A stretch of DNA of 33,001 bases from a virus: positions 1 to 33,001 of IMG/VR virus record IMGVR_UViG_3300034200_000298; one strand, written 5' to 3'. Position numbers and translations under genes: made by a program. Within the stretch, counting starts at the first letter, position 1. Every line of letters begins with the position of its first letter. Positions 1-33,001 of this stretch are shown here, piece after piece. A model generated the notes under the pieces. The model was not told where the DNA came from, did not search any database, and saw nothing but the letters and a program-made list of their open reading frames with translations.

Positions 1-29
1 GTATTAATCTTAATTCTGGTGCCGCTAAC

Positions 30-587
30 ATGCTCATTAAGGAGGCTGGGCCTGCTTATGGTGGTTTCTACGGGCTAACCCAGAAGCCTACCTTTGGCAC
101 TGGGAGGATTGGTCAAGCATTAGAAGGTATGCGTGGAACTCGCGCAAGCGGCGGCTACCAAAATCCTCAAAGTGGTTATGGCTCGGTGACTCCTGGTACG
201 GATCGCAGGTTCATGATGGGCGGAACTGCTATCCGCCCTGGTGGACGTGAAACCGTTCGCGGATTTGGTAAGCAGTACTCACTACCTGAACAAGATAAAA
301 AGGTAATCAAGAACCCAATTGGTGGCGTAGGTTATGTGCCAAATCAGGTAAATAACGATCAAACCGTACAGGATCCTGTTACAGAAGATCCTGTGACGAC
401 AGATCCCGTCGCTTCAACATCTGACCCTGGTCCTGGCATGATGGCTGGTGGAGGACTTGGTGCTCTTGGTGCCAACAAACTCAATCGTGCTAAATCACGT
501 CTTCGTCAACTTGGTATCTACGGACGTGGTACTGGTCTGCTTGGCCGTGGACTGCAATACGGAAACTCACTTAATACTGGACGCTAA
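30..587 (+). CDS. Small glycine-rich protein before the portal, possibly 5'-truncated
   Basis: The product is at least 185 residues, rich in Gly, Arg and Pro. A Val/Asp/Pro/Thr-rich linker at about residues 110-135 is followed by a basic Gly/Leu/Arg tail. I do not recognise a family. The reading frame is open back to the first bases of the window and the ATG at 30 has no Shine-Dalgarno, so the true start may lie upstream. Its stop overlaps the portal start (TAATG at 585-589), so the two are probably translationally coupled. Its place just before the portal matches small virion or assembly genes of T7-like phages, but that role is inferred from position only. Confidence 0.6.
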   Translation: MLIKEAGPAYGGFYGLTQKPTFGTGRIGQALEGMRGTRASGGYQNPQSGYGSVTPGTDRRFMMGGTAIRPGGRETVRGFGKQYSLPEQDKKVIKNPIGGVGYVPNQVNNDQTVQDPVTEDPVTTDPVASTSDPGPGMMAGGGLGALGANKLNRAKSRLRQLGIYGRGTGLLGRGLQYGNSLNTGR

Positions 588-2200
588 TGTCAGCCAAATC
601 ACGGTATGACTATTTAGCAAGTGACCGTTCAAACTTTCTAAACGTAGCAAGACAAGCTGCTGACCTGACTCTTCCTTACCTCAATCGTGGTGAAGAGGAG
701 TGGGTCAAAGGGGCACGTCATCTACCTACACCATGGCAAAGCGTTGGCGCAAAGGGAGTAGTCACTCTGGCATCTAAGTTGATGCTGGCACTACTGCCTC
801 CTCAAACCAGCTTCTTTAAGCTACAGGTAAATGATAGTGCATTGGGTACTGAGCTTCCTCCCGAAGCTAAGTCAGAGTTGGATCTTTCCTTTGCGAAGAT
901 CGAACGCATCATCCTTGAATCTATTGCTGCTTCCAGTGATCGTGTCGTTGTACACCAAGCACTGAAGCATCTAGTGGTGACAGGTAATGCGTTGATCTTC
1001 ATGGGAGAGAAACAGCTCAAGCTGTACCCCTTGAATCGCTACGTTGTAGAAAGAGATGGCAACGGTAATGTGCTTGAAATAGTCACAAAAGAACGCATCT
1101 CAAAGAAGCTTCTCATGAAGGTTCTACCCATGGCTGTGCCCAATGATGTGGCAGGCACTGAGGCAGAACGGAATGATGAGGCAGACATCTACACACACAT
1201 CCGTCGAGACAACAATAGGTTTGTCTGGCATCAAGAATACGAAGACAAGATCATTCCAGGTTCAATGGGTAAAGCACCTGTTGAAGCAAACCCCTGGCTA
1301 GTCCTTCGTTTCAATACTGTTGATGGTGAAGTCTATGGACGAGGCAGGGTTGAGGAATTCATCGGTGACCTACGGTCCCTTGAAGCACTCTCTCAGGCCC
1401 TTGTAGAAGGCTCTGCAGCAGCCGCTAAGGTTGTCTTCGTAGTGTCACCCTCAAGCACCACCAAACCGGCCACGCTGGCGCAGGCAGGCAATGGTGCCAT
1501 CGTTCAAGGAAGGCCGGATGACATTGGTGTCATTCAGGTTGGAAAGACTGCTGACTTCCGAACTGCATTTGAAATGATGCAGCAGTTGGAACGTCGGTTG
1601 TCTGAAGCATTCCTCATCCTTTCTGTAAGGCAGTCAGAACGTACGACTGCTGAAGAAGTACGGATGACTCAAATGGAACTGGAACAACAACTCGGTGGAC
1701 TGTTCAGCTTGCTGACAACTGAGTTCCTTGTTCCGTATTTAAATCGTAAGCTCAATGTCTTCCAAAAGACTGGTCAGATTCCACGTCTGCCAAAGGACAT
1801 TGTTAAGCCTACTATTGTTGCTGGTGTTAATGCACTGGGTCGAGGACAAGATAGAGAAAGTCTTGGTTCGTTCCTGCAGACCATTGCACAAACGATGGGG
1901 CCTGAAGCTCTTGCGAAGTACATCAACAGTGATGAAGTAATCAAACGTCTGGCTGCTGCTCAAGGCATCGACGTGTTGAACCTCGTCAAGAGTGTTGCTG
2001 ACATGAAGCAAGAACAGATGGAGAACATGAACCTCCAGAAGGACATGATGCTTACTCAACAGATTGGTCAGTTGGCTAAGACTCCCCTGATGGATCCAAG
2101 TAAAAACCCACAAGCAATGGAGATGATCAATGGACAAGGCAATCCCCTCGCGGCCCCAGCGCCAGAAGAACAAGCCGGTGCCCCAGCCCCTATCGGCTGA
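587..2200 (+). CDS. Portal (head-tail connector) protein, T7 gp8-like
   Basis: The portal forms the dodecameric ring at one capsid vertex through which DNA is packaged and ejected and to which the tail attaches. The 537-residue product is almost the length of T7 gp8. It begins with the typical portal layout: an N-terminal SRYDYLASDR segment, a WVKGARHLPTPWQSVGAKGV stretch, and LMLALLPPQTSFFKL near residues 65-80. The middle contains the ERTTAEEV segment expected of podoviral portals. The C-terminus is Met/Gln-rich and then Pro/Ala-rich, as usual for the flexible end. It directly precedes the scaffold gene, as in T7. Confidence 0.96.
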   Translation: MSAKSRYDYLASDRSNFLNVARQAADLTLPYLNRGEEEWVKGARHLPTPWQSVGAKGVVTLASKLMLALLPPQTSFFKLQVNDSALGTELPPEAKSELDLSFAKIERIILESIAASSDRVVVHQALKHLVVTGNALIFMGEKQLKLYPLNRYVVERDGNGNVLEIVTKERISKKLLMKVLPMAVPNDVAGTEAERNDEADIYTHIRRDNNRFVWHQEYEDKIIPGSMGKAPVEANPWLVLRFNTVDGEVYGRGRVEEFIGDLRSLEALSQALVEGSAAAAKVVFVVSPSSTTKPATLAQAGNGAIVQGRPDDIGVIQVGKTADFRTAFEMMQQLERRLSEAFLILSVRQSERTTAEEVRMTQMELEQQLGGLFSLLTTEFLVPYLNRKLNVFQKTGQIPRLPKDIVKPTIVAGVNALGRGQDRESLGSFLQTIAQTMGPEALAKYINSDEVIKRLAAAQGIDVLNLVKSVADMKQEQMENMNLQKDMMLTQQIGQLAKTPLMDPSKNPQAMEMINGQGNPLAAPAPEEQAGAPAPIG

Positions 2201-2357
2201 GGATCGTGAACTCTTTGATGAGTCCGGCAACAAATACGCACCACGCACCAAGATCGGCAAACCGACCATCGGTGTTCCCAATCGTGTTGAACGAGTTGGT
2301 CTTGGTAATCTCAAAGTAATCACAACTAATGGCTACACTGACGTACGATCCGACTGA
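2130..2357 (+). CDS. Small hypothetical protein overlapping portal and scaffold genes
   Basis: A 75-residue frame starts inside the 3' end of the portal gene (71 bases of overlap) and ends 29 bases inside the scaffold gene. Without it, 2201-2328 would be a non-coding gap in an otherwise packed operon. The segment unique to this frame, with LSAEDRELFDESGNKYAPR and a Pro/Gly/Val-rich end, looks protein-like. GGAG lies about 9 bases before the ATG. No family is recognised. The N-terminal 24 residues overlap the portal frame, so a later start is possible. Confidence 0.55.
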   Translation: MDKAIPSRPQRQKNKPVPQPLSAEDRELFDESGNKYAPRTKIGKPTIGVPNRVERVGLGNLKVITTNGYTDVRSD

Positions 2358-3087
2358 AGCTCAAGACGGTGAGTTCTCTGCAGAAGAACTTGACTCACTT
2401 CAAGTGGGTGAAGCTCTTGAAGAACAACAGCAACAACTGCTTGCTGGTAAGTTCAAAGATGCAGAGGATCTCGAACAAGCCTACATTGAGCTGCAACGAA
2501 AGCTTGGCAATCGCGAAGCTGACACCGCTGAAGAAGAGCCTTCACAAGAAGAAGAGGTTCAAGACGAAGAAGTTGATGTCGACTTCCTTGAGCGTCTGTG
2601 GCAAGAAGCACAGGACGAGTATTCACCAGAGACTCTTGAGGCTCTGCAGAACATGGATCCTACTGACCTTGCTCAGATGTACCTGGAGTATCGCTCACAG
2701 GTTGAGGAAGGTGGTGCTGTTGAAACCATCAGTGCTGAGGATGTTAGCAACCTTCAAGGCATTGTCGGTGGTGAACAGCAGTATGGTCAAATGATGGCTT
2801 GGGCACAGGAATCCCTGTCTGAACAAGAGATCAACATGTACGACGCAGTAATGGAACGGGGTGATCCTCTTGCCTGTTACTTCGCTGTGAATGCTCTTGC
2901 CTTTAGGTTCCAAGAAGCTCAAGGTTATGACGGCCAGATGCTGACTGGTAAAGCACCGTCTCAGGTTCAAGGGTTCCGTAGTCAAGCTGAACTTGTGCGT
3001 GCCATGAGTGATCCTCGCTACGACAATGATCCTGCGTACCGTGCAGATGTAGCCGCGAAGCTTGAGATGTCCGATCTCAACTTCTAA
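2329..3087 (+). CDS. Capsid scaffolding (assembly) protein, T7 gp9-like
   Basis: The 252-residue protein is very acidic, with long Glu/Gln-rich runs at residues 10-85 predicted to be helical or coiled-coil, and a charged C-terminus. Its position between portal and major capsid, its acidity and its length (T7 gp9 is 307 residues) identify it as the scaffold that directs procapsid assembly and leaves before maturation. The segment with [15 protein letters not shown] at about residues 46-60 is typical of podoviral and marine-phage scaffolds. The stop at 3087 is followed by a 47-base spacer. Confidence 0.88.
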
Positions 3088-3134
3088 ATGATGTTGGAAG
3101 AGTAAGCAATATACAAGTCCTTTGCAATGAACTC

Positions 3135-3440
3135 ATGCTTACTCTGACACTCACTCTCGCTTCTCTTGCATCGTGGTATGGCTATCCGTATCACGGTAAT
3201 CGCACCGCCTCCGGTGAGATCTACAACATGCATTCCATGACTGCAGCACACCGCACCCTTCCATTTGGAACTAAGGTGCGAGTCTGCAACACCTCAAACA
3301 AACGCTGCGTTAATGTCCGTATCAATGATCGTGGACCCTTTGTTCATGGTCGGGACATTGACCTTAGCCGTGCTGCTGCTGAGGTGATTGGATTGAGAAG
3401 TGCTGGTGTCGGTCAAGTCACCATTTCTCCGGTCAAATAA
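3135..3440 (+). CDS. RlpA-like double-psi beta-barrel cell-wall protein
   Basis: The 101-residue protein is almost entirely an RlpA-type double-psi beta-barrel. It shows ASWYG at residues 12-16, HGNRTASGE at 20-28, [11 protein letters not shown] at 36-46 (His39), and NDRGPF at 64-69 (Asp65) followed by [11 protein letters not shown]. Family members cleave or bind denuded peptidoglycan; the conserved His and Asp are present. The first 11 residues are hydrophobic but carry no positive charge, so export by a normal signal peptide is doubtful. It sits between scaffold and capsid genes, an unusual place for a wall enzyme, so it may be virion-associated or assist lysis. The stop abuts the next ATG. 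Confidence 0.85.
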
Positions 3441-3752
3441 ATGCCGCAACAACGTAAACGGGGCATGTCCCCAGATTGGGACTCCGATCTAAAGAAACAA
3501 CGCAGCAAGATGCAAGCTGCAGAAAAACTGCAAAAGTCTATTGCAGCTAGGGCTAAAGCAAACTCTAAGAGCCCAATCAAAGGGATGGATAATGTTGATT
3601 ATGAAGGCGAGAACCGCTGGAACTACAACATTGGAATCGCCAAGGCTGAAATGGCTAGGATGAAGATTCGGGAAGCTGACTCTCAGCAACTGGCTAGAGA
3701 TGCTCAACGCAGAAAGCAGAACGAATCCATTAAACGTCGTATGAACAAGTAG
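3441..3752 (+). CDS. Small basic hypothetical protein in the capsid operon
   Basis: The 103-residue product is strongly basic and Gln/Lys/Arg-rich, with helical segments at about residues 15-40 and 68-100 and a short NVDYEGENRWNYN segment between. It has no recognised family, membrane segment or cysteines. It starts directly after the RlpA-like stop codon and is followed four bases later by another small gene, so it is clearly part of the late operon. The charge suggests nucleic-acid or capsid-interior contact, which is inference only. Confidence 0.7.
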   Translation: MPQQRKRGMSPDWDSDLKKQRSKMQAAEKLQKSIAARAKANSKSPIKGMDNVDYEGENRWNYNIGIAKAEMARMKIREADSQQLARDAQRRKQNESIKRRMNK

Positions 3753-3756
3753 ACCA

Positions 3757-3933
3757 ATGGCTAAAGCAACTCCTTATGATCCGAAGGTGTCTTCGGTGAC
3801 TGTGCAGTACGTCACTCCTACTGCTAACAGCCAAGCATTTATTAGTGCTTATGGCGAGACTGCTCAAACACTGACTGAACTGAGCCCGAAAGGTGTGAAG
3901 GTTCAAGCCGGTGGTGCTGCCTGGCCTGCCTGA
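3757..3933 (+). CDS. 58-residue hypothetical protein
   Basis: Reading ATG at 3757 gives 58 codons to TGA at 3931-3933. The product begins MAKATPYDPK and is rich in Val, Thr and Ala. It is four bases downstream of the preceding stop and two bases upstream of the next ATG, the spacing expected of a coupled operon gene. No family is recognised; small proteins just before the capsid gene in cyanophages are often minor virion components. Confidence 0.6.
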   Translation: MAKATPYDPKVSSVTVQYVTPTANSQAFISAYGETAQTLTELSPKGVKVQAGGAAWPA

Positions 3934-3935
3934 TC

Positions 3936-3983
3936 ATGAAAGGTAAAGGCGGTAAGGGTGGCGGCGGCAAGAAAGGCTGCTGA
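3936..3983 (+). CDS. 15-residue Lys/Gly peptide ending in Cys
   Basis: ATG at 3936 opens a 15-codon frame, MKGKGGKGGGGKKGC, ending at TGA 3981-3983. It starts two bases after the previous stop, and its own stop overlaps the next start (TGATG). Between two coupled genes such a frame is likely to be translated, but its length and low complexity mean it could be a coupling leader rather than a functional peptide. I infer nothing about function. Confidence 0.35.
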   Translation: MKGKGGKGGGGKKGC

Positions 3984-4126
3984 TGAAACCCGGTCTCTAC
4001 GCCAACATCCACGCCAAGCGTCTTCGCATCAAGAATGGTTCTGGTGAGAAGATGAGAAAGCCTGGATCGAGTGGTGCGCCGACTGCGGCACAATTTAAGA
4101 AGGCAGCAAAGACTGCGAAGAAGTAA
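3983..4126 (+). CDS. 47-residue conserved basic cyanophage-type small protein
   Basis: The frame begins MKPGLYANIHAKRLR, continues with a GSGEKMRKPGS segment and ends in a Lys/Ala tail. Very basic small proteins with this N-terminus are, to my knowledge, common in the capsid regions of marine phages; the function is unknown. It overlaps the preceding 15-codon frame by one base. The candidate riboswitch begins a few bases after its stop. Its size keeps it below usual ORF cut-offs. Confidence 0.65.
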   Translation: MKPGLYANIHAKRLRIKNGSGEKMRKPGSSGAPTAAQFKKAAKTAKK

Positions 4127-4131
4127 GCAAC

Positions 4132-4184
4132 GTACGTTCATCCTTCGGGACGCATACCGCCTGATCATGGAACGGGGGTCAGGT
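4132..4184 (+). ncRNA. Candidate Downstream-peptide (glutamine-II) riboswitch
   Basis: Three pairings form an H-type pseudoknot. P1 is CGTTC 4135-4139 with GAACG 4170-4174. Inside it is TCC-TTCG-GGA 4141-4150. CCTGA 4160-4164 pairs with TCAGG 4179-4183 across the 3' strand of P1. The CGTTCATCC start, the GGACGCAT junction and the GGAACG strand are what I recall of the Downstream-peptide motif, a glutamine-binding riboswitch class of marine Synechococcus, Prochlorococcus and their phages that precedes very short ORFs. A 34-codon ORF follows at 4201, as the class predicts. The covariance-model match was not run. Confidence 0.75.
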
Positions 4185-4200
4185 ACTTCAATCCAGAACA

Positions 4201-4305
4201 ATGACTCAAGTCGAGACGGATGCCCGTGTCCGGGAGCAGAAAGCTGCTGACAAGGAGCAGAAGCTGAAGTATCGCGGCGTTGCTTACACATCTAAAACTA
4301 AATAG
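4201..4305 (+). CDS. 34-residue peptide downstream of the candidate riboswitch, YRG motif
   Basis: ATG at 4201 gives 34 codons to TAG at 4303-4305. The product is highly charged and ends in LKYRGVAYTSKTK. The YRGV-Y core resembles the short motif of DUF4278-type small cyanobacterial proteins, and peptides of 17-100 residues are the usual genes under Downstream-peptide RNAs. The nearest purine-rich sequence (CAGG, 4180-4183) lies in the 3' strand of the pseudoknot, so ligand binding could hide the ribosome entry site. The function of such peptides is not known to me; a role tied to nitrogen status is inference. Confidence 0.65.
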   Translation: MTQVETDARVREQKAADKEQKLKYRGVAYTSKTK

Positions 4306-4311
4306 CTAAAT

Positions 4312-4346
4312 AGAGCAGGGCACCTCAGAGTCGGACCCTGCTCTTA
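4312..4346 (+). terminator. Hairpin terminator candidate between the riboswitch peptide and capsid leader
   Basis: AGAGCAGGG (4312-4320) pairs perfectly with CCCTGCTCT (4336-4344) around a 15-base loop. Only a short T-rich stretch follows, so termination may be partial. It separates the small-gene cluster from the capsid leader. Confidence 0.6.
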
Positions 4347-4385
4347 TTGACTATTGGCCTTCTACGGAAGACAACCTTTAGTCAT

Positions 4386-4401
4386 GACAGTCGGAGAGAC
4401 G
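4386..4401 (+). promoter_or_regulatory. Candidate phage promoter or leader element upstream of capsid gene
   Basis: The stretch contains ACA, three variable bases, then GGAGAGACG, resembling the GCACAAGTGGAGAG elements at 29532 and 31583. It lies between a terminator hairpin and the capsid gene, where T7 has its strongest late promoter (phi10). The match is partial and no phage RNA polymerase is in the window for comparison, so this is tentative. Confidence 0.3.
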
Positions 4402-4424
4402 ACACGACAACAACCTTTAATGAA

Positions 4425-4462
4425 CACATGGTTACTCATGTGATTCTCTAAGCGCTTAGAGA
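4425..4462. repeat. Capsid leader hairpin plus 18-bp perfect palindrome
   Basis: CACATG (4425-4430) pairs with CATGTG (4437-4442). Two bases later a perfect 18-bp palindrome, TCTCTAAGCGCTTAGAGA, spans 4445-4462. As RNA these give two adjacent hairpins about 30 bases before the capsid start, comparable in place to the RNase III-processed leader of T7 gene 10. As DNA the palindrome could bind a dimeric protein. Confidence 0.6.
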
Positions 4463-4492
4463 GAACGAACACAAACTTCTCTCTTTACTATT

Positions 4493-5512
4493 GTGGCTAA
4501 CACTACCGTAACTTCTATTGGTCGCGTAAATAATACGTCGGCCACTCCTCTTGCTCTTGGTACTGCTTACGATACCAAGTATGCAACTTATCTGAAACTG
4601 TTCTCTGGCGAAATGTTCAAGGCGTATGAAAGCGCCACTATCGCCAAAGGCACTGTGCAAAGCCGTACCCTGAAGAATGGTAAGGCGATGCAGTTCATTT
4701 TCACGGGCCGTATGGAGGCTTCGTACCATGAACCCGGTACTCCGATCCTCGGGTCTGGCGATCCCCCGGTGGCTGAGAAGACCATCGTCTGCGACGACCT
4801 GCTGGTTTCCAGCGCATTTGTCTACGACCTTGATGAGACTCTCGCCCACTACAGCCTGCGTTCTGAGATCGCCGCTAAGATCGGCCACGCTCTGGCTGAA
4901 GCTTACGACAAGAAGATCTTCCGTCAGATCGCTAAGGCTGCTCGTGAAGCTCACCCGATCACTGCTGCTCCTGGCCCTGAGCCCGGCGGTAGCATCATCC
5001 AACTGGGTGTGCAGAAAGAGTACGACGCTCAAGCTCTGGTGGATGCCTTCTTTGAAGCTGCTTCCATCATGGATGAGAAGAACCTGCCCAAGCAGGGTCG
5101 TATGGCTGTGCTGTCCCCTCGTCAGTACTACGCACTGGTGAGCCAGGTTGACAGCAACATCCTGAACCGTGACTTCGGTAACACCTCCGGTAGCCTGCAG
5201 TCCGGTGAGGGTCTCTATGAGATCGCTGGTATTCCCATCAAGCGCTCCAACAACCTGCCCTTCCTGGCCGGTACTGTTGCTGCTGTGAACGGTGAGAACA
5301 ACGACTACTCCGGTAACTTCAGCACCCACTGCGGTCTGATCTACCACAAAGATGCTGCTGGTGTGGTTGAGGCCATTGGTCCTCAAGTGCAGACCACTGG
5401 TTCTGACGTTCGCACCATGTATCAAGGTGACATCATTGTGGGTCGTCTTGCCATGGGTTGCGGCACCCTGAACCCTGCCTGCGCTATCGAGCTGCAGTCT
5501 GCTCGTTCCTGA
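4493..5512 (+). CDS. Major capsid protein, T7 gp10-like
   Basis: The 339-residue product (T7 gp10A is 345) forms the icosahedral shell. It begins MANTTVTSIG. Recognisable capsid segments are LKLFSGEMFKAYE near residues 31-43, GKAMQFIFTGR near 63-73 and the central LVDAFFEAASIMDEKNLP near 183-200. The start codon is GTG at 4493; no in-frame ATG lies nearby and the N-terminal sequence fits the family. There is no convincing Shine-Dalgarno in the 30 bases upstream, which are C/T/A-rich, so leader structure may set translation. Codon choice is noticeably richer in C-ending codons than in the neighbours, as expected of a very highly expressed gene. Confidence 0.96.
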   Translation: MANTTVTSIGRVNNTSATPLALGTAYDTKYATYLKLFSGEMFKAYESATIAKGTVQSRTLKNGKAMQFIFTGRMEASYHEPGTPILGSGDPPVAEKTIVCDDLLVSSAFVYDLDETLAHYSLRSEIAAKIGHALAEAYDKKIFRQIAKAAREAHPITAAPGPEPGGSIIQLGVQKEYDAQALVDAFFEAASIMDEKNLPKQGRMAVLSPRQYYALVSQVDSNILNRDFGNTSGSLQSGEGLYEIAGIPIKRSNNLPFLAGTVAAVNGENNDYSGNFSTHCGLIYHKDAAGVVEAIGPQVQTTGSDVRTMYQGDIIVGRLAMGCGTLNPACAIELQSARS

Positions 5513-5527
5513 TAAGGAGCAAGACAC

Positions 5528-5725
5528 ATGTCTATTGTTCCTGGCACTTCGGTGATCCTTGTTGAAGGAAATGCCATTGGTAGTATTACCAACTCGCAAA
5601 CTCAGAATCCGCTGACTCCTGTGGAGTTTGGTCGGACTGTGGCTTCGGGTCAGGGCATTCGCCTCGACAAGGTGAAGACTGATGACGTAGACGGCAAGCT
5701 GCCTTACGTCGCTCCTACTCCCTGA
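5528..5725 (+). CDS. Small protein following the major capsid gene
   Basis: The 65-residue product begins MSIVPGTSVILVEG and contains a TPVEFGRTVASGQGIRLDKV segment. It is mostly beta-like, with no cysteine or membrane segment. A strong Shine-Dalgarno (AAGGAG, 5515-5520) lies eight bases before its ATG, which implies high expression. It falls between the capsid gene and the terminator, so it is transcribed with the capsid and is a reasonable candidate for a minor capsid or decoration protein. No family is recognised. Confidence 0.75.
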   Translation: MSIVPGTSVILVEGNAIGSITNSQTQNPLTPVEFGRTVASGQGIRLDKVKTDDVDGKLPYVAPTP

Positions 5726-5740
5726 TTGAGGTAAAACATC

Positions 5741-5920
5741 ATGGCTGCTTCTGTAGCTGCTGGCAACAACGGTGCTTGCACCACTGATGCCGTTCGTATT
5801 TCTGTAGCCAAGACTCGTTTTGGTTATGGCTCTGCTGTCGCTGACTCTGCTGTGGCTTCGACCACCAAGGGTCTGCGTACTGCTTATCCTGGCGTTGAGT
5901 GCAACATCGCTAACGTCTGA
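5741..5920 (+). CDS. 59-residue Ala/Ser/Thr-rich protein before the capsid terminator
   Basis: ATG at 5741 opens 59 codons ending at TGA 5918-5920, directly before a strong terminator. The product has two cysteines (residues 13 and 54) and a repetitive Ala/Val/Ser composition. GAGG about nine bases upstream serves as ribosome-binding site. It shares the capsid gene's C-ending codon preference, which suggests abundant expression and a structural role; that is inferred. No family is recognised. Confidence 0.7.
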   Translation: MAASVAAGNNGACTTDAVRISVAKTRFGYGSAVADSAVASTTKGLRTAYPGVECNIANV

Positions 5921-5927
5921 TCTATTG

Positions 5928-5955
5928 GGGGAGGCTTCGGTCTCCCCTCTTTTTT
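5928..5955 (+). terminator. Strong Rho-independent terminator after the capsid genes
   Basis: GGGGAG (5928-5933) pairs with CTCCCC (5942-5947), extended inward by G-T and C-G pairs to a TTCG tetraloop (5936-5939), then TCT and a run of T. It occupies the position of the T7 phi terminator after gene 10, separating abundant capsid transcripts from the tail genes. Confidence 0.92.
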
Positions 5956-5980
5956 ATCCATCGCATACAACATTTCTGTT

Positions 5981-6589
5981 ATGCCATTCCCTACCACTAA
6001 CGCTCAGACTGAGCTTCAAGCTGTTAATGAAATTCTGGCGTCAGTTGGTCAGGCGCCTGTAACCACCCTTGATCAAACCAACCCGGACGTTGCGATTGCG
6101 TACGACACCCTTCAACAGGTGTCACGGGAGGTTCAGGCAGAAGGATGGACCTTTAACCGGGAGTATGAATACCCGTTCACTCCCGACAACAACAACCAGA
6201 TTCTCATTCCCAACAACGTACTCCAACTAGATCTGACTCCTAGCTACAGGGATCGGGATGTTGTACGTCGTAGTGGGAAGCTGTATGACCGCACTGCTCA
6301 CTCGTACACCTTCACCGAACAGGTGCTGTGTGATGTGGTGTGGTTGTTTGATTGGGTCGATCTTCCGACACCAATCAAAGACTACATCGTTGCACGAGCT
6401 GCCAGTATCACATCCTCACGTATTGTTGGTGATAGTACTCAATACCAGATGCTGCAACAGAAAGAAGCATACACCCGTGCGATGGCTCTTGAGTATGAAT
6501 GCAACCAAGGAGACTACACCTTCTTTGGTCATCCTCGTGGAGCCAACTACTACAACAGCTATGAACCCTATAAGGCATTGTATCGCTGA
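5981..6589 (+). CDS. Tail tubular protein A, T7 gp11-like
   Basis: The 202-residue product (T7 gp11 is 196) forms the adaptor ring under the portal that joins it to the nozzle. It shows the usual order: an N-terminal helix with ELQAVNEILASVGQAPV at about 11-27, a VSREVQAEGWTFNRE segment at about 47-61, and a C-terminal helical region with DYIVARAASI. The start has no clear Shine-Dalgarno and follows the capsid terminator by 25 bases. Its stop overlaps the next ATG by one base (TGATG). Confidence 0.94.
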   Translation: MPFPTTNAQTELQAVNEILASVGQAPVTTLDQTNPDVAIAYDTLQQVSREVQAEGWTFNREYEYPFTPDNNNQILIPNNVLQLDLTPSYRDRDVVRRSGKLYDRTAHSYTFTEQVLCDVVWLFDWVDLPTPIKDYIVARAASITSSRIVGDSTQYQMLQQKEAYTRAMALEYECNQGDYTFFGHPRGANYYNSYEPYKALYR

Positions 6590-8991
6590 TGGCAAGTGTA
6601 ACTCAACTAATACCTAACTTTCTTGGTGGTGTATCCAAGCAGCCAGACGACAAGAAGCTTCCAGGGCAGGTTGTAGAAGCAATCAATGCTTACGCAGATC
6701 CTACCTATGGTTTGTCAAAGCGACCTGGCACCAAGTGGTTAGGCAACCTTTCGTCAACTACGAATGAATTCCAGAATGGTAAGTGGTTCTACATCAATCG
6801 AGATGATACTGAGAAGTACATCGGTGTGATTTACGGAACCAGCATCAAGATCTGGAATGTCGAAAACCCAGCAGCGACTGTCACTGTAACCAACACTGGT
6901 AGCAGCTATCTGACCTACGGTAGTTCAAATGCCAAGAACAGTCTTCAAGTACTGACTGTACAAGATACAACGATTGTCGCTAATAACCAAGTCACTGTTA
7001 CAACCCAAGCAGCACCAAGCTTCACTGCAAAGTCAAAGGCAACCATCCGTCTTTACAGTGCTGAGTACGGCGCTGAGTATTACGTCAAGGTAGGTTCTGC
7101 TGCAGCTTACAGCTTCACCACAAAGAACACAGAAGACCCTGCCAACACCAATACGACGACGAACAAGGTCTTGAATGCAACTGACATTCTCGATCAGATC
7201 TTTACAAACATCTCCCTTCCTGCTGGTGTCACTAAGACCAAATGCAAAGGTAGCATCGAACTCTCTGGGTCATCTGCTTTCACTATTGAAGCTCGTGGTG
7301 GTATCAGCGGTGAAGAGCTGAGAGCATTTCAAGATGAAGCCAACAACTTCTCTGAACTGCCTGCTGAAAGCGTTCAGGGTCGAGTGATCAAGATCAACAA
7401 TACTGTTGCAAAGGAGGACTCCTACTACGCAACCTTTATCGCAGAGAACGGTGTCTCTGGTAAAGGTAGCTGGCAGGAGACCGTAGCACCGAACGTATCT
7501 AAGGGTTTGACTGCATCCACCATGCCGCATGAGCTGGTGAACACAGCACTCAACACCTTTGAATTCAGGCCAATCACCTGGGAAGAACGTCTTGTTGGTG
7601 ATGATGAAACTAACGAGCACCCGAGTTTTGTTGGCAAAAAGATTCAACAGGTCTTCTTCCACAACAACCGTCTTGGCTTCTTGACAGGTGACAATGTGTC
7701 AATGAGTCAAAGTGGTGAGTTTTATAACTTCTACCATGTATCTGCTCTTACCCAAGCTGACAACGATCCTATTGACATCAGTTGCTCTAGCTTGAGACCT
7801 GCTGTTCTTCACTCAGTACTACCTGCTGCTCAGGGTCTGGTGATGTTCAGTAAAAGTCAGCAGTTCCTGATGTATTCAGATGACGGTATCCTTACCCCTA
7901 AGACTTCAGTCATCAGGACCATCTCCAACTACGAAAATGAAGAGCTGATCCCACCAGTAGACGTTGGTACGAACATGGTGTTCTTGAGTAAGTCTCCAGG
8001 CTATACCCGTATCTACGCAATGGCTACTCGTGGTCAGCAAGAAAACCCTGATGTGTTGGATATTGGGCGAGTGGTTTCTGAATGGGTTCCTGATTCTGTA
8101 GCTGATCTCATTGCATCTCCTCAGAACTCATTCTTTGCGATGTATGGTCCATCTTCCCAATACGTGTACTTCTTCAGGACTTACACCGTTGGTGAAGAAA
8201 CGGCTATGCAGACATGGTTCAACTGGAAGATGCAAGGCAATGTCCAGTTCTTTACTGTCGATAGTGATGACACGTACATTGTCACCTACCAGTCTGGTCA
8301 GTACACCCTCTGCAAAGCGAACCTCACTCAGACCCCCGACGATGCCATTCTGAGAGCCGATAGCGGTCAGGTGGTGCAACTATGCCTAGATCAGTATGCA
8401 ACGCCTTCTAGCGTCTCCTACAACGCTACTACGAAGGTTAATCGTTGCTACCTACGGTATAAAGACATCACGACCTTAAGCCCTGCAGTCATCATTGCTG
8501 ACCCAAACAACACTGGTGAGTCTGGCTTCACTGTGACGCCTACTCGTGGTAGTGATTTAACTGGTCCTTACTTTGAGTTTGTTGGTGACGACTATTCAGC
8601 ACAAGCAAGTAAGGTCTACCTTGGATTCAAGTATGACTTCGACATCCAACTCCCAACGATCTACTACCAAATTGGGGAGAATAGATCTGACTACACAGCA
8701 AACCTAACAGTGGCTCGGGTGAAGTTCTCGGTTGGTCTTTCCAGCAATGTTGGCTTCAAGCTGAAAGCAAAAGGTCAATCCGAATGGTATGACGTTCAGT
8801 CGATCCAAGATGCTGACTATTACTTGGCTGATGACGTTCCTCTGAATGAACAGACCGTGTACACATTACCTATTCATCAACGTAATTCAAACTTTGACCT
8901 GAAGGTCTTTAGTGATTCACCATTCCCGATCTCTCTTACTTCGATGATGTGGGAAGGATCTTATTCACCACGATTCTATAGGAGGGCGTAA
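6589..8991 (+). CDS. Tail tubular protein B (nozzle), T7 gp12-like
   Basis: The 800-residue protein (T7 gp12 is 794) forms the hexameric tail nozzle. The N-terminus is diagnostic: LIPNFLGGVSKQPDDKKLPGQ at about 6-26 followed by NAYADPTYGLSKRPGTKWL. The centre has the FFHNNRLGFLTGDNVSMSQSG segment near 355-375, and the C-terminal region is beta-rich, ending close to YSPRFYRRA. It overlaps its upstream and downstream neighbours by one base each, so the tail genes are translated as a block. Confidence 0.96.
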   Translation: MASVTQLIPNFLGGVSKQPDDKKLPGQVVEAINAYADPTYGLSKRPGTKWLGNLSSTTNEFQNGKWFYINRDDTEKYIGVIYGTSIKIWNVENPAATVTVTNTGSSYLTYGSSNAKNSLQVLTVQDTTIVANNQVTVTTQAAPSFTAKSKATIRLYSAEYGAEYYVKVGSAAAYSFTTKNTEDPANTNTTTNKVLNATDILDQIFTNISLPAGVTKTKCKGSIELSGSSAFTIEARGGISGEELRAFQDEANNFSELPAESVQGRVIKINNTVAKEDSYYATFIAENGVSGKGSWQETVAPNVSKGLTASTMPHELVNTALNTFEFRPITWEERLVGDDETNEHPSFVGKKIQQVFFHNNRLGFLTGDNVSMSQSGEFYNFYHVSALTQADNDPIDISCSSLRPAVLHSVLPAAQGLVMFSKSQQFLMYSDDGILTPKTSVIRTISNYENEELIPPVDVGTNMVFLSKSPGYTRIYAMATRGQQENPDVLDIGRVVSEWVPDSVADLIASPQNSFFAMYGPSSQYVYFFRTYTVGEETAMQTWFNWKMQGNVQFFTVDSDDTYIVTYQSGQYTLCKANLTQTPDDAILRADSGQVVQLCLDQYATPSSVSYNATTKVNRCYLRYKDITTLSPAVIIADPNNTGESGFTVTPTRGSDLTGPYFEFVGDDYSAQASKVYLGFKYDFDIQLPTIYYQIGENRSDYTANLTVARVKFSVGLSSNVGFKLKAKGQSEWYDVQSIQDADYYLADDVPLNEQTVYTLPIHQRNSNFDLKVFSDSPFPISLTSMMWEGSYSPRFYRRA

Positions 8992-9857
8992 TGGCTGATC
9001 CGTTAACTATTGGTCTCGGGCTCGGGATGGGTGTGCTCAGTGGTATCACTGGTGCTAGCTCTCAAAATGAAGCAAGGCGTCTTGAGCAAGAGCGAATTAA
9101 TAAGCAATACAAGTACGACAAGAAGTTAGATCGGTTCACTTGGAGACAAACCAAGAGGGACTATAACTATCGACTAAAGGATGTTCAGAATCAGCGAGAG
9201 AATAATGAGTCAAATCTCCAATATCTTGAAGAGACTGCTCGTCGTAATTACCAGTACGATCTTCAGATCCGCGATTTCGACTACAAGAATCAACTTCGCC
9301 AATACAAAGAGTCTGAACGTATCTACGGTCTGCAGCGTGGTGCAAATGCTCAAGCTGCAGCACTAGCACGTCAAAGCGAAGAGAATCGTTATAACGAGAT
9401 CATGAAGGGTATGGCATTTGAGCAGCAAGACATGCTTGTGAAGATGCTACAAGAAGAAGGTCAGTCCATTGCTCGTGGTGTGTCTGGTCGTTCGGCGTCA
9501 AAACAGATTGCTTCAGTGATTGCTGGCTACGGCAGAAACCAGGCAATCCTTGAGGAGAGCGTTCTTAGTGCAAGCAGAGATTCTGCTATGGCAATGCGTC
9601 AGATCGAGCAGGAGCGCTACCAAGCTGATCTCAACGCTGATTCACGTCGCATGTTGCAGCCTCTCAAAGCACCTGCACCGATGGCTCCTCTTGCTATGCC
9701 GCGTCCAAACCTTCTGGATCCTATGAAGCCAAAGCGTGGCCCACGTCCAATCAAAGGAACGAACACCGTCCAAGGTGCAAGCGGTTTCTCTGTTGCTTCA
9801 AACGTTATCAATGCTGGCTTGGAAGCCTACACATTGTTTGGCGGTAAATTTACCTAA
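8991..9857 (+). CDS. Internal virion protein, T7 gp14 position
   Basis: The 288-residue product starts with a hydrophobic, Gly-rich segment (GLGLGMGVLSGITG, residues 7-20). A long, charged Gln/Arg/Tyr-rich region predicted as coiled coil follows to about residue 215, then a Pro/Met-rich linker. In T7, gp14 is ejected first and forms the outer-membrane pore of the DNA channel; the hydrophobic N-terminus fits that role. It is longer than T7 gp14 (196 residues). The assignment rests on gene order and architecture. Confidence 0.82.
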   Translation: MADPLTIGLGLGMGVLSGITGASSQNEARRLEQERINKQYKYDKKLDRFTWRQTKRDYNYRLKDVQNQRENNESNLQYLEETARRNYQYDLQIRDFDYKNQLRQYKESERIYGLQRGANAQAAALARQSEENRYNEIMKGMAFEQQDMLVKMLQEEGQSIARGVSGRSASKQIASVIAGYGRNQAILEESVLSASRDSAMAMRQIEQERYQADLNADSRRMLQPLKAPAPMAPLAMPRPNLLDPMKPKRGPRPIKGTNTVQGASGFSVASNVINAGLEAYTLFGGKFT

Positions 9858-9868
9858 GTAATTAAGAA

Positions 9869-12800
9869 ATGGATCAAATCAAGTATCAAGGGTACGCCCG
9901 TGATCGAGGATTTAATCCGGTACAGTTCAGTATGGGCCGAGTTGACGCTATTGGTCAACAAGGCGACTCAATGCTACGGCAGATGCGGGATAACCAGCGT
10001 ACTGAAATTGGTAATCGTGATGCATTCCTCCAAGCAACACAACGTGCTCAGGCACTAGAACGTGATAATCGTCAAGCCAATTATGAGTTTGCACGGTCTT
10101 CACGTAAGTCTATCCAAGATGCTGTTCTTCGTAATCAAGAGCGTCTTGTTACTGATGCACAACGGGCTCAGCAGAACTACGACAAGGATCTTACCAACCT
10201 TGCATTGCTGTCTAGATTCTCTGACACCATCAGCAAATCGCTTGTTGAATATCAAAAACAACGAGAAGAAGATCAGTACAACCAAGAAATCGTCAACAGC
10301 ATGCTTGGGGCAAATCCCCAAGAAACTGCTGCAGTTGAGGATGCGTACCAACAACTTCGTGCTGGTGGTCAGCAGATCCAAGGTCTAGCTGACAAGCTAG
10401 AAGACAACGGAATGCCAGAAGAACTGGTTCAGTCCGTCCGTCAACAGTCTCGTACTAGCCCTGTTGTCAGCGCAAAGGCAGCGGCTGCAATGGCTCCTGC
10501 TGATTACTTCTCCTTTCTTGAAGAACGATTCTCCAGCGATGATCAGAACCGTATAACGGTTATGACCCCTAATGGCCCAATGGAGATTACTCCAATGAAC
10601 CATAGCGGGTCTGCACAACGTGAAGCAGTGATGCGTGCATTGTTGCCGATCTTTCTGAAGGAGAAGGGTCTATATGGAATGAAGGCGTCCTTCTTGGCTC
10701 CGGCTTTGTTGGAGATGAGGAAGACCGAACTTAACTTCCTCAATCAAGAAGCCCGTGCTTTTTCTGCAGCTCAAAACAAGCAACGTGCTGATGAAGCAAA
10801 CGTATTGTTTGAGACAGAGGTACAAAGTAATCCTACTCAAGCATGGACTAATTACCTTGAGTCCATGAAGGGTGTGAAGGATAGTGATGGCGTACGTCTG
10901 GGGTATGCAGGTGGTTTCCAAAAGGCAATGGAGCGCCTACGTGATCTTGGTGACGTAGCTGCTGTTGAAGCTATTCGCGATAGTCCCCACCCAATTGTCA
11001 AAGGCAAGACGTGGGGGCAGGTTCGTGGTGATGACTTTAATGACGTTCTTGAGGAAATTAATAACGATGCATTTGCTCGTGATAAGAACCAAGAGGCTCG
11101 CTTCCAAATGGAAGGTGATAAGCTTGCTCGGGAGATCATTGCTGACTGGGATAAGAACCCACCATCAGAAGCAGATGCAGAGGCTGTTATCAAGGCTCAT
11201 ACTGCTAAGTACGGTCCCAACAGCGATCTTCAGAACTGGGCTTCTAAATACACTGTGGAAGCTATTGACGAAGCAGCGACTCGCAAGAATCTTGATGAGC
11301 TAATTCGTCAAGGCATCCCCATCCCACCTCAGGATCTTATTGGCCTTCCAAAAGAGATTCAGGATTCATATCGCGGCTATGTTCAAAAGGCTGATGACGC
11401 GATGAAGAGTGGTGGTGGTGACACCGCGATGAATTACATCAAAGAGAAGATTGAGGCACGAGCACAATGGTCTGCTGCTAAGGGTAATCCTAAAGACCCC
11501 TCCATCGGCCTTGCTGTTGCTGCTGCTCAGCGAGAGCTTCAACGTCTTATCTCTGAGAATCTTTCTGGAGGCCAATCTCCTCAAGAAGCTGTCCAAAATG
11601 CCCTTAAGGCTGTAGAGACTATTGTTGATGATCCTAAGGGTCGTTATCAATACAACCAAGATAAGCCTGGTGGTGAGGGCTTTGCAAGCTTCAACATCAC
11701 TCCCAGCATTGCAGGTACAGCAGAAGCTGCTCGACGACGTGCATACCTCAAGTCAAAGGTAGAAGGTGGTGGTAATGCTGCTATTTCTACGTTCCAACTC
11801 ATCCCGGCACCGATTCTAAAGCAGACTGCAGATAGCTTCTTCCTGAACAAGCGTCTTGTCATTCCACCGATTGCTGATGAGATCTCCCGGCTTTACGCTG
11901 GTAAGATCAGCCCACTTGCTGTTCTCAACGAACAGATCAATCTCTATAACCGTACTGCTGCAAACAAGCTGAAGCCAATCACTGTTGTTGATGCAGGTGG
12001 TGGTGATGCTGGATCACCTATGTCTCCGCGTATGCGTGAGATCATGCGTCAGCTCCAATACATGCCCACACGTGAGACTGTTAACCGTGTCTCCATGGTC
12101 AGCGGTTCAGCTCCTAAATACGTCAGGCAAGGCCCTGAGGGCTTCAATGACGTGATGAGCATGGTTGTTACCATGGGTCACCCACACCCAGCTCTAGCAG
12201 CCGCACAGTGGGCTCTGGAGACTGGATATGGAAAGTCTCAACTAGCTACAGGTCAGAACAACCTATTTGGGTTCCGCTCTTACGATCCAAAGAGTAATGG
12301 CTGGCGCGCCTACAACAGCCACACTGAATCCGTTCAAGCATACGTCGATAACATCACCAAGAATTCACGTTACGCCGCAGTCCTTAAAGCTAAAACACCA
12401 CGAGAAGCTGCAATTGCTGTAGCTGCTGCTGGTTACGCTGGAGGAGAAGCCGCATACCCGAACAAACTGATTCGTGTTATGCGAGAGAACGGAATCAATC
12501 CTGATGTTCCGTATGTCAACCCAACGGGTAATCAGTGGCATGCCCCAGGTGTAGCCAATACAAAACTCAGCAATGCCATCGGCAAGCAGCTTCTGTCTCA
12601 GATGCAGAAGACAAGTGGTTTTGGTTCACAAGAATCTTTCCGACGTAAACCCCACGAAGGCAATGACTATGCAGTGGTTCAAGGTTCTCGTATGAGCCTG
12701 AAGCAACCTGCACGTGTTGTTGATGTCATCTCTGAACGTGACCCCAACCACGGCGGTTACGGCGGTATGGTCGAGATCGAATTCCCTGATGGTGCTCGTG

Positions 12801-13027
12801 CTCGTGTAGCGCACCTGTCAAAGGTCAAAGTAAAGCCCGGTGATGTAATCCCTGCCAAGAAGGTATTTGCCCTTACTGGTGGTGCTCCTGGTACGCCTGG
12901 AGCTGGACGGTCCACTGGCCCTCATGTACATCTTGAAATGTTGACGACTGCACGCGGTCGCAATGAAACAACAAAAGGCAAGGCAGATCCCACTGCAATT
13001 GCTCCTCGCTTTTACATCGATAGCTAA
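9869..13027 (+). CDS. Internal virion protein (gp15 position) with C-terminal glucosaminidase and M23 peptidase domains
   Basis: The 1052-residue protein occupies the T7 gp15 slot but exceeds gp15 (747) by about 300 residues. Residues 1-750 are helical and Gln-rich. Residues about 755-880 form a glucosaminidase-type muramidase domain with the segment AAAQWALETGYGK and a downstream NNLFGFRSY. Residues about 925-1050 form an M23/LytM-type metallopeptidase domain with HEGND (His929, Asp933) and GPHVHLE (His1019, His1021), the zinc ligands and catalytic His of the family. The enzyme would locally open peptidoglycan during DNA ejection. Gene order supports the virion location. Confidence 0.9.
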   Translation: MDQIKYQGYARDRGFNPVQFSMGRVDAIGQQGDSMLRQMRDNQRTEIGNRDAFLQATQRAQALERDNRQANYEFARSSRKSIQDAVLRNQERLVTDAQRAQQNYDKDLTNLALLSRFSDTISKSLVEYQKQREEDQYNQEIVNSMLGANPQETAAVEDAYQQLRAGGQQIQGLADKLEDNGMPEELVQSVRQQSRTSPVVSAKAAAAMAPADYFSFLEERFSSDDQNRITVMTPNGPMEITPMNHSGSAQREAVMRALLPIFLKEKGLYGMKASFLAPALLEMRKTELNFLNQEARAFSAAQNKQRADEANVLFETEVQSNPTQAWTNYLESMKGVKDSDGVRLGYAGGFQKAMERLRDLGDVAAVEAIRDSPHPIVKGKTWGQVRGDDFNDVLEEINNDAFARDKNQEARFQMEGDKLAREIIADWDKNPPSEADAEAVIKAHTAKYGPNSDLQNWASKYTVEAIDEAATRKNLDELIRQGIPIPPQDLIGLPKEIQDSYRGYVQKADDAMKSGGGDTAMNYIKEKIEARAQWSAAKGNPKDPSIGLAVAAAQRELQRLISENLSGGQSPQEAVQNALKAVETIVDDPKGRYQYNQDKPGGEGFASFNITPSIAGTAEAARRRAYLKSKVEGGGNAAISTFQLIPAPILKQTADSFFLNKRLVIPPIADEISRLYAGKISPLAVLNEQINLYNRTAANKLKPITVVDAGGGDAGSPMSPRMREIMRQLQYMPTRETVNRVSMVSGSAPKYVRQGPEGFNDVMSMVVTMGHPHPALAAAQWALETGYGKSQLATGQNNLFGFRSYDPKSNGWRAYNSHTESVQAYVDNITKNSRYAAVLKAKTPREAAIAVAAAGYAGGEAAYPNKLIRVMRENGINPDVPYVNPTGNQWHAPGVANTKLSNAIGKQLLSQMQKTSGFGSQESFRRKPHEGNDYAVVQGSRMSLKQPARVVDVISERDPNHGGYGGMVEIEFPDGARARVAHLSKVKVKPGDVIPAKKVFALTGGAPGTPGAGRSTGPHVHLEMLTTARGRNETTKGKADPTAIAPRFYIDS

Positions 13028-13029
13028 TT

Positions 13030-16000
13030 ATGCCTTACGATCCTCTTAATTTCGCCAATAAGCCTGATTACCTTTCCGATATTCCTAAAGACGAATACGC
13101 GCTTCAGTTGGCTGAAGAGGAACTAAAGGCAGATCAGGCTCAACTCGGTGAACTCAATAAAGCACAGCAGAACGTTGATCAGCAGAATAAACAGCAAGAA
13201 GCGGATCAACAGCAGCAAGACGCCAAAGCTCAGGCAATGGAATCTGAGTCGTCAGCTCTAAATATTGGGGAGAACATCAAGAATAACATCTCCAATGCTT
13301 TTGAAGTTCCTACAGCTCTTGTCGGTGGCTTCATTGATTTTGCAGAAGATATTGGAAATCGGACTGGAGCCAAATGGCTAGACCTTGATGACCGAATTGA
13401 ACCGCAGAATCGAACTGAATATGGTAAAGCTCTACGCAGCATTGTAAGTGTTGTTGGACCTAACCTCGTAGGTCTATTGACACTGAAACGTGGTGTCAAC
13501 GGATTTGCTAAAAACTGGCCTGGTATCAGCCAACTGACAAAGCTAAATGCTCCTACCAAAGCTGGCCTTGACATTGCTGCTAGTGCGGGTATCGGTGTTG
13601 CTGTTGATGCGGTATCTCGCGAATCTGAAGACCGAAACCTTACAGGTACTCTAAAGGACGAGTTCCCGTCAGTCTTCGGTTGGATTCCCGACAACATAGC
13701 TACGCTTGATACTGACTCACCAGATGTTAAGCGTAAGAAGAACATCCTAGAAGGATTTGGTCTAGGTGGAATCCTTGATGGTGTTGGTTATTTGGCTAAG
13801 GCTGCGAAGCCGATGGTCAAAGGCTTACTACCTGGAACCAAGATCGTTCCATTGGACGACACCGCTAAGGCATCAATCGCTAAGGAAGCTGAGCAGGTCA
13901 AGCCCCTTACCGGCAATCCTGCTGTTGATTACGTAGGACGGAACGTAGAGGCTCGTGAAGCTCATGAAGCAGCTTCTGTGATGGATGAGTTCCAACGCAA
14001 CCCAGACCCACAGAATCCGACACCACGTATGAACCCTGATCTCTTTAACAAGCATGAGACAGGTATTTCAGGCATACGTCCTAATGCTGTTCGTCGGGGC
14101 ATGGTGGATGCTGGCCGTATCCACACAAACACTGACACTGTAAATGGTGTTATCGAAAACATCGTTTCAGAGCCGGCTCTTCGTGAAGGTCTCGATGCTG
14201 CATCTCAAGGTAAGCGTCCTGTTATCGAGATGGTTGCTAAGGGAATCCGTGAGTCAGGTAAGTTCAAAGCCGTCACTCAGCTTGGTAAGGAGATTGACCC
14301 TCGCACGATGGACGAAGGGATGCTTTCCATGTACAAGCAGATTATTGACCCTAATAACAAGCTCGACGATATCAGCGATGTGTTTATCGATGAGAAGTTC
14401 ATCAACAATAACTTCAAGGTCGATGGTAAGGGTATTGAGCAGATTACCGACCGAGCCTATACCACTTCGATGCTTGCCGTTCGTCGGTTGATGGACGACT
14501 ACATGAGTGCTGAGAATGCCAAAGCAGCAGCTCTGACGATTAACAGCGTTGCTGGTGAAGTTACTGACCTTGCTCACGGTGTCAAGATCTTTGGCAATGA
14601 GATCGACACTAGTGAGGTTCAGCAACGTATTCTTGACAAGGTTGAATTCTTACTGAATGAGACATGGGTTAACTCCTACGCCTCTGGTATGGCTCTCCGT
14701 AATAAAGGCTTTTGGGCTAAAGCTAAGAACGTTGCTGACTTGGGGCGTATTGCTAAAGAAGCCCACGCTGATATTAGCGACAAGTTCGCCAAGAAAGCAG
14801 CTCAGAACAAGGAGTTTGTCGATAACCTTAGAACCATCTCAAGGGAAAATCCTGAGTATCTCAAGCCATTGATGGAGGCATATGACCTTACCAATGGTGA
14901 TGTCCGTACGATCTCTGCCCTTAACGGTTGGTTCAATAAACATCTCAACCCTGCTGGTCTGATCACTAAAGGCTTCATCGACAATGACCCCAGCATGCCT
15001 AACTTTGTGCAGCAGGGTCTTTGGAGCACGATCTACAACTCAATCCTTTCTGCATCCAGCACGTTCACTAACGCTTGGTTTGGTAACGCAGCTCTGATTG
15101 TCTCAAAACCATTTACTCAGCTTCTGGGTACTGGTCTTGACTACAAGCAACTGCAACGCTGGTGGGTCCAATATGGAGCTTTTGGTGACTCATTTCAGAA
15201 TGCAATGAGCTACGCCCGTCTTCAGACACAGAAGATCATGGATGATCCCGTCAAGTACGGAAACATTGATCGCCCAGACTTTGCAATTATGGATGAAGAC
15301 CGGTGGATGGTACTTGAAAACATTGCCAGTGCTAGAGCTGCTAAAGGTGAAAGCGGTCCTATGCACATGTACCGACTCGCCAAGGCTCTGCGTGATTTCA
15401 ACAACTCCAAATGGGTTCGCTACAGTGCCAACCTTATGTCTAGTGGTGATGCTTTCACACGTGCATTCCTAGGCTCTGCTCAAGCGAGAGCAAGAGCTTA
15501 CACCGATCTTCTTGACCAAGGTGGTGATATCACTGAAGCTTCACTAAAGCAGACTTCAGAACGCATCTACAAAGAGATGTTCGACCAGGATGGCATCATC
15601 CGGGATGAAGTAGTCGACTTCCAGACTAAGGAAATCGCCATGTCTCTGGACAACCCTGTCTCCAATGCTGTGACTGGTCTGACCACAGCTATGCCAATCC
15701 TTAAGCCATTCATCCTGTTTCCTAGGACTACCACCAACATGCTTGGCATGGGCTTCAGGTATTCACCGTTAGGTGTTCTCCATAAAGACTTCCTGATGGC
15801 GGTACGTCCTACTCAGGCAACTAAGGAGCAGATTGCAGAGTTTATGGCTGCCCGTGGCATCACCAACTATAGCTATAACGACTGGCTTGACGCTGCCGCT
15901 GAAACTCGTGGCCGTGTTGCTACTGGTGCAATTGCATTATTTGGAGCTAATCAGTTGCTCCTCCAAGGTGCTTTGACTGGTAGTCCGCCTGCTGACAAAG

Positions 16001-16986
16001 AACAGCGCCGCTCTATGGAAAAGGCCATGGGAGGTGCTTACTGGAACTCAGTCAAGATCGGGAACCAGTGGTATAGCCACCAGTGGATGGGACCAATGTC
16101 CAGCGTCCTGACCATGGCTGCTGACACTGCAAACCTATTCTGGGCTAATCCTAATGAGGGCATTCTTGAGAACATCCATGGAAAGATCCTCTATTCTGTT
16201 GGCCTGAACATTACAAATAAATCCTGGACACAAGGTCTAGCTTCCTTCTTTGATCTTACCAGTGGAAACAAAGCCGCTCTTAATCGCTGGATTGCTAACA
16301 CTGGTAATTCGATCATCCCCTTTGCTGGTGCTCGCGGTCAAGTAAGCCGCATCTACGATCCTGCATTGCGTGAAGTCGAGGACGACATCGGTCAGCTTAT
16401 GCGTAATCGCAACTCACTGTTGGATATCTTTGACCCTAATGGGAAGCTGCCATATTCACGGGATATTATGGACGGCTCTATCCTTAATAACCATAACCTC
16501 CTTGTCCGTCTTCTCAATGCCTCGACACCGATCAAGGTCAACACAGACAAGATGACACCAGGGCGTCAGCTTCTGATTGATGCTGGTTACAATGCTGTCC
16601 CGTCGCTCACCAAATACCACGGTAGCCCCGAGAAATATACACATGAGCAACGCAGCAAACTTGCTGGTTACATGGGTATCTATGGCAACATCGAGAGTCA
16701 ACTAGAAGAGCTTACGAAGAAGCCGTGGGTGCAGCAGGAGCTTGCTGCAATCAAAGATGCCCGGATGAAGAATATCGAGAGCAAAGAGCTTGATTTTGGT
16801 AAAGGTAATCTCCACCGAGAGATTGACCGTATCTTCCTTCAAGCCAAGCAGTTTGCTGAATCTAAGCTACTTAACGAGAATCCACAGATGCGTGCCCCAG
16901 GCTTTGCTAAAGGCTCACGCGAAATGCAGCTACGCACTGGGCAGGATATTCAAAAGGTTATCAACTTCCACAGACAAGGTAGTTAA
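13030..16986 (+). CDS. Large internal virion (core) protein, T7 gp16-like
   Basis: At 1318 residues it matches the length of T7 gp16, which spans the cytoplasmic membrane in the ejection channel. Residues 20-80 are a Gln/Glu/Asp coiled-coil segment, followed by a hydrophobic Gly/Val stretch near 90-110 and long helical regions. A clearer hydrophobic helical region lies around 960-990. Unlike T7 gp16, I see no N-terminal transglycosylase domain; that activity seems to have moved to the neighbouring gp15-position protein. It starts two bases after the upstream stop. Confidence 0.9.
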   Translation: MPYDPLNFANKPDYLSDIPKDEYALQLAEEELKADQAQLGELNKAQQNVDQQNKQQEADQQQQDAKAQAMESESSALNIGENIKNNISNAFEVPTALVGGFIDFAEDIGNRTGAKWLDLDDRIEPQNRTEYGKALRSIVSVVGPNLVGLLTLKRGVNGFAKNWPGISQLTKLNAPTKAGLDIAASAGIGVAVDAVSRESEDRNLTGTLKDEFPSVFGWIPDNIATLDTDSPDVKRKKNILEGFGLGGILDGVGYLAKAAKPMVKGLLPGTKIVPLDDTAKASIAKEAEQVKPLTGNPAVDYVGRNVEAREAHEAASVMDEFQRNPDPQNPTPRMNPDLFNKHETGISGIRPNAVRRGMVDAGRIHTNTDTVNGVIENIVSEPALREGLDAASQGKRPVIEMVAKGIRESGKFKAVTQLGKEIDPRTMDEGMLSMYKQIIDPNNKLDDISDVFIDEKFINNNFKVDGKGIEQITDRAYTTSMLAVRRLMDDYMSAENAKAAALTINSVAGEVTDLAHGVKIFGNEIDTSEVQQRILDKVEFLLNETWVNSYASGMALRNKGFWAKAKNVADLGRIAKEAHADISDKFAKKAAQNKEFVDNLRTISRENPEYLKPLMEAYDLTNGDVRTISALNGWFNKHLNPAGLITKGFIDNDPSMPNFVQQGLWSTIYNSILSASSTFTNAWFGNAALIVSKPFTQLLGTGLDYKQLQRWWVQYGAFGDSFQNAMSYARLQTQKIMDDPVKYGNIDRPDFAIMDEDRWMVLENIASARAAKGESGPMHMYRLAKALRDFNNSKWVRYSANLMSSGDAFTRAFLGSAQARARAYTDLLDQGGDITEASLKQTSERIYKEMFDQDGIIRDEVVDFQTKEIAMSLDNPVSNAVTGLTTAMPILKPFILFPRTTTNMLGMGFRYSPLGVLHKDFLMAVRPTQATKEQIAEFMAARGITNYSYNDWLDAAAETRGRVATGAIALFGANQLLLQGALTGSPPADKEQRRSMEKAMGGAYWNSVKIGNQWYSHQWMGPMSSVLTMAADTANLFWANPNEGILENIHGKILYSVGLNITNKSWTQGLASFFDLTSGNKAALNRWIANTGNSIIPFAGARGQVSRIYDPALREVEDDIGQLMRNRNSLLDIFDPNGKLPYSRDIMDGSILNNHNLLVRLLNASTPIKVNTDKMTPGRQLLIDAGYNAVPSLTKYHGSPEKYTHEQRSKLAGYMGIYGNIESQLEELTKKPWVQQELAAIKDARMKNIESKELDFGKGNLHREIDRIFLQAKQFAESKLLNENPQMRAPGFAKGSREMQLRTGQDIQKVINFHRQGS

Positions 16987-16991
16987 AGTTA

Positions 16992-18404
16992 ATGGCTGTC
17001 ACTCAGAATACCTACACAGGGGACGGAACCACCGTCCTCTTTTCTTTTACCTTCCCATACCTAGAGACTACCGACATCAAGGTTTCCCTTGACGGTACGA
17101 TTACAACTGCATACACCTTAGCCAACGCTACCACGATCCAATTCAACACAGCACCTGCTAATGGTGTTGCTATACGGATTTATCGCGTAACTGATGACGC
17201 AGCTCTTGCTGCTCAGTTCTACCCCGGTTCTGCTATTCGTTCTCAGGATCTGAATGATAACTTCACTCAGAACCTGTATGTGACGCAGGAGTCGAATAGG
17301 GATGCTGCCTCAGCTATCACCACGGCTAATGCAGCTACGGTCACGGCTAACAGTGCTGTAAGCACCGCTAATGCTGCTACAGCAACAGCTAACTCTGCTG
17401 TGTCTACGGCTAATGCTGCTACTGCTTCGGCTGCATCTGCGTCTGCTTCTGCTGCGTCTGCTGTTACCACTGCGAATGCTGCGTCTGCTTCTGCTGCAAG
17501 TGCTGTCTCTACAGCTAACACGGCTAACGCTAACGCCACTGCTGCGTTGAATGCTGCTGCAGAGGCTCTTGCTTACACCGTTGTAGCTAACGTTGCTGCT
17601 ATTCCTGCCTCACCAGTTAATGGTGATGCTATCCGCGTTACCAACTCTACAGGTATTGAGAGCTTCACTCCGTTGAGTGGTAAGCCTGTCGGGTTTGTTG
17701 GTGATGCTGGTCTGACTGTTGAGATCTACTACAGCAGCTCAACATCTACTTGGGTGTGGGTGCGTTATTACGCTGGTGATCCTGAGAATCGGTATGCTTC
17801 TGCTGCTGATATGACGCAGGCACAATCTGACATTCTTGGTCTTGATACTCAGAAGTTGGATGTTACTACTGCTGCGTCTACCTATCTCACTCAGTCAAAC
17901 GCTGCCTCCACCTACCAAACCCAGTCGGGGATGAGCAGCTACCTGACAACGGCTAACGCTGCTAGCACCTACCAGACCCAAGCTGGTATGAGCAGCTATG
18001 TCCCAACGTCTGCCATCGGTACGACCGTTCAGGCATACAACGCTAATAACGCTGTTACTGACACTGCTCAGACGTTTACCAAAGCTCAACGCGGCGCCTA
18101 CGTCACGCTCACCGATGCAGCAACGATTGCCACGGACCTGAGCCTCGGCAACCAGTTCCAGGTGGTTCTCGGTGGGTCAAGAACCCTTGGTGCCCCGACG
18201 AATGTTGTCGCTGGTCAGAGCGGTGTGATCCGTGTGGTCCAGGACAGCACCGGCTCCAGAACGCTTGCCTACAACAGTGTCTTCAAATTCCCAGGGGGCA
18301 CGGCACCGACGCTCACCACAACGGCCAACGCTGTGGATCTACTGGCCTACCACTGCGAGACAACGACTCGCATTGCGGTCCGATTCATTGGTGACGTGAA
18401 ATGA
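16992..18404 (+). CDS. Tail fibre protein with T7 gp17-type N-terminal domain
   Basis: The 470-residue product begins with the T7 gp17-type attachment domain (residues 1-100: TYTGDGTTVLFSFTFPYLE, IRIYRVTDD, FYPGSAIRSQDLNDNF), which anchors the fibre to the tail. Residues about 104-195 are Thr/Ala/Asn/Ser repeats of the TANAAT/SAV type, a probable trimeric coiled shaft. Residues 292-335 hold two copies of an AASTYQTQ-GMSSY repeat. The last 110 residues form a beta-rich tip common in marine phage fibres. It is short compared with T7 gp17 (553). Its stop overlaps the next gene's ATG, so both fibre genes are coupled. Confidence 0.93.
   Translation: MAVTQNTYTGDGTTVLFSFTFPYLETTDIKVSLDGTITTAYTLANATTIQFNTAPANGVAIRIYRVTDDAALAAQFYPGSAIRSQDLNDNFTQNLYVTQESNRDAASAITTANAATVTANSAVSTANAATATANSAVSTANAATASAASASASAASAVTTANAASASAASAVSTANTANANATAALNAAAEALAYTVVANVAAIPASPVNGDAIRVTNSTGIESFTPLSGKPVGFVGDAGLTVEIYYSSSTSTWVWVRYYAGDPENRYASAADMTQAQSDILGLDTQKLDVTTAASTYLTQSNAASTYQTQSGMSSYLTTANAASTYQTQAGMSSYVPTSAIGTTVQAYNANNAVTDTAQTFTKAQRGAYVTLTDAATIATDLSLGNQFQVVLGGSRTLGAPTNVVAGQSGVIRVVQDSTGSRTLAYNSVFKFPGGTAPTLTTTANAVDLLAYHCETTTRIAVRFIGDVK
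17301..17577 (+). repeat. In-frame Ala/Thr/Asn/Ser repeat of the tail-fibre shaft
   Basis: Imperfect short repeats of the form ACGGCTAAC/TGCTGCT encode TANAAT, SAVSTA and SAASA units over about 92 residues. The reverse strand shows an open frame here only because of the repeat composition. Such tracts can change length by slippage or recombination. Confidence 0.8.
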
Positions 18405-21400
18405 GCGCCTTGAACAACAGCCTCTTGTTGGGGCAGGAAGGTGGTGGTGGGTACGCCATCTCACGTTCGCTCCGGTTCTCATCATCCGACAGCAGTTTCC
18501 TCAGTCGCACCCCCGCATCAGCCGGCAACCGCAAGACGTGGACTTATTCGTTTTGGTTTAAGTTAGCAAAAGTTACTGGCTATCAATACTTCTTGTCTGC
18601 AAATGACCCGTCCGGAAGCGGTAGCAACTACGACATCCTCCAGATGGACAATAATGCGTCAACGATTGCTTTCTATGGCTACAACGGAAGCAGTTTTGAT
18701 TGGTTATTAAGCTCTGATGCAGTTTTCAGAGACCCATCTGCATGGCAGCATTTTGTTATTTCGTTTGACACCACTCAATCAACAGCGTCGAATCGGGTCA
18801 AGTGGTGGCATAACGGCAATCTGCTAACCCTTAATCGCAGTGGCTACACGACCTACCCAAGCCTTAACACTGAATCAAGAATTAATAACACGGTAAGCCA
18901 GAGAATCTCGGATCAGACGTATGGACTTAGTTCATACGTCGCCGACATCCACTTCTGCGATGGCACCGCATATGACGCATCGGCATTTGGGGAGTTCGAC
19001 GCCAACGGTATCTGGCAACCTAAAAAGTTTGCTGGTGTCTACGGTGCAAGCGGTTTCAAACTCTCGTTCTCCGACAACAGCACCGCCGCCGCATTAGGGA
19101 CGGACACTAGTGGGAATGGGAATACGTGGACTGTCAATAACATTAGCGTTAGCACTGGTGGTCCCACATCCGTTGCTGCAGCATCTGGTGCGCTGCCCGT
19201 CTACAACACCACCGACACCTACGGCGCAACCAAGGGTACAGGAGTCCGCTCGGATTCGCTCGCTTCTAGCTTGGTCGCGTGCTTCCCTCTGGCCGATTCC
19301 AGCGGTCTGATCTCAACTGATGAAAGCCCCACTGGTCGAACCTCCTCGACCAAGAGCAGCACGCTGACGACCGTTAGCCATTCGACAGGCGTATCAAAGT
19401 TCTACGGCGGCTCTGCCAACCTGACAGCTGCGACATCAAAGATCGACTTTGGTGATTCGAACGACTTTTCGTACTTGGGGAACTCTTTGACAGTTGAGGG
19501 GTGGTTTTATGCGTCAGGCGATGGACAACTTTTCAGCAAAGGCAATACAGGAACAGGATCGTCCTGGATCTATGAATACTTTGTAACCATATCTGGCGGT
19601 TATATCGGTGTCGGAGCATCTCCTGATGGAACTCAGCCAGGAGGCAACTGGGCAATATATCAAGCAGCTATCTTCCCGCTGAATACGTGGAATCATGTTG
19701 CCTTAGTCATAAACACCTCAATTAGACTCTATCTTAATGGCATAAGTGTAGGAAGTTTTACTGGCTTTATTCCCGGAAGTACACTCAATACGTCAGCGCC
19801 ACTTGTTATTGGATCCCCTAGCAGCGACCGCAGCAGTTTTATTGGTTATGTTCAGGACTTCAGAGTTTACAAAGGTTCCACAGCTAAATACACCAGCAAC
19901 TTCAACCCACCCAGCGCCACGCAGAACGCCACGATTGCTGTAGGCAACGACAGCCTCGTAGACGTTCCCACTAATGGCAGCGAGGTTGATACGGGAAGTG
20001 GGGGGCAGGTGCGGGGGAATTACTGCACATTGAATCCACTGGATAAGGGCGGCGGTGCTTCTTCAGTCAACGGCAACCTTGACTTGTCCCTTTCAAGCGC
20101 CGGCTCAATTCGTTCAACGATTGGGATGTCATCCGGCAAATGGTTTTTTGAAGTAACTGTTGGGGCTACCAGCCTTACCGTTGGTATCGCAAAAAGCGGC
20201 ACAGCCCTGTCGGCCTATCTTGGAAGCCAAAGCAATGAATGGTCTTATGGCCAAAATGCTTCAAAGATCACAGGAGGTAGTGGCACCTCTTATGGCGTTA
20301 CCTTTACAACAGGTGATGTAATTGGCACTGCTTTCGATGCGGACAACGGCACACTGACTTTCTACAAGAATGGCAGCAGCCAAGGCACAGCATTTACTGG
20401 CTTAACCAGTGGACCTTACTTCTTTGCGGTAGGCGACAACAGCGCAACGTCCGGCCACGCTTGTAACTACGGCCAACGTCCCTTCGCCTACACCGCCCCC
20501 AGCGGCTTCAAGGCGCTCTGCACGGCAAACCTGCCCGCCCCACTAGTCACGAAGCCTAGTGACGTGATGGATGTGAAGCTCTACACCGGCAATGGCAGCA
20601 CGCAGACTATTTCGGGGTTGGGATTTAGCCCCGACTTTTTATGGTTCAAGGCAAGAAGCATTGCGTATAGTCACGCTTTGTATGACACGGTACGTGGCTA
20701 CACAAAGAGTTTGGTCAGCAATTCAACTGTCGCAGAAGGAACTGAAGCCGGAGGATTATCGGCCTTTAATAGTGATGGGTTTAGTTTGAACGGTGAAAAC
20801 ACCGCTTATGGTTCCACTAATACAAACGGTCAGACTTACGTCGCCTGGGCCTTCGACGCCGGAAGCTCCACCGTCACGAACACCGCAGGCTCCATCTCTA
20901 GTCAGGTGAGGGCTAATGCAAGTGCGGGGTTCTCGATTGTTACTTATACGGGGAACGCCAGTGCTGCCACTGTGGGACACGGTTTAGGTGTTGCACCTTC
21001 GCTTGTCATTATCAAAGACCGGGACGCTGCTAAAGAATGGCCGGTATATCACGCTTCACTTGGTTCCGGTGTTGCGCTACTTCTCAATTCCACTCTTGGA
21101 CAGCAAACATCTTCTGCTTATTTCAATGGTACGGCACCGACTAGCACGGTATTCAGCGTGGGCACCTCGCAAACAACTGGCGGCACAAACGATAAATACG
21201 TCGCCTACTGCTTCGCCCCAGTAGCCGGGTACTCTAGTTTCGGCAGCTACACCGGCAACGGCAGCGCGGATGGGCCGTTTGTGTATACCGGATTTAGGCC
21301 GAGGTTTGTGATGCACAAGCGCACGGATTCCACAAGTGTTTGGCAGATGTGGGACGTTTCAAGAAGTCCCTACAACGAAACCAGGAACTATCTCCTCGCT

Positions 21401-21580
21401 AATGCCTCAGACGCAGAGGTAGCCGGCCCAGGAGGAAGTGGCGCCTGGCAGCTAGACATCCTGTCAAACGGGTTCAAGATTCGCGCAGATGGTGTTGCCG
21501 CCCAAATGAATGCTTCCGGCGGCACTTATGTATATTGCGCCTTCGCAGAGTCGCCCTTCCAATACGCCCGCGCACGCTAG
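18401..21580 (+). CDS. Very large adhesin-like tail protein: LamG, LamG, SPRY and three C-terminal repeats
   Basis: The 1059-residue product is almost all beta. Residues about 20-240 and 310-505 resemble concanavalin-A/laminin-G jelly rolls (TWTYSFWFKL with YVADIHFCDG; SLTVEGWFYA with WNHVALVIN and YVQDFRVYKG). About 540-690 resembles a SPRY/B30.2 domain (GKWFFEVTV, DNGTLTFYKNG). The last third holds three repeats of a family opening with Y-T/G-N-G and G-PDFLWFK-like strands and closing with YVAWAF, YVAYCF and YVYCAF. These are typical carbohydrate-binding modules of cyanophage fibres, so a receptor-binding role is likely. It overlaps the T7-type fibre by four bases. Confidence 0.88.
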   Translation: MSALNNSLLLGQEGGGGYAISRSLRFSSSDSSFLSRTPASAGNRKTWTYSFWFKLAKVTGYQYFLSANDPSGSGSNYDILQMDNNASTIAFYGYNGSSFDWLLSSDAVFRDPSAWQHFVISFDTTQSTASNRVKWWHNGNLLTLNRSGYTTYPSLNTESRINNTVSQRISDQTYGLSSYVADIHFCDGTAYDASAFGEFDANGIWQPKKFAGVYGASGFKLSFSDNSTAAALGTDTSGNGNTWTVNNISVSTGGPTSVAAASGALPVYNTTDTYGATKGTGVRSDSLASSLVACFPLADSSGLISTDESPTGRTSSTKSSTLTTVSHSTGVSKFYGGSANLTAATSKIDFGDSNDFSYLGNSLTVEGWFYASGDGQLFSKGNTGTGSSWIYEYFVTISGGYIGVGASPDGTQPGGNWAIYQAAIFPLNTWNHVALVINTSIRLYLNGISVGSFTGFIPGSTLNTSAPLVIGSPSSDRSSFIGYVQDFRVYKGSTAKYTSNFNPPSATQNATIAVGNDSLVDVPTNGSEVDTGSGGQVRGNYCTLNPLDKGGGASSVNGNLDLSLSSAGSIRSTIGMSSGKWFFEVTVGATSLTVGIAKSGTALSAYLGSQSNEWSYGQNASKITGGSGTSYGVTFTTGDVIGTAFDADNGTLTFYKNGSSQGTAFTGLTSGPYFFAVGDNSATSGHACNYGQRPFAYTAPSGFKALCTANLPAPLVTKPSDVMDVKLYTGNGSTQTISGLGFSPDFLWFKARSIAYSHALYDTVRGYTKSLVSNSTVAEGTEAGGLSAFNSDGFSLNGENTAYGSTNTNGQTYVAWAFDAGSSTVTNTAGSISSQVRANASAGFSIVTYTGNASAATVGHGLGVAPSLVIIKDRDAAKEWPVYHASLGSGVALLLNSTLGQQTSSAYFNGTAPTSTVFSVGTSQTTGGTNDKYVAYCFAPVAGYSSFGSYTGNGSADGPFVYTGFRPRFVMHKRTDSTSVWQMWDVSRSPYNETRNYLLANASDAEVAGPGGSGAWQLDILSNGFKIRADGVAAQMNASGGTYVYCAFAESPFQYARAR

Positions 21581-21598
21581 TAGTGAACAAGCCTAATC

Positions 21599-22144
21599 AT
21601 GTTTATCCTTAACAACAAGCCCCTTTCACCAGATCGGGCATTTACAACTGAAGATGGAACTCAGTACCCAGCAAACTGGCTGAGATTATCCAGTCCTGAG
21701 GAACGGGCAGCACTTGGTATTACCGAGACCGAAGATGAGCCTTGGTACGACCAAAGGTTCTATTGGGGTGTAGGTAATCCAAAAGACCACGCTCAACTTG
21801 TCGAACAGTGGACTTCACAAATCAAACAGACCGCTGGATCTTTACTTGCTCAGACGGACTGGTTTATCACTCGTGCTTCTGAGACAGGCCTACAAGCCCC
21901 TCAGAGCGTGCTTGAGAGGCGTTCCTTGATACGTGCCATGAGCAACGATAAGGAAGCCTTCCTGAGCCTTACAGAGACCACTGAGCAGCTTGCTGAGTAT
22001 GTCACCAGTGCTGGATTCAATAACTGGGAAAGTGGTGCTTCGATTGACGGCGCTATCCCTCCTGTTGATGGCGTCACCAGCGGCACTGTAATTACCGGAG
22101 ACACGATCTTCGGTGGTTCTGGTAACGATACACTTACCTTCTAA
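21599..22144 (+). CDS. Tail fibre assembly-like protein with C-terminal RTX-like end
   Basis: The 181-residue protein has an N-terminal segment (LSPDRAFTTEDGTQYPANWLRL) and a central WTSQIKQTAGSLLAQTDWFITRASE-type helix followed by ERRSLIRAM. This pattern is shared by proteins encoded directly after tail fibres that assist fibre folding or attachment. The extreme C-terminus, GDTIFGGSGNDTLTF, matches the GGxGxDxLx nonapeptide of RTX calcium-binding proteins once. The function is inferred from position and the helix pattern. Confidence 0.6.
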   Translation: MFILNNKPLSPDRAFTTEDGTQYPANWLRLSSPEERAALGITETEDEPWYDQRFYWGVGNPKDHAQLVEQWTSQIKQTAGSLLAQTDWFITRASETGLQAPQSVLERRSLIRAMSNDKEAFLSLTETTEQLAEYVTSAGFNNWESGASIDGAIPPVDGVTSGTVITGDTIFGGSGNDTLTF

Positions 22145-22149
22145 GAGCA

Positions 22150-22347
22150 ATGATCACTATTCTTGGTATTAAAGTGTCCTATGAGGCACTTGCTTTCTTT
22201 GCGCTGTTTATTGGCTCTGAAATCATCGGTGCTTCCAAGCTCAAAGAGAACAGCATTGTCCAGATCCTTCTGCGTGGCATCGAGGCAATCAAACCTCACC
22301 GCACTGAGGACGACAAGATCCAACGTGTTAAAGATACGTTTAAGTAA
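22150..22347 (+). CDS. Small single-pass membrane protein, possible holin
   Basis: The 65-residue product has one hydrophobic helix at about residues 9-28 (YEALAFFALFIGSEIIGA) followed by a charged, basic tail with the HRTEDDKIQRVKDTFK segment. It is five bases upstream of the endolysin ATG, so it is a natural holin candidate, although a single short helix fits a pinholin or accessory membrane protein as well. No holin family is recognised from sequence alone. Confidence 0.7.
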   Translation: MITILGIKVSYEALAFFALFIGSEIIGASKLKENSIVQILLRGIEAIKPHRTEDDKIQRVKDTFK

Positions 22348-22352
22348 ACATC

Positions 22353-23330
22353 ATGGTACTACTGAAGGTAGCTCAATACTACCCTCAGCTTGACTCCGCA
22401 ACAGCTCACGGAGATCGGATGTGCTTCTCATCGACATGTGCGATGGCCATCAAGTATCTCCGTCCTGATGCTCTGAAGGGTAGTAATGCAGATGATGATT
22501 ACTTGAGAACAGTTCTCAAATACGGTGATACAACCCAATCCACCAGTCAGATCAAAGCCTGTCAGCAGTACGGTGTTTTTGCTTCCTTCTACCAGAAAGG
22601 AACCAGACAGACACTCCTCAACGAACTAAAAGCAGGCTATCCCGTAGCTGTTGGCATCCTGCACAAAGGTCACGTCTCCAATCCCGTTGGTGGTGGCCAC
22701 TGGATGCTTCTGATTGGTGATGACGGAGAACACGGTATCTTCCACGATCCATACGGTGAGATGGATAACGTCAACGGTGGCTATGTCAATGTTGGCTCTG
22801 GTGGTAAGAGTGTCAAATACACCTGGCGTAACTGGTTAAAGCGTTGGGAAGTTGAAGGTCCAGGTACTGGTTGGTTCATGACCTTCAGGCCAGTGCAGCA
22901 GACACGTCCACTCGTTACCTACGACAACACCTGGGCTGGTGTCAAAGCTGCTGCAACTACTGCAGGCAGCAAGCATCCCTCTGTTGTGGCAGCACAGTGG
23001 GCTCTTGAGAGCGGCTACGGCAAGCACACTTCTGGTAAGAACAACTACTTCGGCATCAAAGGAACCGAAGGCCAAGGCACACTCAAACGTACCACTGAAT
23101 TTGTCGGTGGTATGGAGATCAAAACAGACGCTTGGTTCAAAGATTACCCATCACTCTTTGAGTGCGTCCAAGATCTTGTTAACAAGTGGTACAGAGACTA
23201 CAAGAACTACAAAGGTATCAACCGTGCATCCTCTCCAGAAGAGTGCGCTCGTCTTCTTGTCGTCGAGAAATACGCCACTGATCCCGCTTATGCGGACAAA
23301 CTAATACGTATTCTGCGGGAACATGATTGA
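22353..23330 (+). CDS. Bifunctional endolysin: C39-like cysteine peptidase plus glucosaminidase
   Basis: The 325-residue enzyme has two domains. Residues 8-180 resemble a C39-like papain-fold peptidase: QLDS at 12-15, catalytic Cys24 in RMCFSSTCAM, His116 in GGGHWMLLIGDD and Asp132 in HDPYG. Residues about 190-325 are a glucosaminidase-type domain (VVAAQWALESGYGK, NNYFGIKG, KWYRDYKNYKGI), related to that in the internal virion protein at 9869. It would cleave both peptide and glycan bonds of the wall at the end of infection. No signal peptide is visible, so release would need a holin. It overlaps the next gene by eight bases. Confidence 0.9.
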   Translation: MVLLKVAQYYPQLDSATAHGDRMCFSSTCAMAIKYLRPDALKGSNADDDYLRTVLKYGDTTQSTSQIKACQQYGVFASFYQKGTRQTLLNELKAGYPVAVGILHKGHVSNPVGGGHWMLLIGDDGEHGIFHDPYGEMDNVNGGYVNVGSGGKSVKYTWRNWLKRWEVEGPGTGWFMTFRPVQQTRPLVTYDNTWAGVKAAATTAGSKHPSVVAAQWALESGYGKHTSGKNNYFGIKGTEGQGTLKRTTEFVGGMEIKTDAWFKDYPSLFECVQDLVNKWYRDYKNYKGINRASSPEECARLLVVEKYATDPAYADKLIRILREHD

Positions 23331-23556
23331 AGCCGCCGTATCTGGCACTATTGCCGTCTTCACCGCAGTTGTAGCACTGCATTCACGTATGCATAACCGT
23401 ATTTCTGATGTAGACAAACGCATTGATCAGGTCGAGCTGCGTATTGCTGAGAAATACGTGCAACGTGAAGAACTATCCTCAGCACTTCAGAAGATGGAGG
23501 ATCACATGATCCGCATCGAGAATAAGCTGGATCAAATTGTTTTGAGAAATGGCTAA
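23323..23556 (+). CDS. N-terminal membrane anchor plus coiled coil, possible holin or spanin-like protein
   Basis: The 77-residue protein has a hydrophobic N-terminal helix (about residues 4-20, AVSGTIAVFTAVVALHS) and a charged heptad-type coiled coil to residue 73. The layout fits an inner-membrane spanin or a small holin. It overlaps the endolysin by eight bases and the small terminase by eight bases, where T7 encodes its Rz-like lysis gene near gene 18. No outer-membrane lipoprotein partner with a lipobox was found. Confidence 0.7.
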   Translation: MIEAAVSGTIAVFTAVVALHSRMHNRISDVDKRIDQVELRIAEKYVQREELSSALQKMEDHMIRIENKLDQIVLRNG

Positions 23557-23812
23557 GAAAGTAAAAGCCACTGAAGATACTTTCAACGAACTCCATAACC
23601 TTGTCACTGCAGAACTCATCAGCCGTATTAAGTCCGGCGAGGCATCCACTGCAGACCTTAAAGCAGCCTGTGACTGGTTAGCAAAGAATGACATTACTGG
23701 AGTTGCAATGGAAGGTTCCCCTCTTGATCAACTTGTCAACATCCTCCCCAAGGTTGATCCTGAATTAGTTCGGAGTCGAATGAATGGCACGCGATTGGAA
23801 AAAAGAGTATAG
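23549..23812 (+). CDS. Terminase small subunit, T7 gp18-like
   Basis: The 87-residue product (T7 gp18 is 89) begins MAKKVKATEDTFNELHNLV and contains a helical SGEASTADLKAACDWLAKND segment, a pattern I associate with small terminases of cyanopodoviruses. It would recognise concatemer DNA and regulate the large subunit. It overlaps the upstream membrane-protein gene by eight bases and the downstream HNH gene by 29 bases. The large subunit lies 2.1 kb away, after three nuclease genes and another gene. Confidence 0.85.
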   Translation: MAKKVKATEDTFNELHNLVTAELISRIKSGEASTADLKAACDWLAKNDITGVAMEGSPLDQLVNILPKVDPELVRSRMNGTRLEKRV

Positions 23813-24029
23813 AGACCGTGCTGAATACTTGAAGTCATACCGTCGTGCTCATAAAAAACAAGATGCAGCACGAGCAAGAGCACGTCGATCAATGGGTGAT
23901 ATCCCAAGTGGTTATGAAGTCGACCACAAAGATAACAACCCAATGAATAACTCCCGTGAGAACCTGAAGATCGTTCCACGTAAAGCTAACCGTGCAAAGG
24001 GAGCACGTAAGACGAACGCTAAACGGTAA
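23784..24029 (+). CDS. Small HNH endonuclease
   Basis: The 81-residue protein has a very basic N-terminal half (KEYRDRAEYLKSYRRAHKK) and a compact HNH core at about 38-70: GYEVDHKDNNPMNNSRENLKIV. The Asp-His pair and the downstream Asn residues fit the beta-beta-alpha-metal nuclease fold. GGAG lies about nine bases before the ATG. It could be a free-standing homing-type nuclease or a packaging cofactor, as known for HNH proteins next to terminases in other phages. Its stop overlaps the next start (TAATG). Confidence 0.88.
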   Translation: MARDWKKEYRDRAEYLKSYRRAHKKQDAARARARRSMGDIPSGYEVDHKDNNPMNNSRENLKIVPRKANRAKGARKTNAKR

Positions 24030-24358
24030 TGACTCCCCTTCTTCCCTCGCCTGATCACTATCTCCAAAACCTAATAACCATGACAAGCCCTGAAGCAAAG
24101 CGTCTGTGGAGACGCGCTATTAAAGAGCACTTCAATTGTCAATGTGTTTACTGCGGAGAAACTTATGACGCTAATGAACTCACTCTTGATCATGTTCGGC
24201 CTAAAGCATATGGAGGATCTGACCTTACATCCAATCTTGTGCCCAGTTGTAGATCGTGTAATCAGGCAAAGGGAAGTCAAAACTGGCTCCAATGGATGAG
24301 AGCCACCTTCGGTGAAAACCCAAACAAAGAACAGCTTATTCTCTCTTGGATTAATTAA
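24029..24358 (+). CDS. HNH endonuclease with two CxxC pairs
   Basis: The frame codes for up to 109 residues. The HNH core is clear: CVYCGE at about 38-43, LTLDHVRPKAYGGSDLTSNLVPSC at about 51-74 and CRSCNQAKG, so a zinc site made by two CxxC pairs brackets the DH catalytic motif. The ATG at 24080 (MTSPEAKRLW) is a plausible alternative start, since the first 17 residues look unlike the family. It sits beside another HNH gene between the terminase subunits. Confidence 0.88.
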   Translation: MTPLLPSPDHYLQNLITMTSPEAKRLWRRAIKEHFNCQCVYCGETYDANELTLDHVRPKAYGGSDLTSNLVPSCRSCNQAKGSQNWLQWMRATFGENPNKEQLILSWIN

Positions 24359-24360
24359 TT

Positions 24361-25533
24361 ATGGCACCTAAGAAGCCCACTATGCTGCAACGTCAACGCG
24401 CCCTTCGCAAGCAGCAACAGCAAACCAAACAGCAGTCTGCTAAGCAGCTACCACCCAAAGGACAGTCGTCTGCTGATTCACGTCAAGCTCGTGGTCAACG
24501 TACAACCACGGCTAAAGCCCAAGCAGCCAACCAGCAACGAGTGATTGCTCGTGGCATGGAAGGTTTTATCCGACGTGGTAAAGCTCAAGATAAACTTGAT
24601 GCTGCAGCCAAGGGTACTCAAGGTACTGGTACTCGCACTGCAGGAGCGGGTGGTGGACTTGCTAAGCGGCAATCCTCTGCAGTTAGTCAGCGTACTAGCG
24701 GCAAGCCTGCTACCCAAGGCGGACGTGTGACTCCTTCTGCTTCCGGTCAGACTTCATCTAACCGTGTTCAGCAAGTTCGTGTCCGCGATCTTGGCACTAC
24801 TAAACCAAGTGCTATGTCTGGCAGTGGTTCTCGTGCTCTTCCTCCGGGGCGCGCTGGAGGTGGACTTGCCAGAGTTGGTAGTGCTGCAGCGGCCGCAGCC
24901 AAGAATCTCCCCAAAGCAGCCAAGTTTGCATCTGGACTGAAGGGTGGTTTGATCTCTGCCGCCCTTTACGAAGGTGGTTCACGTGCAATCGAGGCAGGTG
25001 TTGGTGCATACAAGAATGCAATCCGCACTGAACGTGGTCAACAGGCTGCATCTTCCGGTCAATCTGGTCGATACGTGCCAGGCAAGCAGCAATCTCGTGG
25101 TGGTATGGGTGGCGTTAGCAACATTCCTCCTGGTGAAGGGCCACGTAACAACCCTAATTATGGCAAGCCTGTCTCTAAACCCAAACCTTCTTCTACCCAA
25201 TCCGGGGGTGGTTCCACTCAATCTCGGAGTAGTGGTGGTGGATCCTCTCGTCCTGCAGCACCACGCCCTCAGTCTGGTCCTGCCTCCAGTGCAGGTATGA
25301 AGAACCAGGACAAGAACTTTAAGGGCAACGTCTTTGAAAAGACCTTTGGTTACAAGCCTGGTCAAGCTCCTGATCAACAGAAGGCTCGATTTAAGAGCGT
25401 CGACAACAAGTTCGGTCAAGACTCCGGCTACGAAAGCAAGACCAAGGTTGACGGCAGCAAGTATGCCGACAAAAAGCCTGACATGAGGAAGGTCAAAGAG
25501 TATGACCGCCTTCGTCGTAAGTACTACGACTGA
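24361..25533 (+). CDS. Gln/Gly/Ser-rich basic low-complexity protein
   Basis: The 390-residue protein has no recognised domain. Residues 1-120 are Gln/Lys/Arg-rich. An Ala-rich hydrophobic stretch near residues 172-220 (with AKFASGLKGGLISAALYEGG) could be a helix that meets membrane. Residues about 235-310 are Gly/Ser/Pro low complexity, and the end is Lys/Asp/Tyr-rich. It starts two bases after the HNH stop and is followed by a strong terminator. It is either a structural protein with disordered arms or a DNA-associated protein; evidence does not decide between them. Confidence 0.7.
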   Translation: MAPKKPTMLQRQRALRKQQQQTKQQSAKQLPPKGQSSADSRQARGQRTTTAKAQAANQQRVIARGMEGFIRRGKAQDKLDAAAKGTQGTGTRTAGAGGGLAKRQSSAVSQRTSGKPATQGGRVTPSASGQTSSNRVQQVRVRDLGTTKPSAMSGSGSRALPPGRAGGGLARVGSAAAAAAKNLPKAAKFASGLKGGLISAALYEGGSRAIEAGVGAYKNAIRTERGQQAASSGQSGRYVPGKQQSRGGMGGVSNIPPGEGPRNNPNYGKPVSKPKPSSTQSGGGSTQSRSSGGGSSRPAAPRPQSGPASSAGMKNQDKNFKGNVFEKTFGYKPGQAPDQQKARFKSVDNKFGQDSGYESKTKVDGSKYADKKPDMRKVKEYDRLRRKYYD

Positions 25534-25548
25534 TTCATAACACTCTCT

Positions 25549-25606
25549 GAGAGGCCTCTAGTGCTCGCTAGAGCGACCTAGAAGCCCCTAGAAGGCCTCT
25601 CTTTTT
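25549..25606 (+). terminator. Terminator with nested hairpins
   Basis: GAGAGGCCT (25549-25557) pairs perfectly with AGGCCTCTC (25593-25601), followed by TTTTTC. Inside are a TCTAG/CTAGA stem (25557-25561 with 25578-25582) and a GCTC/GAGC hairpin (25563-25574). It would end the late transcript before the endonuclease VII gene and the large terminase. Confidence 0.88.
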
Positions 25607-25632
25607 CTATTTAGGTACAATCTACTTTATCA

Positions 25633-25995
25633 ATGAAAGTATGCCGCTCTTGCGGCGTAGAGAAGCCACTTAGTGAATTTCATAAACGTAGTGATACTGG
25701 TAGACATCAGAACGGTTGTAAAGAGTGTTACCACAGCGCTCAGATGCAGCGCAACTACGGAATAAGTCTTGCTGACTACGACCGCATGTACCACGAGCAA
25801 GATGGCCTTTGTGCCATTTGCCGTCTTCCACAAAACTCTAAACGCAACACTCGATTCTGCGTAGATCATGACCACGATACAGACGAAGTGCGTGGCTTGT
25901 TATGCGACTCATGCAATCGAGGTATAGGATTACTTAAAGATGACCCGCGCCTCCTCGACAACGCAGCCAACTACCTTAGAGCTTTTAAAGAGTGA
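25633..25995 (+). CDS. Recombination endonuclease VII-like nuclease
   Basis: The 120-residue protein begins MKVCRSCGVEKPLSEFHKR, a CxxC zinc knuckle followed by a second pair (CKECY). The core shows YDRMYHEQDGLCAICRLP at about 50-67, CVDHDHDTDEVRGLLCDSCN at about 76-95 and a GLLKDDP helix, the hallmark of the endonuclease VII family that includes the T4 Holliday-junction resolvase gp49. In phages of this size such genes can be resolvases, debranching packaging substrates, or free-standing mobile nucleases. It follows a terminator and overlaps the large terminase by 56 bases. Confidence 0.92.
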   Translation: MKVCRSCGVEKPLSEFHKRSDTGRHQNGCKECYHSAQMQRNYGISLADYDRMYHEQDGLCAICRLPQNSKRNTRFCVDHDHDTDEVRGLLCDSCNRGIGLLKDDPRLLDNAANYLRAFKE

Positions 25996-27709
25996 CTTTA
26001 AACTCTTTCTTCAGGCTTTGTGGCAGCAATTAGACCTGCCTTCTCCGACCAGAGCGCAGTATGCAATTGCTGATTATCTTCAATTAGGACCAAAGCGCCT
26101 TCAAGTTCAAGCTTTTCGCGGTGTTGGTAAATCCTGGATTACTGGAGCATTTGTTCTTTGGACGCTTTTTAATGACCCTGAGCGTAAGGTCATGATCATT
26201 AGTGCTTCAAAAGAACGTGCTGACAACATGTCTATCTTTCTGCAGAAGCTAATCATTGAGACACCTTGGCTTTCGCATTTACGCCCTAAAGATGAAAATG
26301 CTCGATGGTCACGAATTAGCTTTGATGTTAATTGTGCTCCACACCAAGCACCTTCAGTGAAGAGCGTAGGTGTGACAGGTCAGCTAACAGGTAGCCGTGC
26401 AGATCTGATGGTGCTTGATGACGTGGAAGTTCCTGGTAACTCGATGACCGAGATGATGCGAGAGAAGCTCCTTCAGCTCTGTACAGAAGCGGAGTCCATC
26501 CTCACACCGAAGAAGGACAGCCGCATTATGTACCTTGGCACTCCACAGACCACCTTCACCATCTACCGCAAGCTAGCCGAACGTAACTATCGTCCCTTTG
26601 TCTGGCCTGCCCGGTATCCACGTAAGGACAAGCTCAGTCAATACGAGAACCTGCTAGCCCCACAGATCGTCGAAGATATCGAGATAGGTGCTGAGGAGTG
26701 GTCTCCAACAGACCCTGATCGTTTCCAATCGGATGACCTGTTGGAACGGGAAGCAGCCATGGGTCGTAGCAACTTCATGTTGCAGTTCATGCTTGATACC
26801 ACCCTCAGTGACGCTGAGAAGTTCCCACTCAAGTTCAGCGATCTCATTGTCACATCCGTCAACCCCAAACAAGCACCAGATGCTGTGGTGTGGTGTTCTG
26901 ATCCACGCAACGTCCTCAAAGATCTCCCCACCGTAGGACTGCCTGGAGATTATTTCTATTCACCCATGCAACTTCAGGGTGACTGGAGTGACTACACCGA
27001 GACCATCTGCTCCGTAGACCCCTCTGGTCGTGGTAGTGACGAAACCGCTGCAACCTATATCTCTCAAAAGAATGGCTTTCTCTACGTTCACGAAGTACGA
27101 GCGTATCGCGACGGTTATAGCGACAATACACTTCTTGACATCCTTCGTGGGTGTAAGCGGTACAATGTTACTAAACTCCTTATCGAAACAAACTTCGGTG
27201 ACGGTATCGTCGCAGAACTGTTCAAAAAACATCTTCAACAAACCAAGCAACCCATAGACGTAGAAGAAGTCAGAGCTAATGTCCGTAAAGAAGATCGGAT
27301 TATTGACGCTCTAGAACCTGTCATGAACCAACACCGTCTCATCGTTGATCGAGGGGTGGTGGAGTGGGACTACAGCTCCAATAAAGACGCAGCACCAGAA
27401 GAACGACTCCTGTACATGCTCTTCTACCAGATGAGTCGCATGTGTCGTGAAAAGGGTGCTGTTAAACATGACGACAGATTGGACTCCCTAGCACAGGGGG
27501 TGAAGTACTTCACTGATGCCATGTCCATCAGCGCCTACGAGGCCGTTAAAGCCCGTAGACAAGAAGACTGGCAAGACCTCCTGGAAACCTTCCTGGACGA
27601 CCCTCAGAGCGCCACAGATCACCTCGTCCTTGGCTTTGATCTGAGCCAAAGAAGGGCTGCTAGAGGGGGCAGCAAACGGGGAGGTGTTCCAACTTGGGTC
27701 TCAAGATAA
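25940..27709 (+). CDS. Terminase large subunit, T7 gp19-like
   Basis: The 589-residue motor (T7 gp19 is 586) packages DNA through the portal. The ATPase domain shows a Walker A-like FRGVGKSW at residues 59-66 and Walker B LMVLDDVE at 156-163, with the coupling segment YLGTPQT near 198-204. The nuclease domain has SVDPSGRGSDE at 358-368 (Asp360), LLIETNFGDG and KHDDRLDSLAQG, consistent with an RNase H-like metal site. The start overlaps the preceding gene; the chosen ATG gives the expected length. Genes beyond it do not continue the T7 order. Confidence 0.97.
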   Translation: MTRASSTTQPTTLELLKSDFKLFLQALWQQLDLPSPTRAQYAIADYLQLGPKRLQVQAFRGVGKSWITGAFVLWTLFNDPERKVMIISASKERADNMSIFLQKLIIETPWLSHLRPKDENARWSRISFDVNCAPHQAPSVKSVGVTGQLTGSRADLMVLDDVEVPGNSMTEMMREKLLQLCTEAESILTPKKDSRIMYLGTPQTTFTIYRKLAERNYRPFVWPARYPRKDKLSQYENLLAPQIVEDIEIGAEEWSPTDPDRFQSDDLLEREAAMGRSNFMLQFMLDTTLSDAEKFPLKFSDLIVTSVNPKQAPDAVVWCSDPRNVLKDLPTVGLPGDYFYSPMQLQGDWSDYTETICSVDPSGRGSDETAATYISQKNGFLYVHEVRAYRDGYSDNTLLDILRGCKRYNVTKLLIETNFGDGIVAELFKKHLQQTKQPIDVEEVRANVRKEDRIIDALEPVMNQHRLIVDRGVVEWDYSSNKDAAPEERLLYMLFYQMSRMCREKGAVKHDDRLDSLAQGVKYFTDAMSISAYEAVKARRQEDWQDLLETFLDDPQSATDHLVLGFDLSQRRAARGGSKRGGVPTWVSR

Positions 27710-27762
27710 GACACAAGCTGTAGCAAGCGGTCTGACCGATGGCGGATTAAAAGCGGGGAAGG

Positions 27763-27827
27763 GGGGAGTCGTGTCTCACGAGACGTGATCCCCAACTCCC
27801 CTCTATCAATGTCCCCTAGATGGACAT
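27763..27827 (+). terminator. Hairpin cluster after the large terminase
   Basis: GGGGAGT (27763-27769) pairs with ACTCCCC (27795-27801) around a self-complementary GTCTCACGAGAC, and ATGTCC (27809-27814) pairs with GGACAT (27822-27827). No long T run follows, so this may be an intrinsic terminator of low efficiency or an RNA-stability structure. The remaining bases to 28055 show a GAGGAGAAGG stretch (27942-27951) and an ATGGCC/GGCCAT hairpin (27967-27986), but no supported gene. Confidence 0.55.
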
Positions 27828-28055
27828 TCTGTGAGTACTGAACTCAAACTGACACAAAAGACACAATTTACTGATGTCCTCAGCGAACGAAGTGAGCGGG
27901 TGAATGGACATCTCTAAATAACTACTACTACTTTCTTTTAGAGGAGAAGGAATCGGGATCATCTGAATGGCCTCTTGATTGGCCATCTGAATGATACAGG
28001 ATTCATTTCTCTTATTAAAAATCCTAGTAACTACCACTTATTAACAAACCAACTA

Positions 28056-28697
28056 ATGCATTCTGTCAACCTAGTACACATCACACCAGAAGCAGAAAAC
28101 CTTATTAGCTACATGGCTAGGGTTTCCAACCCATCCAATCAATCAAACACTGAGACCAGTGCTAAGCTTATTAAATACCTTATTGATCATCAACATTGGT
28201 CTCCCTTTGAGATGGTCAACATGTGCGTAGAGATCAACACAACTAGAGCAATAGCGGCTCAAATCCTGAGGCATAGAAGCTTTTCGTTTCAGGAGTTCAG
28301 TCAACGGTATGCAGATGTAACCACTATTGGTACTCCAATCATTCCATCCCTTAGAAGGCAGGACTTCAAGAACCGTCAGAACAGCATTGATGATCTGGAT
28401 ACAACAAAGAAACAACAGTTCCTTCGTCGTATTCAACAACACTTTGCAGAGGCTGAGGATCTTTACCGTGAAATGGTGTCAGCAGGTGTAGCAAAAGAGT
28501 GTGCAAGAGATGTTCTTCCATTGAGTGCTCCTTCTAGGTTGTATATGAATGGAACGATTAGGTCTTGGTTGCATTATTGTGACTTGAGGACAGCTAATGG
28601 TACGCAACGAGAACATGCAATTATTGCGGGACAGGTACAAGATCTTCTCTATGAACACGTTCCTAATGTTTGTGAGGCGATGTGGAGCAAGGATTAG
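28056..28697 (+). CDS. thyX: Flavin-dependent thymidylate synthase ThyX
   Basis: ThyX makes dTMP from dUMP with FAD, NADPH and methylenetetrahydrofolate. The signature RHRSFSFQEFSQRY (residues 72-85 from the chosen start) matches the ThyX motif RHRxxSxNExSxRY closely, with Gln in place of Asn. The N-terminal ENLISYMARVSNPSNQ and the C-terminal HYCDLRTANGTQREHA also fit. I chose the ATG at 28056 (213 residues) because family members begin near this point; the frame is open to an ATG at 27975. The enzyme would supply thymidine for phage replication. Confidence 0.93.
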   Translation: MHSVNLVHITPEAENLISYMARVSNPSNQSNTETSAKLIKYLIDHQHWSPFEMVNMCVEINTTRAIAAQILRHRSFSFQEFSQRYADVTTIGTPIIPSLRRQDFKNRQNSIDDLDTTKKQQFLRRIQQHFAEAEDLYREMVSAGVAKECARDVLPLSAPSRLYMNGTIRSWLHYCDLRTANGTQREHAIIAGQVQDLLYEHVPNVCEAMWSKD

Positions 28698-28730
28698 TTC
28701 TGTTTACCTGTAGTAGCCATTACCACTTCT

Positions 28731-28946
28731 ATGCCTGAACTTTCACCCGCAGCACAATCAGTGTTCTGGGAATTTAACCAAGCAGCCAGCGGCAAGCCTG
28801 ATGACTGGCACTACCTGCCTGCTGTTGCTGCCGCCCTACGAGCTGCTGCGAATCAGGTGTTGCCTGCATCTCCGGACATGATTCCTAGTTTGATGATGGT
28901 TCGCTATCGACTGCTTGCCATCGCTGCCGAGCTTGAAGCCCAATAG
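28731..28946 (+). CDS. Small conserved hypothetical protein (cyanobacterial/cyanophage type)
   Basis: The 71-residue product begins MPELSPAAQSVFWEF and contains WHYLPAVAAALRAAANQVLP and RYRLLAIAAELEAQ. Small alpha-helical proteins with an ELSPAAQ start and an ALRAAANQV helix are, as I recall, frequent in marine Synechococcus and its phages; none has a known function. It starts 33 bases after thyX. Charge and helices suggest a small regulator or adaptor, but nothing in the sequence fixes a role. Confidence 0.75.
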   Translation: MPELSPAAQSVFWEFNQAASGKPDDWHYLPAVAAALRAAANQVLPASPDMIPSLMMVRYRLLAIAAELEAQ

Positions 28947-28963
28947 TCACCTTCACTTATGCC

Positions 28964-29251
28964 GTGGATCAACTTAAGTTAAATGAGTTCAAAGCTCTGT
29001 ACAAGGCATGGAAGACCAAGATCCCATGGGTAGATCATCTCCTGCTTGGTCTTCTGGTTTGGTTGGAGGAGAAGCTCATCAACAACCGTGTAAAGGTTGA
29101 GTTGGATGAAGCGATTAAGGAATGGGAAACGCTTCAGCCTCCAATGCCTGATTATGTCACTCCAATCTACACAGAAAAGCCGTCAGACATGTCTACAAGC
29201 CTCCCTGAGATGCGTCTAACGGCTCCTTGGCATACTGACACCAAAGAGTGA
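28964..29251 (+). CDS. Hypothetical 95-residue protein, GTG start
   Basis: The product begins MDQLKLNEFKALYKAWKTKIPWVDHLLLGLLVWLEEKLINN. A moderately hydrophobic segment (about residues 21-35) is followed by a charged helix and a Pro/Thr-rich tail. GTG at 28964 is the only nearby start in frame; an ATG five bases upstream belongs to a seven-codon frame. No family is recognised. A terminator-like hairpin follows within a few bases of its stop, so it is the last gene of the thyX block. Confidence 0.65.
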   Translation: MDQLKLNEFKALYKAWKTKIPWVDHLLLGLLVWLEEKLINNRVKVELDEAIKEWETLQPPMPDYVTPIYTEKPSDMSTSLPEMRLTAPWHTDTKE

Positions 29252-29255
29252 AAAC

Positions 29256-29287
29256 AAGGCCCTTCTAGGTCATTCTGGAAGGGTCTT
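29256..29287 (+). terminator. Terminator-like hairpin after the thyX block
   Basis: AAGGCCCTTC (29256-29265) pairs with GAAGGGTCTT (29278-29287), ten pairs with one G-T wobble, followed by AGATTTATAACAAAAATTTC, an A/T-rich but not uninterrupted T tract. Confidence 0.65.
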
Positions 29288-29521
29288 AGATTTATAACAA
29301 AAATTTCTTAAGTCAATACGCTAGGGCAGGGGCGCAGTTCTACCCCCATGGCCCCTCTTTGGCCCGGAATCGAGCGCGTTAGTTCTACAAACTAGCTGCA
29401 AATGGCCAAATAGTGGTACGGATGAACTATTATTTCAGCCACAATCGCCGAGATCCATTGGTATGACTAGTGATACGAGTACGTAGTGGTAAAGTGATCT
29501 GTTCGCCCATCAAGTTCTGTT
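29288..29521. other. Non-coding spacer, possible genome-end junction
   Basis: No credible gene is seen. The stretch holds an AGGGGC/GCCCCT hairpin (29328-29333 with 29351-29356), two GTTCTAC copies (29337 and 29382) and otherwise unremarkable sequence. Terminase and early genes lie on its two sides, so the physical ends or terminal repeat of a T7-like genome could fall in or near this spacer, but nothing in the sequence proves it. Confidence 0.35.
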
Positions 29522-29612
29522 ACTGAACACTGCACAAGTGGAGAGCTGACCGTCTAGTGTCAGTACACGCAGCACAGATCGACCTCTGCTCGCTGCCTCT
29601 CTCCACTTATGC
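29522..29612 (+). ncRNA. Candidate structured leader RNA (three-way junction) before the 29609 gene
   Basis: AAGTGGAGAG (29536-29545) pairs perfectly with CTCTCCACTT (29599-29608), the last base before the ATG at 29609. Inside are CTGAC/GTCAG (29546-29550 with 29559-29563) and GCAGC/GCTGC (29569-29573 with 29592-29596), the latter capped by CAGA/TCTG. A competing helix, ACTGaACACT (29522-29531) with AGTGTCAGT (29556-29564), excludes the CTGAC stem. It matches no class I recognise. Confidence 0.5.
29532..29545 (+). repeat. GCACAAGTGGAGAG element, copy 1
   Basis: This exact 14-base sequence recurs at 31583-31596; an inverted copy with one mismatch is at 29599-29612. It forms one strand of the closing helix of the leader and may also be a phage promoter core. 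Confidence 0.7.
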
Positions 29613-29884
29613 AAGCTCCAACCATGACCCTTCCCGCACTCACTGAAGCCCAGATCGACGCGATCTGCGACCGTTACGACCAAAGCATCGAGACCTACTA
29701 CGACCAGGAAGCAAGCGCAACGTCGGTTTATCGCGTAACCGCAGACAACACCGTTCAATCCGGCATCGTTCTAGGCCCCGGCTATATCACCTTTGAATAC
29801 TCTGAGGCTATGGCCAAGGCTGTTGAGTGGCGTGAGGATCCCACACTCTGCAACGTGGTGATCACGTACCGACATCTCGGCTAA
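29609..29884 (+). CDS. Hypothetical 91-residue acidic protein
   Basis: The product has an N-terminal helix (LTEAQIDAICDRYDQSIETYYDQ) and a beta-rich second half (SVYRVTADNTVQSGIVLGPGYITFEYSEAMAKAV). No family is recognised. The ATG at 29609 follows immediately the closing helix of the structured leader and has no Shine-Dalgarno; a second ATG at 29624 is an alternative start. It is the first gene of a run of small genes up to 31228. Confidence 0.7.
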   Translation: MQAPTMTLPALTEAQIDAICDRYDQSIETYYDQEASATSVYRVTADNTVQSGIVLGPGYITFEYSEAMAKAVEWREDPTLCNVVITYRHLG

Positions 29885-29913
29885 GCATTAATCACAAGAA
29901 CGCACCTAACACC

Positions 29914-30093
29914 ATGAACACCAACAACAAACATCACCGCAGCCCTGGCCTTTACCTGTGGCTTGAAACTGGCGCCTTCTTCTTCTTCTCAGTCGCCCTC
30001 TCATCGCTCACCATCCTAGGTGGCTTAGGCGTCAATCCATTTGACTCAAACCCTCCACAAGTGCAAAAACAAGCAATCGCTAAGGGTAACTAA
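29914..30093 (+). CDS. 59-residue single-pass membrane protein
   Basis: ATG at 29914 gives 59 codons to TAA at 30091-30093. The N-terminus is polar and His-rich (NNKHHRSPG), then residues about 18-40 form a strongly hydrophobic helix with four consecutive Phe (ETGAFFFFSVALSSLTILGG), and the tail is short and polar. Positive charges before the helix suggest the N-terminus stays in the cytoplasm. No family is recognised. It is two bases upstream of the next gene. Confidence 0.65.
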   Translation: MNTNNKHHRSPGLYLWLETGAFFFFSVALSSLTILGGLGVNPFDSNPPQVQKQAIAKGN

Positions 30094-30095
30094 CA

Positions 30096-30290
30096 ATGGC
30101 AACTCACGAAATCACAGTCGCTGACTGTTCCTGGCCTGAGATTAATTTTGAATCACCAGAACAGGCTTTCAAGTTTGCAGACAAGCTTGAGAAAAGGTTA
30201 GAGGATCCCACTATCAGTGATGAGGAAAAGAAAAGGATTGATGAATGTTTAGATGATCTCTTTTCTCTCCTGTTTGATTCTTCCTTCTAA
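30096..30290 (+). CDS. 64-residue acidic helical hypothetical protein
   Basis: The product starts MATHEITVADCSWPEINFESPEQAFKF, then has a long charged helix (ADKLEKRLEDPTISDEEKKRIDECLDDLFSLL). No family is recognised. The ATG is two bases after the previous stop, and AAGGG about ten bases upstream acts as ribosome-binding site. Small acidic helical proteins are typical of phage host-takeover genes, which is only an analogy. Confidence 0.7.
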   Translation: MATHEITVADCSWPEINFESPEQAFKFADKLEKRLEDPTISDEEKKRIDECLDDLFSLLFDSSF

Positions 30291-30359
30291 GTGGCTCTAC
30301 TGATTCCTTTTCCCGCCATCATCGCCCTTCTCATTGCACTTCACTTTAAGCAACAATGA
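30291..30359 (+). CDS. 22-residue hydrophobic peptide, possible membrane microprotein
   Basis: GTG at 30291 follows the previous stop directly and opens 22 codons, product MALLIPFPAIIALLIALHFK plus two Gln, ending at TGA 30357-30359, which overlaps the next ATG (ATGA). Nearly the whole peptide is one membrane-length helix with a basic end, comparable in size to small photosystem or lysis-related peptides. Perfect spacing with both neighbours favours translation, but the length makes chance possible. Confidence 0.35.
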   Translation: MALLIPFPAIIALLIALHFKQQ

Positions 30360-30502
30360 ACCACCCCTACATGTTCCCTGACGAAGCTCCCTGGACTGAA
30401 GAATACAGAGACAAGATGGAAACAATCAACAAAGGACGTGGATTTCCTGATGCTTTCGATGATGAGGATGAGTTTCTAGAAGCATTGTTCTGGGTCGTTT
30501 AA
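30356..30502 (+). CDS. 48-residue acidic hypothetical protein
   Basis: ATG at 30356 gives 48 codons to TAA at 30500-30502. The product is acidic with many aromatic residues (MNHPYMFPDEAPWTEEYRDK; FDDEDEFLEALFWVV). It overlaps the upstream microprotein stop by four bases and lies 36 bases before the Cys-rich gene. No family is recognised. Confidence 0.55.
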   Translation: MNHPYMFPDEAPWTEEYRDKMETINKGRGFPDAFDDEDEFLEALFWVV

Positions 30503-30538
30503 TTTCTCCTTCTCACTCCACAACTGCAAAGAGTAACC

Positions 30539-31228
30539 ATGGCACATTGGTATCACCTGACCAAGAAATCATCAAACGCTAAGACCGGTCCTATCGCAGT
30601 CAGCACAACATCACGTGATAGTTGCCCAACAACATGCCCACTAAAGGGTAGTGGCTGCTATGCCGAAACAGGCCCGCTCAAACTACACTGGGATGCGGTA
30701 TCAGACGGCCCACACAGAGACAAACCTAGAGGGATTGATCTAGAGTCGTTTGTGTCAGCAATCAAAACACTGCCAGAGGGTAGCTGTATGCGACATAATC
30801 AGGCTGGTGACCTACCTAGCTCGCAAGGTATCATCAATATCTACGCTTTTGGTTTGATTGCTGATGCATGCGCTGAGCGTAAGCTTAGAGCATGGACCTA
30901 CACTCACCACGATCTCACATACTACGGTAACCGTGAGATTGTTAAGCAAGCCCCATCAATGGGAATGACTGTTAATGCATCAGCACACAGTCAGTCACAC
31001 GCTGCAGAACTGCACAAACAGGGCATCCCTAGCGTTTGCATTGTTCCGAAGAATGAACATAGGAAGACTTGGGAACATGACGGCGTTAAGTTCCTTGTCT
31101 GCCCTGCCCAGTGGAGTGACAAGAACTGTGCAGAATGTAAGCTATGTTCAGTCGCCGATCGTAAGTGCGTTGTTGCATTCAAAGCACACGGTTCTCAAGC
31201 AAAGAAAGTAGAGGCTACCATCGCTTGA
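30539..31228 (+). CDS. Cys-rich conserved phage protein with CxxxC and CxxCxxC clusters
   Basis: The 229-residue protein begins WYHLTKKSSNAKTGPIAVSTTSRDSCPTTCPLKGSGCYAE and carries RHNQAGDLP near 85-93, YTHHDLTYYG near 121-130 and VNASAHSQ near 145-152. Cysteines cluster at 29, 33 and 40, and at 197, 200, 203 and 210, suggesting a bound metal or iron-sulfur centre. The pattern belongs to a phage family of unknown function found in many tailed phages (I recall a DUF label but not a mechanism). A purine-rich AAAGAG precedes the ATG. A strong terminator follows, closing this transcription unit. Confidence 0.75.
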   Translation: MAHWYHLTKKSSNAKTGPIAVSTTSRDSCPTTCPLKGSGCYAETGPLKLHWDAVSDGPHRDKPRGIDLESFVSAIKTLPEGSCMRHNQAGDLPSSQGIINIYAFGLIADACAERKLRAWTYTHHDLTYYGNREIVKQAPSMGMTVNASAHSQSHAAELHKQGIPSVCIVPKNEHRKTWEHDGVKFLVCPAQWSDKNCAECKLCSVADRKCVVAFKAHGSQAKKVEATIA

Positions 31229-31293
31229 TGCTAAGATCTCTGAACAACTGAATACGGCAGCTCACCGGCTCACGCGGTAGCAGCCAGGCTGAT

Positions 31294-31324
31294 GGCCCTG
31301 GGGGGATGACCCTCGGGGCCTTTT
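31294..31324 (+). terminator. Strong intrinsic terminator before the early-type promoter region
   Basis: A continuous 11-pair stem with two G-T wobbles runs from GGCCC (31294-31298) to GGGCC (31316-31320), with a five-base loop, followed by TTTT. It separates the accessory genes from the LexA-like operator and the RHH gene. Confidence 0.92.
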
Positions 31325-31343
31325 GTTGTGCCCATCCACCGAT

Positions 31344-31357
31344 AGTACATGTGTACT
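31344..31357. promoter_or_regulatory. Candidate cyanobacterial LexA (SOS) box
   Basis: AGTACATGTGTACT is an inverted repeat of AGTACA and TGTACT with a two-base spacer. It fits the Anabaena-type LexA consensus RGTACNNNDGTWCB at every position; it departs by one base from the AGTACWNWTGTACT form. A weak promoter could overlap it (TTGTTG 31323-31328, 17-base spacer, TACATG 31346-31351). It lies 46 bases before the RHH gene start and just after a strong terminator. Confidence 0.6.
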
Positions 31358-31403
31358 GTGGGGAGGGTTCGTTACGACATCACAGGGACGCACCCAAGTT
31401 CTC

Positions 31404-31577
31404 ATGGACGCACGCAAGTACAAGCGCACTACCACCCAACGGCTCACAGTGGTGTTGAGCGGGGTGGTGTTTCAGCGTGTGGAGGAGCAGTCACAGAAGG
31501 AAGGACGCAGCATGTCCAACCTCGTGGCGTACCTTGTGGAGCGTGCTCTGTGTGACGACTGCCGAACTGGCCGGTAA
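31404..31577 (+). CDS. Ribbon-helix-helix DNA-binding protein
   Basis: From ATG 31404 the product is 57 residues. TTTQRLTVVLSGVVFQRVEEQSQKEGRSMSNLVAYLVERAL shows the RHH layout: a beta strand with alternating residues (RLTVVL), a first helix, the GRSMSNL turn that contacts the DNA backbone, and a second helix. Such proteins act as dimers on operators. The upstream frame is open to 31323 but crosses the terminator tail and operator, so the later ATG is preferred. As the first gene after the terminator and LexA-like site, it is likely an early regulator, which is inference. Confidence 0.78.
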   Translation: MDARKYKRTTTQRLTVVLSGVVFQRVEEQSQKEGRSMSNLVAYLVERALCDDCRTGR

Positions 31578-31582
31578 GCGTT

Positions 31583-31596
31583 GCACAAGTGGAGAG
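31583..31596 (+). repeat. GCACAAGTGGAGAG element, copy 2
   Basis: This is identical to 29532-29545. The preceding base also matches between copies if T/C is allowed, and this copy continues GACG as in the capsid-leader stretch at 4386-4401. Confidence 0.7.
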
Positions 31597-31662
31597 ACGC
31601 GGCATCATTGATGCATCGGAGGCGCGAGCCTCTGATACCAATGCCGGAGCAGCCCTCACCAC
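31589..31662 (+). ncRNA. Candidate structured leader RNA with GNRA-capped hairpin
   Basis: GTGGAGAG (31589-31596) pairs with CTCACCAC (31655-31662) with one A-A mismatch. Inside, a nine-pair stem (31615-31623 with 31628-31636) is capped by the GNRA loop GCGA, and GGCAT (31601-31605) can pair with ATGCC (31641-31645). GCATC (31602-31606) can instead pair with GATGC (31610-31614), excluding the GGCAT helix. It resembles an aptamer or attenuator; no known class is recognised. Confidence 0.5.
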
Positions 31663-31713
31663 GGCTACATAAGAAGCTCAGGTCCACCGCTGTTGAGAGT
31701 GGATCCTCGCCCA

Positions 31714-31810
31714 AGGGGAGTTGTGGCGCGTGAAGTAACGCCCCTCTCTTTTTTCTTCCACGACAGTAAAAGCCTGTCGTTCACACAAGGACTCAACTCC
31801 TTGCCTGAAC
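31714..31810 (+). promoter_or_regulatory. T run and hairpins before a weak start codon (possible attenuator)
   Basis: AGGGG (31714-31718) can pair with CCCCT (31741-31745) just before TCTCTTTTTT (T run 31749-31754). Then CGACAG (31761-31766) pairs with CTGTCG (31774-31779). GTTCA plus CAAGGA (31779-31783, 31786-31791) pair with TCCTTG plus TGAAC (31798-31803, 31806-31810). The last stem holds both AAGGA and the TTG at 31801, so the start of the next frame may be hidden. Confidence 0.5.
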
Positions 31811-32007
31811 CGCTACAACAACGCCTTAGCCGTCAATTCTGCATGCTCAATGCATGCCTAGTGGACTGCGAGGGTGATCTGGAATCGATCCAGGAACTAG
31901 AACGATGCTTTAAGCTCCCATCCTATGGCCAAGAAAGATCCATTTCCCAACGAATGGGAGGAGGTGAACAACCTAAACGACGACGACATCGAAACAGCAA
32001 CCGTTGA
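31801..32007 (+). CDS. Small hypothetical protein, start uncertain, overlapping the next gene
   Basis: From TTG 31801 the product is 68 residues: a helical PEPLQQRLSRQFCMLNACLVDCEG segment, then LESIQELERCFKLP, then an Arg-rich, atypical C-terminus. The frame is open back to a GTG at 31693, but that part crosses a T run and hairpins and looks non-coding; ATG 31843 is another option. AAGGA is well placed for the TTG. The last 83 bases overlap the next gene in another frame, and the protein looks natural only up to that point, which hints that an ancestral stop near 31930 was lost. Confidence 0.45.
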   Translation: MPEPLQQRLSRQFCMLNACLVDCEGDLESIQELERCFKLPSYGQERSISQRMGGGEQPKRRRHRNSNR

Positions 32008-32221
32008 GGAAGTGATGGAAGAAGTCATGGCTTGGCATCTTCCTGAACCTTACTGTGCTGTAGTTCGTGTCTATGACCGCAAGCAGAATAAGCTGAAAGA
32101 GTATGCGTACAAGTTGGAGTCAAAAGCTCACAACCGCATACGAGATCATGCTTTATCTGATGATGAGGTCACGATCCTGACTAACTCCATTATCGGAACG
32201 ATTAACTACCTTCCCGAATGA
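31925..32221 (+). CDS. 98-residue acidic hypothetical protein
   Basis: The product has an acidic N-terminal helix (WEEVNNLNDDDIETATVEEVMEEVM) and a beta-like, more basic centre (CAVVRVYDRKQNKLKEYAYKLESKAH), ending NSIIGTINYLPE. No family is recognised. Its stop overlaps the next ATG (ATGATG, 32218-32223). Small acidic proteins are common in early regions of cyanopodoviruses; a host-modulating role is only an analogy. Confidence 0.7.
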   Translation: MAKKDPFPNEWEEVNNLNDDDIETATVEEVMEEVMAWHLPEPYCAVVRVYDRKQNKLKEYAYKLESKAHNRIRDHALSDDEVTILTNSIIGTINYLPE

Positions 32222-32382
32222 TGCTGACCTTTGATCAACTCGATCCTGAAGACGATCTTGAGGATCTCACGCTGTACCCATCGCTTTATGCCTATTCTGC
32301 ATTTTCTGAGAGGTACGACGAAACCCCTATTGACTCGCTAGTACGGCTGTTCTACCTTGATCCGGCGAACGAGGCAGCATGA
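32218..32382 (+). CDS. 54-residue acidic hypothetical protein
   Basis: ATG at 32218 gives 54 codons to TGA at 32380-32382; the second Met codon at 32221 is an equal candidate. The product is Asp/Glu/Leu-rich (QLDPEDDLEDLTLYPSLYAY) with a C-terminal LVRLFYLDPANEAA helix. It overlaps the upstream stop and the downstream ATG by four bases each. No family is recognised. Confidence 0.6.
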   Translation: MMLTFDQLDPEDDLEDLTLYPSLYAYSAFSERYDETPIDSLVRLFYLDPANEAA

Positions 32383-32555
32383 CCCTGGCCTATCTTCCTT
32401 TGATCGGATTTTATTGTGGTTGGCAGCGGCATTTTTCAGCACGAAAGCTGCATTTTTCCTGCACAAGATCCTCCATTAGTGCAGCGTACCGTCAGTTTGA
32501 GCTAATTTGGGAGTGGTCTGATCCCGACGAAAGTGGTCCTCAAACAGGTTGTTGA
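32379..32555 (+). CDS. 58-residue hypothetical frame before the MarR-like gene
   Basis: ATG 32379 overlaps the previous stop (ATGA) and opens 58 codons to TGA 32553-32555. The product starts with a short hydrophobic stretch (LAYLPLIGFYCGW), is basic in the middle and acidic near the end, and has three cysteines. It overlaps the MarR-like gene by 23 bases if that starts at GTG 32533. The frame also contains a tandem DNA repeat, so this stretch may instead be regulatory sequence. Confidence 0.35.
   Translation: MTLAYLPLIGFYCGWQRHFSARKLHFSCTRSSISAAYRQFELIWEWSDPDESGPQTGC
32429..32464. repeat. Tandem GCATTTTTC-nn-GCAC repeat, 21-bp period
   Basis: GCATTTTTCAGCAC starts at 32429 and GCATTTTTCCTGCAC starts at 32450. 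The unit starts are 21 bases apart, two helical turns, so both copies face the same side of the DNA. They lie about 70-105 bases before the MarR-like gene and may be an operator. Confidence 0.5.
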
Positions 32556-32883
32556 TGAAGACTTGTTACCTCTTTTAGAGGTGATGGCTGAGTTTCGGGC
32601 TCTTAGAAAGAGCTTACCGGCTCAAGCTGTTGCAGCATTCGTCTACATCGCAATCCACGAACGTGTACTGCAAACTGATCTTGAGAAAGATCTTAAGATG
32701 AGTTCAGCTAGTGCAAGTCGCAATACGGACATGCTTTCTGATTGGGATAGGTTCGGAAAACCCGGCCCTAACTTAATCAAAAAGGAGCCAGACCCATTGA
32801 TGGGTAATCGAATAATCCTGTCAATGACACCGCGTGGTGAACGCTTCGCCCTCACAATCAAGAGGATTCTCTATGGCACCTAG
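32533..32883 (+). CDS. MarR-like winged-helix DNA-binding protein
   Basis: The 116-residue protein contains a winged helix: RKSLPAQAVAAFVYIAIHERVLQTDLEKDLKMSSASASRNTDMLSDW forms helix-turn-helix with the SSASASRNTDML recognition helix, then a wing-like KKEPDPLMGNRIILSMTPRGERF strand pair, the TPRGE end being typical of MarR proteins. Start GTG 32533 is chosen for a full N-terminal helix; ATG 32584 is an alternative. Similar regulators sit next to integrase genes in cyanopodoviruses, as here. It could control early transcription or a lysogeny choice. The stop overlaps the next ATG. Confidence 0.75.
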   Translation: MVLKQVVDEDLLPLLEVMAEFRALRKSLPAQAVAAFVYIAIHERVLQTDLEKDLKMSSASASRNTDMLSDWDRFGKPGPNLIKKEPDPLMGNRIILSMTPRGERFALTIKRILYGT

Positions 32884-33001
32884 TCGCACATTTGGTGAGT
32901 GTGCAGAGTACACGTTCAAGACTCGTGATTCATGGGTACGTGAACGCAAGGCTGTTGATGAGTGGAAACGCATTCAACAAATGCCTAAAGAACAACGACC
33001 A
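32873..33001 (+). CDS. N-terminal part of a possible tyrosine integrase, cut by the window end
   Basis: ATG 32873 opens at least 43 codons to the window end: MAPSRTFGECAEYTFKTRDSW, then VRERKAVDEWKRIQQMPKEQ. A TFGECAEYTF-type helix followed by a charged helix resembles the SAM-like core-binding N-domain of phage tyrosine recombinases, and integrase genes follow a MarR-like gene in some cyanopodoviruses. The catalytic domain is outside the window, so the call is weak. It overlaps the MarR-like gene by 11 bases. Confidence 0.4.
   Translation, partial: MAPSRTFGECAEYTFKTRDSWVRERKAVDEWKRIQQMPKEQRP

Follow-up and report, generated by a model that had tools for sequence, protein, structure and literature searches.

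The Locus and the Question It Raises

The presence of a putative glutamine sensor among the structural genes of a phage raises two questions: whether it is a genuine riboswitch, and which product it would control. The window, i.e., the whole stretch of DNA that was analysed, is a virus record of 33,001 bases containing, according to Pfam, the T7-like genes for a head-tail connector, a capsid assembly protein, a capsid and a tail tube. Its closest relatives are the Synechococcus phages S-CBP4, S-SRP01, S-CBP1 and S-CBP3, and the window virus is a virus of marine or estuarine cyanobacteria, in line with the cyanophage origin put forward in an earlier inspection of the letters alone (hereafter, the sequence-only reading). 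That reading had also proposed that a pseudoknot of the Downstream-peptide class, followed by a small ORF, lets the phage sense host glutamine and adjust either this peptide or readthrough towards the capsid gene. The elements of the putative aptamer, all on the + strand, are the following.

4132..4184, +, riboswitch aptamer of the Glutamine-II class (Downstream-peptide, RF01704; 49.1 bits by cmscan, E 3.5e-9, gathering score 33)
4135..4139, +, pseudoknot (PK) helix, 5' strand CGTTC (from the sequence; C4135 is C1 of the crystal structure, PMC6698751)
4141..4150, +, P1 hairpin TCC-TTCG-GGA (from the sequence; TCC 4141-4143 with GGA 4148-4150, TTCG loop)
4151..4154, +, linking strand CGCA (from the sequence; G4152 is G18 and C4153 is C19 in the PMC6698751 mapping)
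4160..4183, +, P2 helix CCTGATC/GGTCAGG, 4160-4166 with 4177-4183 (from the sequence and pairing counts)
4170..4176, +, 3' strand of the PK helix, GAACG (4170-4174), plus G41 and G42 (from the sequence; ligand contacts as in PMC6698751)
4185..4200, +, spacer leading from the aptamer to the start codon, presumed to be the expression platform (from its position)

A Glutamine-II Aptamer With Conserved Ligand Contacts

When the whole window is compared with all Rfam families by cmscan, RF01704 at 4132-4184 (+) is the sole match, well above its cut-off, and membership in the Glutamine-II class is genuine, as the sequence-only reading had proposed. The same reading had suggested running the covariance model of the glnA class (Glutamine-I, RF01739) as well; this class is rejected for the window aptamer, with 14.2 bits against a cut-off of 35. 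The three helices that define RF01704 as a coaxial H-type pseudoknot, P1, PK and P2, are found in the window, each where it had been noticed. P2 had been read as the five pairs CCTGA/TCAGG, which do exist; its true length is seven pairs, one of them G-U, and it encloses A33 (4167) and the 3' strand of PK.

In a Prochlorococcus Glutamine-II aptamer solved by crystallography, glutamine touches C1, G18, C39 and G40, within a site built by C19, A37, A38, G41, G42 and A33 (PMC6698751). In this mapping, C4173 corresponds to C39 and G4174 to G40, and C4153 (C19) pairs over a long range with G41. All direct ligand contacts, and likewise all of these core nucleotides, are present in the window aptamer. 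This conservation suggests that the window copy would bind glutamine and lends support to the idea of a phage reading host glutamine; the host aptamer has a Kd of 190 uM.

Pairing was counted from fixed anchors in 113 unique phage aptamers; the PK strands are fixed by the search pattern, and covariation was assessed for P1 and P2. Positions 2-6 of P2 are paired in 97-100% of these aptamers, against 48-80% when the partners are shuffled, a contrast that does not amount to a probability since the phage aptamers are mutually related; compensatory changes are nonetheless many, a single position showing as many as six standard pair types. The first four pairs of P1 are formed in 94-99% of the aptamers (at most 110 unique ones). 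P2 thus shows strong compensatory change across phage aptamers, and the covariation that the sequence-only reading had proposed to look for in relatives is found in both P1 and P2.

As for the expression platform, no conserved pairing between the aptamer and the ribosome-binding region was found, in phages or in hosts, native leaders showing no more such pairing than swapped ones. A pairing at the start codon, GGGTCA/TGACTC, is predicted for the window and is restricted to its close relatives.

A Selected Minipeptide Behind the Aptamer

Two genes follow the aptamer on the same strand.

4201..4305, +, ORF of a 34-aa single-repeat YRG..Y (DUF4278-like) minipeptide, MTQVETDARVREQKAADKEQKLKYRGVAYTSKTK (Pfam, homologues in other phages, selection)
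4493..5512, +, major capsid protein gene (Gp10A-like), GTG start (Pfam PF21703, E 3e-80, 270 bits)

The 34-codon ORF containing KYRGVAY is as described in the sequence-only reading, except that it starts at 4201, 16 nt past the aptamer instead of 17. Its stop codon lies at 4303-4305, and the next gene, which had been placed 190 bases downstream, is indeed the capsid gene, starting at 4493, 187 nt past this stop. In same-length pairs of related minipeptides, pN/pS is 0.38 in the minipeptide frame, as compared to 1.32 and 1.14 in the other two frames, and third codon positions carry twice as many changes. These results show that the ORF is real and that its relatives are under purifying selection in this frame only.

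Behind nearly every phage aptamer, about 22-25 nt past the core, lies an ORF of 13 to 60 codons that ends in YRG[VI].Y. The Y located five residues beyond the Y of YRG is invariant (112/112 peptides); YRG belonged to the filter by which peptides were selected, whereas this downstream tyrosine did not. The window peptide matches the Pfam family DUF4278 (PF14105) with 19.3 bits (E 0.0015), below the gathering score of 25.3 and over the C-terminal part of the profile only. DUF4278 matches all 16 peptides of a comparison set, 14 from hosts and two from T4-like phages, and 13 of the 16 phage peptides, the latter with E values of at most 0.1 (lowest 2.9e-4); aligned to the comparison set by hhalign, the phage peptides reach a probability of 91.6 over 19 columns. 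A single YRG repeat is present in 112/113 unique type-II phage cases, while 37 of 42 host peptides have two or three.

Downstream-peptide motif RNAs have been described as preceding ORFs of 17-100 codons for a conserved peptide (PMC2864571), and the 34-codon ORF of the window, with its conserved peptide, lies just downstream of the aptamer and within this range. As the 17-residue lower bound fits the phage peptides, some of the metagenome sequences behind the 2010 Downstream-peptide ORFs may have been of phage origin.

Comparison With Known Glutamine Riboswitches

The window aptamer has the same ligand-contacting nucleotides as the Glutamine-II RNAs (RF01704) of marine picocyanobacteria and the same place before a short YRG..Y ORF. 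It differs from them by its location in a phage genome, between auxiliary or structural genes and the capsid gene, and the linkers and P1 of the phage aptamers are often shorter. Cyanobacterial glutamine aptamers mainly go with DUF4278 genes, and IF17, an inhibitor of glutamine synthetase, has DUF4278 as its N-terminal part (PMC6316151). As in gifB/IF17 of Synechocystis, a DUF4278-type YRG..Y segment stands behind a glutamine riboswitch (PMC6316151); unlike IF17, the window ORF stops 8 residues past YRG and has no IF7-like inhibitory C-terminal region. Since 34 aa are too short for such a region, inhibition of glutamine synthetase cannot be assumed.

Glutamine riboswitches are mentioned in the literature for T4-like cyanophages, Melnitz, Mosig and AG-345-P14. 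In the T4-like phage P-SSM2, a glnA-type match scores 35.1 bits, above the cut-off, and S-PM2 has a tandem glnA-type pair of 33.3 and 24.4 bits, both under the cut-off. These aptamers precede proteins of 48 and 56 aa with two YRG repeats each, which are annotated as hypothetical in the corresponding loci (L477 and L478), and they lie near td, not near capsid genes. The window thus shares with the T4-like glnA-type (RF01739) systems a phage-borne glutamine aptamer before a small YRG..Y protein, and differs from them in aptamer class, in genome location and in having a single repeat where the T4-like peptides have two. The myophage Melnitz differs from the window as well, its glnA-type riboswitch being paired with a tmRNA (PMC9004378).

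Distribution in T7-Like Cyanophages

RF01704 scores above the Rfam cut-off in P-SSP7, P-SCSP-R27W, P-SSP10, S-TIP28, S-CBP1, S-CBP4, S-RIP1 and P-SSP3, and also in an uncultured Mediterranean phage. DNA comparison adds P-SSP2, P-GSP1, NATL2A-133, P-SSP6, 9515-10a, S-TIP37, NATL1A-7, S-RIP2 and KBS-P-1A, which brings the named isolates to 17; nearly all matches in named phages are unannotated. In at least 17 named T7-like cyanophages, the aptamer and its peptide are flanked by psbA (or the scaffold gene) on one side and the major capsid gene on the other, and the pair recurs beside the capsid gene in most of those examined. A pattern scan of IMG/VR gives at least 120 stretches; among the matches listed, nearly all come from contigs of T7-like cyanophages, where the capsid gene begins shortly downstream of the aptamer and the psbA stop often lies about 10 nt before the aptamer. 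The window, unlike many loci with the same module, contains no psbA. Among the cyanophages tested, P60, Syn5, S-SRP01, Syn9 and P-SSM4 are negative for both RF01704 and RF01739. We found no report in the literature searched of T7-like cyanophages with a glutamine riboswitch, of RF01704 in phages or of DUF4278 in phages, although an earlier mention is possible.

In some relatives without the module, the slot before the capsid gene is occupied by a tRNA-like gene, which ARAGORN calls tRNA-Cys with anticodon aca (L378 1283-1355, L391 1282-1352 and L397 1286-1356); no tRNA was found in the riboswitch slot of the window.

Aptamer and Peptide Come and Go as One Unit

Linkage between the aptamer and the peptide was assessed in two capsid-anchored sets of loci, fetched without use of the aptamer. 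Among the 122 capsid loci, 48 have both, 70 have neither, four have the peptide with a truncated aptamer, and none has the aptamer alone. In the set built on the window capsid, restricted to loci with enough upstream sequence, 12 have both (including one hybrid aptamer, see below, and one with a long P1 loop), 57 have neither and none has only one. In the set built on the P-SSP7 capsid, L488, L490 and L515 were omitted as they begin inside the capsid gene, which leaves 53 valid loci: 36 with both (33 canonical and three with a long P1), 13 with neither and four with the peptide and only the 3' half of the aptamer. Aptamer and peptide are thus gained and lost together, in the pattern of one unit, the contigs being non-independent. 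S-SRP01, whose capsid gene is close to that of the window, has neither, and the absence of the module from many close relatives indicates that it is dispensable in some settings.

Two kinds of natural variants occur at the same place. S-CBP3 and about two dozen IMG/VR contigs carry a hybrid aptamer, in which CGC...ACGG is replaced by CGG...ACGC, which turns the long-range pair C19:G41 around into G19:C41, the orientation of the glnA type. Hybrid aptamers keep a P2-like helix whose arms vary yet match; as the search pattern mis-splits their P1 in some rows, hybrid P1 counts were not used. With 21.7 and 16.1 bits, the S-CBP3 hybrid falls under the cut-off of both Rfam glutamine families. Hybrids are located at L133 2816-2861 and in L259, L267, L278, L282, L290, L300, L331, L343 and others, and precede the same kind of minipeptide. 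S-SBP1, on the other hand, keeps P2, the core 3' strand and the minipeptide and is devoid of the CGTTCA strand; its switch is possibly dead or rebuilt. Loci of this type are L131 (2503-2536), L523, L529, L533 and L537.

The Peptide Rather Than the Capsid Gene as the Probable Regulated Product

We consider, with a probability of about 75%, that the locus is a cyanophage type-2 glutamine riboswitch whose regulated product is the DUF4278-like peptide located directly behind it. That this product is most likely the peptide, and not the capsid gene, follows from the joint gain and loss of aptamer and peptide and from the presence of both hybrid aptamers and T4-like glnA-type aptamers before the same kind of peptide. 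The strongest argument comes from the T4-like phages, where glutamine aptamers precede such a peptide far from any capsid gene.

Control of the major capsid gene, one of the options of the sequence-only reading, would require that glutamine set termination or readthrough at a hairpin, or act by translational coupling. The leader of the capsid gene contains two structured elements that bear on it.

4312..4343, +, hairpin AGAGCAGGG...CCCTGCTC between the minipeptide and the capsid leader (inverted repeat)
4349..4405, +, second structured RNA, conserved in the leader of the capsid gene and separate from the riboswitch (covarying helices)

The position of the riboswitch, about 220-550 nt upstream of the capsid gene and on the same strand in most T7-like loci, and the strong hairpin lying in between would both fit such a control. 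The hairpin that had been described as terminator-like does exist, but it is not a canonical intrinsic terminator: it went unreported in a terminator scan, and it has a loop of about 15 nt, a weak T run and the tail TTATTG. Moreover, both the hairpin and the second RNA are kept in S-SRP01, which has no riboswitch; the capsid leader thus has conserved RNA elements of its own that persist in phages devoid of the switch. Finally, in L040, L042, L045 and P-SSP10, the aptamer is more than 1 kb away from the capsid gene or has other genes in between, and the peptide accompanies the aptamer throughout, whether the latter is canonical, hybrid or glnA-type, even where no capsid gene is nearby. Readthrough control of the capsid gene is thus unsupported, and we regard this explanation as unlikely.

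The second RNA is present in 181/205 capsid leaders, and in L122 and most T7-like cyanophage leaders; its probe sequence occurs once each in 6 of the 12 phage records searched, P-SSP7, P-SSP3 and P-SSP10 among them. RNAalifold returned only three pairs on a poor alignment, and anchored counting in 51 non-redundant sequences was used instead. The inner stem is 100% paired (41-59% when shuffled), the hairpin with the loop GAKAGA is 98% paired (51-68% at its three variable positions when shuffled), and the outer helix is mostly 96-100% paired (54-85% when shuffled). No credible Rfam match was found for it, even in permissive scans. As further observations on this leader, the loop of the hairpin at 4312-4343 (GCACCTCAGAGTCGGAC) recurs unchanged on a different stem in S-SRP01, S-CBP1, P-SCSP-R27W and an uncultured phage, and a perfect 18-bp palindrome, TCTCTAAGCGCTTAGAGA, lies at 4445-4462, shortly 5' of the capsid start, its centre being kept in relatives.

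Alternatively, the small ORF could be a mere leader peptide, in which the position of the ribosome regulates downstream genes in an attenuation-like manner and the aptamer is an added sensor. Its very short length, often 17 codons, and the hairpins found downstream are compatible with this scheme, which purifying selection at the amino-acid level, the invariant Y five residues past that of YRG and the homology of the minipeptide to host proteins make unlikely. In addition, attenuation by Gln-tRNA is not a common feature, as glutamine codons are absent from the P-SSP7 peptide, MKVTFVYRGVAYTRVIG. That the module is a host-derived passenger which at present does nothing for the phage, retained by chance or moved around together with psbA, is likewise improbable: its patchy distribution (absent from 70/122 capsid loci) and the retention of just the aptamer 3' half by S-SBP1 and its relatives would suit it, but compensatory changes, conserved ligand contacts and coding selection extend across very divergent phages, and the module is also kept without an adjoining psbA, as in the window.

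A Proposed Glutamine-Responsive Peptide in Infected Cells

If the peptide is the regulated product, the aptamer RNA would fold during late transcription of the psbA/capsid region, and L-glutamine, when abundant in the cell, would bind in the PK helix and stabilise PK and P2. Translation of the 34-aa peptide would thereby be altered, and most likely switched on, as the type-2 switch of Prochlorococcus is reported to turn expression up upon glutamine binding (PMC6316151). The peptide could then mimic a single repeat of the glutamine-controlled DUF4278 proteins of the host and act on host nitrogen metabolism.

The Glutamine-II class itself is known; its setting in phages is unexpected and widely conserved. 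Nitrogen is often limiting for marine picocyanobacteria and their phages. As a tentative extension, which we hold to be possible rather than likely, T7-like cyanophages as a group could use a glutamine-gated minipeptide to manipulate host nitrogen assimilation late in infection, with aptamers evolved on their own, including the G19:C41 hybrid that Rfam misses at threshold. Pairs of phages with near-identical capsid genes that have or lack the module, half-lost aptamers (S-SBP1) and swapped types (S-CBP3) provide natural experiments, and the peptide is worth assaying, since glutamine aptamers and YRG peptides are repeatedly found together, in T4-like as well as T7-like phages. Since most of the named T7-like cyanophages examined have the pair by the capsid gene, viruses with the glutamine switch and its minipeptide probably sense the nitrogen status of the cell they infect, and the sensor and selected peptide that model phages such as P-SSP7 carry in their capsid region offer a testable route by which these viruses may read and adjust host nitrogen.
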